DNA of 64,000 nt from Longispora fulva (GTDB lineage: Bacteria; Actinomycetota; Actinomycetes; Mycobacteriales; Micromonosporaceae), in the NCBI RefSeq assembly GCF_015751905.1, contig NZ_JADOUF010000001.1:4216001-4280000 (forward strand). Direction: 5' to 3'. Positions 1 to 64,000 of this stretch are shown here, piece by piece. Within the stretch, counting starts at the first letter, position 1; each line of letters begins with the position of its first letter. Under the pieces are notes generated by a model that did no database searches, had not been told where the DNA came from, and saw only the letters and a list, made by a program, of their open reading frames with translations. Both the position numbers and the translations under genes were made by a program.

Positions 1-1
1 G

Positions 2-103
2 ATCGGCTACGGGGTCGACAAGGGCGTCTGGGCGGTGCCGGCGGACGGGACCGGGACGCCCCGGCTGCTCGCTGCGGACGCGGAGTCCCCGGCGGCGCTC
101 TGA
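2..103 (+). CDS. C-terminal end of an unidentified protein (5' end outside window)
   Basis: An open frame enters from the left edge and stops with TGA at 101-103, leaving 33 residues that end in ...TPRLLAADAESPAAL. The fragment GVWAVPADGTGTPRLL resembles the last strand pair of a TolB/PD40-type beta-propeller blade (W-x-V-x-x-D-G-x-x-x-x-L), but this is too short for an assignment. It is read in the same direction as the following oxidoreductase and separated from it by 64 bp. Frame and stop are seen directly; the propeller idea is a guess. Confidence 0.55.
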   Translation: MGYGVDKGVWAVPADGTGTPRLLAADAESPAAL

Positions 104-167
104 CATCCGGTCCGGCCGCTCGACTTTTCCGCCCGGTTCGCGGCGGTTCCGTGGCTAGGGTGGGGTG

Positions 168-1214
168 ATGACGCGCGCCTACCGGATCGGACTCATCGGC
201 TACGGGCTCGCCGGCTCAGCCTTCCACGCCCCACTGATCGCCACGACCCCAGGCCTGGAGCTGGCCTCCGTGCTGACGAACAATCCCGAGCGGGTGTCCA
301 GGGTCCGCCGGCAGCACCCGGGGGCCCGGATCGTCGGGAGCATCGAGGACCTGTTCGCCCTCGACCTCGACCTGGTGGTGGTCGCCTCCCCGAACCGGAC
401 CCACGTGCCCTACGCCGCCGCCGCGCTGGGGCTGGGGCTCGGCGTCGTCGTGGACAAGCCGCTGGCCGGCACGTCCGCCGAGGCCCTCGAACTGGTCGAG
501 CTGGCCGAGGAGCGCGGCCTGCTGCTCACGGTCTACCAGAACCGGCGGTGGGACGGCGACTTCCTGACCGTCCGGCGGTTGATCGCCGACGGGGAGCTGG
601 GCCGGGTGCACCGGTTCGAGTCCCGGTTCGAGCGGTGGCGGCCGCTGATCAAGGAGGGCTGGCGGGAGAACGCCGACCCGGCCGAGGTCGGCGGAACCCT
701 CTACGACCTGGGCAGTCACCTGGTCGACCAGGCCCTGGCCCTGTTCGGCCCGGCCGCGGAGGTCTCCGCGGAGGTGGACACCCGCCGGGCCAGCGCCGGG
801 GTGGACGACGACGCGTTCGTGGCCGTCACGCACGTCAACGGGGTGCGCTCGCACCTGTGGACCAGCGCGATCACGGCCCAGGTGGGGCCCCGGCTGCGGG
901 TGCTCGGCGACGCGGCGGGCTATGTGAAGTACGGCCTGGACCCGCAGGAGAACGCGCTGCGCGCCGGCCTGCTCCCCGGCCCCGGCTGGGGTGTGGAGCC
1001 CGAGGGGGCCTGGGGGCTACTGGGCGTCGACGGGGCGGCGAAGCCGGTGCCGACGGAGCCGGGCGACTACCCGGCGTTCTACCGGGGCGTGCTGGGGGCG
1101 CTGCGCGGCGAGGGGCCGGGGCCGGTGGACCCGCGCGACGCCGTGGCGACCCTGACGGTGCTGGAGGCCGCGCGCCGGTCCTCGGCCGAGGGCGTCACGG
1201 TGCGCCTGGCCTAG
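168..1214 (+). CDS. Gfo/Idh/MocA-family NAD(P)-dependent oxidoreductase
   Basis: This is a cytoplasmic two-domain dehydrogenase of about 348 residues. The N-terminal Rossmann fold begins with the dinucleotide motif GLIGYGLAGSAFHAPLI (about residues 8-24). The family motif DKPLAGT lies near residue 96, with the Lys-Pro that contacts nicotinamide. The C-terminal alpha/beta domain is complete and the length is normal for the family, whose members oxidise or reduce sugars, inositols and related polyols. GTG at 165 and ATG at 168 are adjacent; ATG is preferred. A TAGGGT box at 156-161, 6 bp before the ATG, hints at a leaderless transcript. No pathway neighbour defines the substrate. Confidence 0.85.
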   Translation: MTRAYRIGLIGYGLAGSAFHAPLIATTPGLELASVLTNNPERVSRVRRQHPGARIVGSIEDLFALDLDLVVVASPNRTHVPYAAAALGLGLGVVVDKPLAGTSAEALELVELAEERGLLLTVYQNRRWDGDFLTVRRLIADGELGRVHRFESRFERWRPLIKEGWRENADPAEVGGTLYDLGSHLVDQALALFGPAAEVSAEVDTRRASAGVDDDAFVAVTHVNGVRSHLWTSAITAQVGPRLRVLGDAAGYVKYGLDPQENALRAGLLPGPGWGVEPEGAWGLLGVDGAAKPVPTEPGDYPAFYRGVLGALRGEGPGPVDPRDAVATLTVLEAARRSSAEGVTVRLA

Positions 1215-1250
1215 GGTCACGGTCCGCCCTCCGCAGGGTCACGGTCCGCC
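1213..1250. repeat. Pair of 16-bp direct repeats after the oxidoreductase stop
   Basis: AGGGTCACGGTCCGCC occurs at 1213-1228 (overlapping the stop codon TAG) and again at 1235-1250, 22 bp apart start to start. The function is unknown; a slipped-strand duplication is the simplest reading. Confidence 0.6.
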
Positions 1251-1414
1251 TGCCACAGGAAAGGGTGCCCGCCCCGGAAAGGAACGGACACCCAAGAGCA
1301 ACACCATGATCCGGTTACGGAGGAGACCGACCCGGCACGCGTCGGTGACTCCCCGCCGGACCACGCCGCCCAGTGGACGGCAGCGGGGTCCCGCCGCCCG
1401 TGAACGGCTACGGG

Positions 1415-1444
1415 GTCCCGCCGGGCCGGGTGGCCCGGCGGGAC
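1415..1444 (-). terminator. GC hairpin downstream of the S8 protease gene
   Basis: A perfect 13-bp inverted repeat, GTCCCGCCGGGCC / GGCCCGGCGGGAC, with a 4-nt loop starts 8 bp past the protease stop codon. It has no T-tract, as is common for actinomycete terminators. It could also stop read-through from the converging oxidoreductase gene. Confidence 0.65.
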
Positions 1445-1452
1445 ATCGCGTC

Positions 1453-3321
1453 CTAGTAGGTCGTCGCCCGCAGGACGCCAGCGCCGAAGCCGGCGTTCTC
1501 CGGCCGCTTGAGGGCCAGCGCGTACATCGTGCGGTTCACGGCGAGCGGCGACTGCGAGGCGCCGATCTGCTGACGGATCAGCGCCGCGACACCGGCCGCC
1601 GACGGCGCCGCCGCCGAGGTGCCGAAGAAGCGGCATCCGCCCTGGACCGCCGACGGGCAGGTGCCGGAGCCGAAGCCGCCGACGCCGCTGACGGTCACGC
1701 CGTCGGCCGCGCCCCAGGCCGGCGCGACGAAGGAACGGAACCCGCCGCCGGCCACGCCGGTGCACGGCCCGACGCCGGAGGCACACACCGTGGTCGACAT
1801 GATCTGCACCGGGCCGGCCGCGCTGTAGGACTCCAGCGGGACGGTGGCAGGGTTGACGGAGACGTTCGAGGCCACCGCGCCGGCGCTGGTCGCGAAGCCG
1901 AGGTAGTTGGAGTCCGGGTTGAGCGAGCCGGCCCGGTCACCCGGGTCGACCGTGGTCACGCCCGAGGTGCGCCACCGCAGGTCGAACGTCGGGGCCTTGA
2001 CCGCCGAGGAGGTGCCGGCCACGTCCACGACGAGCTTCGCCGGGATGTTCGCGCCGGTGGTGTTCTGGAAGACCAGCTGCTCGATGGTGTCGCCGACCCC
2101 GTTGGCCTGCACGTTGGTGCTGGACGCGAGGCAGTCGCTGCCGTCGGCCGTCATCAGGTACAGGTTGAGGTTGGTGAAGCCGCCCTGGCCGACCGTCGGG
2201 TAGATGGCGCGCGGCTCACTCCACTGGAGGGTGGGCAGGAGCGTGCCGCCGGGCCGGACGATGACGTCGTAGGTGTTGTCCGTGCCGCGCAGGTTCACCG
2301 TGTTGTTCGGGACGCTCGGGCAGTGCGCGTAGCCGCCGGCCACGCCGTCGGGGGTGCGGCCGGTGCCGACCGCCGGGGCCCGGGAGGCGTGCTTGGCGCC
2401 CAGGTTGCCCGCCGAGGAGCTGACCCAGACGCCCTGCTGGGCGAGCTTCTCGGCCGTCACGGCGCCGAGGCCCTGCTGGAACGCCGGCTCGTCGTCGAAC
2501 GCGATGTCCTCGGCGATCAGGTTCGCGCCCCACGCCGCCAGGTTGTGGAACGCGCCCACGTAGGAGGTCAGGTCGTCGCCCACGGTGTGGAAGGCGAGCT
2601 TCGCGTCGGGGGCCATGTCGTGGACGATCTCCATCATCGCCGTGCCCTCGTCGCCGTCGCCGACAGCGAGCGCGGTGGCGTCGGCCGGCAGTTCGCCGCG
2701 CGCGATGGAGTCGGCCAGGTGGGTCACGCCGTCGGAGATGAACCCGACCTTCTGGCCGGCGCCCGTCAGGCCCCGGGAGTTGGCGACGTCGGTCCGGTGC
2801 AGCGGCGCGCCCTCGGCGACCAGCGGCTCGGAGTCGACCTGCGGCTTGAGGGTGGGACGCACGGTGGCGACCCAGCCGAGGCCGGCGACGGCGTCGACCT
2901 TGTCGTAGGGCACGACGGCGTGGATCAGGCCGACCTCGGGCAGCGCCACCCCGGGCACCTTCGCGAACTCGCCGGAGCTGTCCACGACGGTCGCGCCCAG
3001 GTCCCGCAGCGCCTGCTCCTCGGCCTTGCCGACCGGGCCGGTGGCGTGCAGCGTGAGGTCGATGCCGCCGGCGGGCGTGATGGTGAGGAAGCCGGCGCCG
3101 AGGGTGTCGAGCTGGGTGTCGGACAGCCCGGCGGCACGCAGGCCGTGCGTGCCGCCGACAGCCGCGCGGATCTTCGAGACCCGGTCGGCGACCAGGCTCG
3201 GGATCTTGCTGGCCGCCGCCGGCGCGGCCGGTTCGGCGGACGCGGTGCCGGCGACGGCCATGACGGCCAGAGGTAAGGCGAGCGCGAACGCCGCCGTCAG
3301 TGCCGTAACTCTCCTGGGCAA
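1453..3321 (-). CDS. Secreted S8-family (subtilisin-like) serine peptidase with Glu in place of the catalytic His
   Basis: The 622-residue protein has a Sec signal peptide (MPRRVTALTA..., cleavage near ASA-EP, residue 29). A propeptide-like region follows, then a subtilase fold. D197 lies in VGFISDGV, N306 in the oxyanion motif SSAGN, and S569 in FFGTSAAAPS. At the usual His-Gly-Thr position the sequence is DEGTAMMEIVHDMAPDA, so E225 stands where the triad His normally sits. An Asp/Glu/Ser triad recalls sedolisins (S53), yet the Ser motif is subtilase-like. TTG at 3319-3321 is chosen as start because GGGAGG lies 5 bp upstream; an ATG 24 codons earlier would bury the signal peptide. It is followed by a GC hairpin. 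Confidence 0.85.
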   Translation of the reverse strand: MPRRVTALTAAFALALPLAVMAVAGTASAEPAAPAAASKIPSLVADRVSKIRAAVGGTHGLRAAGLSDTQLDTLGAGFLTITPAGGIDLTLHATGPVGKAEEQALRDLGATVVDSSGEFAKVPGVALPEVGLIHAVVPYDKVDAVAGLGWVATVRPTLKPQVDSEPLVAEGAPLHRTDVANSRGLTGAGQKVGFISDGVTHLADSIARGELPADATALAVGDGDEGTAMMEIVHDMAPDAKLAFHTVGDDLTSYVGAFHNLAAWGANLIAEDIAFDDEPAFQQGLGAVTAEKLAQQGVWVSSSAGNLGAKHASRAPAVGTGRTPDGVAGGYAHCPSVPNNTVNLRGTDNTYDVIVRPGGTLLPTLQWSEPRAIYPTVGQGGFTNLNLYLMTADGSDCLASSTNVQANGVGDTIEQLVFQNTTGANIPAKLVVDVAGTSSAVKAPTFDLRWRTSGVTTVDPGDRAGSLNPDSNYLGFATSAGAVASNVSVNPATVPLESYSAAGPVQIMSTTVCASGVGPCTGVAGGGFRSFVAPAWGAADGVTVSGVGGFGSGTCPSAVQGGCRFFGTSAAAPSAAGVAALIRQQIGASQSPLAVNRTMYALALKRPENAGFGAGVLRATTY

Positions 3322-3401
3322 GGGGGCCTCCCACGTCAGATCAAACGGATGCCCGACCCTATCGCGCGCGGGTGTCATAGAGAACACTGTGGACTGACCC
3401 G

Positions 3402-4565
3402 TTACACAGCGTGGTCGCCGATCAGTGACACCGCAGCACAAACCGGTAACACGCTGGGCTCGGAGGCACCCCGGCTCCGCAGGGCCACGGTCCCGGCGGC
3501 GGCCTCCCGGGCCCCGATCACGGCCACGTACGGCACCCGCCCGTCCCGCGCCCGCGCCACCCGGGCCCCGAGCGCGCCGTCGGCGTGCACCTCGATCCGC
3601 AGTCCGGCCGCGCGGGCCGCCGCGACGAAGGCGTCCACCGGCGCGTCCCCGATCGGGAGCACCGCGACCTGCACCGGCGCGCACCAGGCCGGCAGGGCGC
3701 CGTCGTGCTGGTCGAGGAGCAGTCCGAGCAGGCGTTCCATCGAGCCGACCAGCGACCGGTGGATCATCACGGGGCGGCGTCGCGAACCGTCCGAATCGGT
3801 GTATTCCAGGCCGAAGCGCTCCGGCTTGTGGAAGTCGAGCTGGATGGTGGAGAGGGTCCACTCGCGACCGGCGGCGTCCGGTACCTGGATGTCGATCTTC
3901 GGTCCGTAGAACGCCGCCTCGCCGGGCAGCTCCTCGAACTCACACCCGCGCTCGACGAGGGCCGCGCGCAGGATGCCCTCGGCCCGCGCCCACATCCCGT
4001 CCCCGTCGACGTACTTGGCACCGGGCCCCCGCAGCGACAGCCGGTACCGGTACCCGGAAATGCCGAGTTTGTCGTAGCACTCGCCGATCAGGTCGAGCAC
4101 GGAGCCGACCTCCGCGTCGAGCTGCTCCGGGGCGCAGAACAGGTGCGCGTCGTTGAGGGTGATGCACCGGACCCGGTTCAGCCCTCCGACGACCCCGGAG
4201 CGCTCGGCCCGGAACATCTGGCCGATCTCGCCGATCCGGACCGGCAGCTCGCGGTAGGACCGGCCCCGGGCGGCGAACACGAGCGCGTGGTGCGGGCACA
4301 GGCTGGGCCGCAGCACCTCGTCGTCCATCAGAGGGAACATGTCCTCGGCGAAGTGCTGCCAGTGCCCGGACAGCTCGTAGAGCTCGCGTTTGCCGATCGG
4401 CGGGGAGTAGACCTGCTGGTAGCCGGCCCGGCGTTCCAGGCCCCGCACGTAGTCCTCGATGGCGGACCGGACAGCGGCCCCGGCCGGCAGCCAGACCGGC
4501 AGGCCGGCGCCGATCAGCGGGTGGTTGTGGATCAGGCCCAGTTCGCGGGCGAGTTTGGCGCTCAT
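3402..4565 (-). CDS. Short threonyl-tRNA synthetase: catalytic core plus anticodon domain, no TGS or editing domain
   Basis: This 387-residue class II synthetase covers only the catalytic and anticodon-binding parts of ThrRS, whose full-length form is about 650-690 residues. Zn ligands are present: C90 (LRPSLCPHH), H141 (LNDAHLFC) and H269 (RPVMIHRSLVGSMERLL). Motif 2 (FRAERSGVVGGLNRVR) and motif 3 are intact, so aminoacylation is plausible. The N-terminal TGS and the editing domain that clears Ser-tRNA(Thr) are absent. AAGGAG lies 9 bp before the ATG. A Thr-rich leader peptide and a terminator hairpin precede it. It is probably a secondary, starvation-induced or inhibitor-resistant ThrRS beside a housekeeping thrS elsewhere (inference). 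Confidence 0.88.
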   Translation of the reverse strand: MSAKLARELGLIHNHPLIGAGLPVWLPAGAAVRSAIEDYVRGLERRAGYQQVYSPPIGKRELYELSGHWQHFAEDMFPLMDDEVLRPSLCPHHALVFAARGRSYRELPVRIGEIGQMFRAERSGVVGGLNRVRCITLNDAHLFCAPEQLDAEVGSVLDLIGECYDKLGISGYRYRLSLRGPGAKYVDGDGMWARAEGILRAALVERGCEFEELPGEAAFYGPKIDIQVPDAAGREWTLSTIQLDFHKPERFGLEYTDSDGSRRRPVMIHRSLVGSMERLLGLLLDQHDGALPAWCAPVQVAVLPIGDAPVDAFVAAARAAGLRIEVHADGALGARVARARDGRVPYVAVIGAREAAAGTVALRSRGASEPSVLPVCAAVSLIGDHAV

Positions 4566-4600
4566 CGTGTGCTCCTTCGATGCTGGGGCACACGCATCGG

Positions 4601-4633
4601 AAGACAAAGCCCCGGGGCACATGCCCCGGGGCT
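4601..4633 (-). terminator. Attenuator-type intrinsic terminator in front of the ThrRS gene
   Basis: Read on the minus strand, two 12-nt arms (AGCCCCGGGGCA and TGCCCCGGGGCT, + positions 4608-4619 and 4622-4633) pair perfectly around a 2-nt centre and are followed by TTTGTCTT. It lies between the Thr-rich leader ORF and the ThrRS start, where an amino-acid attenuator terminator belongs. Confidence 0.8.
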
Positions 4634-4648
4634 GGTCGTTCGCGTGGG

Positions 4649-4714
4649 TTACCGCGCGTCGGTCCGTCGCCAGGGGTGTCCTGGCGTCGTCGTCGACATG
4701 CTGGCGCGGATCAT
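4649..4714 (-). CDS. Thr-codon leader peptide controlling the ThrRS gene
   Basis: This is a 21-codon ORF (ATG at 4712-4714, TAA at 4649-4651). A second in-frame ATG at 4697-4699 would give MSTTTPGHPWRRTDAR. Three consecutive Thr codons (ACG ACG ACG) are followed by a fourth (ACC). It sits 5' of a strong hairpin-plus-T terminator and of a threonyl-tRNA synthetase, the classic layout of ribosome-mediated attenuation in which stalling at Thr codons prevents termination. The first ATG coincides with the predicted transcription start of the promoter upstream, so translation is probably leaderless. The antiterminator pairing was not worked out. Confidence 0.78.
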   Translation of the reverse strand: MIRASMSTTTPGHPWRRTDAR

Positions 4715-4721
4715 GTCGGCA

Positions 4722-4750
4722 AGGCTACCCCCGGCACCGACCCGCCGCAA
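4722..4750 (-). promoter_or_regulatory. Promoter for the leader peptide-ThrRS transcript
   Basis: On the minus strand, TTGCGG (4745-4750) and TAGCCT (4722-4727) are separated by exactly 17 bp. The leader ATG begins 7 bp after the -10 box, the spacing expected for a leaderless actinobacterial mRNA. Confidence 0.7.
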
Positions 4751-4786
4751 CCGGGTTGATCCGGACATTCCGAAGGAGCGGCGGCC

Positions 4787-6535
4787 TCAGGAGTCGGCGG
4801 CGACCAGGAACTGGTGGGCGGCGAGTTCGCGGTACAGCGGGCTGCTCTCCAGGAGCTCCGCGTGCCGGCCGACCGCCACGACCTTGCCGTGTTCGAGGAC
4901 CACGATCTGGTCGGAGTCGACCACCGTCGACAGCCGGTGCGCGACCACGATCAGGGTGCGGTTCTCCGCGACGGCCGAGATGGCCTGGCGGAGCGCGGCC
5001 TCGTTGCGGGCGTCGAGGTTGCTGGTCGGCTCGTCGAGCAGCAGGATCGGCGGGGCCGACAGCAGGGTCCTGGCGATGGCGAGCCGTTGGCGCTCCCCGC
5101 CGGACAGCAGCACGCCGCCCTCCCCGACCTGGGCGTCGAGCCCGAGCGGGGTCCGGTCGATCAGGTCGGTCAGGTTGACGGCGGCCAGCACGTCGGCCAT
5201 CTGGGCGTCGGTGGCCGACGGGGACGCGAGCAGCAGGTTGTCCCGCAGGGTGCCGGCGAGGACCGGGGCCTCCTGCTCGACGTAGCCGAGGTGGGAGCGC
5301 AGCTCGTCGCGGGGCTGGTCGCGGACGTCGCGGCCGGCGACCCGCAACTGGCCGGACTCCAGTTCGTAGAAGCGCTCGACGAGGGACAGCAGGGTGGACT
5401 TGCCGGCGCCGGACGGGCCGACCAGGGCGGTGCGGGTGCCGTACGGCACGGTGAAGCTCACGTCGCGGAGCACCGGGTCGCCGTTCTCGTAGGAGAAGCC
5501 GACCTGGTCGAACTCGACGGCCGGGCCGCCGACCGGCACCCCCGCCGCCCCCGTGTCATGGTCGGTCTCCGCCGGCAGGGTCAGGATCTCCTCGATCCGC
5601 TCGAGCGCGCCGAGCCCGGCCTGCAGCTGCGTGTACGCCTGGAGCGCGCCGCCGAGCGGCATCACGAGGAAGAACAGGAACAGGATGAACGCGACCAGGT
5701 CGCCGACCGTGATGTGTCCACTGGCGACCCGGGCGCCGCCCACGCCCAGCACCAGGAGGAAGGAGCCCTGGATCGCGGTCACGACCGTGGGGCGGATGAA
5801 GGCCTGGAGCCGGGCGATCCGCAGGCCCGCGTCGTAGGCGTCGCGGGCGCTGGCGGAGACCACCTCGGTCTCGCGCGCCTCGGCCCGGCTGGCCCGGATG
5901 GTCCGGGCGGCGGAGATGGCCCGCTCGACGGCGGAGGTCATCTCCCCGACCCGGGTCTGGGCCTCCAGCGACGCCTTGCGGACCTTGCCGGCGAAGCCGA
6001 TCCCGGCGGCCAGCCCGGCGGCGAGGCCGACGAGGGTGACCGCGAACAACAGCGGATCCAGCACGATCATTGCGGTGGCCGAGCCGAGGACCATGACGGC
6101 GCCGGAGACGATCTCGAACAGGCCGGAGGTGACCACGGCCCGCAGCAGGGTGGTGTCCGCGCCGACCCGGGAGAGCAGGTCCCCGACCCGCCGGCGGTCG
6201 TACTCCACGATCGGCAGGCGGAGCAGGTGGCCGGTCAGTCGGCGGCGCGACGACAGCACGATGCCCTCGGCCGTGCGCTGCAACAGATACTCCCGGACGC
6301 TGTCGACGACCGACGCGCCGATCAGCAGCCCCACCAGGATCAGGACGAACCGGCCGAACGACTCACGGGCGCCGATCGCGTTCAGCAGCTCGCGGGTGAC
6401 GAGTGGCTGCACCAGGGTGCCGGCGGCGGCGACCAGCGAGAGCACGGCGACCACGGCGAGGGTGCCGCGGTACGCGCGCAGGTAGGGCAACAGCGACCGC
6501 AATCCCACGGTGGGTCTGGGCTTCGACTCCGACAT
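4787..6535 (-). CDS. ABC exporter half-transporter (fused transmembrane and ATP-binding domains)
   Basis: The 582-residue type IV ABC exporter has about six membrane helices in residues 20-310, then a nucleotide-binding domain. The latter carries Walker A GPSGAGKST, signature LLSGGERQRLAIAR, Walker B ILLLDEPTSNLD and the H-loop VAHRLST. Such homodimers export lipids, peptides or drugs; the substrate cannot be read from sequence. GGGAGG precedes the ATG at 6535. It is divergent from the chitosanase gene, with a 235-bp intergenic region. Confidence 0.9.
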   Translation of the reverse strand: MSESKPRPTVGLRSLLPYLRAYRGTLAVVAVLSLVAAAGTLVQPLVTRELLNAIGARESFGRFVLILVGLLIGASVVDSVREYLLQRTAEGIVLSSRRRLTGHLLRLPIVEYDRRRVGDLLSRVGADTTLLRAVVTSGLFEIVSGAVMVLGSATAMIVLDPLLFAVTLVGLAAGLAAGIGFAGKVRKASLEAQTRVGEMTSAVERAISAARTIRASRAEARETEVVSASARDAYDAGLRIARLQAFIRPTVVTAIQGSFLLVLGVGGARVASGHITVGDLVAFILFLFFLVMPLGGALQAYTQLQAGLGALERIEEILTLPAETDHDTGAAGVPVGGPAVEFDQVGFSYENGDPVLRDVSFTVPYGTRTALVGPSGAGKSTLLSLVERFYELESGQLRVAGRDVRDQPRDELRSHLGYVEQEAPVLAGTLRDNLLLASPSATDAQMADVLAAVNLTDLIDRTPLGLDAQVGEGGVLLSGGERQRLAIARTLLSAPPILLLDEPTSNLDARNEAALRQAISAVAENRTLIVVAHRLSTVVDSDQIVVLEHGKVVAVGRHAELLESSPLYRELAAHQFLVAADS

Positions 6536-6697
6536 TGCTGCCTCCCGATCAACGTCTTCGAGGGTATCCGGCCCCGCGCGTCCGGCAGTCGGTCCCGAGA
6601 ACGAGACGGGTCCCCTTCGGAGGGAGGACACGGACGGTCGCGATCGGGTGCCCGGCGGTCCGAAAGGGCGGTGCCGGGCCACGTTTGTCCCGTGCCG

Positions 6698-6726
6698 TTG
6701 ACAGCGACGAAGATCAGTGGTTGATT
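6698..6726 (+). promoter_or_regulatory. Predicted chitosanase promoter
   Basis: TTGACA (6698-6703) lies 17 bp before TTGATT (6721-6726). The -35 box is consensus and the -10 is weak. The palindrome at 6728-6746 would cover the start site, consistent with repression. Confidence 0.5.
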
Positions 6727-6727
6727 C

Positions 6728-6746
6728 GTTAGGCAACCTTCCTAAC
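6728..6746 (+). promoter_or_regulatory. Palindromic putative operator, copy 1 of a CAZyme-associated motif
   Basis: GTTAGGCAACCTTCCTAAC is an inverted repeat (GTTAGG-N7-CCTAAC) just after the predicted -10 of the chitosanase promoter. Related 19-mers lie upstream of the PQQ-type dehydrogenase gene (12164-12182) and the GH27 gene (40419-40437). The shared pattern is G-N2-AG-N2-A-N-CCTT-N-CT-N-AC. Operator function is inferred from position and recurrence. Confidence 0.6.
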
Positions 6747-6770
6747 CTTCCCCCTCAGGAGGTACCCCTC

Positions 6771-7610
6771 ATGCGGATCACCCATCGACTCGTCGGGCTG
6801 GCCACGGCGGTGACCCTCGTCGCGGCGGCTCCCCTCGCCCTCGCGAGCTCCGCCTACGCGCAGTCCGAAGCGCTCGGATCCCACGTCACCGCCGCGCACG
6901 TCGACCTGACCGACCCGCACAAGAAGGACATCGCCATGCAGCTGGTGTCCAGCGCTGAGAACTCCTCGCTGGACTGGAAGGCGCAGTACAAGTACATCGA
7001 GGACATCAAGGACGGGCGCGGGTACACGGCCGGGATCATCGGGTTCTGTTCCGGCACCGGGGACATGCTCGACCTGGTGGAGCTGTACGCCCAGCGCAAG
7101 CCGGGCAACGTGCTGGCCAAGTATCTGCCGGCGCTGCGCAAGGTCAACGGCACCGAGTCGCACGCCGGCCTCGGCTCGGCCTTCGAGAAGGACTGGAAGA
7201 CCGCCGCCAACGACGCCGCCTTCAAGAAGGCCCAGGACGACGAGCGCGACCGGGTGTACTTCACCCCGGCCGTCAACCAGGCCAAGGCCGACGGCCTGTG
7301 GGCCCTGGGTCAGTTCGCCTACTACGACACCATCGTGATGCACGGCGACGGTGGCGACCGCGACAGTTTCAGCTCGATCCGGAAGAACGCGCTGAAGAAG
7401 GCCAAGCCGCCGTCGCAGGGCGGGGACCAGGTGGCCTACCTCAACGCGTTCCTCGACGCGCGCAAGGTCGCCATGAAGCACGAGGAGGCGCACGCCGACA
7501 CCAGCCGGGTCGACACCGAGCAGCGGGTGTTCCTCAAGGCCGGCAACCTCGACCTGAACCCGCCGCTGAGCTGGAAGGTCTACGGCGACCCGTTCCACAT
7601 CGCCAGCTAG
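6771..7610 (+). CDS. csn: Secreted GH46 chitosanase
   Basis: This 279-residue endo-chitosanase cleaves beta-1,4-linked glucosamine polymers outside the cell. A Sec signal peptide ends near ASSAYA-QS (residue 30). The catalytic region SSAENSSLDWKAQYKYIEDI with downstream DGRGY matches family GH46: E63 (acid) and D81 (base) are 18 residues apart, as in Streptomyces N174 chitosanase (E22/D40). Length is typical and no accessory domain is present. AGGAGG lies 8 bp before the ATG. A palindrome at the predicted start site suggests repression in the absence of inducer. It is convergent with the MFS gene, with a bidirectional hairpin between. Confidence 0.95.
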   Translation: MRITHRLVGLATAVTLVAAAPLALASSAYAQSEALGSHVTAAHVDLTDPHKKDIAMQLVSSAENSSLDWKAQYKYIEDIKDGRGYTAGIIGFCSGTGDMLDLVELYAQRKPGNVLAKYLPALRKVNGTESHAGLGSAFEKDWKTAANDAAFKKAQDDERDRVYFTPAVNQAKADGLWALGQFAYYDTIVMHGDGGDRDSFSSIRKNALKKAKPPSQGGDQVAYLNAFLDARKVAMKHEEAHADTSRVDTEQRVFLKAGNLDLNPPLSWKVYGDPFHIAS

Positions 7611-7624
7611 TCACCGGCACGGCC

Positions 7625-7659
7625 GGCGCGCGGGCAGCGGAGGTCGCTGTCCGCGCGCC
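7625..7659. terminator. Bidirectional hairpin between chitosanase and MFS genes
   Basis: Arms GGCGCGCGGGCAGCG (7625-7639) and CGCTGTCCGCGCGCC (7645-7659) form a 15-bp stem with one G-T mismatch and a 5-nt loop. The stem sits between two converging genes. Confidence 0.7.
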
Positions 7660-7682
7660 GTCGCGTCGGGCACGGCCCGGTG

Positions 7683-9080
7683 TCACAGGGGGCCCGGCAG
7701 GTCGGCGGGTTCCGCGCGCACCAGGCCGGCCCCCGTGGTGAGCAGCGTGACCGCGAGGACCAGCACCCCGTACCCGATGATGAGCCACCAGGGCAGATCC
7801 GCCGCGCCGAGCGGGCGGGCGGTCGCCGCCAGCGCCGAGGCGACCAGCGCCCCGGCGACGGCCACCCCGAGGGACTGGCCGACCTGCCGGCTGGTGGACG
7901 CGATCGCCGCGGCGACCCCGGCCTGGGCGCGGGGCATGCCCGACACGGCCGTCTGGGTGACCGGCGGGTTGACCACGGCGAAGCCGAACCCGAAGACGGC
8001 GTAGGCCGCGATCAGCCAGCCCAGCGGCGTCGTGGCCGTCACCGGGAGCATCATCAGGCCGCTGGCGGCGATGGCGGCGCCCGCGAGCAGCAGCGGGAGG
8101 CGCGGGCCCCGGCGGCCGACGAGCCGGCCGGACAGCGGGCCGAAGACCAGCACCATGGCGGCCATCGGCAGGACGGCCAGGCCGGCGTGCGCCGCGGACA
8201 GGCCCCGCACGGTCTGCAGGTAGAGCGTGTTGAGGAACAGGAACCCGCCGAGCGCCGCGAACGAGCTGACCGCGATCAGCGTGGCCCCGGAGAACGGGGC
8301 GCTGCGGAAGAACCGCAACTCCAGGAGCGGGTCGGCCCGGCGCGGTTCGTACAGCAGCAGGGCGGCCAGTGCCGCGGCGGCGAGCGCGAACAGGCCAACG
8401 ATCAGCGGCGAGGACCAGCCGGCCACCGGGCCCTCGATGATCGCGGAGGTCAGGGAGCCCAGCAGCGTGATCACCAGGGCCTGGCCGACCAGGTCGGGCC
8501 GGCGGGGGCGGGGCGCGCGCGACTCGGGCACGAACAGCGCGGTCAGCACCACCGCCGCGAGCCCGATCGGGATGTTGATCCAGAAGATCGCCCGCCAGCC
8601 GACGGTACCGACGAGCAGGCCGCCGACCACCGGGCCGAGCGCCATGCTGATCCCGACCACGCCGGACCACACGCCGATCGCCCGGGCCCGCTCCCGGGGC
8701 TCGGTGAACGTGTTCGTGATGATCGACATGGCCACCGGGTTGAGCATCGAGCCACCGACGGCCTGCACGATCCGGGCCGCCACCAGCCAGCCGAGGGACG
8801 GGGCCAGCCCGCACAGGAACGAGCCGCCGGTGAACAGCACCAGACCGACCTGGAACGTGCGCCGCCGCCCGAGCCGGTCGGCCGTCGAGCCGGACAGGAT
8901 CAGCAGGCTGGCCAGCACGACGACGTAGGAGTCGATCGTCCACTGCAGGTCGGAGACCGTGGCGTGGAACTCGCGCTGGATCGCCGGCAGCGCCACGTTG
9001 ACGATGGTGTTGTCGAGGCCGACGATCAGCAGGCTCATGCAGCAGATCGCCAGGACCAGGCCCCGTCGCCGGTCGGACAA
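7683..9080 (-). CDS. DHA2-type (EmrB/QacA) MFS drug-efflux transporter
   Basis: This 465-residue inner-membrane protein has 14 predicted helices. It carries the MFS loop 2-3 motif GSTADRLGRRRTFQVG and the motif C-like GPVVGGLL, both typical of proton-coupled drug/H+ antiporters. The substrate is not predictable. The start is TTG at 9078-9080, supported by GGGAGG 4 bp upstream and the expected N-terminus MSDRRRGLVLAICCMSLLIVGLDNTIV (positions 1-27; start MSDRRR). A GC hairpin lies just upstream. Confidence 0.9.
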   Translation of the reverse strand: MSDRRRGLVLAICCMSLLIVGLDNTIVNVALPAIQREFHATVSDLQWTIDSYVVVLASLLILSGSTADRLGRRRTFQVGLVLFTGGSFLCGLAPSLGWLVAARIVQAVGGSMLNPVAMSIITNTFTEPRERARAIGVWSGVVGISMALGPVVGGLLVGTVGWRAIFWINIPIGLAAVVLTALFVPESRAPRPRRPDLVGQALVITLLGSLTSAIIEGPVAGWSSPLIVGLFALAAAALAALLLYEPRRADPLLELRFFRSAPFSGATLIAVSSFAALGGFLFLNTLYLQTVRGLSAAHAGLAVLPMAAMVLVFGPLSGRLVGRRGPRLPLLLAGAAIAASGLMMLPVTATTPLGWLIAAYAVFGFGFAVVNPPVTQTAVSGMPRAQAGVAAAIASTSRQVGQSLGVAVAGALVASALAATARPLGAADLPWWLIIGYGVLVLAVTLLTTGAGLVRAEPADLPGPL

Positions 9081-9099
9081 CGTGCCTCCCGGCGTGGTG

Positions 9100-9130
9100 C
9101 CGGCCGGGCTGGGGAGACCAGCCCGGCCGG
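9100..9130. terminator. Hairpin between the PQQ-type dehydrogenase gene and the MFS gene
   Basis: CCGGCCGGGCTGG / CCAGCCCGGCCGG is a perfect 13-bp stem with a 5-nt loop and no T-tract. It lies 112 bp beyond the dehydrogenase stop and 20 bp upstream of the MFS start, so it probably separates the two minus-strand transcripts. Confidence 0.55.
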
Positions 9131-9242
9131 GTTGAGCGTCACGGCCCCGGTGGGGGCCGCGCGGTGCGTCACGGCCCGAGGGCCGCCGTTTCGCGGCTCA
9201 TCGGGTCGCGCCGCGGCGACAGGAGCGGGCCGCGGCACGGCC

Positions 9243-12146
9243 TCAGGTGTGGGCCGCGGAGATCCCCGCCAGTTTAGTGCTGGCCAGGTCGTGCGCGAGG
9301 ATCGCCGTCTCCACCGCCGCGACCGTCGAGGAGGAGGTCACGCCGGGGAGGGTGGCCACGTCGATGGCGTACAACGTGAACTCGTACTGATGGGAACTCC
9401 CGCCCGGGCAGGGGCCGAAGAACTGCAGGGCCTTGTTCCCGGTACTCATCCCCTTCTGCTTCGCCGGCGCGTTCCCCGGCACGTCGTAGCCGAGGCCGAG
9501 CCCTTCGGGCAGCGAGCCGGCGCTCGGCGCGACGTCCCAGATCACCCAGTGCTTGTTGCTGTTGGCCGTGTCGACCAGGGTGATCGCGTAGCTCTTCGCC
9601 CCGGCGCTCGCGCCCCAGGCCAGCGGGGGCGAGATGTCGTTGCCGGCCACCCCGTCCTGCTGGCAGGTGTACTTCACCGGGATCGTGCCGCCCGCCGGGA
9701 ACGCGCCGCTCGTCAGGCTGAACGGCGAGCCTGCGAACTTCAGCCGGACGATCACGTTGTCCAGCACGCTGGGCGTGCCGCCGTTCTTGTCGTTGTTCGT
9801 GGAGGTCAGCCACAGGCCGCCGTCGGGGGTCTTGACGACGGTGCGCAGCCGGCCCCACCGGCCGTTGAAGAACGCCCGGGGCGCGTCGGTGGTGGCCCCG
9901 GTGATGTGCATGACCCACAGCCGGCTGCCCCGGATCGCGGCCATGTAGATCCAGTCGTTGACGATCTCCAGGCCGCTGGGCGAGGCGGCGGCGACGTCCC
10001 ACTGCTGCACCGGGCTGACGTAGCGCGAGTCGGAGCACTTGCCCTCGCACGTCGGCCAGCCGTAGTTCTTGCCCGGCTGGATCAGGTTGAGCTCGTCCCA
10101 GGTGCTCTCGCCGAGTTCGGACTCCCACAGCCTGCCCTGGGAGTCCCAGGCCAGGCCCTGGACGTTGCGGTGCCCGTAGGAGTAGATCCGGGTGCCGAAC
10201 GGGTTGCCGGGCGCCGCCGCCCCGGTCGTGGTGACCCGGAGGATCTTGCCGTTGAGGGAGTTGAGGTCCTGGGCACGGGAGCTGGTCTTGGCGTCCCCGG
10301 TGGCGATGTAGAGGAAGCCGTCCGGGCCGAACTTGAGCCGGCCGCCGTTGTGGAACTGGTTCTTGGCGATGCCGGTGACGATGGGTTCGCGGGCCCCGAT
10401 GGCCCCGTTCTCGTACGTGAGCCGGGCGACCCGGTTGTCCGAGGAGGACGTGTAGTAGATGTAGACGTAGTGGTCGGACGCGTAGCTCGGCGACACCGCG
10501 AGCCCGAGCAGGCCGCCCTCGCCGCCGGTCGTGACGGCCTCGGTGACCTTGCCGACGACGGTCTTCTGCCCGTCGGCGGTGACCCGGACGATCTCGAACC
10601 GGTCGCGCTCGTTGACCAGCGCGGACCCGTCGGGCAGGAACCCGATCCCCCACGGCAGGTCGAGCTTGGTGATGTCCTTGTCGTAGACCGGGTCGCCACC
10701 GCCGCCCCCGGAGCCGGGGGTCCGCACCGACAGCGCGGGGCTGCGCGGCGAGACGTTGTTGTTGGCGTCGAACGCCTCCACGGTGAAGGCGTAGGTGGTG
10801 TTGGCGGTCAGGCTGTCGGCCGTGGCCTGCAGGTCGGGCACCGTGGCGAACTTCGTGCCGTCGCGGTAGACGTTGTAGCCGGTCACCGCGGAGTTGTCCG
10901 TGGCGGCCGTCCAGGCCAGGGTGACGCTGGTGGCCGACACGTTCGTGGTGTGCAGGTTCGCCGGGACGGTCGGCGGCTGGGTGTCGTCGCTCGGCGGGGT
11001 GGTGATGTCGAGGCTGTTGCTGGCCTGCGAGACGTTGTCGGCCGCGTCGCGCGCGGCGACGGTGAGGATGTAGCGGGTGTTCGGGGTCAGGTTGCGCACC
11101 GCGGTGGTGGTGACGTTGCCGCCGATCTCGGCGACGATGTTGCCGCCGTTGTACACCTGGTAGAGGGCCACGCCCACGTTGTCGGTCGCCGGGTCCCAGG
11201 CCACCTGGACCTGGTTGGGGGTCGGGGCGCCGACGAGCCGGAAGTTCGGCGGGACGGTCGGCGACTCGGTGTCCGTGGGGGCGGCCACGCCGAGCTTGTC
11301 GAGGTTGGGACCGCCGGCGGCGCTGGAGCCGGTGAGCCGGACCGTGTTGGCGCCGGCGGTGAGTGCGGCGTTCACGGTCCGCGTCGCCCAGGTGTCCCAG
11401 GTGGTGGTGGAGGGGAACGACACCGCCGGGGCGACCACGCTGCCGTTCACCGACACGTCGAGGGGGCGGTCGGTGGTGGTGCCGTTGGAATACCGGACCG
11501 CGAGGGCGTGGTTGCCGGCCACCGCCGCGTTCACCGTGAACTCGACGTAGCCGCCGGCGGCGTTGTCGTAGTTGACGAAGCCGGTGCCGGTGTAGCCGGT
11601 GTGGTTGGCCTCGACGACGCCGCCGACGATCGTGGCGTTCTCAGCCTGGTAGTCGGCGCCCGGGGAGGCCGTGACGTCCACGTCGAGGTAGTCGAGGTTG
11701 GGACCACCCGTCGCCGTGGTGCCGGTGAGCCGGATCTTGTTGGCACCGGCCACCACGGGCGCGGTGAGCGTCCTCGTCGCCCAGGTGTCCCAGTTCGCGG
11801 TGGCCGGGAACGACGCGCCGGCCGCGACCACGGTGCCGTTCACCGTCACATCGGCGGGGCGGTCGGCGGCGGTGCCGTTGGCGTAGCGCACCCCGATCGT
11901 GGCGGTGCCGGCCGACGCGGCGGTCACGGTGAACTCGACGTAGCTGCCGACGGCGTTGGTGGAGTCGACGAAGCCGGTACCGGAGTATCCGGTGTGGTTG
12001 GTGGCGACCACGCCCTGGACGATGGTGGCGTTCTCCGCCTCGTAGCGGGTGGCCGCGGCGGCGGCGCTGCCGGCCGGGAGCATGGCCGCGACCAGCAGCG
12101 CCGAGCCGAACGCCGGCAGGAGACGCAGAAGGGGTCTGGACTTCAC
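9243..12146 (-). CDS. Secreted modular PQQ-type sugar dehydrogenase: CBM35-CBM35-Fn3-Fn3-GSDH-PEBP
   Basis: The protein has 967 residues. In order: signal peptide (1-32); two CBM35-like modules (about 35-160 and 165-290, each opening Y-x-AEN); two fibronectin III domains (about 295-475); a Gly/Ser linker; a glucose/sorbosone dehydrogenase six-bladed propeller (about 485-810; FHNGGRLKFGPDGFLYIATGD motif region and GHRNVQGLAWD); and a C-terminal YbhB/YbcL-type PEBP domain (about 815-965; ISPPLAWG, HWVIWDV, GPCPGG). GSDH proteins (sGDH, Asd, AA12) use PQQ to oxidise sugars. The window also has a pqq operon and the CBM35s resemble those in its flanking CAZymes, so a PQQ holoenzyme bound to plant polysaccharide is a reasonable inference. 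The start is GTG. The PEBP fusion is unusual. Confidence 0.9.
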   Translation of the reverse strand: MKSRPLLRLLPAFGSALLVAAMLPAGSAAAAATRYEAENATIVQGVVATNHTGYSGTGFVDSTNAVGSYVEFTVTAASAGTATIGVRYANGTAADRPADVTVNGTVVAAGASFPATANWDTWATRTLTAPVVAGANKIRLTGTTATGGPNLDYLDVDVTASPGADYQAENATIVGGVVEANHTGYTGTGFVNYDNAAGGYVEFTVNAAVAGNHALAVRYSNGTTTDRPLDVSVNGSVVAPAVSFPSTTTWDTWATRTVNAALTAGANTVRLTGSSAAGGPNLDKLGVAAPTDTESPTVPPNFRLVGAPTPNQVQVAWDPATDNVGVALYQVYNGGNIVAEIGGNVTTTAVRNLTPNTRYILTVAARDAADNVSQASNSLDITTPPSDDTQPPTVPANLHTTNVSATSVTLAWTAATDNSAVTGYNVYRDGTKFATVPDLQATADSLTANTTYAFTVEAFDANNNVSPRSPALSVRTPGSGGGGGDPVYDKDITKLDLPWGIGFLPDGSALVNERDRFEIVRVTADGQKTVVGKVTEAVTTGGEGGLLGLAVSPSYASDHYVYIYYTSSSDNRVARLTYENGAIGAREPIVTGIAKNQFHNGGRLKFGPDGFLYIATGDAKTSSRAQDLNSLNGKILRVTTTGAAAPGNPFGTRIYSYGHRNVQGLAWDSQGRLWESELGESTWDELNLIQPGKNYGWPTCEGKCSDSRYVSPVQQWDVAAASPSGLEIVNDWIYMAAIRGSRLWVMHITGATTDAPRAFFNGRWGRLRTVVKTPDGGLWLTSTNNDKNGGTPSVLDNVIVRLKFAGSPFSLTSGAFPAGGTIPVKYTCQQDGVAGNDISPPLAWGASAGAKSYAITLVDTANSNKHWVIWDVAPSAGSLPEGLGLGYDVPGNAPAKQKGMSTGNKALQFFGPCPGGSSHQYEFTLYAIDVATLPGVTSSSTVAAVETAILAHDLASTKLAGISAAHT

Positions 12147-12163
12147 GGACTCACCTCACAATG

Positions 12164-12182
12164 GATAGATAGCCTTCCTTAC
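12164..12182 (-). promoter_or_regulatory. Putative operator, copy 2 of the CAZyme-associated motif
   Basis: On the + strand GATAGATAGCCTTCCTTAC aligns without gaps to the chitosanase palindrome (G-N2-AG-N2-A-N-CCTTCCT-N-AC). It lies 18 bp upstream of the GTG start of the modular dehydrogenase gene on the opposite strand. Its palindromy is imperfect. Confidence 0.5.
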
Positions 12183-12255
12183 CTGAATGGCGCCGCGATC
12201 AGACCACCGGGGAGGGACACGTGTCAACGACGCAGTCCGCCCGGCGGGACGACCT

Positions 12256-13767
12256 TCAACCGCAGGAGCTGGTCGAACCCGTGGCCGACACCTTCGCCGG
12301 GCCGCCGGCGGTGGTGGTGGCGGCGGTGACGCAGTACCCGGAAACGTGCTGGAATCCCAGGTCGAACGGTCCGCCGGAGCCCCGCTGGGCCGTGAAGTGG
12401 TCGAAGGTGACGTCCGAGCCGGCGTTGACGATCACCGCCGGCCGCTGGTCGTCCGCCGCGAACCGCACTGAGCTGGCGGTGAAGGTGATCCCGCTGACCT
12501 CGTGCAGGTACCAGCCGTAGGCCGGCCGGGTGCCCAGGCTCTTCGGGTTGTAGTCGCCGGTGTCGTCCGGCACCTTCGTCGGGTCCGTCGCGGCGTGCCC
12601 GCCGGGCACCGTGAGGTCGACGTGGTCGAAGCTGACGTCCGTCACCGGGTGCCCCGGCTGGCCCCAGATGGTCGGACTGTAGGCCCCGGCGCTCGTGCCG
12701 CGGACGTTGCTGAAGTGGATGTCGCTGATGCTCCCGACGCCGGGGCCGTCGCCGCACCGCTTCCGGGTGCCGACCTTCAGCATGATCGGGGAGGCGGTGT
12801 TCGCCATCGTGACGTCGTCGTAGCGCACGTCGGAGATCCGCGCGCCGTCCATCGACACCAGGCCCAGGCCCGACTTGCCCGCGCCGGTGATCGTGACGTG
12901 GCTGAACCGGTAGTGGGTGAAGTCCCCGCAGGTCTCCGAGCCGAACATCAGCGCGTTGCAGCAGCCGGCGGACAGCTGGGCGGTGTCCACCGTGACGTTG
13001 CCGTTGGGCAGCTTCTGGCCGAGGGCGTAGTCGCTCTTGAAGACCAGGGCGTCGTCGTTGGCCGCGGCGTGGATGTTGGTGATGACGACATTTCTGGTAC
13101 TGATGATGTTCCAGCCGTCCCGGTCCCCCGCCGTGTCGATGGTCAACCGGTCCGACGTCACGTGGTCGCACCCGTTGATCAGGGCCGCGAAGTGCCCGCC
13201 GCGCTTGAGGGTGATGCCCGACAGGGTCAGCCCGTCGCACCGGGTCAGCGAGAGGATCTTGTCGGCCTCGCCGGACTTCGGGTTGCCGGTGATCAGGTTG
13301 CCGCCGCCGTCGATGGTGCCCGAGCCGGTGAAGCCGATGTTGGTCAGCCGGTCGCCGTGGATCATCGCGTTGTGGAAGTGGCTGTGCCCGTAGTCCTGGT
13401 ACCTGTCGTTCGGGTTCGGCTCCGGCGGGTCGTAGGTGTCGGCGCCCGAACCCTTGATCGTCGAGCCGGCGTCGAGGCGCAGGGTCACGTCGCTGAGCAT
13501 GTGGATGGTGGTCGCCGACCGGTAGGTGCCGGCCGGGAACTGGACAGTGCCGCCGCCGGTCGCGTGGTTGGCCGCGACGATGGCCTTGTTGATGGCGGCG
13601 GTGTCGTTGGCGTTGCCGTCGCCCTTCGCGCCGTAGTTCCTCACGTTGAAGACGGCGGCGGACGGCGCTGACGTGGAGGTGGCCGGGGCTGCTGTCGCCG
13701 GGGCTGCTGTGGCGGCCACCGCCGCCGTGACCGCTACGAGAACGGGTCCCACTCTTCGAGTCGACAC
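12256..13767 (-). CDS. Secreted GH28-like right-handed beta-helix pectin hydrolase
   Basis: This 503-residue exported protein has a signal peptide (about 1-30) and the family start FNVRNYGAKGDGNANDT, followed by helix coils. One Asp pair is seen in AAANDDALVFKS, and CDGLTLSGITLKRGG also fits GH28. The canonical Gly-His-Gly is not obvious; the equivalent stretch reads CNALMFGSETCGD, so this may be an exo-acting or divergent subfamily member acting on galacturonan. GTG at 13765-13767 is chosen because GAAGGGAGA precedes it by 5 bp. It is divergent from the PL6 gene 168 bp away. Uronate catabolic genes (kduI/kduD, kdgD/gudD) in the window fit a pectin role. Confidence 0.82.
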   Translation of the reverse strand: MSTRRVGPVLVAVTAAVAATAAPATAAPATSTSAPSAAVFNVRNYGAKGDGNANDTAAINKAIVAANHATGGGTVQFPAGTYRSATTIHMLSDVTLRLDAGSTIKGSGADTYDPPEPNPNDRYQDYGHSHFHNAMIHGDRLTNIGFTGSGTIDGGGNLITGNPKSGEADKILSLTRCDGLTLSGITLKRGGHFAALINGCDHVTSDRLTIDTAGDRDGWNIISTRNVVITNIHAAANDDALVFKSDYALGQKLPNGNVTVDTAQLSAGCCNALMFGSETCGDFTHYRFSHVTITGAGKSGLGLVSMDGARISDVRYDDVTMANTASPIMLKVGTRKRCGDGPGVGSISDIHFSNVRGTSAGAYSPTIWGQPGHPVTDVSFDHVDLTVPGGHAATDPTKVPDDTGDYNPKSLGTRPAYGWYLHEVSGITFTASSVRFAADDQRPAVIVNAGSDVTFDHFTAQRGSGGPFDLGFQHVSGYCVTAATTTAGGPAKVSATGSTSSCG

Positions 13768-13935
13768 GATGGTCTCCCTTCGTCGGCCGCGGCGCGGACA
13801 CACCCGGCCTGTCGGACAGGATGTTCCGCCAGCGTGTTCGGGTGGTGACCGTTTCCGCCCGGCGAAAAGGCACCTGGGACCCCGTCGCGGACCGACATAC
13901 GGTGAGGATCCGACGCCCGCCCCACGGAGGCCGCC

Positions 13936-15423
13936 ATGAATCCCATCTCCCGTCGGGTCGCACTCGGCGCGGCCCTCGTCCTCGCGCTCCCCCTCGGCTC
14001 CTGGCGGCCGGCCGACGCCACGGTCGCCGACCCCCGGCGGTCGCCGGCCGACCCGACCATCCCCGCCGACCAGACCGAAGCGACCCGGACCGACCGGGTC
14101 GCGCAGGCCGCCCGGATCGTGCCGGTCGCCTCGGTGGCGGCGTTGCGGACCGCGCTCGGCCGGGCCCAGCCGGGCGACCGGATCGAACTCGCCGACGGCG
14201 TCCACACCACGACCTCCCCGATCCTCGTCCCCCGGTCCGGGACGGCTGCGGCACCGGTCACGGTCGCCGCCGCGCACCTGGGCCGGGCGGAGATCACGGG
14301 CACGGCCGGGTTCGCGTTCGGCTCCGGGGTGTCGCACGTGGTCGTCGAGGGCTTCCGGTTCACGCACACCGCCGGGATCGAGGTGCCGGCCGGTTCTGCT
14401 TTCGTGCGGCTCACCCGCAACGTGGTGCGGCTCGCCGGGTCGACGCAGTACTGGGTGACGGTCGCCGGGGACGACTGCGAACTCGACCACAACCTGTTCC
14501 AACACAAGAGCACCCTCGGCAACTTCGTCGAGGTGGTCGGACCGGGCTCGGGGATGGCGCAGCGGGTGCTGGTCCACCACAACCACTTCCTCGACCACTC
14601 CTACCGGGGCGGCAACGGCGGCGAGGCGATCCGGTTCGGGCTCAGCGGCCGCCAGCACGCGTCGGCGCGCGGCAGGATCGAGAACAACCTGTTCGAGCGG
14701 TGCGACGGGGACCTCGAGGTCGTCTCGGTGAAGTCCTCGGACAACGTGGTCCGGTACAACACGCTGCTGAACTGCCAGGGGACCATCACGCTGCGGCACG
14801 GCAACCGGACCCGGGTCGAGGGCAACCTGCTGCTCGGTGGCGCCGGCGGCATCCGGGTGTACGGCGACGACCACGTGGTCGTGGACAACGTCGTGCAGAA
14901 CAGCGGCTACCCGGCCCTGTCGGTGGGCGGCGGCGAGATCGTCGACGACACCGGGAGCACCACCGACCACGAGCGGGCCGACCGGCTGCTCGCGGCGTTC
15001 AACACATTCGTGGGCGCGGGGCCGCTCGTGGTGTTCGGCGGGGGCAAGAAGTACGGGCCGAGGACGGTCACCCTCGCCAACACGATCCTGCTCGGTACGG
15101 GCGGCGGGGCGCTGGTCCAGGTCAAGCAGGGCAGCGAGCTCACCTTCGCCGGCAACATCGCCTGGTCGGGCACACCCGGCATGCCGGCCGGCGGCTACCG
15201 GCAGGTGGATCCGCGCCTGGTGCGGGACGCGACCGGGCTGTACCGGCCGGCCGCCGGGTCGCCGGCGATCGACGGGGCCGTGGGGGCGTACCCCCAGGTG
15301 GGTCTGGATCTGGACGGGCAGGTCCGGGGCGGGCGGAAGGACGTCGGCGCGGACGAGACCGGGGCACCGGGGGCGACCCGCGGGCCGCTCACCCCGGCGG
15401 ACGTGGGCCCGACCGGGCCCTGA
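13936..15423 (+). CDS. Secreted PL6-family polysaccharide lyase (alginate lyase/chondroitinase B-like)
   Basis: The 495-residue protein has a signal peptide (MNPISRRVALGAALVLALPL) and a parallel beta-helix with PL6 hallmarks: NLFQHKS, HNHFLDHSYRGGNGGEAIRFG, and NLFERCDGDLEVVSVKSSDN followed by Arg-Asn. This contains the Lys/Arg catalytic region and the Glu calcium/substrate cluster of chondroitinase B and alginate lyases. It would cleave uronic-acid polymers by beta-elimination outside the cell; the exact substrate (alginate, chondroitin/dermatan or another uronan) is open. RBS GGAGG lies 9 bp before the ATG. It is divergent from the GH28 gene and ends in a strong hairpin. Confidence 0.85.
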   Translation: MNPISRRVALGAALVLALPLGSWRPADATVADPRRSPADPTIPADQTEATRTDRVAQAARIVPVASVAALRTALGRAQPGDRIELADGVHTTTSPILVPRSGTAAAPVTVAAAHLGRAEITGTAGFAFGSGVSHVVVEGFRFTHTAGIEVPAGSAFVRLTRNVVRLAGSTQYWVTVAGDDCELDHNLFQHKSTLGNFVEVVGPGSGMAQRVLVHHNHFLDHSYRGGNGGEAIRFGLSGRQHASARGRIENNLFERCDGDLEVVSVKSSDNVVRYNTLLNCQGTITLRHGNRTRVEGNLLLGGAGGIRVYGDDHVVVDNVVQNSGYPALSVGGGEIVDDTGSTTDHERADRLLAAFNTFVGAGPLVVFGGGKKYGPRTVTLANTILLGTGGGALVQVKQGSELTFAGNIAWSGTPGMPAGGYRQVDPRLVRDATGLYRPAAGSPAIDGAVGAYPQVGLDLDGQVRGGRKDVGADETGAPGATRGPLTPADVGPTGP

Positions 15424-15432
15424 GGCGGCGGT

Positions 15433-15472
15433 CCCGGGCCGCGCGGCCCGATCGCGGGACGCGCGGCCCGGG
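15433..15472. terminator. Bidirectional hairpin between PL6 and IclR genes
   Basis: CCCGGGCCGCGCG (15433-15445) and CGCGCGGCCCGGG (15460-15472) form a perfect 13-bp stem with a 14-nt loop between two convergent genes. Confidence 0.7.
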
Positions 15473-15489
15473 ATCGGGCCGGGCCCTGA

Positions 15490-16251
15490 CTAGCGCACGC
15501 CCTCCTTGCGCAGGGTCGCGCCCAGCGCCCGGGTGTGCTTCACGACCGCCTCGATGACCCGGTCGATCTCCGCCTGCGGCAGGTCCGCCGGCATCGAGCA
15601 GCTGATCGCGTCGCTGGCGGGGATGCGGTAGTCCACCGCGCACGCCACGCACGCCACCCCGGGCGTGCCCTGGCCGCGCTCGAAGGCCCAGCCGCGCGCC
15701 CGGACCTGGTCGAGCTCCGCGACCAGGGTCGGCATGTCCGTGATGCTGTCGACGGTGAGCGCCGCCAGCGGCTCGTCGAGCAGCGTCACCACCTCGTCGT
15801 CGGTCAGCCCAGCGAGCAGCGCCTGGCCGAGGGCCGTCAGGTGCGCGGGCAGCCGGCGGCCGACCCGGGAGATGATCCGGACCGCCTCGCGGGACTCCCG
15901 GCTGGCCAGGTAGAGCACGTGCCCCTCGTCCCGCCGGGCGAAATGTACTGTATAACCGATTTCGGCGCGCAGGTCCTCCAGGGCCTCCCGGGCGAAGGAC
16001 AACGCCGGGTCCTTGTCGAGGTAGGCGGTGCCGGTGAGCAGCGCGTGCGGCCCGATGCCGTAGGCCGAGCGGGTCTCGTCGGCCTCGATCCACTTCAGCT
16101 CGGCGAGGGTGCGGATCAGCGCGTGCAGGCTGCTGCGCGGGTAGCCGACCCGCTTCTGCAGCTCCGACAGCGTGAGCCGGTCGGGTGAGGCCGCCAGGGC
16201 CTCGAGGATGCGGACGGTCCGTTCGGCGGACTTGACCAGCGAGGACTCCAT
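15490..16251 (-). CDS. IclR-family transcriptional regulator of the glucarate operon
   Basis: The 253-residue protein has an N-terminal winged helix (SAERTVRILEALAASPDRLTLSELQKRVGYPRSSLHALI) and a C-terminal ligand-binding domain with DYRIPASDAISCSMPADLP. It is divergent from kdgD-gudD, sharing a 112-bp promoter region, which suggests local control by a sugar acid. ATG at 16249-16251 matches the usual IclR N-terminus (MESSLVKSAERTVRILEA); another in-frame ATG lies 12 bp upstream at 16261-16263. Whether it represses or activates cannot be told from sequence. Confidence 0.88.
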   Translation of the reverse strand: MESSLVKSAERTVRILEALAASPDRLTLSELQKRVGYPRSSLHALIRTLAELKWIEADETRSAYGIGPHALLTGTAYLDKDPALSFAREALEDLRAEIGYTVHFARRDEGHVLYLASRESREAVRIISRVGRRLPAHLTALGQALLAGLTDDEVVTLLDEPLAALTVDSITDMPTLVAELDQVRARGWAFERGQGTPGVACVACAVDYRIPASDAISCSMPADLPQAEIDRVIEAVVKHTRALGATLRKEGVR

Positions 16252-16274
16252 TGTCCGTCCCATCTACGCGTGTA

Positions 16275-16303
16275 TTGACTGCCACTATAGCGAACGATAA
16301 CTT
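16275..16303 (+). promoter_or_regulatory. Predicted promoter of kdgD-gudD
   Basis: TTGACT (16275-16280), a 17-bp spacer, then TAACTT (16298-16303), 60 bp upstream of the chosen kdgD start, in the divergent region shared with the IclR gene. Confidence 0.55.
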
Positions 16304-16363
16304 CATCTCACATGGTGTGCAGCATACTGGCTGCCGTCCACATATATGAACCGGAGTGCCGCG

Positions 16364-17275
16364 ATGCTTCCAGACGGACTGCTGTCGTTTCCGCTGACCC
16401 CGTTCACCGCCGGCGACCGGGTGGACCTCGCCGCGTACCGCGAACACCTCGAACAGCAGCTGGCCGGAGGCCCGGGGGCGCTGTTCGTCGCGTGCGGCAC
16501 CGGCGAGTTCGGGGCACTGTCCCCCGCGGAGTACCGGGAGGTGGTCCGGGCGGCCGTGGAGACCGTCGCCGGCCGGGTGCCGGTGTTCGCCGGAGCCGGC
16601 GGGGGGCCGGCCGTCGCCAGGGAATTCGCGGTCGCCGCCGCCGAGAACGGGGCGGACGGCCTGCTGCTGCTCCCGCCGTACCTGGTCACGGGCCCGCCGG
16701 CCGGGTACCTGGGCTATGTCGAGCACGTCGCGGCCGGCACGGACCTGCCCCTGATCGTGTACCAGCGCGCCAACGCCCGGCTCACCTCCGCCACGGCCGT
16801 GGCGCTGCTCGACCTGCCCACCGTCATCGGGATCAAGGACGGGATCGGCGACGTGGACGCCTTCCTGCGGATCGTCACCGCCGTGCGGGCCAGCGGACAT
16901 CCGCGCGCCGAGGCGTTCGGGTTCCTCAACGGGCTGCCCACGGCGGAACTGTCCGCGCAGGCGTACCGGGCGATCGGGGTGCCCAGTTACTCCTCGGCGG
17001 TGTTCTGCTTCGCGCCCCGGATCGCGCTGGCCTTCCACGCCGCCGTGCACGCGGACGACACCGCGACCACCCGGCGACTGATCGCGGAGTTCTACGCCCC
17101 GTTCGCCGAACTGCGCGACGAGGTGCCCGGCTACGCGGTCGCCCTGGTCAAGGCGGGCGCCCGGCTCGGGGGACTCGACCTCGGCGGGGTCCGCCCGCCC
17201 CTGCTCGACCCGACCGGCCCGCACGTCGCGCGGCTCGCGGAGATCCTCGACAACGGACACAAGGCGGTGGCGTAG
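16364..17275 (+). CDS. kdgD: 5-dehydro-4-deoxyglucarate dehydratase (KDG dehydratase/decarboxylase)
   Basis: This 303-residue DHDPS-superfamily TIM barrel converts 5-keto-4-deoxyglucarate to alpha-ketoglutarate semialdehyde, CO2 and water. It has GTGEFGALSPAEY near residue 45, the Tyr of IVYQRANARLTS, and the Schiff-base Lys in TVIGIKDGIGD. ATG at 16364 is preferred over 16346 because CCGGAG lies 8 bp upstream. The gene abuts gudD (stop and next ATG adjacent), placing it directly after glucarate dehydratase in the D-glucarate/galactarate route. No alpha-ketoglutarate semialdehyde dehydrogenase is seen in the window. Confidence 0.92.
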   Translation: MLPDGLLSFPLTPFTAGDRVDLAAYREHLEQQLAGGPGALFVACGTGEFGALSPAEYREVVRAAVETVAGRVPVFAGAGGGPAVAREFAVAAAENGADGLLLLPPYLVTGPPAGYLGYVEHVAAGTDLPLIVYQRANARLTSATAVALLDLPTVIGIKDGIGDVDAFLRIVTAVRASGHPRAEAFGFLNGLPTAELSAQAYRAIGVPSYSSAVFCFAPRIALAFHAAVHADDTATTRRLIAEFYAPFAELRDEVPGYAVALVKAGARLGGLDLGGVRPPLLDPTGPHVARLAEILDNGHKAVA

Positions 17276-18532
17276 ATGCGCGTGGACAGTGTGCTGGTGA
17301 CCCCGATCGCGTTCCCCGACCCGCCGCTGCTCAACGCGGCCGGGGTGCACCAGCCGTGGGCGCTGCGGGCCGTCGTCCAGGTCCGCACCGACACCGGGCT
17401 GGTCGGCCTCGGCGAGACGTACGGCGACGCCGCGCACCTCGACCTGCTCGACCGCGTCGCGCCGACCCTGGTCGGGCTCGACCCCTTCGACCTCAACGAG
17501 CTGGACCGCAGGGTCGGGGCCGTCGCCCGGGGCGTGAACACCCCGGACAAGCACGGGCTGACCGGCGGGTCGACCGGGGAGAAGACCCGGGCCCGGGTGT
17601 TCGCCTCCTTCGAGGTCGCCTGCTGGGACCTCCAGGGCCGCGCCGTCGGCCGGCCGGTGCACGCGCTGCTCGGCGGCAAGGTCCGCGACGCCGTGCCGTA
17701 CAGCGCGTACCTGTTCTACAAGTGGGCCGGGCACCCCGGCGCGGAGCCCGACCGGTGGGGTGCGGCGCTGGACCCCGACGGCATCGTCGAGCAGGCCCGC
17801 CGCATGATCGACGAGTACGGCTTCGGGTCGATCAAGCTCAAGGGCGGCGTCTTCCCGCCGGAGGAGGAGGTCGCGGCGATCCGGGCGCTGCACGCGGCCT
17901 TCCCTGGGCTGCCGCTGCGGCTGGACCCCAACGCGGCGTGGAGCCCCGCGACCGCGATCTCGGTGGCGAAGGAGACGGAGGGGCTGCTGCAGTACCTGGA
18001 GGACCCGACGGCCGGGATCGACGGCATGGCCGAGGTCGCCGCCGCCGCGTCGATGCCATTGGCCACCAACATGTGCGTCGTGTCCGTCGACGACCTCGAA
18101 CCGGGCGTCCGGCGGCGTGCCGTGGGCGTCATCCTCGCCGACCACCACTACTGGGGCGGGCTGCGCGGGTCGCGGGACCTGATCGCGGTGTGCGCGGCGT
18201 TCGGGCTCGGGGTGTCGATGCACTCCAACTCGCACCTGGGCATCTCGCTCGCCGCGATGACGCACCTGGCCGCCGCGACACCGAACCTGACGTACGCGTG
18301 TGATACGCATACGCCGTGGCAGGGCGGGGTCGACGTCGTGTCCGAGCCGCTGCGGTTCGTCGACGGGGCCGCCGTGGTGCCCGACTCCCCCGGCCTCGGC
18401 GTCGAACTCGACCACGACGCGCTCGACCGGCTGCACGCCAACTATCTGAGCTGCGGGATCACGTCCCGCGACGACCTGGGCTACATGAGGACCATCGATC
18501 CGGGGTACGACAACCGGCGGCCCCGGTGGTGA
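17276..18532 (+). CDS. gudD: Glucarate dehydratase (enolase superfamily)
   Basis: The 418-residue enzyme dehydrates D-glucarate (often also L-idarate/galactarate-derived) to 5-keto-4-deoxyglucarate. Enolase-superfamily residues are visible: Lys-x-Lys in SIKLKGGVFPPEEE, metal ligands in RLDPNAAW and YLEDP, ATNMCVV, and the catalytic His in MHSNSHLGISLAAM. The GG-S/T-GEKTRARVFASFEVACWD stretch fits GudD rather than mandelate racemase. It follows kdgD with no gap and overlaps the next gene by 4 bp. Together with the secreted GH28/GH105 enzymes it suggests oxidative use of galacturonate or glucuronate; a uronate dehydrogenase is not evident here. Confidence 0.92.
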   Translation: MRVDSVLVTPIAFPDPPLLNAAGVHQPWALRAVVQVRTDTGLVGLGETYGDAAHLDLLDRVAPTLVGLDPFDLNELDRRVGAVARGVNTPDKHGLTGGSTGEKTRARVFASFEVACWDLQGRAVGRPVHALLGGKVRDAVPYSAYLFYKWAGHPGAEPDRWGAALDPDGIVEQARRMIDEYGFGSIKLKGGVFPPEEEVAAIRALHAAFPGLPLRLDPNAAWSPATAISVAKETEGLLQYLEDPTAGIDGMAEVAAAASMPLATNMCVVSVDDLEPGVRRRAVGVILADHHYWGGLRGSRDLIAVCAAFGLGVSMHSNSHLGISLAAMTHLAAATPNLTYACDTHTPWQGGVDVVSEPLRFVDGAAVVPDSPGLGVELDHDALDRLHANYLSCGITSRDDLGYMRTIDPGYDNRRPRW

Positions 18533-19734
18533 CCGTCGCGGGGCACACCTATCCGTGGGACGTGCTCGGCGATCCCGACTTCCCGGCCCGGGCCGCCGGC
18601 CTCGGCGTCGGGGCGGTCACCCTGGCCGCCGCCTACCACTCCTGCCGCGCCGCCACCCCCCTGCACCCGACCCGCCAGGTCGTCGACGCCTCCTACGCGG
18701 CCTTGTACCGGCGGGTCCGGCCCGAGGTGTGGTCCGGGCGCCGGCTCGCGCCCCTCGCGCCCGGGTGGCTGTCCGAACCGGACCCGTTCGGGGACGCGGC
18801 CCGGATCCTCGCCACCGCCGGGCTGCCGGTGAACGCCTGGGTGGTGCTCACCCACAACACCCGGCTCGGCACGGCGCACCCGGACGTGACCGTCGTGAAC
18901 TGCTTCGGGGAGCGCTACCCCTACGCACTGTGTCCGCAGTGGACGGAGGTCCGGGAGTACGCCGCGACGCTCGCCGCGGAGGCGTGTCGCGACGTACCCG
19001 TCGAAGGGGTTTCACTCGAGGCCTGCGGGCAGTTGGGGCTCACGCACCTGTCGCACCACGAGAAGACCGACGGGGCCTGGTCGCCGGCGAGCGTGCGGCT
19101 GTTGTCGGTGTGCTGCTGCGCGGCCTGCCGGGCGGCGTGGCGGGCCCGGGGCCTCGACGACCATCGGATCGTCGCGGACCTGCGGGCCGTGGTGCGCGCC
19201 CTGTCCGCGTCCACCGACGTCGACGCGCCCGTCGCGGAGCTGATCGGCGCCGAGACCGCTTCGGGGGTACTCGAAGCCCGGCACGCGGCGGCCACCGCCC
19301 TCCGGGGGGAGGTCCTGGCGGGGTTGCCCGCCGGCATCCGGGTGACCCTGCACGCGTCCCCGGACCCGTGGGCGACGGGGCCGTCCCCTGGCCTTGCCGT
19401 GGCCGGGTCGCCGGCCGGGACCGCTCCGGCGGCCGTGCCGGGGGCTCCGGGGGCGACGTCCCTGCCGGGGGTGGCGTCGGTGCTGGTGCCCGCGTGGCCG
19501 ACCGGTCCCGGGACGGCGGCGGGGGTGGCCGCGATGCGGTCGGCGGTCGGCCCCGACGTCCGGGTCGGGGCCTATATGACGGTGCTGGCGCCGGTCGGGC
19601 TCGACGAGGTCGCCGGGCACGTGGGCCGGCTACGGGCCGCCGGGGCCGACGAGTTGCACCTCTACCACCTGGGCCTGGCCCCGGCCGGCCGGCACGACGG
19701 CTTCGCGTCCGCGGTCAAGGCCTTCGAGGGCTGA
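18529..19734 (+). CDS. Uncharacterised alanine-rich protein in the glucarate operon
   Basis: The 401-residue protein starts GTG in a GTGA overlap with gudD, so it is translationally coupled to it. There is no signal peptide or membrane segment. Regular beta/alpha alternation (GVGAVTLAAAYHS, PVNAWVVLTHN, GVSLEACGQLGL, GVASVLVPAW, VRVGAYMTVL) suggests a TIM-barrel-like fold. A Cys cluster CCCAAC lies near residue 195, and an Ala/Pro/Gly-rich loop spans about 285-320. I do not recognise the family. Position implies a role in sugar-acid metabolism; the fold suggestion is only an impression from pattern. Confidence 0.8.
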   Translation: MTVAGHTYPWDVLGDPDFPARAAGLGVGAVTLAAAYHSCRAATPLHPTRQVVDASYAALYRRVRPEVWSGRRLAPLAPGWLSEPDPFGDAARILATAGLPVNAWVVLTHNTRLGTAHPDVTVVNCFGERYPYALCPQWTEVREYAATLAAEACRDVPVEGVSLEACGQLGLTHLSHHEKTDGAWSPASVRLLSVCCCAACRAAWRARGLDDHRIVADLRAVVRALSASTDVDAPVAELIGAETASGVLEARHAAATALRGEVLAGLPAGIRVTLHASPDPWATGPSPGLAVAGSPAGTAPAAVPGAPGATSLPGVASVLVPAWPTGPGTAAGVAAMRSAVGPDVRVGAYMTVLAPVGLDEVAGHVGRLRAAGADELHLYHLGLAPAGRHDGFASAVKAFEG

Positions 19735-19754
19735 CGACGCGGTCCGGGGCCGGG

Positions 19755-19783
19755 GCGGGGCGGACCCCCTCGGCCCGCCCCGC
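19755..19783. terminator. Hairpin between the glucarate operon and the BNR_4 gene
   Basis: GCGGGGCGG / CCGCCCCGC is a 9-bp stem with an 11-nt loop in the 63-bp gap between convergent genes. Confidence 0.5.
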
Positions 19784-19797
19784 TGTCCGTGGTCCCG

Positions 19798-21189
19798 CTA
19801 CAGGCCGGCCGTGTAGATGTCCCCGTCGGCCACCGACACCTCCCGGGCGCTGGAGTTGCCCGTCGCCAGGACCCGGACCGGGTCCCGGAAGCCGGCCACC
19901 AGGTCGATCCGCTGCACCTCGCGGGGGATCGCGATCGTGGTCTCCGCCGTCCACGTCCTCCCGGCCTTCAGCAGGAAGGTGTGGATGTCGGGCTGGCCGA
20001 GCCGGGTGGCGTACACCCGCCAGGTGTCGGGGCCGACCCGTTCCATCTCCCGGGTGCGCAGGCCGGTGGCCACCTCGCGGGTCGACCAGGCGCTGCCGGT
20101 CCACACCGAGGCCATGGTGTGCTCGAGGCCGGCGTCGTCGTAGGTGAACCAGACGAGGAACGGCCGGCCGTTGTCGAGCCAGCCGGTGAGCTGGATGTAG
20201 TCGGGGGACTTGAAGCCGGCCGGCCGGACCAGGGCCGTCGTGGCCACCCGGCAGGAGCCGTCCTGGTCGGTGTCGGTCAGTTGGGTGCCGAGGTCCCTGC
20301 CGGCGGCGTTGCGGAACCTCAGGCTCGCCGGGTCGAACGTCGCGTGGTGCAGGTCCTTGTGGTAGTAGTCGTGCACGTTCTGGGTGGGGCCGCCGCCGGC
20401 CTTGGTCCACACGAGGTGCACCCGGTTGCGGGCCGGGTCGTAGCGGAGCTGGCCGACGTACTCCTCGTTGAGGTGGTCCGCGCGGGTCGTCGAGCCGATC
20501 GCGTACGGATGCCCGGTCAGGTCCTTCGAGGACCTCCAGGTGAGCCCGTTGTCGGTGGACCGGACGTACAGCATCGGCCGGGTGTCGGTGGGGGCCGTCG
20601 GGTCGACCTCCTGGCTGGTCTCGCGGTAGAACACGAACAGGGTGCCGTTGGTGGTGCGCAGCGGCATGGGGTAGCTGGCGGCCGGGGCGATGTTCGCGAC
20701 GGTCCACGTGCCGGTGACCGTGTGCGGCTGCGGCGAGCGGGCGAGGACCAGCTGCTGGTTGTGCACGCCGACGAAGAGCAGCAGGTGGCCGTCGGCGGCC
20801 TGGACGAGGGTCGGGTAGTTGTGCGAGTCGCCGCCGCCGTCGAGGACCTTCTTCCTCGCCGACCAGGTACCCGTCGCATGGTCGTAGGCCTGGACGTAGC
20901 TGTCCTCGTTGACCCCGCCCCAGGAGACGAAGGTGGCGCGGGCGACCGGGTCGTGCACGGCGCCGGCGACCGGGCGGCGGTCGGTGCGGGCGGCGACCCG
21001 GGTCTCGGGGGTCATCACGGTGAAGGCGGGGGCCAGCCCGGCCGCCGAGCCGGGAACGCGAGCCCCGGCGGGATCACCGGCGACGTCGGCCCCGGTCGGA
21101 GGCCCGGCCGACGCGAAGCCGCCCACCAACCCTCCGCCGAGGGCTCCACCGGCGACGACCGCCGCGCGCAACACATCTCGTCTGTCCAT
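19798..21189 (-). CDS. Exported BNR_4-type propeller protein, likely polysaccharide lyase or hydrolase
   Basis: The 463-residue protein begins MDRRDVLRAAVVAGGALGGG, a twin-arginine-like signal (RRDVLR) and a hydrophobic stretch. The rest is a beta-propeller of the BNR_4 kind: VSWGGVNEDSYVQAYDH, then DSHNYPTLVQAADGHLLLF (H123 in His-Asn-Tyr-Pro), and LYVRSTDNGLTWRSS. BNR_4 proteins with His-Asn-Tyr-Pro include PL24/PL25 ulvan lyases, which cleave rhamnose-uronate polymers; the exact activity here is not determinable. It is the last gene of an ABC sugar importer operon, 11 bp after the second permease, so it probably generates the transported oligosaccharide. Confidence 0.75.
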   Translation of the reverse strand: MDRRDVLRAAVVAGGALGGGLVGGFASAGPPTGADVAGDPAGARVPGSAAGLAPAFTVMTPETRVAARTDRRPVAGAVHDPVARATFVSWGGVNEDSYVQAYDHATGTWSARKKVLDGGGDSHNYPTLVQAADGHLLLFVGVHNQQLVLARSPQPHTVTGTWTVANIAPAASYPMPLRTTNGTLFVFYRETSQEVDPTAPTDTRPMLYVRSTDNGLTWRSSKDLTGHPYAIGSTTRADHLNEEYVGQLRYDPARNRVHLVWTKAGGGPTQNVHDYYHKDLHHATFDPASLRFRNAAGRDLGTQLTDTDQDGSCRVATTALVRPAGFKSPDYIQLTGWLDNGRPFLVWFTYDDAGLEHTMASVWTGSAWSTREVATGLRTREMERVGPDTWRVYATRLGQPDIHTFLLKAGRTWTAETTIAIPREVQRIDLVAGFRDPVRVLATGNSSAREVSVADGDIYTAGL

Positions 21190-21200
21190 GGACGACACTC

Positions 21201-22067
21201 CTATCCCTTGATGGCGCCGCTGGTCAGGCCGCGCATGAACTGGCGCTGGAACGCCAGGAAGGCGAGCACGGAGGGCAGCAGCGCCAGCAGCGCGGCGGCG
21301 AGCAGGACGCCGATCCCGACCTCTTCGTCGGAGCGCAGCGTGCGCAGCGCGATCGGCAACGTGTACTGACCGGGCTCGGTGGCCACGATCAGCGGCAGCA
21401 GGTACTGGTCCCAGATCATGGTGAAGCCGAAGACGCCGATGACGCCGAGCGCCGGCCGGCACATGGGCAGGATGATCGAGAAGAAGGTGCGCAGTTCGCC
21501 GGCCCCGTCGATCCGGGCGGCCTCCTCGAGTTCGACCGGCACGTCCTTCATGAACTCGGTCATCACGAGGATGGAGAAGCCCCAGGCGCCGACGGGCAGG
21601 ATCATGCCGGCGTAGGAGCCGATCAGGTTGGTGTGGAACGGCGGCAGGTCCGCGAGCACCACCGACAGCGGCACGATGATCACCTCTTCGGGGAGCATCA
21701 TGGTCGCGAGGATGATGATCAGGACGACGGCCATGCCGCGGAACTTCTTCCGGGCGAGGGAGTAGGCGGCGAACACGCTGACCAGCATCTGCAGCAGCAG
21801 CCCGAAGCCGACCACGACGAAGGAGTTGAGCAGGTAGAGGTAGACGTTCTTGTGGCCGGCCTCGACGAAGTTGGCGAGGGTGAAGCCGTTGGGGATCAGG
21901 GAGAACCCGGTCGGGTCGATCACCCGGCTGAACGCGCCGACGAGCAGCGCGACGAGCGGCCCGGCGAAGACCACGACCATCGTCGTGTACAGCAGCAGCT
22001 TGGCCGCCCAGGCCCCCGGCCCGCGCCGCGCCTCCAAACCCAACGCACTGTCGAAACGGTCGCTCAT
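21201..22067 (-). CDS. Carbohydrate ABC transporter permease, MalG/CUT1 type
   Basis: This 288-residue inner-membrane protein has about six helices. The EAA loop (VPVELEEAARIDGAGELRTFFSIILPMCRPAL), which docks to the ATPase, lies near residue 190. It pairs with the upstream MalF-type permease, which it overlaps by 4 bp. No ATPase gene lies in this operon, so a shared MsiK-type ATPase encoded elsewhere is expected, as is common for actinomycete CUT1 systems (established for MsiK; inferred here). Confidence 0.92.
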   Translation of the reverse strand: MSDRFDSALGLEARRGPGAWAAKLLLYTTMVVVFAGPLVALLVGAFSRVIDPTGFSLIPNGFTLANFVEAGHKNVYLYLLNSFVVVGFGLLLQMLVSVFAAYSLARKKFRGMAVVLIIILATMMLPEEVIIVPLSVVLADLPPFHTNLIGSYAGMILPVGAWGFSILVMTEFMKDVPVELEEAARIDGAGELRTFFSIILPMCRPALGVIGVFGFTMIWDQYLLPLIVATEPGQYTLPIALRTLRSDEEVGIGVLLAAALLALLPSVLAFLAFQRQFMRGLTSGAIKG

Positions 22068-22969
22068 CGGGCATCCCTCCGGCGGAACAGTCGCACGCCG
22101 ACGGTGAGCACGAGCGTGGCGGCGAACAGGACGATCGAGCCGGCCGCGGCGACGCCGAGTTCGCCGCGTTGCAGGCCGAGCTTGTAGATCAGGGTCATCA
22201 GGACCTCGCTGGACCCGTTGGGCGCGCCGTTGGTGAGCGTGAACACCTCGGTGAACACCCGCAGGCCCCGGATCGCGGCGAGCGTGAAGAGGATGCCGAA
22301 CACGGGCCGCAGCGCGGGGACCGTGATGTGCCGCAGCCGTCGCCAGGGGGTGGCCCCGTCGACGGCGGCGGCCTCGTACAGGCTGCGGTCGACACCGGCC
22401 AGCCCGGCCAGGATGATCATCATGTCGTACGGGGCTCCCCGCCAGACGCCCATCGCCATGATGGACACCAGGGAGCTGTTCTCGCTGGCCAGGTACGGCT
22501 GGGGCGCGATGCCGACCCAGCCGGCGATCGTGTTGACGACGCCGGAGTCGCCCGGGTAGTACATGATCCGCCAGACCTCGGCGACGGCGGCCATCGTGGT
22601 GACGACGGGCAGGAACGCCGCGGTGCGCACGATCCACAGGTGCCGGGCCTTGCCCTCGACGAGGAGCGCGAGGACGAAGCCGAGCACGAGGGAGCCGGCG
22701 GTGGTGCCGGCCGCCAGGGCGACGGTGTGCCACAGGGCGCTGGTGAAGGCCCGGTCGGACAGGATGGTCGCGTAGTTGTCGACGCCGACGTACCGGTCGC
22801 CGAGGTATGTGCGGACCTCGAAGAAGCTCATCCGCAGGCCCTGGGCCATCGGGATGAACTTGAAGTACAGGAACAGCACCAGTGCCGGGGCGAGGAACAG
22901 CCAGGCGATCAGGGTGCCACGCCGCCGGCTGGTGAGCCGGCGACGCGACGTGGGTTGTGCGACGGTCAT
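22064..22969 (-). CDS. Carbohydrate ABC transporter permease, MalF/CUT1 type
   Basis: This 301-residue integral membrane protein has a basic N-terminus (RRRLTSRRRGTLIAW) and about six helices. The EAA motif YEAAAVDGATPWRRLRHITVPALRPV lies near residue 200. It overlaps the lipoprotein gene upstream and the MalG-type gene downstream by 4 bp each. It forms the channel heterodimer of the importer. The substrate is unknown; the exported BNR_4 protein at the operon end suggests an oligouronide or related oligosaccharide. Confidence 0.92.
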   Translation of the reverse strand: MTVAQPTSRRRLTSRRRGTLIAWLFLAPALVLFLYFKFIPMAQGLRMSFFEVRTYLGDRYVGVDNYATILSDRAFTSALWHTVALAAGTTAGSLVLGFVLALLVEGKARHLWIVRTAAFLPVVTTMAAVAEVWRIMYYPGDSGVVNTIAGWVGIAPQPYLASENSSLVSIMAMGVWRGAPYDMMIILAGLAGVDRSLYEAAAVDGATPWRRLRHITVPALRPVFGILFTLAAIRGLRVFTEVFTLTNGAPNGSSEVLMTLIYKLGLQRGELGVAAAGSIVLFAATLVLTVGVRLFRRRDAR

Positions 22970-24297
22970 GACGCGAGCGCGTTCTGCTTCTTCAGCTCGT
23001 CGGAGAGCTTGCCTGCGAGGTCGTCCATCGCGGTCTTCACCGAGGTGCCGCAGTTGGCGTACACGGCGTTCATCGCGTCGGCCGTGGTCTGCCGGAACGG
23101 GGCCCAGTTCGGCACGGGCGGGGTGTAGACGGCGGCCTTGTAGGCCTCCTGGAACACCTTCCAGCGCGGGTCCTGCCGCACCGCGCCCAGGTCGACCGTG
23201 GTGTTCACGGGCAGCCGGACGATCGCCCCCGGGTCGTCCTTGTTCATGCCGATCTGCTGGCCCTCGACGGAGGTGACGAACTCGGCGAACTTCTGCTGGC
23301 CGGACTGGTTCTTCGAGCCGGCCATCATGTACACGTTCTCGCCCTCGCCGAGGGTGCCCGGCCCGCCGGCCGGCCCGTTCGGCACCGGGATGACCTCGAT
23401 CTTGTCCGTGCCCATGTTCTTCACGAACCGGGCGAGCACGTACGGCCCGACCAGGTAGATCCCGCCCTGGCCCTTCTCGAACGCCTCGTGGGTGACCGTG
23501 GTGTCGTTGTTCACGGCCCCCGGGTTGACGCTCTTGGCGACGCAGAACTGGTCGCGCAGCCAGGTCACCGCCTGTACGGACTTCTCCGAGTTCACGGCGG
23601 GTTTCCACTTACCGGCCCCGCCGGGGGCCAGGAAGTCGCCGCCGTTGGCCCAGAGCAGGGAGGAGGTGTACCAGGACGCGTACCCCCGCTTGGTGGTGGC
23701 GGGGATGACGAACCCGGACGTGTCCTTCTTGCCGTCGCCGTCGGGGTCGCCGTCGGTGAAGGCCGCACCGAGCTTGGCGAGGTCGTCCCAGCTGGACGGC
23801 GCGGGCAGCCCGACCTTGGCCCGCCAGTCCTTGCGCACGATCAGCGCGAAGGACTGCGCGGAGAACGGGGCGGCGTAGTAGCGGCCGTCGGAGGCCTGCG
23901 CCGCCTTCCACGCCCGGTCGGACAGCTGGCCGGCGGTCGCGAACTTCTTCTTGTCCACCTCGCGCAGCCAGCCCTGCGACTGCATGGTGCCGAGCTGGGC
24001 GGTGTCGTTGATGACGATGTCCGGCAGGGCCTTCTGCGCGGCCTGCTGCTGGAGTTTGGTCTCGAAGTCGTCGAACAGCGCGACGACCTTGACCTTGATG
24101 CCGCTGGACTTCGTGAACGCGTCGGCGAGCCGCTGGGCGGTCTTCGCCGAGTCGGAGTCGGGCGCCTGGCGGATCCACATCTCGATCGGGGCCGTGGAGT
24201 TCTGATCTGTCGCGGTGGGTTTCGATGCGGAGCAACCCGCCACCAGCGCGATAGCCAGTGTCCCGACCACCGCCGCCCCGAGCCGACGCTGTGACAT
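22966..24297 (-). CDS. Lipoprotein sugar-binding subunit of the CUT1 importer
   Basis: The 443-residue family 1 extracellular solute-binding protein has a lipobox LVAGC near residue 22, so it is membrane-anchored by a lipidated Cys. IEMWIRQAPDSDSAKTAQRLADAF is the first lobe. Acidic DGDPDGDGKKDT (about 185) could be a metal-binding loop like those in other CUT1 binding proteins. It is the first gene of the operon, with a predicted promoter 60 bp upstream, and overlaps the first permease by 4 bp. Confidence 0.92.
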   Translation of the reverse strand: MSQRRLGAAVVGTLAIALVAGCSASKPTATDQNSTAPIEMWIRQAPDSDSAKTAQRLADAFTKSSGIKVKVVALFDDFETKLQQQAAQKALPDIVINDTAQLGTMQSQGWLREVDKKKFATAGQLSDRAWKAAQASDGRYYAAPFSAQSFALIVRKDWRAKVGLPAPSSWDDLAKLGAAFTDGDPDGDGKKDTSGFVIPATTKRGYASWYTSSLLWANGGDFLAPGGAGKWKPAVNSEKSVQAVTWLRDQFCVAKSVNPGAVNNDTTVTHEAFEKGQGGIYLVGPYVLARFVKNMGTDKIEVIPVPNGPAGGPGTLGEGENVYMMAGSKNQSGQQKFAEFVTSVEGQQIGMNKDDPGAIVRLPVNTTVDLGAVRQDPRWKVFQEAYKAAVYTPPVPNWAPFRQTTADAMNAVYANCGTSVKTAMDDLAGKLSDELKKQNALAS

Positions 24298-24357
24298 CTG
24301 ACCGCCTCCTGTTCACATACTTGGACAGGTGTCGCCCTTATGGCAACGATTCAGGTG

Positions 24358-24387
24358 ACCGTACCGAGTGTCATACGCCACAGTCAA
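24358..24387 (-). promoter_or_regulatory. Predicted promoter of the CUT1 importer operon
   Basis: On the minus strand TTGACT (24382-24387) and TACGGT (24358-24363) are 18 bp apart, and the lipoprotein gene starts about 60 bp downstream. The -35 box lies just after the stop of the preceding minus-strand gene. Confidence 0.5.
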
Positions 24388-24393
24388 TGGCGG

Positions 24394-26103
<1,710 letters not shown>

Positions 26104-26160
26104 TTCCGCACAATAGGAGCGCGCTGGCGCGAGGGTCAACGATCGTCCAGGGTGGATGGC

Positions 26161-27063
26161 ATGGACGAACTCAGGACGGCACTGACCGGGGTCGTGGCCA
26201 TCACGGTCACCCCGTTCGACGATTCCGGGGCCTTTGACCAGGACGGATACGCCGCAGGGGTCGCCCGGCTCGTCGACGGCGGCATCGGCGTCGTCACCCC
26301 CAACGGCAACACCGGCGAGTTCTACGCGCTCCGCCCAGCGGAATGCGACCGGGCCGTCGCGGTGACGTGCGACGTGGCCGGCGACCGGGCCGTGGTCCTG
26401 GCCGGGGTCGGCCACGACACGGCCACGGCCGGTGCCATGGCTCTGGCCGCGGCGAAGGCCGGCGCGCGGGCGGTGATGGTGCATCAGCCGGTGCATCCGT
26501 ACCAGTCGGAACGGGGTTGGGTCGACTACCACCGGGCAGTGGCGGACGCGGTCCCCGACACCGGGGTGGTCTGCTACGTCCGCCATCCGGTGGCGACCCC
26601 TGCGGCCCTGTCGGCCCTGGCGACCTCGTGCCCGAACGTGATCGGCGTGAAGTACGCGGTCCCCGACGTGTTCGCGCTGGCCACGGCGGTGGCGGAGCTG
26701 GGCGGGCGGTTGACGTTCTCGTGTGGACTGGCCGAGATGTGGGCGCCGTTCTTCTGGGTGGCCGGGGCGCGCGGGTTCACATCGGGGCTGGCGACCGTGG
26801 CACCCGGGTTGTCGCTGACGATGCTGGGGTGTCTGCGGGCCGGGGACGTCGCCGGGGCGATGCGGGTGTGGCGGCTGGTGCGGCCGTTGGAGGAGTTGCG
26901 GGCGCGGCACGGGGCCGAGCACAACGTGTCAGTGGTGAAGGAGGCGTTGGCGCAGGTGGGGGTGTGCGGGGCCGGGGTTCGGCCGCCGATCATCGGGCTG
27001 GAGGCGGCGGATCGGGCGGAGGTGACCCGGATCCTGCGCACCTGGGGCGTGCTGCCCGGCTAG
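26161..27063 (+). CDS. DapA/NanA-superfamily 2-keto-3-deoxy sugar-acid aldolase or dehydratase
   Basis: This 300-residue class I aldolase-fold protein begins LTGVVAITVTPFDDSGAFD. It has the NGNTGEFYALRPAE loop, the Tyr of VVCYVRHPVAT and the Schiff-base Lys in NVIGVKYAV. It is not housekeeping DapA: the GTTGE loop is changed to GNTGE, and the context is a sugar-acid dehydratase transcribed divergently. Likely reactions are 2-keto-3-deoxypentonate dehydration or aldol cleavage. ATG at 26161 with AGGGTGG upstream is chosen; GTG at 26152 is possible. Confidence 0.85.
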   Translation: MDELRTALTGVVAITVTPFDDSGAFDQDGYAAGVARLVDGGIGVVTPNGNTGEFYALRPAECDRAVAVTCDVAGDRAVVLAGVGHDTATAGAMALAAAKAGARAVMVHQPVHPYQSERGWVDYHRAVADAVPDTGVVCYVRHPVATPAALSALATSCPNVIGVKYAVPDVFALATAVAELGGRLTFSCGLAEMWAPFFWVAGARGFTSGLATVAPGLSLTMLGCLRAGDVAGAMRVWRLVRPLEELRARHGAEHNVSVVKEALAQVGVCGAGVRPPIIGLEAADRAEVTRILRTWGVLPG

Positions 27064-27120
27064 CGCCGCGACATCGCCGCCCGGCGGACACGGCAGGCCC
27101 GTGCGGACCCGGCGGCCCGG

Positions 27121-28125
27121 CTAGGCCAGGTCGAGGGTCGCCGGGTCGGCGGGGGCCAGGAGGTGGTGGCCGAGTTCCGTGCGGGTGTAGTGCACCTCGC
27201 GGCCGTGCCGGTGCCGGGTCAACAACCCCGCCTGGAGCAGGACCGCGAGATGCTGGGACACGCTGCCCGGGGTCAGGCCGGTGCGGGCGGCCAACGCCGT
27301 GGTCGTCGTGGGCGTGGCGCACAGGGCCAGGAGCCGGGCCCGGTTCGCGCCGAGGAGCCGGGCCAGGATCGTGGAGGTGCGGTGCTCGTGCTCCCACAGG
27401 GTGCCCACCGCGCGGGCCGGGTACACGGCCGACGGCGGGTTCCAGTCGGACTGGGTCAGCAGCACCCGGTGGTCGAGGAACAGGCTGGGGCGCAGCGGCA
27501 GGCCCGAGCCGGCCACCGCGACGTCGAGCCCGAACGGGTCGGCGACCAGCAGCCGGTCGCCCGCCCAGCTGGTGCTCGGGTGCAGGGTGTCGAACAGCAG
27601 CCGGGGTCCGCCGTCGGCGAACTGGCGGGACCGGTGGGCGATGTCAGCCTCCAGCAGCGCGCGCATCCGGGGCCAGTGCGGCAGGATCGCGGCCAGCCAC
27701 CAGGCCTCGACGGCGTCGGCGATCCGGGGCAGCCACTCGGCCGGGGCCGCGGCGACGGCGCGGGCCAGGGGGTGCAGCGGCGAGGCCGGGCGGTGGGTGG
27801 AGGCGATGTCGACCGCGACGATCTCCGGCGGGGTGCCGCGGACCGTGCCGAGTTCGTCGGCGAAGTCCACGAGCGAGTCGCGGGGCGGCGGGGTGAGGAA
27901 GTCCGGCAGGGGGGCCTTCGGGCGGGCGAACGCCGCGAGGAGTTCGACGTGCGGGGCGATCTCGGGGCGGGCCGCGACGGCCCGGGCCCAGCCGATCCAG
28001 GGTCGGTGGCACGCGTGCCGGGCCGGGTCGGCCAGCGCCCACAGGCTGGTCACGGTTTCCCAGAGCGGGGAGACGCAGAACCGGATCTCGGCGAGGTCGG
28101 CGACCTCGAACCGTACCTGCGACAT
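27121..28125 (-). CDS. ArsR-type winged-helix regulator with large N-terminal domain
   Basis: In this 334-residue protein the last 90 residues are an ArsR-like HTH (RLLALCATPTTTTALAARTGLTPGSVSQHLAVLLQAGLLTRHRHGREVHYTRTELG, about 265-320). The N-terminal 240 residues form the conserved domain found in actinomycete ArsR-family regulators (VRFEVADLAEIRFCVSPLWETVTSLWAL). There are no obvious metal-binding Cys. It is divergent from mraY (206-bp gap). The target is unknown. Confidence 0.85.
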   Translation of the reverse strand: MSQVRFEVADLAEIRFCVSPLWETVTSLWALADPARHACHRPWIGWARAVAARPEIAPHVELLAAFARPKAPLPDFLTPPPRDSLVDFADELGTVRGTPPEIVAVDIASTHRPASPLHPLARAVAAAPAEWLPRIADAVEAWWLAAILPHWPRMRALLEADIAHRSRQFADGGPRLLFDTLHPSTSWAGDRLLVADPFGLDVAVAGSGLPLRPSLFLDHRVLLTQSDWNPPSAVYPARAVGTLWEHEHRTSTILARLLGANRARLLALCATPTTTTALAARTGLTPGSVSQHLAVLLQAGLLTRHRHGREVHYTRTELGHHLLAPADPATLDLA

Positions 28126-28331
28126 GCGGCCTCCGTGATCAGGATTCGCGACAGCCTAAAACATGGGGCTCCTGTCGTGCTGTCCCGGTTGGCTGAGGAG
28201 GAGCGGCCCGGACCCCGGGCCGGTCAGGGGCGTGGCCGGGGCCCGGCGCGCGCCACGCCCGGCGGGGGTCCCTGCGCCACGGGGGAGCAGGGGCCCGACC
28301 GCCGCAGTCGGCAACAGAAACGGAGCCATCC

Positions 28332-29438
28332 TTGCGGGCCGTCCTCGCAGCAGCAGTCGTCGCGTTCGTCCTGTCGCTGGTCAGCACGCCGTTCGCGGCC
28401 CGGGTGCTCCGGGCGTTGAAGGCCGGTCAACCGATCCGGAACCTGGGAGCGGTGACCCACGAGGGCAAGCGCGGCATCCCGACGATGGGCGGCCTGGTCT
28501 TCATTCTGGCGACCGTGCTCGCCTACGCCGCCGGCCACGTGGTCCTGGCCGGGATGCCGGCGAAGCCGTTGCGGACGGCCGGCGTCACGGTGACCGGCTT
28601 CGTGTTGCTGGGGCTGCTGGTCTGCTGCGGACTCGTCGGGTTCCTCGACGACTGGATCAAGGTCCGGCGGAAGAACCCGGCCGGGCTGAGCAAGCGGGGC
28701 AAGCTGATCGGCCAGATCGCGGCCGGCGGGGTGTTCGGCTGGATCGCGCTGAGCTTCCCGAGCGCCACGAGCGGGTTCACGGTCGGCGGCGACCACCTGT
28801 CGCTGGTGCGCGACATCGACTGGCTGTACACGGGCAAGGTCGTGGCGATCGTCCTCTTCCTCGTCGTGATCATGTCGTCGAGCAACGCCGTGAACCTGAC
28901 CGACGGGCTCGACGGCCTGGCGACGGGAGCGTCGATCCTGGTACTGACGGCGTACACGGTGATCGCGTTCTGGCAGTACCGGCACTGGTGCCCCGACTAT
29001 CCGGCCAGCCGGGCCGGCGAGTACTGCTACGCCAGCCGGGACCCGCTGGAGATCGCGATGGTGGCCGCCGCCGCTGCCGGGGCGCTGCTGGGTTTCCTGT
29101 GGTGGAACACCTCCCCCGCCCGGATCATCATGGGCGACACCGGCGCGCTCGGCCTGGGCGGCCTGATCGGCGGGCTGGCGCTAGCCACCCGCACCGTGCT
29201 GCTCACCCCGGTGCTGGGCGCGCTGTTCGTCACCCTGACGATGTCGGTCGTGCTGCAGCGGATCTGGGTGCGGACGACCGGCCGGCGGCTCTTCCGGCTG
29301 TCCCCGCTGCACCACCACTTCGAGCGGGAGGGCTGGAGCGAGGTGAACATCGTGGTCCGGTTCTGGATCGTCGCCGGGGTGGGCGTGCTCGTCGCGCTGG
29401 GCGTGTTCTACGCGGACTTTCTCCGGGCGTACCCGTGA
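28332..29438 (+). CDS. mraY: Phospho-N-acetylmuramoyl-pentapeptide-transferase paralogue outside a dcw cluster
   Basis: This 368-residue polytopic membrane enzyme of about ten helices makes lipid I from UDP-MurNAc-pentapeptide and undecaprenyl phosphate. It carries the catalytic Asp pair in [13 protein letters not shown], the [12 protein letters not shown] motif, [11 protein letters not shown] and the cytoplasmic [14 protein letters not shown]. Start is TTG at 28332 with CGGAG 7-8 bp upstream. No murein-synthesis neighbour (murE/F/D/G, ftsW) is present, so this is probably a second copy. A paralogue could give reduced sensitivity to nucleoside MraY inhibitors or serve a developmental stage (inference). 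Confidence 0.9.
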
Positions 29439-29475
29439 AGGCTTTCCGCCAGACAGATCGGATCACCCTGCGGGC

Positions 29476-29504
29476 TTCCGGACCGGGATGGCGCTGATTA
29501 GCGT
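29476..29504 (+). promoter_or_regulatory. Candidate promoter of the GH95 gene
   Basis: TTCCGG (29476-29481), a 17-bp spacer, TAGCGT (29499-29504), 44 bp before the chosen start. Weak match, reported for location only. Confidence 0.35.
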
Positions 29505-29547
29505 GTGACTCATCGAATACATCCGACCTCTTGGAGTGGGTGCGCGC

Positions 29548-32232
29548 ATGGGTCAGCACAGGATCAGCCGTCGGACGGTGCTCGGGACGGCGGCCGCCGC
29601 CGCGACCGGGGCGGCGTTGACCGCCGGGCCGGCCTCAGCCTCCCCCGGCCGGGTGGTCGCCACGAGCGGGACCACCGCCGTGCAGGGGGTCCCGCTCGAC
29701 AACCGGATGGCCACCGACGCCCAGTGGGCCGACTTCCTCCAGGGCTGCGACCTGGTGTGGAAGCGGCTGCCGACCGTGTGGCACGAGGGCCCGTTCCTCG
29801 GCGACGGCCGGCTCGGCAGCATGGTCTACCAGGAGCCCGGCAAGAACCAGATCCGGTTCACGGTGCAACACGGCGAGGTGCAGGACCACCGGCCGGAGTT
29901 CGGCAGCCAGTACGGGGTGTGCCGGCTGCCCGTCGGCTACCTCACCCTGGAGCCGGTCGGCACGATCAGCTCCGTCGACTGGCGGCTGGACCTGTGGAAC
30001 GCCGAGCTGACCGGCACGGTCACCACCTCGGCCGGCACGCTGACGCTACGGGCGTACATCCACGACGAGGTGCTGGTCGCGAAGGTGACCGCCAGCGGCG
30101 GGGAGCGGGTGGCGTGGACGTTCCACCCGCAGGCCGCGATCTCGCCCGCGTACCCGGGGAAGCCCAAGCCGGACGGCTACACCGACAACCCCGCGCCGGT
30201 CAGCAAGAGCACCGGGGACGCCCGGCAGGTCACCCAGACGCTGCTCGGCGGCGGGCGGACCGCGACCGCCTACCGGCAGGCCTCCGGCACCCTCCTGCTG
30301 ACGGTCGCGCACAGCTACCCCGGGACGACCGCCGAGGCCACGGCGTTGAACAGGGTCACGGCCGCCAGCGCCGACCCGGCCGCGCACCGCGACTGGTGGC
30401 ACGCCTTCCACCGGAAGAGTTTCCTGTCCATCCCGGACCAGCGGATGCAGGCGTTCCACTGGATCCAGCTCTACAAGGTGGCCTCGGGGTCGCGGGCCGG
30501 CGGGCCGGTCATGGCGACGACCGGGCCGTGGCTGGAGCCGACCCCGTGGCCGGCGGTGTGGTGGAACCTGAACGTCCAGCTGGAGTACTGGCTGATCCAC
30601 GGCTCCAACCACCTCGAACTCGACGCGGTCACCAGCACCCTGGCGAACAACCAGCAGCAGCTGATCGACAACGTGTCCAGCGCCTACCGGTCGGACTCCT
30701 CGGGGCTCGGCCGCAGCTCGGACATGTTCTGCAACCGCAGCGTCGGGAAGCCGGGGGACGCGGGTACCCCCGAGGTGGGCGATCTGACCTGGGCCCTGCA
30801 CAACGTGTGGCTGTCCTACCGGCACACGATGGACGACACGATGCTGCGCAATGTGCTGTTCCCGATCCTGCGCCGGGCCGTCAACTACTACCTGCGCTTC
30901 CTCACGACCGACTCGGCGGGCCGGATGCACCTGCCGCAGACGTTCTCCCCGGAGTACGGCACCAACGCGCCCGACTGCAACTACGACCTCGCCCTGCTCC
31001 GCTGGGGCTGCCAGACCCTGCGCGAGTCGGCCACCCGGCTGGGCATCACCGACCCGCTCGCCTCGAAGTGGCAACAGGTGCTCGACAAGCTGGCCGCCGC
31101 GCCGACCGACGCGAACGGCTTCATGATCGGGGCCGGGGTGCCGTTCGCGATGTCGCACCGGCACTACTCGCACATGCTGTCGGTGTACCCGCTGTACCTG
31201 GTGAACTGGGACCGGCCCGGCGACCGGGCCCTGATCGAGACGTCGGTGAACCACTGGCTGGGCCTGACCGGCGCGCACCGGGGCTACTCCTACACCGGGG
31301 CCGCGTCGTTCTGCGCCATGATGGGCCGGGGCAACGCCGCGCTGGGCTGGCTGAACAAGTTCTTCGACCCGACGGTGTCCTACCCGGTGCGGGCCAACAC
31401 GATGTACACCGAGGCCGGGCCGGTGATCGAGACCCCGCTGTCGGCGTCGCAGTCCCTGCACGACATGCTCGTCGCGAGCTGGGGCGGCGTGATCCGGGTG
31501 TTCCCGGCGGTGCCCGACGCGTGGGCCGACGTGACCGTGCACGACTTCCGCACCCAGGGCGCGTTCCTGGTCAGCGCCGCGCGGGTCGGCGGGGCGACCC
31601 GGTTCGTCCGGGCGCGCAGCCTGGCCGGGGAGCCGTTGCGGCTGCGGCCCGGGATCGCCTCCTCGTCGGTACTTCTCCAGGCCGAGGACGCCGTGCTCGC
31701 CGGCGGCGTCGTGGAGGCCAACCACGCCGGCTACACCGGCAGCGGGTTCGTCAACTTCGACAACGTGGCGGGCTCGGCGGTGCAGTTCACGGTGACCGCG
31801 CCTTCAGGACCCACAAACCTCCTTTTCCGGTACGCCAACGGCACAGCCGTCGACCGCCCCTGCGCCCTCACCGTCAACGGCGCTCCCGTGACGACGCTGT
31901 CGTTCCCCGGCACCGGAAACTGGGACACGTGGACGACCCGGGCCGCCACGGTGACCCTGGCGGCGGGGTCGAACACGGTCCGGCTCGCGGCCACCACCGC
32001 GAACGGCGGCCCGAACCTCGACAGCCTCGCGGTCGGCACCGGAGGCGGGTTGGCCGTGGTGCTCGACGACGGGTCGGCAGCGGTATGGCGCGACCTCGGT
32101 GACGGGGTGATCGAGATCGACCTGGCCCGGGACCGGGAGGTGCTGGTGCACGCGGCCGGGCCGACACCGGCGTGCGTGGTCGCGCCGGTGCCGGTGAGTC
32201 GGCCGGGGGCGGCATGGGGGCTGCCGGCCTGA
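29548..32232 (+). CDS. Tat-exported GH95-family alpha-L-fucosidase/galactosidase with internal CBM35
   Basis: The 894-residue protein has a twin-arginine signal (HRISRRTVLGTAAAAATGAA). The GH95 N-terminal beta domain reads PTVWHEGPFLGDGRLGSMVY. An (alpha/alpha)6 barrel follows with WWNLNVQLEYWLIHG and MSHRHYSHMLSVYPLYLV. A CBM35-like module occupies about residues 708-832 and is followed by about 60 residues (VVLDDGSAAVWRDLGDG...REVLVHAAG) that look like the end of the GH95 C-terminal beta domain, so the CBM seems inserted into it. GH95 enzymes hydrolyse alpha-1,2-fucosyl or alpha-L-galactosyl linkages, as in xyloglucan and mucin glycans. The product would suit the fucose operon at 44.8-55 kb. 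The pqq operon follows by 135 bp. Confidence 0.88.
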   Translation: MGQHRISRRTVLGTAAAAATGAALTAGPASASPGRVVATSGTTAVQGVPLDNRMATDAQWADFLQGCDLVWKRLPTVWHEGPFLGDGRLGSMVYQEPGKNQIRFTVQHGEVQDHRPEFGSQYGVCRLPVGYLTLEPVGTISSVDWRLDLWNAELTGTVTTSAGTLTLRAYIHDEVLVAKVTASGGERVAWTFHPQAAISPAYPGKPKPDGYTDNPAPVSKSTGDARQVTQTLLGGGRTATAYRQASGTLLLTVAHSYPGTTAEATALNRVTAASADPAAHRDWWHAFHRKSFLSIPDQRMQAFHWIQLYKVASGSRAGGPVMATTGPWLEPTPWPAVWWNLNVQLEYWLIHGSNHLELDAVTSTLANNQQQLIDNVSSAYRSDSSGLGRSSDMFCNRSVGKPGDAGTPEVGDLTWALHNVWLSYRHTMDDTMLRNVLFPILRRAVNYYLRFLTTDSAGRMHLPQTFSPEYGTNAPDCNYDLALLRWGCQTLRESATRLGITDPLASKWQQVLDKLAAAPTDANGFMIGAGVPFAMSHRHYSHMLSVYPLYLVNWDRPGDRALIETSVNHWLGLTGAHRGYSYTGAASFCAMMGRGNAALGWLNKFFDPTVSYPVRANTMYTEAGPVIETPLSASQSLHDMLVASWGGVIRVFPAVPDAWADVTVHDFRTQGAFLVSAARVGGATRFVRARSLAGEPLRLRPGIASSSVLLQAEDAVLAGGVVEANHAGYTGSGFVNFDNVAGSAVQFTVTAPSGPTNLLFRYANGTAVDRPCALTVNGAPVTTLSFPGTGNWDTWTTRAATVTLAAGSNTVRLAATTANGGPNLDSLAVGTGGGLAVVLDDGSAAVWRDLGDGVIEIDLARDREVLVHAAGPTPACVVAPVPVSRPGAAWGLPA

Positions 32233-32266
32233 CCGGCCGGGGGCGGCATGGGGCCGCCGGCCTGAC
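32200..32266 (+). repeat. Tandem duplication of a 33/34-bp unit across the GH95 stop codon
   Basis: Two near-identical units occupy 32200-32233 and 32234-32266, with a third partial copy (CGGCCGGGG) after. Each ends GCCGGCCTGAC. The TGA of the first unit (32230-32232) is the GH95 stop. Slippage during replication is the likely origin. Confidence 0.65.
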
Positions 32267-32316
32267 CCGGCCGGGGTTCCGCCGCGCGGAAACTTCCGGC
32301 CGCCCTGGTCGGAGCC

Positions 32317-32335
32317 GTGCGCATCATGTGCGCAC
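32317..32335 (+). promoter_or_regulatory. Palindrome upstream of pqqA
   Basis: GTGCGCATCATGTGCGCAC has 7-bp perfect arms around TCATG and lies 32 bp before the pqqA start. It could be an operator or part of the pqq leader; there is no direct evidence for either. Confidence 0.4.
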
Positions 32336-32367
32336 ACGTCCATGGATTCGACACGCAGGAGGACAGG

Positions 32368-32478
32368 ATGGACACTCGTAGGTCACGCAGGCCCTGGAAG
32401 CGGCCGACGGCCGTGCAGGTCTCCCTCGGCGCGGAGGTCACGTCGTACAGCGGCGCCGACCCGTACAACCCGCGCTGA
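32368..32478 (+). CDS. pqqA: PQQ precursor peptide PqqA
   Basis: This 36-residue peptide has a basic first third (MDTRRSRRPWKRP). The hallmark core AEVTSYSGADPYNP holds E23 and Y27 (Glu-x3-Tyr), the two residues that PqqE cross-links to build pyrroloquinoline quinone. AGGAGGACAGG lies directly before the ATG. It is followed after 2 bp by pqqB, so it heads the operon. It is longer at the N-terminus and more basic than typical 22-29-residue proteobacterial PqqA. No pqqF/G-type protease gene is adjacent, so a general protease must release the cross-linked dipeptide. Confidence 0.93.
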   Translation: MDTRRSRRPWKRPTAVQVSLGAEVTSYSGADPYNPR

Positions 32479-32480
32479 CC

Positions 32481-33419
32481 ATGTGGGCGCGGATTCTCGG
32501 ATCCGCCGCCGGCGGCGGGTTCCCGCAGTGGAACTGCTCGTGCCGCAACTGCGACGGCGCCCGGACCGGCCGCCTGCCGGTCCGGGCCCGGACCCAGGCG
32601 GCGTTGGCCGTCAGCGGGGACCGGCGGGGCTGGTTTCTGGTCAACGCGACCCCGGACATCGGCGCGCACCTGGCCCGGCTCGCGGAGCCCGCTGCTGCGG
32701 CCGGGGGTGGCTCGGCCGGAGGTGAGGCCCGGGGCAGCACCGCCGGAGGGGAGATCCGGCGGAGTCCGGTCCGGGCGGTGCTGCTCACCGACGCCGAGCT
32801 GGACCACACCGCCGGGCTGCTGTCTCTGCGCGAGGGTGACGGCCTCACGGTGTACGCGACCGCCGCCGTCTTCCGCGCCGCCGCCCCGCTGCTCGCGATC
32901 CTCGGCGCGTACCAGCCGGTCCTCCGCCGGGTGCTCGAACCCGGGGTGGACACCCCTCTCGACGGGTACCTGAGCGTGCGCGCCCTGCCGACCGGCTCGA
33001 CGAAGCTCCCCCGTTACGCCGCGCACCTGCCCGCCGACCCGGCCGGCGTCGTGGGCTACGTGTTCACCGGGCGGGGCGGCGCCGTCCTGGTCTACCTGCC
33101 GTGTGTGCCCGAGCTGACCCCCGACCTGGTCACGGAGCTGGAGGCGGCGGACTGCGCGCTGGTCGACGGCACGTGCTGGACCGACGACGAGATGGCGCTG
33201 GTCGGCCGGCCGGAGAAGACGTCCCGGTCGATGGGCCACGCGCCGGTCACCGGCCCCGGCGGCACCCTGCCGGTCCTGGCCGGGTTGGCCACCCCGCGCC
33301 GGATCTACACCCACCTGAACAACACCAACCCGCTGCTCGTCGAGGACTCCGCGGCCCGGCGCGCCGTCGAGGCGGCCGGCGTCGAGGTGGCCCACGACGG
33401 GATGGAGTTCGCGCTATGA
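32481..33419 (+). CDS. pqqB: PqqB, metallo-beta-lactamase-fold PQQ biosynthesis hydroxylase
   Basis: The 312-residue cytoplasmic protein starts with the diagnostic LGSAAGGGFPQWNCSCRNC, including the Cys-x-Cys-x2-Cys Zn-binding element. It continues with TDAELDHTAGLLSLREG, the PqqB version of the metallo-beta-lactamase metal motif. PqqB hydroxylates the Glu-Tyr-derived intermediate before PqqC acts. A low-complexity insert (AAAAGGGSAGGEARGSTAGG) near residue 75 is lineage-specific. Its stop overlaps the pqqC start (ATGA). Confidence 0.95.
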   Translation: MWARILGSAAGGGFPQWNCSCRNCDGARTGRLPVRARTQAALAVSGDRRGWFLVNATPDIGAHLARLAEPAAAAGGGSAGGEARGSTAGGEIRRSPVRAVLLTDAELDHTAGLLSLREGDGLTVYATAAVFRAAAPLLAILGAYQPVLRRVLEPGVDTPLDGYLSVRALPTGSTKLPRYAAHLPADPAGVVGYVFTGRGGAVLVYLPCVPELTPDLVTELEAADCALVDGTCWTDDEMALVGRPEKTSRSMGHAPVTGPGGTLPVLAGLATPRRIYTHLNNTNPLLVEDSAARRAVEAAGVEVAHDGMEFAL

Positions 33420-34096
33420 CGGAACAGTTCGTCGCCGAGCTGCGGCGGCGCGCCACGATCTACTGGGAGAAGCACCCTTTCCAGCAGGCGATGCTCGCCG
33501 GCGAGTTGGCCCCGGACGCGATCCGGGCCTTCGTCTCCAACCGGTGGTACTACCAGGCCTCGTTGCCGCGGAAGGACGCCGCGATCATCGCCAACTGTCC
33601 CGTGCCGGCCGTCCGCCGACGGTGGCTGGAGCGGATCGCCTACCACGACGGGGCGGCCGAGGGCGAGGGCGGGATGGCCGACTGGCTGGCGCTGTGCGAC
33701 GCCGTGGGGCTGGACCGGGCGGACGTGCTCGACCCGGAAAAGGTGCTGCCCGGGGTGCGGTTCGCCGTGGACAGGTATTCCGCCTTCGCCCGGGAGGCGT
33801 CCTGGGTGGCGGGGGTGGCGTCCTCGCTGACCGAGCTGTTCGCGCCCGACCTGATGGGGCGGCGGATCGAGGCGTTCCGGACCCACTACCCGTGGATCGA
33901 CCCGGCCGGGCTGGCCTACTTCGAGAAGCGGTGCGTGCAGGCCCCGCGCGAGGCCGGGCACGCCCTGGAGGTGGTCCTGGAGTACGCGCGGACGGCCGAG
34001 CAGCGGGCGGCGTGCGCGGACGCGCTGACCCTGAAGTGCGAGGTGCTGTGGGCGATGCTCGACGCGCTGGACCACGCGTACCGGGGGCACCGGTGA
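33416..34096 (+). CDS. pqqC: PqqC, pyrroloquinoline-quinone synthase
   Basis: This 226-residue all-helical, cofactor-free oxidase performs the final ring closure and eight-electron oxidation to PQQ. Conserved features include FVSNRWYYQASLPRKDAAIIANCP, RIAYHDGAAEGEGGMADWL, DRYSAFAREASWVAGVASSLTELFAPDLMGRRI, and HYPWIDPAGLAYFEKR with active-site His and Arg/Tyr. The start ATG lies in the 4-bp overlap with pqqB, and the stop overlaps the GTG of pqqD. Length is slightly below the usual 235-255. Confidence 0.95.
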   Translation: MTEQFVAELRRRATIYWEKHPFQQAMLAGELAPDAIRAFVSNRWYYQASLPRKDAAIIANCPVPAVRRRWLERIAYHDGAAEGEGGMADWLALCDAVGLDRADVLDPEKVLPGVRFAVDRYSAFAREASWVAGVASSLTELFAPDLMGRRIEAFRTHYPWIDPAGLAYFEKRCVQAPREAGHALEVVLEYARTAEQRAACADALTLKCEVLWAMLDALDHAYRGHR

Positions 34097-34344
34097 TCCC
34101 CCGGCTCGCCGCGCACGTGGCGCTGCACTGGCAGCCGGCGCGGGGCACGTGGCTGTTGACCCGGCCGGAGTCGGTGGTGGTGCTCAACGAGACGGCCGCG
34201 GACATCCTGACCCTGTGCGACGGGGTCCGCGACGTCGGGGAGATCACCCGGACCCTCCGGCGCAGCTACTCCGACGTCGAACCGGCCGAGGTCGAGGAGC
34301 TGCTGGCCGACCTGGCCCGCCAACGCCTGGTGGTGCTGACGTGA
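34093..34344 (+). CDS. pqqD: PqqD, PqqA-binding chaperone (RiPP recognition element)
   Basis: This 83-residue winged-helix RRE protein binds the PqqA peptide and presents it to PqqE. It shows LHWQPARGTWLLTRPESVVVLNETAADILTLCDG (beta3-alpha core) and the helical half ending EVEELLADLARQRLVVLT. GTG start and TGA stop both sit in 4-bp overlaps with its neighbours, giving strict translational coupling of C, D and E. Confidence 0.94.
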   Translation: MIPRLAAHVALHWQPARGTWLLTRPESVVVLNETAADILTLCDGVRDVGEITRTLRRSYSDVEPAEVEELLADLARQRLVVLT

Positions 34345-35402
34345 TCCCCGCGCCGCTGGGGATGCTCGCCGAGCTCACCCACGCCTGCCCCCTGCACTGC
34401 CCCTACTGCTCCAACCCCGTGGCGCTGGCCCCGCGCGACTCCGAACTGTCCACCCAGGAGTGGGACCGGGTGTTCGGCGAGGCCGCCGCGCTCGGCGTCG
34501 TGCAGGCCCACCTGTCCGGCGGCGAACCGCTGCTCCGCCGGGACCTCGACGAGCTCGTCGCCAGCTGCGGGCGGCACGGGCTGTACACGAACCTGATCAC
34601 CAGTGGGCTCGGGCTCGACGCCGACCGCCTGGCCCGGCTGCCGGTCGACCATGTCCAGATCAGCGTGCAGGACGCCACCGAGCGGGCCTCCGACGACATC
34701 GCCGGCACCCGGTCGTGGGCGCGGAAGATCACCGCGGCCCGGGTGGTGAAGGACGCCGGCCGGCCGCTGACCCTCAACGTCGTGCTGCACCGGGCCAACG
34801 TCGACCACGTCGGGGCGGTCATCGCGCTCGCCGGAGAGCTGGGCGCCGACCGGCTCGAACTCGCGCACACCCAGTACTACGGCTGGGCGCTGCGGAACCG
34901 GGCGTGGCTGATGCCGTCGATGGAGCAGGTGCTGGCGACGGCCGAGGTGGTGCGGGCGGCGCGTACCCGGATGGAGATCTCCTATGTTCTTCCCGACCTG
35001 CACACGGGCACGCCCAAGCCGTGCACCGGAGGCTGGGGCCGGACCCAGCTGACCGTCGCGCCGGGCGGAGAGGTGCGGCCCTGCGCCGCGGCCGACTCGC
35101 TGCCGCTGGAGTTCGCCAACGTCCGCGACCGGTCCCTGGACTGGATCTGGTACTCGTCGCCGTCGTTCAACCGCTTCCGGGGTACCGACTGGATGCCCGA
35201 CCCGTGCCGGAGCTGTGCCCTCAAGGACGTCGACCTGGGTGGCTGCCGGTGCCAGGCGTTCCAGCTCACCGGCGACCCGGGCGCGACGGATCCGGTGTGC
35301 CGGCTGTCCCCCGACCGGCACCTCGTGGACGCGGCCCTCGCCGGGCCGCCACAGACCGCCCCCTTCCCCCGTCCGCACGCTCCGAAGGGTCCCTCCTCAT
35401 GA
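34341..35402 (+). CDS. pqqE: PqqE, radical SAM/SPASM enzyme cross-linking Glu and Tyr of PqqA
   Basis: The 353-residue enzyme has the radical SAM motif C16-x3-C20-x2-C23 (CPLHCPYC), the SAM-binding LSGGEPLLRRDL, and a SPASM region with Cys in CTGGWGRTQLTVAPGG, VRPCAA, PDPCRSCALKDVDLGGCRC. This holds auxiliary clusters. It forms the carbon-carbon bond between Glu and Tyr of PqqA with PqqD present. The start GTG overlaps pqqD. The stop TGA (35400-35402) overlaps the ATG of a secreted GH105 enzyme. Confidence 0.95.
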   Translation: MIPAPLGMLAELTHACPLHCPYCSNPVALAPRDSELSTQEWDRVFGEAAALGVVQAHLSGGEPLLRRDLDELVASCGRHGLYTNLITSGLGLDADRLARLPVDHVQISVQDATERASDDIAGTRSWARKITAARVVKDAGRPLTLNVVLHRANVDHVGAVIALAGELGADRLELAHTQYYGWALRNRAWLMPSMEQVLATAEVVRAARTRMEISYVLPDLHTGTPKPCTGGWGRTQLTVAPGGEVRPCAAADSLPLEFANVRDRSLDWIWYSSPSFNRFRGTDWMPDPCRSCALKDVDLGGCRCQAFQLTGDPGATDPVCRLSPDRHLVDAALAGPPQTAPFPRPHAPKGPSS

Positions 35403-36922
35403 ACCTGCGAAGAAGCACCGTCCTGCTCGGGACGGTGGCGGCGCTACTACTGCCCCCGACGGGCGCGCTCGCCCTGCCGGACGCCGCCGGCTATGAGGCC
35501 GAGAACGGCACGTTGTCCCAGGCCGTGGTCGAGTCCAACCACGCCGGGTACACCGGCACCGGGTTCGTCAACTACGACAACGTGGCCGGCGGGTACGTCG
35601 AGTTCACCGTGCCGGCGACCACGACCGGGCCGGCGACGCTGACGTTCCGGTACGCCAACGGGACCACCGGGGACCGGCCGCTCGCCGTGGCCGTCAACGG
35701 CACGGCCACGGCCACCGCGTTCCCGGCGACCGGCGCGTGGACCACGTGGCGGACGGTCACGGTGACCGCCACGCTCGTGGCCGGGCCGAACACCGTCCGG
35801 GCGACCGCGGCGACGGCGGCCGGCGGCCCCAACCTCGACTCGGTGACGGTCGGGGGCCAGGCCGGCACCGACTGGTCCGTGGCCGTGACCGACTCGACGA
35901 TGCGGCGCAAGACCCCGGACACGCTCGGCGGCTGGGGCTACACCGAGGGGCTGTACCTGTACGGGCAGTACCTCGTCTACCAGCGCACCCACGACCCCCG
36001 CCTGCTGTCCTACCTGCGGGCGTGGGCGGACCGGTTCGTCGCCGCCGACGGGAGCGTCGGTTTCTCCTTCAACAACCTCGACCAGATGCAGTCGGGCAAC
36101 GTGCTGCTGCTGTTGGCGAGGGAGACCGGGCAGGCGAAGTACCAGAAGGCGGCGAAGAAGATCCGGGACCGGCTGCGCACGTACCCGACCACGGGCGACG
36201 GCGGGCTGATCCACGCGACGAGCAAGACCGGGCAGCTGTGGGCGGACGGCTCGTTCATGGTGGTGCCGTTCATCATCCGGTACGGGCACCAGTTCGGCGA
36301 GGCCCAGTGGGGCGACGACCTTGCGGCCCAGCAGCTCCTCGTCTACGCCTCCCACCTCCAGCAGAGCAACGGGCTGCTGCTGCACGCCTACGACGAGACG
36401 AGGTCGCAGAGCTGGGCGGACAGGCAGACCGGCCTGTCCTCGCAGTACTGGTGCCGGGCCATCGGCTGGTACGGCATGGCCGCGATCGACACCCTCGAAC
36501 TCCTCCCCGCCGACCACCCGAAACGCGCCGCGATCGTCGACTCGCTCCGCCGACTCGTCGCCGGGTACGCGCGCTACCAGGACCCGGCCACCGGGCGCTG
36601 GTTCCAGGTCGTCGACCGCGGCGAGCTGGCGGGCAACTGGACCGAGACGTCGTGCTCGGCGATGTACGCGTTCACGGTCGACCGGGCCGTCCAGCGCGGC
36701 TACGTGGACGCGTCCTACCAGCCGGTCGCCGACCGGGGCTACCGGGGCGTGCTCGGCAAGGTGGGAAAGAACTCCGACGGGCTGAGCGACGTGGCCGACA
36801 TCAGCGTCGGCACGAACGTGGGCGACCTTAACTACTACCTGAGCCGCACCCGGGCCACGAACGACCTGCACGGCCTCGGCGCGTTCCTGATCATGAACGA
36901 ACAGCTGGGCCCGGTGGGCTGA
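35399..36922 (+). CDS. Secreted CBM35-GH105 unsaturated glucuronyl/rhamnogalacturonyl hydrolase
   Basis: The 507-residue protein has a signal peptide (1-25; ALLLPPTGALA), then a CBM35-like module (about 30-157; YEAENGTLSQAVVESNHAGYTGTGFVNYDN). The (alpha/alpha)6 GH105 domain (about 160-505) follows, with GGWGYTEGLYLYGQYLVYQRT, GQLWADGSFMVVPFI and QYWCRAIGWYGMAAID. GH105 removes the unsaturated uronate left by pectate or rhamnogalacturonan lyases, yielding 5-keto-4-deoxyuronate for KduI. Its ATG overlaps the pqqE stop, so it is translationally coupled to the PQQ operon. It has no upstream RBS gap of its own. Confidence 0.9.
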   Translation: MNLRRSTVLLGTVAALLLPPTGALALPDAAGYEAENGTLSQAVVESNHAGYTGTGFVNYDNVAGGYVEFTVPATTTGPATLTFRYANGTTGDRPLAVAVNGTATATAFPATGAWTTWRTVTVTATLVAGPNTVRATAATAAGGPNLDSVTVGGQAGTDWSVAVTDSTMRRKTPDTLGGWGYTEGLYLYGQYLVYQRTHDPRLLSYLRAWADRFVAADGSVGFSFNNLDQMQSGNVLLLLARETGQAKYQKAAKKIRDRLRTYPTTGDGGLIHATSKTGQLWADGSFMVVPFIIRYGHQFGEAQWGDDLAAQQLLVYASHLQQSNGLLLHAYDETRSQSWADRQTGLSSQYWCRAIGWYGMAAIDTLELLPADHPKRAAIVDSLRRLVAGYARYQDPATGRWFQVVDRGELAGNWTETSCSAMYAFTVDRAVQRGYVDASYQPVADRGYRGVLGKVGKNSDGLSDVADISVGTNVGDLNYYLSRTRATNDLHGLGAFLIMNEQLGPVG

Positions 36923-36959
36923 GCCCGGCCTGGGCTCGGCGCCGCAGGCTGAGCCGGGA

Positions 36960-36991
36960 GGCGGGCACCTGACCTGTGTCGGGTGCCCGCC
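36960..36991. terminator. Hairpin ending the pqq-GH105 operon
   Basis: GGCGGGCACC (36960-36969) and GGTGCCCGCC (36982-36991) form a 10-bp stem, extended by an inner GAC/GTC pairing, 38 bp after the GH105 stop and 40 bp from the convergent IclR stop. Confidence 0.65.
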
Positions 36992-37030
36992 GCCGGACCG
37001 GGCCGGCCGGGTCGTCGGTGCCGGGTGCCG

Positions 37031-37837
37031 TCACGCCGCCGTTCGCGGGTACTGCTGCGCGCCCAGGGCCGCCGACACCTCGTGCGCCGCCCGGACCACG
37101 TGCGGGGCGACCCGGCAGGCCTGGTCGCGTTCCATGTCGAACACCAGGCCGGACACGCTGACCGCGCCCACCGGCACGTTGCGGTGGTCCACCACCACCG
37201 CCGCGACGCACCGGATCCTGGCCACGTTCTCCTCGTCGTCGAACGACCAGCGCCGGACCCGGATCGTGGACAGGTGCGCCACCAGGGACGGGATCGTCGC
37301 AATCGTGCGCGGGGTGCGCGGCGGCAGCCCGGTCCTGCTGATGATCGCGCGCATCTCCCGGTCGGGCAACGCGGCGAGGATCGCCTTGCCGATCGCCGTA
37401 CTGTGCAGCGGGAACGTCGCCCCGACCCGCGAGCGCATCCCGTACGCGCCCCGGCCGTCGAGCTTGTCGACGTAGACGGCCTCGTCGCCCTGGCGGACCC
37501 CGAAGTGCACCGTGTAGCCCGACTGCTCGCACAGGGCGTGCAGGGCGGGGCGGGCCGCGCGGGCCAGGTCCGAGTCGTCCCCGGCCCGGCCGGCGAGCCG
37601 CAGCACCGCCGGCCCGAGCAGGTACTCGTGCTCGTCGCCGTCGCGCACCCAGCCCAGGGCCACGAACTCCTGCAGGATCCGGTGCACCGTGGACACCGGC
37701 AGGTTCGTCGCCCGGGCGAGCTGGGAGACCCGCCGGTGGCTGGCCAGGGCCTCCAACACCGCGACCGCCTTGGCGATCGCGGTCGGGGTCGGTGCGGGGA
37801 GCATGGCCTGGGTACGGGTAGCGATCGCCCTGGTCAT
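37031..37837 (-). CDS. IclR-family regulator (KdgR-like position)
   Basis: The 268-residue protein has a winged helix near residues 20-75 (AIAKAVAVLEALASHRRVSQLARATNLPVSTVHRILQEF). The C-terminal sensor domain contains GKAILAALPDREM and VVVDHRNVPVGAVSVSGLVFDMERD. It lies between the GH105 gene and kduD-kduI, separated from the latter only by the TnpB element, so control of pectin catabolism like enterobacterial KdgR (also IclR) is a reasonable inference. No operator could be defined. Confidence 0.88.
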   Translation of the reverse strand: MTRAIATRTQAMLPAPTPTAIAKAVAVLEALASHRRVSQLARATNLPVSTVHRILQEFVALGWVRDGDEHEYLLGPAVLRLAGRAGDDSDLARAARPALHALCEQSGYTVHFGVRQGDEAVYVDKLDGRGAYGMRSRVGATFPLHSTAIGKAILAALPDREMRAIISRTGLPPRTPRTIATIPSLVAHLSTIRVRRWSFDDEENVARIRCVAAVVVDHRNVPVGAVSVSGLVFDMERDQACRVAPHVVRAAHEVSAALGAQQYPRTAA

Positions 37838-37879
37838 CTGTAGTCCGCCGTAACGCTGGACTTCGGTGGTTTGAACATG

Positions 37880-38778
37880 GACTTCCTCCTCAATGGATCA
37901 TCCTGTACGCTGTCGTCATGAGTTCTAGAACTGTGAAGCGGATGTACCGCTACCGCTTCTACCCGACGGAAACTCAGGCCAAGGAACTGACGCGAACATT
38001 CGGCTGCGTGCGCTACGTCTACAACCGCGTACTCGCGGAGCGAAGTCGACTGTTCCTGGTGGAGTCCCGGGTGAGGGCTTTGGACCCCACCGACGGTCGC
38101 GTCGGCGTGGACGCGGGCCTGACGCACCTCCTGACCCTGTCCACCGGCGAGAAGATTGACAATCCTCGCCACGCGTTGGCCGAACGGCGTCGGCTCGCCC
38201 GCGCACAACAGACGCTGGCCCGCAAACAGAAAGGATCCAACAATCGCGTCAAGGCGCGCGGCCGCGTGGCGAGAATCCACGCCCGAATCGCGGATCGCCG
38301 TTCTGACCTTCTGCACAAGGTGTCCACCCGACTCGTCCGCGAGAATCAAACGGTCGTGATCGAGGACCTTGCGGTGCACAACATGGTCAAGAACAGATCC
38401 CTGGCCTACGCGATCTCCGACGCGGGATGGGCCGACCTGCGTCGCAGGATCGAATACAAATCCGACTGGTACGGACGGGAACTGATCGTTCTGAACCGCT
38501 GGTACCCCTCGACGAAGTTGTGCTCCGAGTGCGGACACCTCGTGGACCACGTCCCCCTGGGCACCCGGTCCTGGACCTGCCCGGCCTGCAACACCGCCCA
38601 CGACCGCGATGTGAACGCCGCCAGAAACATTCTCGCCGCAGGGCTTGCGGAGAGAGTAAACGCCTGTGGAGACCACGTAAGTCCTCCTCTCTGAGCGGGC
38701 AGCGGTCGTTGAAGCAGGAACCATCCCGGCAAGCAGTGAGCTGCTGGGAGTCCTCACCCCATGGGCGAGGAGGAAGTC
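37880..38778 (+). mobile_element. Decayed TnpB-only IS200/IS605-type (IS1341-like) element
   Basis: The region holds a tnpB remnant with no tnpA. Its right end shows the usual IS605 terminal hairpin, TCCTCACCCC-ATGGGCGAGGA, followed by GGAAGTCAA, the part that forms the 3' end of the omega RNA scaffold. GACTTCCTCCTC at 37880-37891 is the exact reverse complement of GAGGAGGAAGTC at 38767-38778, so the two edges carry a 12-bp inverted repeat. The left boundary is not certain. The base composition inside is visibly less GC-rich than the neighbours. The right end meets the stop codon of kduD. Confidence 0.7.
37918..38694 (+). pseudogene. tnpB: Internally deleted TnpB (IS605 family RNA-guided nuclease)
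   Basis: The reading frame gives 258 residues, versus about 370-410 for full-length TnpB. The N-terminus (YRYRFYPTETQAKELTRTFGCVRYVYNRVLAERSR) joins directly to the RuvC start (GRVGVDAGLTHLLTLSTGEKI), so about 120-130 residues of the middle are missing. RuvC-II Glu (VVIEDLAVHNM), the zinc finger (CSECG...CPACN) and RuvC-III Asp (DRDVNAARNI) remain. The C-terminal tail is also frameshifted: a typical tail (SGQRSLKQEPSRQA) reads in another frame downstream. It is probably inactive as a nuclease. Confidence 0.85.
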
Positions 38779-39526
38779 AACGGGCCATCCACCCTCCGTC
38801 CACGACGAGCACGTGTCCGTGCACGTAGTCCGACGCGGGCGCGGCCAGGAAGACCACCGCGCCCGCCACATCCTCCGGTTCGCCCCACCGGCCGGCGGGG
38901 ATCCGGGTACTGATCTCCGGCTCGCGCCGGGGGTCCGCGCGCAACGCCGCCGTGTTCGCCGTGCCGATGTAGCCCGGCGCGATCGCGTTGACGTTCACGG
39001 CGTCGCCCGCCCACTCGTTCGCCAGGGCCTTGGTGAGGCCGGCGACCCCGTGCTTGCTGGCCGCGTACGCCGGCACCCGCACGCCGCCCTGGAACGACAG
39101 CAGGGAGGCCACGTTGACGATCTTGCCGCCGCCGCGGGCGCGCATCGGGGCACCGAACAGCTGGCAGAGCAGAAACACCGCGTCGAGGTTGACGTCGAGG
39201 ACGGCCCGCCAGTCGGCGTAGGTCGTCTCGGCGGCCGGGGCGCGGCGGATCGTGCCGGCGTTGTTGACCAGGATGTCCACCGTGTGCCGGTCGAGGACCC
39301 GATGGGCTGCCTCCCGGACGACCTCCGCGTCGTCCAGGTCGGCGCACACGACGGACACCGCACGGCCCCGCTCCGCGACCAGCGCGGCGACGTCGTCGAC
39401 CGCGCCGGGTCCCCGGCCCCACAGGACGAGGTCCGCCCCGGCGTCGGCGAGGGCCAGGGCCGTGGCCCGGCCGATGCCGCCCCGCGCGCCGGTGACGAGC
39501 GCCGTCCGTCCGGCCAGGTCGAACAT
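38777..39526 (-). CDS. kduD: 2-dehydro-3-deoxy-D-gluconate 5-dehydrogenase
   Basis: This 249-residue SDR shows TGARGGIGRATALALADAGAD (cofactor), NNAGTIRR, the Ser of NVASLLSFQGG, YAASKHG (catalytic Tyr/Lys) and the KduD ending GHVLVVDGGWMAR. It reduces 2,5-diketo-3-deoxygluconate (DKII) to 2-keto-3-deoxygluconate. It follows kduI with a 1-bp TGATG overlap. Its TGA stop (38777-38779) coincides with the terminal GTCAA of the TnpB element, so the element ends exactly here. The protein looks full length. Confidence 0.92.
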   Translation of the reverse strand: MFDLAGRTALVTGARGGIGRATALALADAGADLVLWGRGPGAVDDVAALVAERGRAVSVVCADLDDAEVVREAAHRVLDRHTVDILVNNAGTIRRAPAAETTYADWRAVLDVNLDAVFLLCQLFGAPMRARGGGKIVNVASLLSFQGGVRVPAYAASKHGVAGLTKALANEWAGDAVNVNAIAPGYIGTANTAALRADPRREPEISTRIPAGRWGEPEDVAGAVVFLAAPASDYVHGHVLVVDGGWMAR

Positions 39527-40392
39527 CACCGCAGTTCCCCGGTCGCGACGTGGTCCATGTCGTCGTAGGCGGTGTTCTCGCCGGCCATCGCCCACACGAA
39601 GCTGTAGTGGGCGGTGCCCGCGCCGAAGTGCACCGACCACGGCGGGCTGAGCACGGCCTGGACGTCGGCGACGACCAGGGACCTGGTCCGGTCGGGCGGT
39701 CCGGCCACGTGCAGGACCCGCTCGCCGTCGGCGAGGTCGAAGTAGAGGTACGCCTCGGTGCGCCGCTCGTGGGTGTGGCACGGCATGGTGTTCCACACGC
39801 TGCCCTCGGCGAGGCTGGTGATCCCGAGGACGAGCTGGCTGGAGCGGATCCCGTCGGCGTGCACGTAGCGGCGGACGGTGCGGACGTTCGCGTGCGCGGC
39901 GTCCCCGAGGTGCAGCGCGTCCACCTCCGCGGCCCGCGCCAGTGTCGTCGGATGACTATCGTGGGCCGGGGCGGAGACCAGGTAGAACCGGGCTTCGCCG
40001 TCGAAGGTGACCGGGCCGGAGCCCCGGCCGACGTAGAGGACGTCGTGGGCGGACATCGGGTACAAAGAGCCGCCGACCGTGACGCCGCCCGGGCCGGACA
40101 GGCACACCACGGCCAGTTCGCGGCGGTCACAGAACGCTGTCGCGCGCAGCTCCGCCGGCACCGGCAGGGTCAGCGGACCGGAGGCGGGCCATGCGCCGCC
40201 GAGGATCACCCGGTCGTGGTGGCTGAGGGTCAGCCGCACCTCGTCCCGGACGAACAGCCGTTCGACGAGGAACCGACTCCGGAGCTCGTCAGTACTCAGA
40301 GTGACGAACTCGTCCGGATGCGTCGCGTGTCGGGTGTGCACAGTCACTCTTTTCCGTGTCACGGGAAGGCGTTCCCTCGGATCGGATTCCAT
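39526..40392 (-). CDS. kduI: 4-deoxy-L-threo-5-hexosulose-uronate ketol-isomerase
   Basis: This 288-residue cupin-like enzyme converts 5-keto-4-deoxyuronate (DKI), the product of pectin lyases plus GH105, to DKII. Zn ligands lie in TMPCHTHERRTEAYLYFDL (His-x-His-x4-Glu) and VHFGAGTAHYSFVWAMAGEN (His). LRSRFLVERLF is the family N-terminus. ATG at 40392 has GGAG about 12 bp upstream; a GTG about 17 codons inside would give a start closer to enterobacterial KduI. It overlaps kduD and is divergent from the GH27 gene. Confidence 0.92.
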   Translation of the reverse strand: MESDPRERLPVTRKRVTVHTRHATHPDEFVTLSTDELRSRFLVERLFVRDEVRLTLSHHDRVILGGAWPASGPLTLPVPAELRATAFCDRRELAVVCLSGPGGVTVGGSLYPMSAHDVLYVGRGSGPVTFDGEARFYLVSAPAHDSHPTTLARAAEVDALHLGDAAHANVRTVRRYVHADGIRSSQLVLGITSLAEGSVWNTMPCHTHERRTEAYLYFDLADGERVLHVAGPPDRTRSLVVADVQAVLSPPWSVHFGAGTAHYSFVWAMAGENTAYDDMDHVATGELR

Positions 40393-40418
40393 TCATCACT
40401 ATGACTCCTGGGAGGACT

Positions 40419-40437
40419 GGAAGCTAGCCTTACTAAC
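40419..40437 (+). promoter_or_regulatory. Putative operator, copy 3 of the CAZyme-associated motif
   Basis: GGAAGCTAGCCTTACTAAC matches the chitosanase-site pattern at all twelve invariant positions (G-N2-AG-N2-A-N-CCTT-N-CT-N-AC). It lies in the 84-bp divergent gap between kduI and the GH27 gene, 39 bp before the latter, so it could act on either. Confidence 0.5.
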
Positions 40438-40476
40438 AATTGAGATCCGATGACCTGCCGATCGAGGGAGAACCCG

Positions 40477-42117
40477 ATGCGAAGAGTTCCGATGTGGCTC
40501 GCTGCTGCCCTCGTGGCGGCGGCCGGGATCGCGGTGCCAGCCCAGCCGGCGGCCGCGCTCGAGAACGGCCTGGCCCGCACGCCGCCGATGGGGTTCAACA
40601 ACTGGAACACGACCCACTGCACGGCGACGTTCAACGAGGCGATGGTCAAGGGGGTCGCCGACACGTTCGTCTCGGCCGGACTGCGGGACGCCGGGTACCG
40701 GTACGTGAACATCGACGACTGCTGGGCGGAGAAGACCCGCGACGCGGCCGGCAACCTCGTCCCGCAGCACACCCGGTTCCCGCACGGGATCAAGGCCGTC
40801 GCCGACTACGTGCACGCCAAGGGCCTCAAGTTCGGGCTCTACACCAGCGCCGGCACGAAGACCTGCAACGGGGCGGACGGCTTCCCCGGCGGACTCGACC
40901 ACGAGCAGCAGGACGCGAACCTGTTCGCCTCGTGGGGCGTGGACTACCTCAAGTACGACAACTGCAACAACCAGGGGGTCGACGCGCAGGTCCGGTACAA
41001 GCGGATGCGGGACGCGTTGCAGGCCACCGGCCGGCCGATCGCGTACAGCATCTGCGAGTGGGGGCGCTCCGACCCGAAGGTGTGGACGTGGGGCGAACCG
41101 GTCGGCAACCTGTGGCGCACCACGGGCGACATCTCGGACACCTGGTCGAGCATGATCGGCAAGGCGCACGCCAACGACGACCTGGCGCGGTACGCCGGGC
41201 CCGGGCACTGGAACGATCCGGACATGCTGGAGGTGGGGAACGGGGGGATGACGGACACCGAGTACCGGACCCACTTCAGCCTGTGGGCCGTGATGGCCGC
41301 TCCTCTGCTGATCGGCTCCGACATCCGCACCGCCTCCGCCGCGACACTGGCCATCCTCACCAACACCGACGTGATCGCCGTCGACCAGGACGTCCTCGGC
41401 GCCCAGGCCACGGTCGTCAGTTCCTCGGCCGGCCTCGTCGTCTACAGCAAGCCCCTCGCGAACGGGGACCGCGCCGTGGCCCTGCTCAACGAGACCGGGG
41501 CCAGCGCCACCGTGAGCACCACGGCCGCGGCGGTGGGGCTGGGCGGGGCATCGTCGTACACGCTGAAGGACCTGTGGTCGAAGGCCTCGCGCGGCACGAC
41601 CGGGACGATCAGCGCCACCGTGCCCTCGCACGGCACGGTGCTCTACCGGGTGTCGAAAGGCCAGCTCACGCCGCCGCCGGCCGGCACGTCGCAGCTGTCG
41701 GCGCTGTCGTGGACGTCGGCGGTCAACGGCTGGGGACCGGTGGAGAAGGACCGCAGCAACGGGGAGAAGGCCGCCGGCGACGGGAAGCCGCTGACCATCG
41801 GAGGCGTCGGTTACGCCCACGGCCTGGGCACGCACGCGGCCAGCGACATCAGTTTCCACCTGGGCGGCCGGTGCACGACCGTGACGGCCGAGGTGGGCGT
41901 CGACGACGAGAAGACCCTCGGCAGCGTGGTGTTCCAGCTCTGGCGGGACGGCACGAAGATCGCCGACAGCGGCGTCCGGACGGCATCGCAGGGGGCGCTG
42001 CACCTGGTCGGGGACATTTCCGGGGGTACGACGCTGCGACTGGTCGTCACCGACGGCGGGGACGGGGTGAACTCCGACCACGCCGACTGGGCGGACGCGA
42101 AGGTGACCTGCGCCTGA
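40477..42117 (+). CDS. Secreted GH27 alpha-galactosidase with C-terminal NPCBM domain
   Basis: The 546-residue protein has a signal peptide (1-27; ALVAAAGIAVPAQPAAA), then a GH27 TIM barrel starting LARTPPMGFNNWN. The nucleophile is D161 (YLKYDNCN) and the acid/base D218 (LWRTTGDIS). A beta-sandwich runs to about residue 395. After a Pro-rich linker comes an NPCBM/CBM51-like domain (about 405-545; ALSWTSAVNGWGPVEKDRSNGE, GLGTHAASDISFHLGG). It releases terminal alpha-galactose from galactomannan-type side chains (beta-L-arabinopyranosidase is a known alternative in GH27). ATG at 40477 has GAGGGAGA 6 bp upstream. It ends in a strong terminator. Confidence 0.93.
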   Translation: MRRVPMWLAAALVAAAGIAVPAQPAAALENGLARTPPMGFNNWNTTHCTATFNEAMVKGVADTFVSAGLRDAGYRYVNIDDCWAEKTRDAAGNLVPQHTRFPHGIKAVADYVHAKGLKFGLYTSAGTKTCNGADGFPGGLDHEQQDANLFASWGVDYLKYDNCNNQGVDAQVRYKRMRDALQATGRPIAYSICEWGRSDPKVWTWGEPVGNLWRTTGDISDTWSSMIGKAHANDDLARYAGPGHWNDPDMLEVGNGGMTDTEYRTHFSLWAVMAAPLLIGSDIRTASAATLAILTNTDVIAVDQDVLGAQATVVSSSAGLVVYSKPLANGDRAVALLNETGASATVSTTAAAVGLGGASSYTLKDLWSKASRGTTGTISATVPSHGTVLYRVSKGQLTPPPAGTSQLSALSWTSAVNGWGPVEKDRSNGEKAAGDGKPLTIGGVGYAHGLGTHAASDISFHLGGRCTTVTAEVGVDDEKTLGSVVFQLWRDGTKIADSGVRTASQGALHLVGDISGGTTLRLVVTDGGDGVNSDHADWADAKVTCA

Positions 42118-42131
42118 GCCGCCCCACGGAC

Positions 42132-42174
42132 GCGCGGAGGGCCCCGGACTCCGGGGAGGCGGGGCCCTCCGCGC
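42132..42174 (+). terminator. Strong intrinsic-type terminator after the GH27 gene
   Basis: A perfect 14-bp stem (GCGCGGAGGGCCCC / GGGGCCCTCCGCGC) with a 15-nt loop, followed by TTCTTC. Confidence 0.8.
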
Positions 42175-42285
42175 TTCTTCCCGCGTACCGGCCACCGACA
42201 CGCGTGGCCTGGGCGGATCGGGCCGGCGGGGCGGCCGACAGGATCGGGGCAGGTGTCGACGTAACCGTCTGGGGATCTTGATCTT

Positions 42286-43908
42286 TCAGGGGATCAGCCA
42301 GCCGAGGACCGGGGTCGACTGGAGGAAGACCAGGGCGCACAGGAACAGCAGCAGGGCCACGCTCCACGGGGCCACCTTGCGGAACAGGGTGCCCTCCTGC
42401 CCAACCAGCCCTGCGGCGGCAGTGCCGATCGCCAGGTTCTGCGGGGAGACCATCTTCGCGAGCACCCCGCCCGAGCTGTTCGCGGCGCCCAGCAGGATCG
42501 GGGACTCCCCGATCTTCGCGGCCGCCGTGGTCTGCAGTTTCGCGAACAGCGCGTTGGAGCCGGCGTCGGTGCCGGTGATCGCGACCCCGAACCAGCCGAC
42601 GATCGGCGACAGGAACGCGAAGAACGCGCCGGCCCCGGCGAGGAACAGGCCCAGGGTGGTGATCTGGCCGGACAGGTTCATCACGTAGGCGAGCGCGAAG
42701 ACGCAGAGAATGGTGACGATCGCATAGTTGAACTGGCGCAGCGTGCGGCCGTACGCGCGCAGGCCGTCGAGGGGCCGCACGGCCAGGACCAGCATCGTGA
42801 GCAGCCCGGAGACGAACAGCAGGGTGCCGGTCGCGCCGAACCAGTTCAGGGTGTAGGTGGCCAGGCCGACCGGCTTGCCTGCCGGGGTCAGCACGTGCAG
42901 GCCCGGCCAGGCGAACCTGCGGGTCGGGCCGTCCAGCCACCCCTTGACCGCGTCGATCTGGGCCAGGGCGAAGACGGCGATGATGATGGCGTACGGGGCG
43001 AACGCTCGGGCCACGTCGAGGCGGGAGTCCCCGGAGGCCGCAGCGCGGTCGGACCCGGGTGCCGCAGCGCGGTCGGACCCGGGTGCTTGGGCGAGGCGCT
43101 CGCTGGGCTTCCACACCCGACCCAGCACCACCACGGCCGCCGCCGACACCAACGCCGCGGCGATGTCACACAGCTTGTACGACCACGCCGACACCACGAA
43201 CTGGGTCACCGCGAACGACAACCCGGCCGTCAACGCCGCAGGCCACGCCCTGCGCAGTCCCCTGCGGCCGTCGGCGACCAGGAGCAGCACGAACGGGATC
43301 ACGAACGCCAGGAACGCCGTCTGTCGGCCGGCCATCGCGCCGAAGGTCTCCGCGCTCAGGCCGGTCTGCGCGCCCAGGATCGTGATCGGGTTGCCCAGGC
43401 CGCCGAACGCCACCGGGGCGGTGTCGGCCACCAGGGCCAGCACGATCGCCTTCATCGGGTGGAAGCCGATCGCGACCAGCATCACGGTGCAGATCGCGAC
43501 CGGGGAGCCGCCGCCGGCCAGGGCCTCGACCAGCGCGCCGAACGAGAACGCGATCACGATGGCCTGGACCCGCTGGTCGTCGCTGACGGTGGCGAAGGCG
43601 CGACGGAGTACCGCGAAGTGGCCGGTCGCGACGGTCATCGTGTAGATCCAGATCGCGTTGAACGTGATCCACAGGATCTGCAGGACGCTGGCGGCCATGC
43701 CGAGCAGCCCGGAGTCGAGGGCCTGGCCGAGGGACATGCCGTAGCCGAACACCGCGACGCCGAGCGCCACGGCGAGCGCGGCCAGGCCGGCCCATTGCGC
43801 CTTCCACCGTAGCCCGCCGAGCAGCAGGAGCAGCGCGAACAGGGGCAGTGATGCCAGGAGCGCCGACAGGGCGAGCGACCCCGTCGGGTTCGGGTTCTGG
43901 GTGTACAC
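42286..43908 (-). CDS. lctP: L-lactate permease (LctP/LldP family)
   Basis: This 540-residue membrane protein has about 13-14 helices. Its N-terminus YTQNPNPTGSLALSALLASLPL and FGALVEALAGGGSPVAI, DTAPVAFGGLGNPI, GWFGVAITGTDAGSNALF and SSGGVLAKMVSPQNLAIG are LctP signatures. It imports L-lactate (or glycolate) with protons. The start is GTG (43906-43908) after GGAGG. A cytoplasmic loop has an in-frame 8-residue duplication (APGSDRAA twice). It lies 0.9 kb from lutABC, separated by a methyltransferase gene, suggesting shared lactate metabolism. Confidence 0.93.
   Translation of the reverse strand: MYTQNPNPTGSLALSALLASLPLFALLLLLGGLRWKAQWAGLAALAVALGVAVFGYGMSLGQALDSGLLGMAASVLQILWITFNAIWIYTMTVATGHFAVLRRAFATVSDDQRVQAIVIAFSFGALVEALAGGGSPVAICTVMLVAIGFHPMKAIVLALVADTAPVAFGGLGNPITILGAQTGLSAETFGAMAGRQTAFLAFVIPFVLLLVADGRRGLRRAWPAALTAGLSFAVTQFVVSAWSYKLCDIAAALVSAAAVVVLGRVWKPSERLAQAPGSDRAAAPGSDRAAASGDSRLDVARAFAPYAIIIAVFALAQIDAVKGWLDGPTRRFAWPGLHVLTPAGKPVGLATYTLNWFGATGTLLFVSGLLTMLVLAVRPLDGLRAYGRTLRQFNYAIVTILCVFALAYVMNLSGQITTLGLFLAGAGAFFAFLSPIVGWFGVAITGTDAGSNALFAKLQTTAAAKIGESPILLGAANSSGGVLAKMVSPQNLAIGTAAAGLVGQEGTLFRKVAPWSVALLLFLCALVFLQSTPVLGWLIP
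43037..43084. repeat. Tandem 24-bp repeat within lctP
   Basis: Two exact adjacent copies of a 24-bp unit (43037-43060, 43061-43084) encode a duplicated eight-residue segment (APGSDRAA) in a predicted cytoplasmic loop; the frame is preserved. Confidence 0.85.
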
Positions 43909-44020
43909 GGCGTCCTCCGGGGTCGTGGGATCCCCAGGTCTACCGCAGCCGTGTCCCCAGGTCAGTGGCCGTTTCCGTGGGACGGCAAAATACGCTTCCC
44001 GGTCACCGCAGAATGGACGG

Positions 44021-44776
44021 ATGACCACATTCGAGTCGCTGCTCGCCGAAGGCGCCGCCGTGCCCGTCGAGGGGTGGGACTTCTCCTGGTTCGCCGGCCG
44101 GGCCACCGAGGAGCGCCCGCCGTGGGGCTACGCGCGCATGGTCGGGGAGCGGATGGCCACGGCCGCCGTCGCGCTCGACCTCCAGACCGGCGGCGGCGAG
44201 GTGCTGGCGACCATCAGGACCGCTCCGGGGGTACTGGTGGCCACCGAGTCCTGGCCGCCCAACCTGGCCGTGGCGCGCCGGACCCTCGCCCCGCTGGGCG
44301 CGACCGTGGTCGCGGCGGCCGACGGCGGGGAACTGCCCTTCGCCGCGGAGTCGTTCGATCTGGTGGTCAGCCGGCACCCGGTGACCACCCGCTGGGACGA
44401 GATCGGCCGGGTGCTGCGCCCAGGTGGCACGTACCTGTCCCAGCAGGTGGGGGTCGGCTCCGTCCGGGAGCTCACGGACGCCGTGATGGGGCCGCAGCCG
44501 GTCGGTCAGGGGCGCAGTCCCGGCCGGGCGGTGGCTGCGGCCGAGGCGGCCGGGCTGGAGGTGGTGGACCTTCGGGAGGCTTCGCTGCGGATGGAGTTCG
44601 GCGACGTCGCCGCCGTGGTGGTGTTCCTGCGGAAGGTGATCTGGATCGTGCCCGGGTTCACGGTGGACGCCTACCGGTCGTCGTTGGCGGCGTTGCACGC
44701 CCGAATCGAGGCGGAGGGGCCGTTCGTGGCGCACTCGACCCGGTTCCTGATCGAGGCCCGCCGACCGGCCCGGTAG
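44021..44776 (+). CDS. Class I SAM-dependent methyltransferase
   Basis: The 251-residue protein has a Rossmann-like core. Motif I is replaced by a weak LDLQTGGGEVLATI (about 52-65). VATESWPPNLAVARRTLAPLG provides the acidic motif II, LPFAAESFDLVVSRHPVTTRW motif IV, and VLRPGGTYLSQQVG the post-IV turn. A tRNA- or small-molecule-methylating role cannot be chosen. It is divergent from lctP and convergent with the lut operon; no link to lactate metabolism is apparent. Confidence 0.85.
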   Translation: MTTFESLLAEGAAVPVEGWDFSWFAGRATEERPPWGYARMVGERMATAAVALDLQTGGGEVLATIRTAPGVLVATESWPPNLAVARRTLAPLGATVVAAADGGELPFAAESFDLVVSRHPVTTRWDEIGRVLRPGGTYLSQQVGVGSVRELTDAVMGPQPVGQGRSPGRAVAAAEAAGLEVVDLREASLRMEFGDVAAVVVFLRKVIWIVPGFTVDAYRSSLAALHARIEAEGPFVAHSTRFLIEARRPAR

Positions 44777-44808
44777 CCGGCGCGGGGGCCGACCCGGCGC
44801 GGGGCGGG

Positions 44809-45513
44809 TCAACCGTCCACGGCGATGACGACCTCCAGGGTGCGCGGGCCGTGCACGCCCTCGACCCGGTCGAGTTCGATGTCGCTGGTCGCCGACGGGC
44901 CGCTGATCCAGGTCAGGGGCCGGTCAGCGGCGAGGAGGGCGAGCGCGTCGGCGACCCCGGGCACGACGGTCCTCACGACGCACAGGTGGTAGTCGGGCAC
45001 CAGGGTCACGGCGCGCCGACCCTGGCCTGCCGACCCGTCGAGCACGATCGTGCCGGTGACGGCGATGGCCAGGGCTGAGGTGGTCAGTACCCCGTCGACG
45101 TGGTCGAGATCGCGGGCCGACAGCGCCGGCGCGTCCCGGTGCCAGTCGACGCCGGGAGTCAGCCAGTCGGCGGGCACGCCCTCGGGGGCGACCATCGCGC
45201 GGGCGCCCTGGCGTCGCACGGCGGCCGCGATGGTCGCGGGGACCTCGGCGGGGGCGACGACGTGCACGACGGCACGGTAGTCACGGACCCGCTCGGCCAA
45301 CAGCTCCACCAGGGAGCGGGGGCCGGCGTCCGCCGGGTCCCGCCCGGCCAGGTCGCCGGGGCCCGTGTGGCCTGGCTTCCCGGCCGGCGTCGCGAGCTGG
45401 CCCGGGCGGGGCACCTCGGCGGAGGCCGCTTGGGGGCGGGGCAGGTCCGGTGCGTCGGCGAGGGCCGCGCGGACCCGGCCCATGATCTCCTCCCGGGCGC
45501 TCGTCACGCTCAC
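44809..45513 (-). CDS. lutC: LutC, lactate utilisation protein C
   Basis: The 234-residue LUD-domain protein has TTSALAIAVTGTIVLDGSAGQGRRAVTLVPDYHLCVV, LTWISGPSATSDIELDRVEGVHGPRTLEVVI. With LutA and LutB it forms the iron-sulfur L-lactate oxidation complex. The N-terminal third carries a Gly/Pro/Ala-rich stretch longer than in Bacillus LutC. GTG at 45513 lies in a GTGA overlap with lutB. It is the last gene of the ten-gene operon. Confidence 0.93.
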   Translation of the reverse strand: MSVTSAREEIMGRVRAALADAPDLPRPQAASAEVPRPGQLATPAGKPGHTGPGDLAGRDPADAGPRSLVELLAERVRDYRAVVHVVAPAEVPATIAAAVRRQGARAMVAPEGVPADWLTPGVDWHRDAPALSARDLDHVDGVLTTSALAIAVTGTIVLDGSAGQGRRAVTLVPDYHLCVVRTVVPGVADALALLAADRPLTWISGPSATSDIELDRVEGVHGPRTLEVVIAVDG

Positions 45514-46907
45514 CCCTTCTCCCCTTCCGAACGCCACCAGTCCCGGAACGACTGCTCCGGCACCCTCGGCAGGTCCCGGGTGTCCGTCCAGCCGCCGAAC
45601 GCGCCGGGCAACCGTTTCGGCGCGAAGCGGCGGGTCCGTACCGCCCAGCGTTGCGCCCAACCCAGCCGGCGCGGGGACCTCAGCACCCAGCCGGCGACGC
45701 CCATCGCGGCCTTCTCCCCGAGGTGACCGGGGCCCGAGGCGACCCGGGCGCGCAGGTGCACCAGCACCTCGGGGATGTCGATCGCGACCGGGCACACGTC
45801 GTAGCAGGCCCCGCACAGGGTCGAGGCGTAGGGCAGCGACGTGTCGAGCGCCGAACCGACCCCGCGCAGCTGCGGGGTGAGGATCGCGCCGATCGGGCCC
45901 GGGTAGACGGAGCCGTAGGCGTGGCCGCCGGCGCGTTCGTACACCGGGCAGACGTTGAGGCAGGCGGAACAGCGGATGCACCGCAGCGCCTGGCGGCCGA
46001 CGTCGTCGGCGAGGACCCGGGTGCGGCCGTTGTCGACGAGGACCACGTGCACACTGGTCGGCCCGTCGCCGGGCGTGACCCCGGTCCACATCGACGTGTA
46101 GGGGTTCATCCGCTCCCCGGTCGAGCTTCTCGGCAGGAGCTGGAGGAACACGTCGAGGTCCGCGAACGTGGGCACGAGCTTCTCGATGCCCACGATGCTG
46201 ATCAGGATCTCCGGCAGGGTCAGGCACATCCGCCCGTTGCCCTCGGACTCCACGACGACGAGGGTGCCGGTCTCGGCGACGGCGAAGTTGGCCCCGGACA
46301 CGGCGACCTTCGCGGCGAGGAACCGTTCGCGCAGGTGGGTCCGGGCGGCGGCGGCGAGGACGGCCGGCTCGTCGGTCAGGTCGGCGGGCGCGTCGGGCAT
46401 CCGGTCGCGGAAGATCTCCCGGATCTCGGCCCGGTTGCGGTGGATGGCGGGTACCAGGATGTGCGAGGGGGTGTCCCCGCCGAGCTGGACGATGAGTTCG
46501 GCGAGGTCGGTCTCGTGCGCGGCGATCCCGGCGGCCTCGAGGGCCTCGTTGAGCCCGATCTCCTGGGTGGCCATCGACTTCACCTTGACGACCTCGGAGG
46601 CCTCAGCCTCGCGGACCAGGTCGATCACGATCCGGTTGGCCTCGGCGGCGTCCCTGGCCCAGTGCACCTGTCCCCCGGCGGCGACGACGGCCGCCTCGAA
46701 CTGTTCGAGGTAGGACTCCAGGTTGCGCAGCGTGTGGTCCTTGACGGCCTTGGCGTGCGCGCGCAGCCCGGGCCAGTCGGGCAGTTCCCCGATCGCAGCG
46801 GCCCGCTTGTCCCGGATGGTGTGCGTCGCGTTGCGCAGGTTGGCCCGCAACTGGGAGTCCATGGTGGACACGGCGGCAGCCTGCGGGAAGCCCAGATACG
46901 TTCTCAT
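45510..46907 (-). CDS. lutB: LutB, iron-sulfur subunit of L-lactate oxidation complex
   Basis: The 465-residue protein has an N-terminal LUD domain (KSMATQEIGLNEALEAAG, AVAETGTLVVVESEGNGRMC). Two 4Fe-4S motifs follow, CIRCSACLNVCPVYE (about residue 310) and CGACYDVCPVAIDIP (about 365), then a helical C-terminus. It transfers electrons from L-lactate oxidation. ATGA overlap with lutA and GTGA overlap with lutC indicate strict co-translation. Confidence 0.94.
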   Translation of the reverse strand: MRTYLGFPQAAAVSTMDSQLRANLRNATHTIRDKRAAAIGELPDWPGLRAHAKAVKDHTLRNLESYLEQFEAAVVAAGGQVHWARDAAEANRIVIDLVREAEASEVVKVKSMATQEIGLNEALEAAGIAAHETDLAELIVQLGGDTPSHILVPAIHRNRAEIREIFRDRMPDAPADLTDEPAVLAAAARTHLRERFLAAKVAVSGANFAVAETGTLVVVESEGNGRMCLTLPEILISIVGIEKLVPTFADLDVFLQLLPRSSTGERMNPYTSMWTGVTPGDGPTSVHVVLVDNGRTRVLADDVGRQALRCIRCSACLNVCPVYERAGGHAYGSVYPGPIGAILTPQLRGVGSALDTSLPYASTLCGACYDVCPVAIDIPEVLVHLRARVASGPGHLGEKAAMGVAGWVLRSPRRLGWAQRWAVRTRRFAPKRLPGAFGGWTDTRDLPRVPEQSFRDWWRSEGEKG

Positions 46908-47611
46908 GTCGCCGCCAGGATCTCGGCCAGGTGCAGGACCCGGACCCCGGTTCGCTGCCGGGTCAGGGAACCGCCGAGGTGCATCAGGCAGGAGTTGTCG
47001 GCGGCGCACAGCACCTCGGCCCCGGTGTTGAGCACGTGCCCGATCTTGTCCGCGCACATCGCCGCGGACACCGCCGGGTTCTTCACCGCGAAGGTGCCGC
47101 CGAAGCCGCAGCACTCGTCGGCGGCGGGAAGGTCGACGAGTGTGAGGCCGCGGACCGCGCGCAGCAGGTCGGTCGGCCGGGAACCGACCCGTAGGCCGCG
47201 CAGGGAGTGGCAGGTGGGGTGGTAGGTGACCGTGTGCGGGAAGTACGCGCCGACGTCGGTGACGCCGAGGACGTCGACCAGCAGCTCGGAGAGTTCGTGC
47301 ACGCGCAGCGCCGCGACCCGGGCGGCCAGCGCCGGATCCCCGGCGGCCAGTCTCGGGTACACCTCGCGGACCATCGCGGCGCAGGAGGCCGACGGGACGA
47401 CGACGGCGTCGTACCCCTCGAAGGTGTCCAGGAACGGGCCCACCATCGGCAGCGCCTTGTAGCCGGTGTTGTGGTGCATCTGGCCGCAGCAGGTCTGCTG
47501 GAGCGGGAAGTCCACGGTGTGGCCGAGCCGGCGCAGCAGGCGCACGACGGCCTTGCCGGTTCCGGGGAACAGGGTGTCGTTGACGCAGGTCACGAACAGG
47601 GCGATCCGCAT
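46904..47611 (-). CDS. lutA: LutA, CCG-domain subunit of L-lactate oxidation complex
   Basis: The 235-residue protein has two cysteine-rich CCG domains: LQQTCCGQMHHNTGYK (about 38-53) and DECCGFGGTFAVKNPAVS (about 165-182), with accessory CHSLRG and SASCAAM. These bind an unusual iron-sulfur cluster in heterodisulfide-reductase-like subunits. It starts 1 bp after the lactonase stop. In this operon it would oxidise the L-lactate released by fucose breakdown to pyruvate. Confidence 0.94.
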   Translation of the reverse strand: MRIALFVTCVNDTLFPGTGKAVVRLLRRLGHTVDFPLQQTCCGQMHHNTGYKALPMVGPFLDTFEGYDAVVVPSASCAAMVREVYPRLAAGDPALAARVAALRVHELSELLVDVLGVTDVGAYFPHTVTYHPTCHSLRGLRVGSRPTDLLRAVRGLTLVDLPAADECCGFGGTFAVKNPAVSAAMCADKIGHVLNTGAEVLCAADNSCLMHLGGSLTRQRTGVRVLHLAEILAAT

Positions 47612-47612
47612 G

Positions 47613-48452
47613 TCACCGGCCTCCCAGGTAGACCCGGCGGGCGGTGCGGGCGAAGACCAGCCGCCGCTCGTCGTCGGAGAGTCCGGCGAGCGCCGTCTCC
47701 GTCAGACCGACCACCTGGGGGTACGTCGCAGCCAGGGTGCACACGGGCCAGTCCGAGCCGAACATCAACCGGTCGGGGCCGAACAGGTCGAGGGCGTGGT
47801 CGACGTACCGGAAGATGTCCCCGGGTTTCCAACCGGCCCACGCGGCCTCGGTGACCAGCCCGGACAGCTTGCAGGTGACGTTGGGCGACGCGGCCAGCGC
47901 GGCGAGCCGGTCGGCCCACGGCTGCCACGCTCCGGACGCGATCGACGGCTTGGCGACATGGTCGAGCACGAAGGTCACCTCGGGGAGCAGGGCGGCCACC
48001 TCGGCGGCGGCCGGCAGCTGGGTCGGCGTGACCAGCAGGTCGTACGCGAGCCCGTCGAGGGCCCGCAGGCCGGCGAGCACGTCGTCCCGCACCAGCCAGC
48101 GGGGATCGGACTCGTCCTGGGCCTGGTGCCGGATCCCGACCAGCGCCGCGCCGCCCGGCCCGGCCCGCAGGTCGGCGACCTGGCCGGGGACGTCGCCGGT
48201 CAGGTCCAGCCAGCCGACCACCCCGGCGATCAGCGGGTGGTCGGCGGCCGTGGCGAGCAGTTCGCGGGTCTCGGCCAGGTCGGAGACGGCCTGCACCACG
48301 ATGGTGGACTCCACCCCGGCGGCGGCGGCCAGCGGCGCGAGCCGGTCCGGGTCGAACCTGCCCCGCAGCGGGTCGGCCCACGGGCCGTCCATCCACGGGT
48401 AGGCGCGCGTGGCGACGTCCCACAGGTGGTGGTGCGCGTCGATCCGACCCAT
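47613..48452 (-). CDS. Amidohydrolase-2 family sugar lactonase (L-fucono-1,5-lactonase type)
   Basis: The 279-residue TIM-barrel metal hydrolase begins with the metal-binding IDAHHHLWD. VLDHVAKPSI and the metal Asp in MFGSDWPV complete the site. Homologues in fucose and rhamnose operons hydrolyse L-fuconolactone or L-rhamnonolactone to the acid, the second step of the non-phosphorylative route. It sits between the sugar permease and lutA with 1-2 bp gaps, so it is inside the fucose operon. Confidence 0.88.
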   Translation of the reverse strand: MGRIDAHHHLWDVATRAYPWMDGPWADPLRGRFDPDRLAPLAAAAGVESTIVVQAVSDLAETRELLATAADHPLIAGVVGWLDLTGDVPGQVADLRAGPGGAALVGIRHQAQDESDPRWLVRDDVLAGLRALDGLAYDLLVTPTQLPAAAEVAALLPEVTFVLDHVAKPSIASGAWQPWADRLAALAASPNVTCKLSGLVTEAAWAGWKPGDIFRYVDHALDLFGPDRLMFGSDWPVCTLAATYPQVVGLTETALAGLSDDERRLVFARTARRVYLGGR

Positions 48453-48454
48453 CG

Positions 48455-49441
48455 TCACTCCTGCTTCCGACCGGAGGTGACGCGGGCGAGCATCAGCGCC
48501 ACGAGGATGATCGCCCCGTTGAGCGCGCCGATCCACTGCGCGGGCACGCCGGCGAGGGTGAGCACATTCTGCACCAGGTACAGCAGCAGGATGCCCGTGA
48601 ACGCGCCGAAGATGGTGCCCTTGCCGCCGTTGAGGCTGACCCCGCCGATCACGGCCGCGGCGAACACCGTGAAGATCGCGCCCTGGCCCTGGGCGGCGGC
48701 GACCGACGCCAGCCGGCCGGTGAGCAGCAGCCCGCCGAGCGCGGCCAGGACCCCCGCGATGATGAGGACCGTCCACAGCACCCGGTCGACCCGGATGCCG
48801 GCGGCGCGGGCCGCGTCGGGGTTGCCGCCGATGGCGTACAGCGACCGGCCGAACCGGGTGAAGCCGGCGATCACGATGAACGCGGCGAACAGCGCGACGC
48901 AGATCCAGATCGAGGCCGGCAGGCCCAGCCAGACGGCGTTGCCCAGGTACAGGAACGACTGCGGCAGGTTGAAGAACGTCTTCCCGCCGCTGATCCCGGT
49001 GAGCAGGCCACGCAGCACGATCAGCATGCCGAGCGTGACGATGAACCCGTTGAGCTGGAATTTCACGATCAACAGGCCATTGACCAGCCCGATCAGCGCC
49101 CCGACCGCGAGGGTGACCGGCACGGCCAGCCCACCGGGCAACACGCCGAGGCCGTGGGTGACGCCGGGCGCGAGCACCAGCCAGGCCGCCACCCCGGGCG
49201 CGAGCCCGAACGTGGACTCCAGCGACAGGTCCATCTTGCCGGCGATCAGCACCAGGGCCTGGGCGAGCACCAGCAGCGAGATCTCCGACTGCTGCTGGAG
49301 CACGTTGACCAGGTTGTCCCAGTGCAGGAAGACCGGATTGATCAGGTACCCGACGACCGCGATCACGATGATCGCCGGCACCAGGGCCAGGTCGCGGAGC
49401 CGGGCCAGCCGGAGCCCTCCGGTCGCCGAAACAGCAGTCAT
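48455..49441 (-). CDS. CUT2 sugar ABC transporter permease (RbsC-like)
   Basis: The 328-residue membrane protein has about nine to ten helices. GKMDLSLESTFGLAPGVAAW, NGLLIVKFQLNGFIVTLGMLIVLRG, FGRSLYAIGGNPDAARAAGI and FAAAVIGGVSLNGGKGTIFGAFTGILLL are the RbsC/XylH signatures. It forms the pore with the adjacent ATPase. It overlaps the ATPase gene by 4 bp. The substrate is likely L-fucose (inference from the operon). Confidence 0.92.
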   Translation of the reverse strand: MTAVSATGGLRLARLRDLALVPAIIVIAVVGYLINPVFLHWDNLVNVLQQQSEISLLVLAQALVLIAGKMDLSLESTFGLAPGVAAWLVLAPGVTHGLGVLPGGLAVPVTLAVGALIGLVNGLLIVKFQLNGFIVTLGMLIVLRGLLTGISGGKTFFNLPQSFLYLGNAVWLGLPASIWICVALFAAFIVIAGFTRFGRSLYAIGGNPDAARAAGIRVDRVLWTVLIIAGVLAALGGLLLTGRLASVAAAQGQGAIFTVFAAAVIGGVSLNGGKGTIFGAFTGILLLYLVQNVLTLAGVPAQWIGALNGAIILVALMLARVTSGRKQE

Positions 49442-50946
49442 GACGAAACACCTTCCATGGCGGCGATCAGTGCGTGGTCGTGCCAGCCCCGGGGCATCTC
49501 GTCCACGACGGTTCCCTTGTAGAGCACGAGGACCCGGTCGGCGGGGCGCAGGTCGTCGAGGTCGTCGGAGACGATGAGCACCCCCGCGCCGCGGGCCGCG
49601 GCCTCGGTGGCCGCGGCGAGCAGGGTCTCCTTGGCCTTGACGTCGACCCCCGCCGTGGGTTGCAGCAGGACGAGGGCCGCGGGGTCGTTGGCCAGCGCGC
49701 GGGCCATCACGACCTTCTGCTGGTTGCCGCCGGACAGGTCCTCGACGGGCTGTTCGGGGCCGGCGGCCTTGATGCCCAGGTCGCGGATGGCCCGCTCCCC
49801 GAGGTCCGCACGCCGGGCCGCGCTGAGGAAGCCGAACCGACCGAGCTTGCCGGGCACGGTCATCGTGGCGTTCTCGGCGATGGACAGCCCCGGGACCAGG
49901 CCCTCGTGGTGGCGGTCCTGGGGCACGAAGCCCACCCCGGCGGCGAGCGCGTCGGGCACGCTGCCCGGCTTCAGGCGTCGCCCGCCCACCTCGACGGTGC
50001 CGGTGCTGGCGGTGCGCAGCCCGACGACGGTCTCGGCGGCGGCCATCTTGCCGGAGCCGCCCGAACCGGCCAGCCCGACGACCTCGCCGGGTGCGACGGA
50101 CAGCGACAGTCCGGTGAAGGAGCCGGCCACGGACAGGTCGACGATCCGAAGAGCCGGCACCGCCCCCGCCGCCGGGGCGGGCCGGTCGCCCACCCCGACG
50201 ATCAGGCCGGTCGCCTCGCCCGTCATGGCGGCGACGAGTTCCGGCTTCGGCAGGTCGGCCACCGGGGCGGTGAGGATGTGCCCGGCGTCGCGGAGCACGG
50301 TCACCGCGTCGCACACCTGGTAGACCTCCTCCAGGTGGTGGCTGATGAACAGGAATGTGACACCCTGCGCCTTCAGCGCGGTCATCCGGTCGAACAGGCC
50401 CGCGATGGCCTGGCCGTCGAGCTGGGCGGTCGGCTCGTCGAGGATGATGAACCGGGAGCCGTAGGACAGCGCCCGGGCGATCTCGACGAGCTGGCGCTGC
50501 TCGACGGGCAGCTCGGCCGCCGGTACCCGGACGTCGACGTGCACGTCCCAGGTCTCCAGCAGCTCGCGTGCCTGGCGGCGGACGCTCCCCCAGCCGATCA
50601 GCCCGGCGCGGGTGTGCGCCTGCCGGTTGAGGAACACGTTCTCCGCCACCGACAGCGACCCGATGATGGTGGACTTCTGGTACACGCAGGCGACGTGGGA
50701 ACGCCAGCCCTCCCGGTCGCCGATCGGCGGGGCCGGCGTCCCCCCGAAGGACACCGATCCGGTGTCCGGGGCCTGGAGCCCGGTGAGCAGCGACACCAGG
50801 GTGGACTTGCCGGCGCCGTTGCGGCCGACCAGGGCGTGGATCTCCCCCGGTTCGACCCGGAGGGACACGTCGTGCAGGGCGACGGTGACGCCGTAGCGCT
50901 TCGACACCGCCTGGGCCTCGACGACCGGAGGGCTGGAGTTCGTCAC
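49438..50946 (-). CDS. CUT2 sugar ABC transporter ATP-binding protein (RbsA-like, tandem NBDs)
   Basis: The 502-residue protein has two nucleotide-binding domains. NBD1 is canonical: Walker A GRNGAGKST, Walker B FIILDEPTAQLD, signature VEQRQLVEIARAL (degenerate, as usual in RbsA). In NBD2 the P-loop is GSGGSGKMA (Met in place of Ser/Thr), and Walker B reads ALVLLQPTAGVD, lacking the Asp-Glu pair; its signature LSGGNQQKVVMAR is intact. One hydrolytic site is therefore expected. GTG start in a 4-bp overlap with the binding-protein gene. Confidence 0.92.
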   Translation of the reverse strand: MTNSSPPVVEAQAVSKRYGVTVALHDVSLRVEPGEIHALVGRNGAGKSTLVSLLTGLQAPDTGSVSFGGTPAPPIGDREGWRSHVACVYQKSTIIGSLSVAENVFLNRQAHTRAGLIGWGSVRRQARELLETWDVHVDVRVPAAELPVEQRQLVEIARALSYGSRFIILDEPTAQLDGQAIAGLFDRMTALKAQGVTFLFISHHLEEVYQVCDAVTVLRDAGHILTAPVADLPKPELVAAMTGEATGLIVGVGDRPAPAAGAVPALRIVDLSVAGSFTGLSLSVAPGEVVGLAGSGGSGKMAAAETVVGLRTASTGTVEVGGRRLKPGSVPDALAAGVGFVPQDRHHEGLVPGLSIAENATMTVPGKLGRFGFLSAARRADLGERAIRDLGIKAAGPEQPVEDLSGGNQQKVVMARALANDPAALVLLQPTAGVDVKAKETLLAAATEAAARGAGVLIVSDDLDDLRPADRVLVLYKGTVVDEMPRGWHDHALIAAMEGVSS

Positions 50947-51983
50947 TTGATCTGGTTCCCCCAGAGTGCGGGGTCGTCGGACTTCTTCGAGCCCGGGAAC
51001 GACCCGTCCTTGGTGACCAACGGGGCGGGGAGCTGGTCCTCCATCAGGCCCGGCCGGACCCCGACGATCGTGGAGTCGTGGTCGGTCGCGCCCAGCTGGA
51101 ACGTCTTGCCGTCGATGGCGGCCTTGACGTAGAACAGGGCCCACTTGGCGTACAGGTCGGCCGGCTGGGAGACCGTGGCGTCGATGTCGCCGTCGGCGAT
51201 GGCCTTGAGCTCCTGCGGGATGCCGTCGTTGGACACGATGAACACGTGCTTCGGGTCGCTCGGCGGGACGAGCATGCCCTTCTGCTTGAGCACCTGGATC
51301 GTCGGGTTGAGGAACACCCCGCCGGCCTGCATGTAGATGCCCTTGAGGTCGGGGTTGGCCGCGATCGTGGTCTGGAGCTTGTTCGCCGCGACGTCACCCT
51401 TCCAGTCCGTGGCCAGGCCGATGACCTGCACGTTCGGGAAGTCCTTCTTCATGCAGTCATTGAACGCCTCGGTGCGGTCCCGGCCGTTGATCGACGCGAG
51501 GTCGCCCTGCAGCATCGCGACCTTGCCCTTGCCCTCGAGCTTCTTGCCGAGGAACTGGCAGGCCTTGGTGCCGTACGCGCGGTTGTCGGCGCGGACGACC
51601 ATGAACACGTCGCCCACGTCGGGCCGGGTGTCCACCGTGACGACCGGGATCTTCTTCGCCTTGAGCTGGTCGAGGGTCGGGGCGATGGCGGCGGTGTCCT
51701 GCGGGGCCATCACGACGCCCTTGACGCCCTGGCTGATCAGCGCCTGGATGTTCGCGGCGAGCTTGGCGACGTCGTTCTCGGAGTTGGACGTCTTCAGGTC
51801 CAGCCCGAGGGCCTTGGCCTGCTCCGGCGCGTACTTGATGTAGGAGTTCCAGAAGTCGGAGTCCGAGCGCGGGTAGTCGACGCCGACGACGGAGCCGCCG
51901 GAGCCGGCCTTGTCGGTGGAGGTGCCGCAGCCGGTGACGACGAGGGCCACGGCGGCGAGTACCGCTGTCGCGATGCGTTTCAT
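50943..51983 (-). CDS. CUT2 sugar-binding lipoprotein (periplasmic-binding-protein-like domain 4)
   Basis: The 346-residue protein has a signal peptide and lipobox LVVTGC (Cys about 19). It has the RbsB-type fold: VVGVDYPRSDSDFWNSYIKYAPEQAKALG, NIQALISQGVKGVVMAPQDTAAI, VTVDTRPDVGDVFMVVRADN. It captures the free sugar outside the membrane for the adjacent importer. Location between fuconate catabolic genes and the permease suggests L-fucose or a related 6-deoxy sugar. It overlaps the SDR gene upstream by 4 bp. Confidence 0.93.
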   Translation of the reverse strand: MKRIATAVLAAVALVVTGCGTSTDKAGSGGSVVGVDYPRSDSDFWNSYIKYAPEQAKALGLDLKTSNSENDVAKLAANIQALISQGVKGVVMAPQDTAAIAPTLDQLKAKKIPVVTVDTRPDVGDVFMVVRADNRAYGTKACQFLGKKLEGKGKVAMLQGDLASINGRDRTEAFNDCMKKDFPNVQVIGLATDWKGDVAANKLQTTIAANPDLKGIYMQAGGVFLNPTIQVLKQKGMLVPPSDPKHVFIVSNDGIPQELKAIADGDIDATVSQPADLYAKWALFYVKAAIDGKTFQLGATDHDSTIVGVRPGLMEDQLPAPLVTKDGSFPGSKKSDDPALWGNQIK

Positions 51984-52750
51984 GATCGTGCTCCTTCGGG
52001 GGGCGGGGTGGGGCGGATCCGTAACCCGGCCATCCCGCCGTCGACGGCGAGGGATGTCCCCGTCGCGGCGGAGGCGGCCGGGCTGGCCAGGTAGGCGATC
52101 GCGTGCGCGACCTCCTCGGCGGTGACGAGCCGTCCGCTGGGTTGGCGGGCGGCCAGCGCCGCTCGTTCCGCAGCGGGGTCAGCCGCGGCGGCGAGCAGTC
52201 GTTCGACCCAGGGGGTGGCCGCCGTGCCCGGGTTCACGCACGTGACCCGGATGCCCTCGCGGACATGGTCGGCGGCCATCGCCAGGGTGAGGGAGAGGAC
52301 CGCGCCCTTGGTGGCCGAGTACAGCGCGCGGTTCGGCAGGCCGGCGGTGGCCGCGATCGAGCAGGTGTTGACGATCGCGGCGTGCGCGGAGGCCCGCAGG
52401 TGCGGCAACGCCGCCCGGGCGACCCGGACCATGCCGACCACGTTGACGTCGAACACCCGGGCCCATTCGGCGTCGGGGTTGTCCTCGACGGTGCCCTGGG
52501 CGCCGATGCCGGCGTTGTTGACGACGATGTCCAGCCCGCCGAACGCCTCGGCGGCGGCGGCCACCGCCGCCCGGACGGAGGCGTCGTCGGCGACGTCGGC
52601 GCGCAGCCCGAGGAGCGGGGCCGGCACGTCGGTGCTCAGGTCCAGGGAGGCGACCTTCGCGCCCCGCTCAGCGAGCAGCAGCGCCGTGGCGAGGCCGATG
52701 CCGGAGGCGCCGCCGGTGACCAGGGCGGACAGGCCCGCGAAGTCGTTCAT
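51980..52750 (-). CDS. SDR-family dehydrogenase of the fucose pathway
   Basis: The 256-residue protein has [21 protein letters not shown] (NAD(P) binding), NNAGIGAQG, the catalytic Ser in [17 protein letters not shown] (Tyr/Lys) and the SDR ending [12 protein letters not shown]. The non-phosphorylative route needs two oxidations: L-fucose to the lactone, and 2-keto-3-deoxy-L-fuconate to the 2,4-diketo acid. This SDR could do either; its place between fuconate dehydratase and the transporter, and the truncated AKR elsewhere, leave the assignment open. It overlaps both neighbours by 4 bp. Confidence 0.88.
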
Positions 52751-54075
52751 CGCGCCACCTCGTCGCCGGGCGCGAAGCCGTCGGCCGCGCCGGTCCGCCA
52801 CGCCGCCCCGTCGGGATACGAGTACGCGGCCAGGGACTCCGGGAGCATCCTCGCGGACATGCCGGGGGCGGTCGGGGCCACGTAGTGCCCGTCAACGATG
52901 CGGACCGGGTCGGCGAAGTGCTCGTGCAGGTGGTCGACGTACTCGATCACCCGGTTCTCGACGCTGCCCGACACGGCCACGTAGTCGAACATGGACAGGT
53001 GCTGGACCAGCTCGCACAGTCCGACGCCCCCGGCGTGCGGGCAGACCGGCACGCCGAACCTGGCGGCCAGCAGCAGGATCGCCACGTTCTCGGTGACCCC
53101 GCCGACCCGGCACGCGTCGAGCTGGACCATGTCGACGGCGCCGGCCTGCAGGAGCTGCTTGAACATCACCCGGTTGTGGGTGTGCTCGCCGGTGGCCACC
53201 TTGACCGGGGCGACGGCCCGGCGGATCGCGGCGTGGCCGAGGATGTCGTCGGGCGACGTCGGCTCCTCGATCCACCACGGGTCGTACGGGGCGAGCCGCT
53301 CCACCCACTCGATGGCCTGCTCGACGTCCCACCGCTGGTTGGCGTCGACGGCGATCCGGATGTCGGGGCCGACGGCGTCGCGGGCCAGGGCCATCCGGCG
53401 CAGGTCGGCGTCGAGGTCCGCGCCGACCTTGAGCTTGATCTGGGTGAACCCGTCGGCGACGGCCTCCCGGGCCAGCCGGACCAGCTTGTCGTCGGTGTAG
53501 CCGAGCCAGCCGGGGGTGGTGGTGTAGGCGGGGTAGCCGGTGGCCAGCAGCTGGGCCTCGCGGTCGGCCCGCCCCGCCGCCCGGCTCTTCAGCAGGTCCA
53601 GCGCCTCGGCGGGGGTGAGCGCGTCGGTGAGGTAGCGCCAGTCGACCAGGTCGACGATCTGCTCCGGGGAGTAGTCGGACAGGAGTTTCCACAGCGGCTT
53701 GCCTGCGACCGTGGCGGCCAGGTCGAAGGCCGCGTTGACGAGTGCCGCGACCGCCATGTGCGAGGCGCCCTTCTCCGGGCCCAGCCAGCGCAGCTGCGAG
53801 TCGCCGGTCAGCCGGCGGGAGAACTCGCCCAGGTCGTCGAGGTCGATCTCGCGACCCACGATCAGGGGCGCGTGCGCGTGGATCGCCGCGGCGCACACCT
53901 CGTTGCCCCGGCCGATCGTGAAGCAGAAGCCGTGGCCCTCGCCCGCTTCGGTGCGCAGCACCACGTAGGCCGCGGAGTAGTCGGGGTCGGGGTTCATCGC
54001 GTCGGAGCCGTGAAGTTCCCGTGAGGTGGGAAACCGGATGTCCCGGACGTCGATACCGGCCACAGTGACTCTCAT
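52747..54075 (-). CDS. L-fuconate dehydratase (enolase superfamily)
   Basis: The 442-residue enzyme matches Fuc[27 protein letters not shown] is a diagnostic N-terminus, with catalytic Lys-x-Lys in [11 protein letters not shown] (about 212), metal ligands in VDANQRW and [17 protein letters not shown], and His in [12 protein letters not shown]. It dehydrates L-fuconate to 2-keto-3-deoxy-L-fuconate. It is the second gene of the operon and overlaps both neighbours by 4 bp. Confidence 0.92.
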
Positions 54076-54908
54076 GCCTGCCCCACAGTCTGGCGTTGCC
54101 GGCCGAGCCGGTCGATCTCGACCTCGACGGTCATTCCGGCGCGGAGGTACGCGGAGTCGCCCAGGCCGAGGGCGACCCCCGCGGGCGTCCCCGTGTTGAT
54201 CACGTCTCCGGGTTCGAGGACCATGAACTGGCTCAGGTAGGCGACGATCTCGTACACCCCGAAGATCATGTTTTTCGTGTGGCCGTCCTGGCGGAGTTCG
54301 CCGTCGACCCACAGCCGCAGGCCCAGGTCCTGCGGGTCGCCCACCTCGTCGGCGGTGACGAACCACGGTCCCAGCGGGTTGAAGGTCTCGCAGGACTTGC
54401 CCTTGTCCCAGGTGCCGCCGCGCTCGAGCTGGAACTCGCGCTCGGAGACGTCGTTGCTGATCGCGTACCCGGCGATGACGCCGGCCGCCTGGTCGGGTTC
54501 GAGGTACCGGGCGGTCGCGCCGATCACGACCGCCAACTCGACCTCGTAGTCGGTCTTGCGGCTGCGGCGCGGGACGAGCACCTCGTCGTCCGGTCCGATC
54601 ACGGTGTTGGTGGCCTTCATGAACACGACCGGTTCGTCCGGGATCTCCGCCCCGCTCTCGGCGGCGTGGTCGCGGTAGTTCAGGCCGACGCAGACCACCT
54701 TGCGGGGGCGGGCGACCGGCGGCCCGTACCGCACGGGGCCGGTGATCTCCGGCAGCGCGTGCGCGGCACGCACCCGGTCGAGGCCGCCACCGGCGAGGAA
54801 CGCGCCGTCGATGTCACTGGTGAGACCGGAGAGGTCCAGCAGGCGGCCGTCGTCGGCGAGCAGCGCGGGGCGTTCGGCGCCGGTGGGTCCCACGCGGAGT
54901 AACTTCAC
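54072..54908 (-). CDS. FAH-family 2,4-diketo-3-deoxy-L-fuconate (ulosonate) hydrolase
   Basis: The 278-residue protein of the fumarylacetoacetate hydrolase fold shows [47 protein letters not shown] (acidic metal ligands), [33 protein letters not shown] and [13 protein letters not shown]. In this context it would split 2,4-diketo-3-deoxy-L-fuconate into pyruvate and L-lactate, the latter matching lutABC downstream. It is the first gene of the ten-gene operon, divergent from the GntR gene, with one of a pair of inverted operator-like sites 35 bp before its start. Confidence 0.9.
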
Positions 54909-54942
54909 GGGGAGGGCCTCCTTCGAGTAATCCGATCACTTG

Positions 54943-54955
54943 GCAAGTCATCTGA
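54943..54955. promoter_or_regulatory. Operator-like site 1 for the divergent GntR regulator
   Basis: GCAAGTCATCTGA, 35 bp upstream of the FAH hydrolase start, is the exact reverse complement of the site at 55038-55050. Its core GTCATCTGAT is near-palindromic (GTCA-N2-TGAY), as expected for a FadR-type GntR dimer. Confidence 0.65.
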
Positions 54956-55037
54956 TGTCTTGATGGCATCATCAAAGCACCTACCAGGCCTCTGAGCGCA
55001 ATACCCCGTAATAAATTCGTTACATTGGGCCGACTGG

Positions 55038-55050
55038 TCAGATGACTTGC
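55038..55050. promoter_or_regulatory. Operator-like site 2 for the divergent GntR regulator
   Basis: TCAGATGACTTGC, with the perfectly palindromic core GTCAGATGAC, lies 46 bp before the GntR start, in opposite orientation to site 1. One site per divergent gene suggests joint control and autoregulation. Confidence 0.65.
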
Positions 55051-55096
55051 CTGGAGGCAGGATGATGAACAGACCACTCAGCGAAGGAGCACCGGA

Positions 55097-55807
55097 GTGA
55101 CCGAGGACCAGGCGCGTACGACCGTCACCGACCGCGCGCTGGCGCGGATCAAGGAGATGATCGCCAGCGGTGAGCTGGAGCCGGGCCAGCGGCTGCCCGT
55201 CGAGAAGGACCTCGCCGAGGCGCTCGGCCTGTCCCGCAGCTCCATGCGCGAGGCGATCCGGGCCCTGACCGTCCTCGGCATCCTGGAGGCCCGACACGGC
55301 GCCGGGGTGTACGTGACCAAGCTCGGCCCGTCCGACCTCCTCGAGGCGTTCGGCGTGGTCGCCGAGATCTCGCAGGGCGCGACCCTGCTCGACCTGGTCC
55401 GGGTGCGCAAGATCCTGGAGCCGGCGGCCGTGGCCACCGCCGCCGCCCGGATCACCGACGTGGACCTCGCCCGGCTCCGCGAGGAGATGGCAGCGATGGC
55501 CCGGGTCGACACGGCCGAGGAGTTCATCGGCCACGACCTGACGTTCCACCGGATCATCAACGAGGCCGCCGGCAACCCGGTGCTCACCGCCATCCTCGGC
55601 GGGCTGAGCAGCCGCACCCTGCGCACCCGGGTCTGGCGCGGCCGGCGCGAGGAGGGCGCGATCCCGCGCACCCTCGAGGAGCACGAGCACATCTACCGGG
55701 CTCTGGCCAGCCGCGACCCGGAGGACGCCCGCACGGCCGCCGCCGTGCACATCACCTCCGTCGAGGAGTGGGTCCGACGGCAGGTCGCCACCGAGGGCGA
55801 GCTCTGA
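55097..55807 (+). CDS. GntR-family (FadR subfamily) transcriptional regulator of the fucose operon
   Basis: The 236-residue protein has a winged helix at residues 8-75 (ALARIKEMIASGELEPGQRLPVEKDLAEALGLSRSSMREAIRALTVLGILEARHGAGVYV). An all-helical FCD domain follows, with metal/effector residues in GHDLTFHRIINEAAGN and EEHEHIYRAL, HITSVEEW. It is divergent from the ten-gene operon and carries two inverted operator-like copies between. GTG start at 55097 with GGAG 8 bp upstream. The effector is likely a pathway acid (inference). Confidence 0.9.
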   Translation: MTEDQARTTVTDRALARIKEMIASGELEPGQRLPVEKDLAEALGLSRSSMREAIRALTVLGILEARHGAGVYVTKLGPSDLLEAFGVVAEISQGATLLDLVRVRKILEPAAVATAAARITDVDLARLREEMAAMARVDTAEEFIGHDLTFHRIINEAAGNPVLTAILGGLSSRTLRTRVWRGRREEGAIPRTLEEHEHIYRALASRDPEDARTAAAVHITSVEEWVRRQVATEGEL

Positions 55808-56121
55808 TGCGGGTCGCGCTGCACACCCGGCTGCGGCCCGGTGCCGAGGCCGCATACCTCGAAGCCCATCAGGGGGTACCGCAGGAACTGCTCGCCGCCA
55901 TCCGCGCCGCCGGTGCGACGGAGTGGACCATCTGGCGCTCCGGCCTGGACCTGTTCCACCTCGTGGAGTGCGCCGACTACGACCTGCTGCTGGGTTCACT
56001 GGCCGGGCTGCCGGTGAACATCGCCTGGCAGGCCCGGATGGCCGAACTCCTCGACGTGGTGCACGACTACTCCCCCGACGGCGGCGCGGCCGGCCTGCCG
56101 GTGGCCTGGCGGCTGCCGTGA
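55807..56121 (+). CDS. L-rhamnose/L-fucose mutarotase-like protein
   Basis: The 104-residue ferredoxin-like protein of the RhaM (DUF718) family shows MRVALHTRLRPGAEAAYLEAHQGVPQELLAAIRAAG, EWTIWRSGLDLFHLVECADYD. RhaM-type proteins speed alpha/beta anomer interconversion of 6-deoxysugars. The ATG overlaps the gntR stop (TGATG) and its stop overlaps a truncated aldo/keto reductase (GTGA), so the three form one transcript devoted to the first steps of fucose use. Confidence 0.88.
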   Translation: MRVALHTRLRPGAEAAYLEAHQGVPQELLAAIRAAGATEWTIWRSGLDLFHLVECADYDLLLGSLAGLPVNIAWQARMAELLDVVHDYSPDGGAAGLPVAWRLP

Positions 56122-56426
56122 CGGCGGGCGAGCGGGTCCGGCTCGGGCGGACCGACCTGCGGGTGACCCGGCTCGGCCTGGGGCTCGCGCCGATCGGCGG
56201 CCTGTTCACCGCCGTGCCCGACGCGCAGGCCCTCGCGACCGTCGACCGGGCCTGGGACCGTGGCCTGCGCCTCTACGACACCGCCCCGCTCTACGGGTAC
56301 GGCCGCTCCGAGCAGCTCGCCGGCCGGGCGCTGTCCCCCCGCCCTCACGGTGACGGCGGCCTCCCGGGGCTGAGCCGGTCGGCGAGCTCGGTGACCAGCA
56401 GCAGCCACGCGCCGGCGAGCAGGTAA
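56118..56426 (+). pseudogene. Truncated aldo/keto reductase (probable L-fucose dehydrogenase remnant)
   Basis: From GTG at 56118 (GTGA overlap with the mutarotase) the frame encodes an AKR N-terminus: VRLGRTDLRVTRLGLGLAPIGGLF, TVDRAWDRGLRLYDTAPLYGYGRSEQLAGRALSPRP, including the catalytic Asp and Tyr of DTAPLYGYG. Homology stops near residue 75 (about 56342), where the sequence runs into the 3' end of the oppositely oriented PAP2 gene. The remaining 28 codons are antisense to PAP2. About 240-250 residues, including the catalytic Lys/His region and NADP site, are missing. D-threo-aldose/L-fucose dehydrogenases of this family are often next to RhaM and FucD. Confidence 0.85.
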
Positions 56427-57001
56427 CCCCCGAGCACGTCGGTGAACCAGTGCACGCCCAGGTACAGCCGGCTCAGCCCGACCGCTGCCATCACCAGCAC
56501 GGCGCCGGTGACGAGGAGGACGCGGGGCCGGCCGGGGCGGACCAGTCCGTACACCAGGAAGGTGAGCACACCGATCGTCGCCGTAGTGTTCGACGTGTGC
56601 CCGGACGGGAACGAGAAGTCCTCGCCGACGACGGCCACCACGCCGGCCGGCGGACGGGCCCGGCCGTCGACGACCTTGACCGCGAACGTGAGCACCGCGG
56701 TGCCGCCCACGGCGAGCAGGACGACGACCGCCGGCCACCAGGACCGGGCCAGCCGGCTCCGGGCGAGGGCACCGAGGACGGCGAGCGGCACGAGGCAGTA
56801 CACGCTGCCCAGGGTCGTGATCGCGGTCATCAGCACCGTCAGGGGGCCGGTGCGACGCTCGGCGAGGAAGGACAGCAGCGGACGGTCCAGGATCGCGGGA
56901 CCGGCGCCGGCCCGGGTGCACAGCAGCACGGCGACGAACAGGACGGCGAGGACGACCGCGGTCGGCACCCGCCAGCCCACTGGTCCCGCGCTCCTGGTCA
57001 C
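56345..57001 (-). CDS. PAP2-family membrane phosphatase
   Basis: The 218-residue protein has about five to six helices and the three acid-phosphatase motifs: KVVDGRARPPAG (K-x6-RP), FSFPSGHTSNTT (PSGH) and SRLYLGVHWFTDVLGG (SR-x5-H-x3-D). It would dephosphorylate a lipid phosphate such as undecaprenyl pyrophosphate or phosphatidate on the outer face. GTG start in a GTGA overlap with the upstream kinase-like gene. Its 3' end abuts the break of the truncated AKR. Confidence 0.92.
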   Translation of the reverse strand: MTRSAGPVGWRVPTAVVLAVLFVAVLLCTRAGAGPAILDRPLLSFLAERRTGPLTVLMTAITTLGSVYCLVPLAVLGALARSRLARSWWPAVVVLLAVGGTAVLTFAVKVVDGRARPPAGVVAVVGEDFSFPSGHTSNTTATIGVLTFLVYGLVRPGRPRVLLVTGAVLVMAAVGLSRLYLGVHWFTDVLGGYLLAGAWLLLVTELADRLSPGRPPSP

Positions 57002-57654
57002 CCGCCTATCTTCGCTGGTAGCGGTGGGAGGAAGGGGGCGAAATGCTCGGCAACCAGGTCGGCGACCCGCTCGGCGTCGCGGGTGCCGTCGACCTCGAGC
57101 ACCCGGATGCCGAGCGCGGTGGCCCGGTCGACGGCGTCGGCGGTGATCAGCCGGTCCCGCTCGATCCGGTTGCGCTGTCCGCGCGCGGGGTCCTCCACGT
57201 CGTGGGTGAACGCGCCAGCCCGGTCGAGGTGGACCAGCTGGTGCGCGCGCCAGTCCTCGGTGGGCACCATGACGATCATCTGTCGGGGGTCGGCGACGAT
57301 CGGGACGACGAGCTCCGGCCGCAGCCCCCAGCCCTCCGCCAGCACGGGCGGACCGGAGACCAGGGCCCGCAGGTCGTCCAGCGTGTACTCGAACCGGGTC
57401 GGGAACCCGGCGAGCACCTCCGCGGCCATCCGCGCGGGCGTGGTGCGTACCCAGATCTCGTCGGGGGTGCGGGTGTCGGCGAGGCCGCGCGCGGCGAGCC
57501 GGTCCTCGTGACCGCGGACGTTCGGGTAGTCGAAGTGGTACGCGCACAGGCCGTGCCGGTGGGCCAGGATGTTGCTCACGGTCGACTTGCCGGCCCACTG
57601 TCCGCCGCCGATCCAGAGGACGCGACGGAGTGTGCCAAAGGGGTCCCAGGTCAT
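56998..57654 (-). CDS. P-loop NTP-binding kinase-like protein
   Basis: The 218-residue protein has Walker A GGGQWAGKST at about residues 16-25. WGLRPELVVPIV may supply the Walker B strand, and an Arg-rich lid follows (DPARGQRNRIERDRLI). It resembles cytoplasmic AAA/adenylate-kinase-like proteins annotated only as hypothetical kinases. ATG at 57654 gives MTWDPFGTLRRVLWIGGGQ; an upstream ATG is possible but would add a hydrophobic stretch. It is translationally coupled to the PAP2 gene. Confidence 0.8.
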   Translation of the reverse strand: MTWDPFGTLRRVLWIGGGQWAGKSTVSNILAHRHGLCAYHFDYPNVRGHEDRLAARGLADTRTPDEIWVRTTPARMAAEVLAGFPTRFEYTLDDLRALVSGPPVLAEGWGLRPELVVPIVADPRQMIVMVPTEDWRAHQLVHLDRAGAFTHDVEDPARGQRNRIERDRLITADAVDRATALGIRVLEVDGTRDAERVADLVAEHFAPFLPPLPAKIGG

Positions 57655-57794
57655 GACGAGGAGTTTGACCAGGTATTTTGCGAAGATCAAGTCTTGTATC
57701 GACTGCCCGGTTCTGATGAAGTATGAGGAAGGAGCCACGCGCGCGACACCCTCGGGGACAATGGGCCGATGACCGCCGACGAGAGGGCCCCTCG

Positions 57795-58829
57795 ATGATC
57801 CCCGCGCCGTTCCGAGCCGCCGACGACCGCTACGCGACGATGGAGTACCGGCGCACCGGCCGCAGCGGTCTCAAGCTCCCGGCGGTCTCGCTCGGCCTGT
57901 GGCACAACTTCGGCGACGACAAGCCCCTGGAGACCCAGCGCGCCATCCTGCGCCGCGCCTTCGACCTCGGGGTGACGCACTTCGACCTGGCGAACAACTA
58001 CGGGCCGCCGTACGGGGCGGCCGAGGCGAACTTCGGCACGCTGTTCGCCCAGGATTTCCGGCCCTACCGCGACGAGCTGGTGCTGTCCACGAAGGCCGGC
58101 TACGACATGTGGCCGGGGCCGTACGGCGAGTGGGGCTCGCGGAAGTACCTGCTGGCGAGCCTCGACCAGTCCCTGGCCCGGATGGGCGTGGACTACGTGG
58201 ACATCTTCTACTCACACCGCTTCGATCCGGACACCCCGCTCGAGGAGACCATGGGCGCGCTGGCCAGCGCCGTGCGCCAGGGCAAGGCGCTCTACGTCGG
58301 GATCTCCTCCTACAGCGCCGAGCGCACCCGGGAGGCCGCGGCGATCCTGGCCGACCTGGGGGTGCCGCTGCTGATTCACCAGCCGTCGTACTCGATGCTC
58401 AACCGCTGGATCGAGGACGACGGGCTGCTCGACACCCTCGCCGACGTCGGCGCTGGCTGCATCGGGTTCGCGCCGCTGCAGCAGGGGCTGCTCACCGACC
58501 GCTACCTCGGCGGCATCCCGGCCGACTCGCGGGCGGCGCAGGGCAAGTCCCTCGACCCGCACGCGCTGACCGACGCCATGCTCGGCCGGTTGCGGGCCCT
58601 CAACGAGATCGCGGCCAGGCGCGGGCAGTCCCTGGCCCAGCTCGCGCTGACCTGGCTGCTCCGCGACGAACGGATGACGTCCGCGCTGATCGGGGCGTCG
58701 TCGGTGGCCCAGTTGGAGAATAACCTCGCGGCGGTGCGCGGCGCGAAGCTGACCCCGGAGGAGCTCGTGGAGATCGACCGGCACGCCACGGACCGCGCCA
58801 ACCTCTGGCGGGAGTCGAGCGAGAGCTAG
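57795..58829 (+). CDS. Aldo/keto reductase, YghZ/GpR (L-glyceraldehyde 3-phosphate reductase) type
   Basis: The 344-residue NADPH-dependent TIM barrel has DRYATMEYRRTGRSGLKLPAVSLGLWHNFGDD, a near match to the YghZ N-terminus. It shows catalytic Asp/Tyr in FDLANNYGPPYG, Lys in LSTKAGYDMW, His in FYSHRFDPDTP, and cofactor loops ALIGASSVAQLENNLAA. Members reduce methylglyoxal and related aldehydes. It is a complete gene and differs in subfamily from the truncated AKR 1.4 kb away, so it is not its displaced remainder. Confidence 0.92.
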   Translation: MIPAPFRAADDRYATMEYRRTGRSGLKLPAVSLGLWHNFGDDKPLETQRAILRRAFDLGVTHFDLANNYGPPYGAAEANFGTLFAQDFRPYRDELVLSTKAGYDMWPGPYGEWGSRKYLLASLDQSLARMGVDYVDIFYSHRFDPDTPLEETMGALASAVRQGKALYVGISSYSAERTREAAAILADLGVPLLIHQPSYSMLNRWIEDDGLLDTLADVGAGCIGFAPLQQGLLTDRYLGGIPADSRAAQGKSLDPHALTDAMLGRLRALNEIAARRGQSLAQLALTWLLRDERMTSALIGASSVAQLENNLAAVRGAKLTPEELVEIDRHATDRANLWRESSES

Positions 58830-58906
58830 AGACGGTTACGGCGGCCCCTCCCCCGGCACGCAGCGGCTTCCCCGGCCCCCGGCCCGGGAGTCAGCCAGGA
58901 GTCCCT

Positions 58907-58979
58907 CCTCGATGATCAACTACACGTTGTTGCTGTCCTCGAGGCCAGAAAAGGTGCAACACCGTGTAGTTGATCGAGG
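58907..58979. repeat. Palindromic intergenic repeat element
   Basis: CCTCGATGATCAACTACACG (58907-58926) is mirrored by CGTGTAGTTGATCGAGG (58963-58979), identical apart from a 3-nt insertion in the left arm. The inner flanks also pair partly (GTTGTTGC...GCAACAC). It lies between convergent AKR and lyase genes, with lower GC than its surroundings. It could end both transcripts, but its length and base composition suggest a REP-like mobile palindrome. Confidence 0.75.
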
Positions 58980-58988
58980 CGGGGCGGG

Positions 58989-60188
58989 TCAGGACGGGTT
59001 GTTCGCGTGGGTCAGGGTCTCCCAGGCCAGGAAGTGGTCCTCGCCGGCCGGCCGCTGCGCCTCCGTGTAGCGCTGGGTGGTCGGCATGTCCAGTCCGGAC
59101 CGGGTGTGGAACGCGTTGAACGCCACCTCCGTCGTCGGACCCAGCCCCTTCTTCACCGACCCGCCGCAGAGCGAGGCGGGTACAGCGGTGCCCAGCTCGT
59201 ACCGGGCGTGGAAGTAGAGGGCCTGGGTGAGGCGGGGCTGTGCCTCCGCGTAGAGGTCCAGGCCCTGGATGCGGGCCGTCTCTGCCACGTGGGCGATGGC
59301 CTCCAGGCCCCAGCCGGTGTGGCCGAAGTCGCGGCAGGTCTCCTGGGCGAGGCCGTCGGTGAAGGTGGACTGGCCCTGCCAGTACCCGATGATCTCGGAT
59401 CTGGTGTTGATCGACCCGCAGTTGGCCGGCGGCCGAGGGAGCGCTCCATCTGAGGTCAGGTAGATGTACGCCGGCAGCCGTGCGCGCCAGATCGCGACGG
59501 CGTGATCGAAGGACGCGTGGTCGTCGAGGAAGACCGCGATCCCGGTCGCCGCGTCCATCATGATGAGTTCCCAGTTGCCGTTGGTGCAGCCCCTGCCGTT
59601 GACCACCTCGGGCAGGTAGACGGTGCGCAACATCGTGGCGAACCGGTTGACCTGCGGCCACGACGGGTAGGTGTGCCGGATCAGCTCGGCCGCCCGGGCG
59701 AACGTCGCCCCCGCCCAGCCGGTCTGCAACGGGGCGTTGCTGTTCGTGTGGTCGCGCAGCACGGCCGACCACGCGTCCATGATCGCGATGGCCTTCTGCG
59801 CGTGCTTCGCGTCCTTCGTGATGTACCAGAGCAGGGCCTGGGTGTACGCGGCCGTCGCGTCGTCGCGCTCATCGGAGCAACCGTTGTTCGGGACCGAGGC
59901 CGAACCGCACTCCACAATGGCACGCGGCCTCGCCGACCAGGACAGCGAGGCGAAGGGGCTGGTCCGCATCGCGTCGTAGGCGGACTTCCAGGGTTGGGCG
60001 CCGGCGAGGGCCTTCGCGCGGGCGAGGTCGAGCTGGGGGCGGCTGACGAGGACGCCGGGGTGCGCGAAGGCCGCGGCCGACCGGGGCTGGGCGAGGGGCG
60101 AGGGTGCCGGGTGGGCGGCGGCCGGGACCGGCAGCAGGAGCGCCGCGGTCGCGAGGGTGGCCGTGACCAGGCGGGATATGCGTGACAT
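58989..60188 (-). CDS. Secreted alginate-lyase-family (alpha/alpha barrel) polysaccharide lyase
   Basis: The 399-residue protein has a signal peptide (1-25; TATLATAALLLPVPAAA). It belongs to the PF05426 alginate lyase domain: HPGVLVSRPQLDLARAKALAGAQPWKSAYDAM, NGCSDERDDATAAYTQALLWYITKD, LQTGWAGATFARAAELIRHT, GNWELIMMDAATGIAVFLDD, and FGHTGWGLEAIAHVAETA. PL5 and PL38 enzymes share this fold and depolymerise alginate or glucuronan. Two Cys pairs may be disulfides. Substrate is uncertain. Confidence 0.85.
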   Translation of the reverse strand: MSRISRLVTATLATAALLLPVPAAAHPAPSPLAQPRSAAAFAHPGVLVSRPQLDLARAKALAGAQPWKSAYDAMRTSPFASLSWSARPRAIVECGSASVPNNGCSDERDDATAAYTQALLWYITKDAKHAQKAIAIMDAWSAVLRDHTNSNAPLQTGWAGATFARAAELIRHTYPSWPQVNRFATMLRTVYLPEVVNGRGCTNGNWELIMMDAATGIAVFLDDHASFDHAVAIWRARLPAYIYLTSDGALPRPPANCGSINTRSEIIGYWQGQSTFTDGLAQETCRDFGHTGWGLEAIAHVAETARIQGLDLYAEAQPRLTQALYFHARYELGTAVPASLCGGSVKKGLGPTTEVAFNAFHTRSGLDMPTTQRYTEAQRPAGEDHFLAWETLTHANNPS

Positions 60189-60276
60189 GCCCTGAGAGTG
60201 CGAGCCCCCGGCACCCCGGTCAACGCGGGTTCCCGCAGGACGGAAAGTCGTCCCGTGTCCCCGGCAGCGCCGGGTC

Positions 60277-60311
60277 GCGTTCGGCGGGACGCTCCGCGCC
60301 CCGCCGAACGC
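60277..60311 (-). terminator. Hairpin after the inositol-phosphate synthase homologue
   Basis: GCGTTCGGCGGG (60277-60288) and CCCGCCGAACGC (60300-60311) form a perfect 12-bp stem with an 11-nt loop, 17 bp past the stop of the minus-strand gene. Confidence 0.65.
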
Positions 60312-60327
60312 CACACAAGACCTGTTT

Positions 60328-61284
60328 CTAGTGCGCCGTTCCGGGTGGGGACTTGAGCAGGGCCGCCGCCTCCGCCGCGTACCCGCCGCGCCCGCCCCGC
60401 AGCGCGCCGACCGCCATCCGGATCAGGTCGATCGTGACGCCCGCGCCACCACTCGGGTCGTGCACCTTCAGCTTGACGTCGAGGCTGACCGGGGACCCGC
60501 CCCAGCTCTGCGCCTCGACATTGAGGTACACCACCTTCTCCGACGCCAGCTGCGAGAGGTACCCGAGCGGGGCGATCTGGACCTTGTCCTTGGTCGCCTG
60601 GTCCCCGGTCAGGGCGTTGAGCTTGGACACCATCTTGCTGCCGCCGTGCTGGGTCAGGTTGCGGAAGTCCTCGGTGCCCCCCAGGTTGACCTGGTAGGAG
60701 CTGACCAGCGTGAGTCCCCGTTCCTCCAGCAGGCCCAGCAGGGCGTGGTGCACGATCGAGGTGCCGAACTGGCTGGTCAGGTCGTCCCCGAGGAGCGGCA
60801 GGCCCGCGGCCTCGAACCGGTCGAGCAGGTGGGGGTCGCGGGCGACCACGTCGGAGGTCGCGTTGACGAAGGCGACCCCGGCCCGCAGGGCCGCCTCTGC
60901 GTAGGCCCGGGCCACCTCGGGCCGCCCGGACGGTGCCATGTAGAGCACCACCTCGGCGCCGGCCAGGGCCTGGGCGACCCGGTCGATCCCGGTCTCGTCG
61001 GTCAGGCCCCACTGCACCCGCACGCCGGACGGCGGCAACCCCGCGCCGATCCGGGGGTAGTTGTTGGGCGCCATGAAGATCGCGTCGGTGAGGTCCGCGC
61101 CCACCTTCTCGTCGGAGACGGCGAACGCGGCCACGATGTCGACGTCGCCGACGCCCAGGCCGTCGACGACGGGGCGGCGGATGCCGACCAGACTGCCCGA
61201 GTCGCGGTAGAACGCGATGCCCTGGACCAGTGCCGAGATGTTGTTGCCGACGCCGACCACGGCGACCCTCGCTCTGTTGATCAT
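60328..61284 (-). CDS. Inositol-3-phosphate synthase family protein (short form)
   Basis: The 318-residue NAD-dependent lyase-fold protein has VAVVGVGNNISALVQGIAFYRD (Rossmann), FVNATSDVVARDPHLLDRFEAAGLPLLGDDLTSQFGTSIVHHALL, YQVNLGGTEDFRNLT and catalytic-Lys-region QAPLGYLSQLASEKV. MIPS makes the inositol for mycothiol and phosphatidylinositol; actinobacterial Ino1 is about 360 residues, so this is shorter, with a truncated dimerisation region. It could be a paralogue used for secondary metabolism. Not in an operon with mycothiol genes; it precedes the lyase gene. Confidence 0.82.
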   Translation of the reverse strand: MINRARVAVVGVGNNISALVQGIAFYRDSGSLVGIRRPVVDGLGVGDVDIVAAFAVSDEKVGADLTDAIFMAPNNYPRIGAGLPPSGVRVQWGLTDETGIDRVAQALAGAEVVLYMAPSGRPEVARAYAEAALRAGVAFVNATSDVVARDPHLLDRFEAAGLPLLGDDLTSQFGTSIVHHALLGLLEERGLTLVSSYQVNLGGTEDFRNLTQHGGSKMVSKLNALTGDQATKDKVQIAPLGYLSQLASEKVVYLNVEAQSWGGSPVSLDVKLKVHDPSGGAGVTIDLIRMAVGALRGGRGGYAAEAAALLKSPPGTAH

Positions 61285-61308
61285 GGGAGGGAGGCTACAC
61301 GGAGGCCG

Positions 61309-63192
61309 TCAGACGACATCCCGCTGCGGGGTGAGCCAGACGGCGGCGTGCGGCCCGAGCTGCACGAGCGCCGACGCCGGCTGGCCGTCGCACGGCGTCG
61401 GGGCCGCGAGCAGGCTCCCCCAGCACCCCACGTCGGATCCGCCGTACAGCCGCGAGTCCGTGTTGAGCACCTCGCGCCACCGGCCCGGGAACGGCAGCCC
61501 CACCCGGTGGTCGGCCCGGGGCGTGCCGGCGAAGTTGACGACGCACGCGAGCACGGAACCGTCCGGTCCCCAGCGCAGGAAGGACAACACGTTGCTGTCC
61601 CGGTCGTGGCAGGAGATCCACTGAAAACCCGTCGGGTCGGCGTCGCGCGCCCACAGCGCCGGCCGGTCGCGGTAGCCGAGGTTCAGGTCGCGGATCAGCG
61701 CGCGCACCCCGACGGCCCCGGGGTCCTCGGCGGCGGCCCAGTCCAGGCCGAGGTGCTCGCTCCACTCGTTCTCCGCGCCGAGTTCGAAGCCCATGAAGAG
61801 CAACTTCTTTCCCGGGTACGCCCACATGTAGCCGAGCAGCCCGCGCAGCCCGGCGAGCCGCTGCCACCGGTCCCCGGGCAGCTTGGCCAGCAGCGCGCCT
61901 TTGCCGTGCACGACCTCGTCGTGGCTGATCGCGAGCAGGAACTGCTCCTCGAAGGCGTACACCGACGGCCAGGTGACCTCGTCGTGGTGGTGCCGGCGGT
62001 GCACCGGGTCGCGGCCCAGGTAGGTGAGGGTGTCGTGCATCCAGCCCATGTTCCACTTCAGCCCGAAGCCGAGGCCGCCCCACTCGACGGGCCGGGACAC
62101 GCCGGGCCAGGCCGTGGACTCCTCGGCGATCATCACCGCGCCGGGCGAGCCCTGGTAGACGGCGGTGTTGAGTTGGCGGAGGAAACCGATCGCCTCGGTG
62201 TTCTCCCGGCCGCCGTGGTGGTTGGGTTCCCACTGGCCGGGGCCCCGGGAGTAGTCGAGGTAGAGCATCGAGGCGACGCCGTCGACCCGCAGGCCGTCGA
62301 TGTGGAACTCCTCGCACCAGTACCGGGCGCTGGCCACCAAAAAGTTGCGCACCTCGGGCCGGCCGTAGTCGAAGATCAGGCTGCCCCAGTCGGGGTGGGT
62401 GCCCCGGCGCGGGTCGGGGTGCTCGTACAACGCGTCGCCGTCGAAGCGGGCCAGCGCCCAGTCGTCGGCCGGGAAGTGCGCCGGCACCCAGTCGAGGAGG
62501 ACGCCGATCCCGGCCTGGTGCAGCCGGTCGATCAGGTACCGCAGGTCGTCGGGGTCGCCGAACCGCGCGGTGGGGGCGAAGTAGCCGGTGACGTGGTAGC
62601 CCCAGGAGCCGCCGTACGGGTGCTCCATCACCGGCATGAACTCCACATGGGTGAAGCCGAGGTAGGTCACGTGGCCGACCAGCTGGTCTGCTAGGTCGCG
62701 GTAGGACAGGCCGGGGCGCCAGGAGCCGAGGTGGACCTCGTACACGGAAAGGGGTCGTGCGTGGTGGTCCGTCGCGCGGCCGGCGAGCCAGGCCGCGTCG
62801 CCCCAGGTGTGGGCCGGGGCGTGCACGACGGAGGCGGTGCGCGGCGGGCACTCGGTGGCCCGCGCCATCGGGTCGGCCCGGTCCCGCCAGGACCCGTCGA
62901 CCCCGTGGATCCGGTACTTGTACCGCTGCCCGGGCCGGATCCCCGGCACGTGTCCGGCCCAGACGCCGCTGGTGCCGCAGGGTTCGAGGCGGTGGCCGTC
63001 GTCGGGGTCCCAGCCGGGGTGGTCGCCGACGACCCGCACCTCACGGGCCCGCGGCGCCCAGACCGCGAACCGGCAGCCGGTGTCGTCGGGGTGCGCGCCG
63101 AGGACCGTCCATAGCCGCTCGTGCCGGCCCTCGCCGAACAGGAACAGGTCGAGGTCCCCGGGCCGGGCCGGCGTGTCGAAGGCCGTGGTCAC
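61309..63192 (-). CDS. glgB: 1,4-alpha-glucan branching enzyme
   Basis: The 627-residue GH13_9 enzyme has an N-terminal CBM48 (GCRFAVWAPRAREVRVVGDHPGWDPD, about 40-125). The catalytic barrel shows EVHLGSWRPGL, VLLDWVPAHFP, the nucleophile Asp in HIDGLRVDGVASMLYLDY, the acid Glu in VMIAEESTAWPGV, and LLAISHDEVVHGKG. A C-terminal beta domain ends with LVQLGPHAAVWLTPQ. It forms alpha-1,6 branches in glycogen. The GTG start overlaps the stop of a GT4 glycosyltransferase upstream, a pairing seen in glycogen operons. Confidence 0.94.
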   Translation of the reverse strand: MTTAFDTPARPGDLDLFLFGEGRHERLWTVLGAHPDDTGCRFAVWAPRAREVRVVGDHPGWDPDDGHRLEPCGTSGVWAGHVPGIRPGQRYKYRIHGVDGSWRDRADPMARATECPPRTASVVHAPAHTWGDAAWLAGRATDHHARPLSVYEVHLGSWRPGLSYRDLADQLVGHVTYLGFTHVEFMPVMEHPYGGSWGYHVTGYFAPTARFGDPDDLRYLIDRLHQAGIGVLLDWVPAHFPADDWALARFDGDALYEHPDPRRGTHPDWGSLIFDYGRPEVRNFLVASARYWCEEFHIDGLRVDGVASMLYLDYSRGPGQWEPNHHGGRENTEAIGFLRQLNTAVYQGSPGAVMIAEESTAWPGVSRPVEWGGLGFGLKWNMGWMHDTLTYLGRDPVHRRHHHDEVTWPSVYAFEEQFLLAISHDEVVHGKGALLAKLPGDRWQRLAGLRGLLGYMWAYPGKKLLFMGFELGAENEWSEHLGLDWAAAEDPGAVGVRALIRDLNLGYRDRPALWARDADPTGFQWISCHDRDSNVLSFLRWGPDGSVLACVVNFAGTPRADHRVGLPFPGRWREVLNTDSRLYGGSDVGCWGSLLAAPTPCDGQPASALVQLGPHAAVWLTPQRDVV

Positions 63193-64000
63193 GGGGTGGC
63201 GGCGAGGGCGAGCAGGTTGCCCTCCGGTACCACGATCGCCGGACGTTCGACGCCGGCCACCCGCGGGCTGAGCACCGAGGCCTCGTCGATGGCGGCGGCG
63301 TACGCCTGCGCGGTCGTGGCCGCGATCGTGGGCCACAGGTAGTTCTTGCGGATCATCGCGCGGGCCTTGGCGACCATCCGCTTGGCGGCCTTCGGGTCCT
63401 CGAGCAGCCGGGTGACGGCGTCGGCGAGCGCCGCGGGGTCCGCGGGCGGGAACGCGAGCCCGGTCTTGCCGTGCTGGACGATCGCGAGCAGCCCCCCGGT
63501 GGCCGCGGCCGCCAGCGGCGCGCCGGCGGCGGAGGCCTCCAGGGCGACCATCCCGAACGGCTCGTACAGGCTGGGCACCACGACGGCGTCGGCCACGGCG
63601 AGCAGCGCCGCCAGGTCGACCTCCTCCATGAAGCCGCAGAACTCGACGTCCTGGCCGATCCGGGCGCAGTGTTCGGCCAGTTCGGTGCGGTGCGGGCCGT
63701 CGCCGGCGATCACCAGTCGCAGGCCCGGGTGCCGGTCGCGCAGAGTGGGCAGTGCGCTGATCAGGTCCTGGACGCCCTTCTCGTAGACGAGGCGGCCGGC
63801 GTAGACGACGAGGGGGCCGTCGTGGGCGGTGAACCGCTCACGGGCCCGTTCGACGGCCTTGCGGGGGGCGCGCCACCGGCGGTCGTCGACGCCGTTGGGG
63901 ATGACCTCGACGGCGGCGTCATGCAGTTCGAGGAGCCGGGTGACCTCCCACTTCATGTACTCCGAGCACACCAGCATCCGGCTGGCCTCCCGGGCGAGCC
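63189..64000 (-). CDS. GT4-family glycosyltransferase (glycogen-type), N-terminus outside window
   Basis: The C-terminal 270 residues are present. AREASRMLVCSEYMKWEV, IPNGVDDRRWRAP, VVYAGRLVYEKGVQDLISALP and the donor-binding EPFGMVALEASAAGAPLAAAATGG (E-x7-E motif) are GT4 hallmarks. It overlaps glgB by 4 bp, so a glycogen/maltose-1-phosphate type glycosyltransferase (GlgA/GlgM-like) is the likely role. The open frame continues past position 64000. MshA-type specificity is less likely given the partner. Confidence 0.88.
   Translation of the reverse strand, partial: LAREASRMLVCSEYMKWEVTRLLELHDAAVEVIPNGVDDRRWRAPRKAVERARERFTAHDGPLVVYAGRLVYEKGVQDLISALPTLRDRHPGLRLVIAGDGPHRTELAEHCARIGQDVEFCGFMEEVDLAALLAVADAVVVPSLYEPFGMVALEASAAGAPLAAAATGGLLAIVQHGKTGLAFPPADPAALADAVTRLLEDPKAAKRMVAKARAMIRKNYLWPTIAATTAQAYAAAIDEASVLSPRVAGVERPAIVVPEGNLLALAATP

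Follow-up and report, generated by a model that had tools for sequence, protein, structure and literature searches.

What does a PEBP domain do when it is permanently joined to a dehydrogenase? The question is raised by a gene in a 64,000-nucleotide stretch of the Longispora fulva genome (contig NZ_JADOUF010000001.1, positions 4,216,001 to 4,280,000; hereafter the window, in which coordinates are given unless another locus is named), whose product carries a GSDH propeller followed by a C-terminal PEBP (YbhB/YbcL) domain. Florigen and RKIP are relatives of the bacterial PEBP/YbhB proteins, and we know of no assigned role for the bacterial members. With the domain attached to an enzyme whose chemistry can be predicted, there are fewer ligands to look for. 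The architecture is real, conserved and published; the new details concern the site of the PEBP and its link to PQQ.

The open reading frame (9243-12146, minus strand; third-position GC 0.98) starts with GTG, preceded by GAGGTGAG, and encodes a 967-residue protein. Its N-terminal MKSRPLLRLLPAFGSALLVAAMLPAGSAAAAA, judged by eye, has the look of a secretion signal (residues 1 to about 31, 12054-12146), and the protein is probably secreted, in agreement with the preliminary description. After the signal peptide, Pfam and PDB searches gave the order two CBM35, two Fn3, GSDH and PEBP, all on the minus strand, and all four Pfam matches exceeded the curated cut-offs. CBM_35 matched two stretches (6.5e-18, 65.6 bits against a cut-off of 28); CBM35 a spans residues 34-158 (11673-12047; Pfam and local domain mapping) and CBM35 b residues 161-288 (11283-11666; Pfam). 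The two are 66% identical, and the nearest solved structure, also for CBM35 b, is the CBM35 of the exo-beta-glucosaminidase CsxA (2vzp, 5e-41). Two fn3 matches (4e-17) were mapped by Pfam and local domain mapping to residues 297-381 (11004-11258) and 392-478 (10713-10973). The GSDH propeller occupies residues 485-806 (9729-10694), with HNGGR, GHRN, DELN, NYGWP and GRLRT motifs; PF07995 matched residues 495-786 (7e-68, 229.8 bits against 25), and the best PDB hit was 3das (6.6e-92 over ~310 residues). The PEBP domain, delimited by Pfam and by alignment to YbhB, covers residues 807-967 (9246-9728). PF01161 matched residues 821-961 (2.8e-21, 76.7 bits against 24) and the NCBIfam YbhB/YbcL profile TIGR00481, with a cut-off of 57.75, gave 64.4 bits; the best PDB hit was YbhB itself (1vi3, 3e-10; 1.9e-13 with a PEBP profile). 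The domain order and gene coordinates read at first from the sequence, including a PEBP at the C-terminus, were thus recovered by Pfam, NCBIfam and PDB searches.

The same preliminary reading called the build unusual, which holds among PEBP proteins generally, but the build is published in Actinobacteria and recurs in several families. Tsoy & Mushegian 2022 (PMC8793217) state that actinobacterial YbhB domains are frequently C-terminal in longer proteins, in the order CBM, Fn3, GSDH, YbhB, with WP_014179790.1 of Streptomyces as an example, and that the proteobacterial forms are GSDH-YbhB or GSDH-Fn3-YbhB. In their proposal, what GSDH takes up or releases is converted by the YbhB part, or else the cofactor is its target. 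The architecture has therefore been published since 2022 and is not new, and the window protein is a further member. Relative to the available parts of that paper and the literature searched, three points are new: the apparent loss of an Asp and an Arg in the fused PEBP, the contrast between a conserved PEBP and the existence of a PEBP-less paralog and a truncated Embleya copy, and the link with pqq genes.

By profile search, 3 of 61 sampled genomes of the family to which the window belongs carry the fusion, as do, by strong matches, 14 of 399 sampled genomes of its order. Named genomes with the fusion also include Nonomuraea, Planotetraspora, another member of the Streptosporangiaceae, a Hamadaea MAG and Catelliglobosispora. 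Local domain mapping showed that 18 copies besides that in the window share the domain order, with one to three CBM35 modules; one of them (L068) had no automatic PEBP call, and the domain was recognised in its printed tail. Nineteen copies from separate assemblies rule out a recent assembly artefact. Samples of the wider phylum and class, in which part of each genome's candidates was scored, yielded no further fusion, an absence that carries little weight, and none of the Streptomyces fusions known from PMC8793217 was recovered in the sampled genomes. The viral contigs searched contained no relative. Long PEBP frames such as L099 and L105 were rejected as fusions, being ORF overruns, and no 'Rosetta stone' GSDH gene lay beside single-domain PEBPs within the fetched flanks.

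In a tree of 82 PEBP domains, whose bootstrap values are not fully settled and in which some rows have long branches, the 19 actinobacterial fusion PEBPs formed one clade (100/96). Their sister group consists of secreted single-domain PEBPs from the same order, which likewise lack the Arg (joint clade 100/99). These single-domain proteins (L081-L088) mostly have Asn-Thr where His-Arg is expected. Two alphaproteobacterial fusion PEBPs were placed elsewhere in the tree, and the topology fits an actinobacterial fusion that arose once, separately from the alphaproteobacterial one. Plasmid-borne alphaproteobacterial GSDH-PEBP genes, annotated only as YbhB/YbcL family (L114, 5578-7431; L115, 5623-7416), have genes for DNA repair (Ku, LigD) and for DUF4142 proteins in their vicinity.

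The fused PEBPs differ from the family at the site itself. Five signature residues, two Asp, two His and one Arg, mark the family according to PMC8793217: the cavity is lined by three of them, and the other two pair in a salt bridge over its rim. Alignment of the 19 actinobacterial fusions to YbhB, in which the loop columns are uncertain by a few, showed the first Asp and the first His in 19/19; the second His is present in 16/19, with Asn in the other 3, and the second Asp and the Arg were found in 0/19. In all 19 copies the loop that follows the first Asp, DPDAP in YbhB, is shorter, and by eye no Asp can be fitted at the second position. Among single-domain PEBPs outside the sister group in the same sample, the second Asp was present in 25 of 31 and the Arg in 23 of 31. 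The window PEBP retains D859, H866 and H919, has Q920 where Arg is expected, and carries conserved C828 and C913. Two of the five residues are thus missing from the fusions, presumably the salt-bridge pair. This bears on the published idea of the five residues as a universal active site, since the fusions lack the exact set. Groups with multiple replacements that are still family members are, in PMC8793217, mitochondrial L35/L38 and plant PYBHB; on the alignment, the actinobacterial fusions would be a further such group. Binding of phosphorylated or lipid-type ligands, as first suggested for the domain, holds for the PEBP family, but a simple transfer of these ligands is disfavoured by the non-canonical site. 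An AlphaFold model of the PEBP alone reached pLDDT 45 on a shallow alignment, and its 8 best PDB matches were all PEBPs; neither this model nor that of GSDH-PEBP (pLDDT 33, also from a shallow alignment) is reliable.

Altered as it is, the domain is well conserved. Between distant fusions, PEBP identity equals that of GSDH (57.5 versus 57.6%); between near ones it is 73.8 versus 80.2%, and it exceeds that of CBM35 and Fn3. The fused PEBP is therefore under constraint, and blocks such as FGPCPGG are invariant. Two loci lack an intact PEBP. Catelliglobosispora koreensis has, about 2 kb past pqqB, a CBM35x2-Fn3x2-GSDH paralog without PEBP; in Embleya sp. NBC_00888 (L116, around 6973-7040) a CBM35-Fn3-Fn3-GSDH frame meets a stop codon early in the PEBP, the remainder of which has decayed. 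Judging from these genes, the propeller can evidently dispense with the PEBP in some lineages, and the earlier suggestion that the PEBP stabilises the propeller is weakened.

The propeller itself has the features of a PQQ enzyme. PMC6881810 identifies, in sGDH, the His that acts in catalysis and the Arg-Asn residues that flank PQQ, and the HNGG/HDGG and GHRN motifs are present in every aligned actinobacterial fusion. These motifs and the pqqABCDE genes (32368-35402, plus strand), about 20 kb from the fusion gene, bear out the first assignment of a PQQ-type propeller. pqqA (32368-32478), read from the sequence, encodes a 36-residue precursor peptide with an EVTSY core; pqqB (32481-33419, TIGR02108), pqqC (33416-34096, TIGR02111), pqqD (34093-34344, TIGR03859) and pqqE (34341-35402, TIGR02109; PqqE match 1.4e-142) all exceeded NCBIfam equivalog cut-offs. 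Because the window holds pqqABCDE, the host should be able to make PQQ. In the order sample, PqqE was found in 14/14 fusion genomes versus 63/399 overall (Fisher 1.6e-12 by genome), and by genus in 5/5 versus 23/86 (about 0.001), with the qualification that one genus supplies most of the genomes, which are not independent, and that the statistic ignores kinship. Over all fusion genomes tested PqqE was present in 17 of 19; it was not found in the Hamadaea MAG and in Streptosporangiaceae NEAU-GS5.

The pqq genes are flanked by two CBM-tagged polysaccharide-degrading enzymes: upstream of pqqA a GH95 (fucosidase-type) enzyme with a CBM6/35 domain match (29578-32232, plus strand), and downstream a GH88/105-type hydrolase with CBM35 (35399-36922, plus strand), which begins 4 bases inside the end of pqqE, so that its start and the pqqE stop overlap. 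Compared with the CBM35 modules of the fusion, those of these enzymes show 56-63% identity, that of the GH88/105 enzyme ~61% to CBM35 b. A GH28 pectinase-type gene (12256-13644, minus strand; start not fixed) lies directly upstream of the fusion. The window further contains a GH46 chitosanase, a chondroitinase-B-type lyase, KduI, SDRs, dehydratases, FAA hydrolase and L-lactate permease genes. Judged by their families, the GH28, GH105-type, GH95, KduI, SDR, MR_MLE and FAA hydrolase genes near the fusion fit pectin and deoxyhexose breakdown. The segment 38777-56121 (SDR, KduI, amidohydrolase, MR_MLE, FAA hydrolase, mutarotase-like, lactate permease) resembles a non-phosphorylative L-fucose or L-rhamnose route. 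The chitosanase gene (6771-7610, plus strand) lies two genes from the fusion, and the fusion's CBM35 has chitosan-degrading CsxA as its nearest match.

This neighbourhood is conserved only between the window genome and Catelliglobosispora. A region of about 45 kb in C. koreensis holds the fusion together with pqq genes, the PEBP-less paralog and many CAZymes that carry CBM35; around the pqq genes there (L139-L141; G017:C43:44043-70307) runs a series of some ten proteins, each having one or two CBM35 modules. Copies from other families showed no shared carbohydrate genes among their neighbours, and the fusion gene looks monocistronic. The neighbours there, recognised by eye, are unrelated (for example ergothioneine-type and whiA-type genes), so local clustering of the fusion with pqq is not general; a conserved operon around the fusion was rejected, the neighbours varying among copies.

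What we infer for activity, substrate, target polysaccharide and PEBP role is, with somewhat better than even confidence, a CBM35-targeted, PQQ-dependent aldose dehydrogenase in which the PEBP serves as an accessory ligand-binding module. The two CBM35 modules would direct the secreted enzyme to uronic-acid-rich plant polysaccharide, a preference carried over from relatives and presumed here by analogy, and the Fn3 domains would act as spacers. The hydrolases with CBM35 encoded nearby would release the substrates, free aldoses or the ends of oligosaccharides; the propeller would oxidise their C1 to lactones and pass the electrons to an acceptor. The C-terminal PEBP, strongly conserved but altered at its pocket, may be an accessory addition that the propeller does not need for folding; its most likely role is to bind a partner or a small ligand: a sugar-acid or lactone product, the acceptor, or a surface. 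A bolder version, to which we give a minor chance, is that the fused PEBPs and their secreted single-domain relatives form a derived group with a rebuilt pocket, whose ligand is a sugar acid, lactone or quinone supplied by the attached dehydrogenase. If true, the fusion would help to find a ligand or activity for a bacterial PEBP.

Other readings are less likely. PEBPs elsewhere work through protein contacts, and the domain could be an anchor or a contact site for the cell surface, a lipid or an electron acceptor, unrelated to the sugar chemistry; its C-terminal position, altered pocket, conserved cysteines and the existence of PEBP-less relatives would all suit such a role, which we nevertheless consider rather unlikely, since neither a surface motif nor a partner gene was found and attachment is already supplied by the CBM35 modules. 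We hold it improbable that the PEBP is a second enzyme, which converts the GSDH substrate or product (by lactone opening, for example) or handles the cofactor in a two-step chain, as proposed by Tsoy & Mushegian (PMC8793217). The high conservation of the PEBP and of the fusion in Actinobacteria speaks for this proposal, as do the separate alphaproteobacterial fusion with a canonical PEBP site and the retention of the first Asp and first His in all 19 copies and of the second His in 16, but a strict catalytic site should be intolerant of losing the second Asp and the Arg in every actinobacterial copy and of Asn for the second His in three; the Arg is lost in the nearest single-domain relatives too, and the C. 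koreensis paralog manages without a PEBP. A PEBP that has no function and is merely being carried along as it decays, as the lost signature residues and the Embleya stop codon might suggest, is very improbable given a conservation across distant fusions equal to that of GSDH and the invariant blocks.

Equally improbable is that the fusion donates electrons to LPMOs in an AA12-like manner, as the preliminary description proposed: the AA12 enzyme CcPDH drives an LPMO, but only with the help of an AA8 cytochrome, its AA12 domain by itself being insufficient (PMC5960967), and because the Pfam scan found no AA8 domain in the window fusion the proposal is weak. A single AA10 LPMO was found in the genome, and a diffusible mediator could still transfer electrons to it, but its gene lies about 2.7 Mb from the fusion; direct feeding of an LPMO by the fusion is unsupported. 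In a different respect, L-fucose is a substrate of AA12 enzymes and the window has deoxyhexose-type genes, and by this analogy L-fucose-specific oxidation by the propeller is only a lead.

Returning to the CBM35-targeted dehydrogenase with an accessory PEBP, its parts can be set against known systems. The fungal AA12 proteins of CAZy (CcPDH, TrAA12) have a related PQQ propeller fold, and CcPDH is also joined to a CBM; it carries the AA8 cytochrome and CBM1, whereas the window fusion has neither. The closest solved GSDH-fold chain, 3das, annotated only as 'putative oxidoreductase', has the catalytic motifs in common with the fusion, but 3das, Acinetobacter sGDH and E. coli aldose sugar dehydrogenase are single-domain proteins without CBM35, Fn3 or PEBP. 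The fusion PEBP scores above the cut-offs of the Pfam PBP and YbhB/YbcL profiles, and the top fold matches of its low-confidence model are all PEBPs; YbhB/YbcL members are free-standing, whereas the fusion PEBP is tied to GSDH and two of the five signature residues are gone. The alphaproteobacterial fusions (Sphingomonas bisphenolicum WP_129965654.1, Agrobacterium vitis WP_174096450.1) likewise place PEBP after GSDH, but have no CBM or Fn3 match, share only about 25% identity with the window fusion, and keep canonical or near-canonical residues (DPD..HW..HR/HH). Closest are the actinobacterial CBM-Fn3-GSDH-YbhB proteins: in PMC8793217 their CBM is labelled 'pectate lyase-like', whereas the window fusion has two identified CBM35 modules, and their domain order is identical to that of the window fusion.
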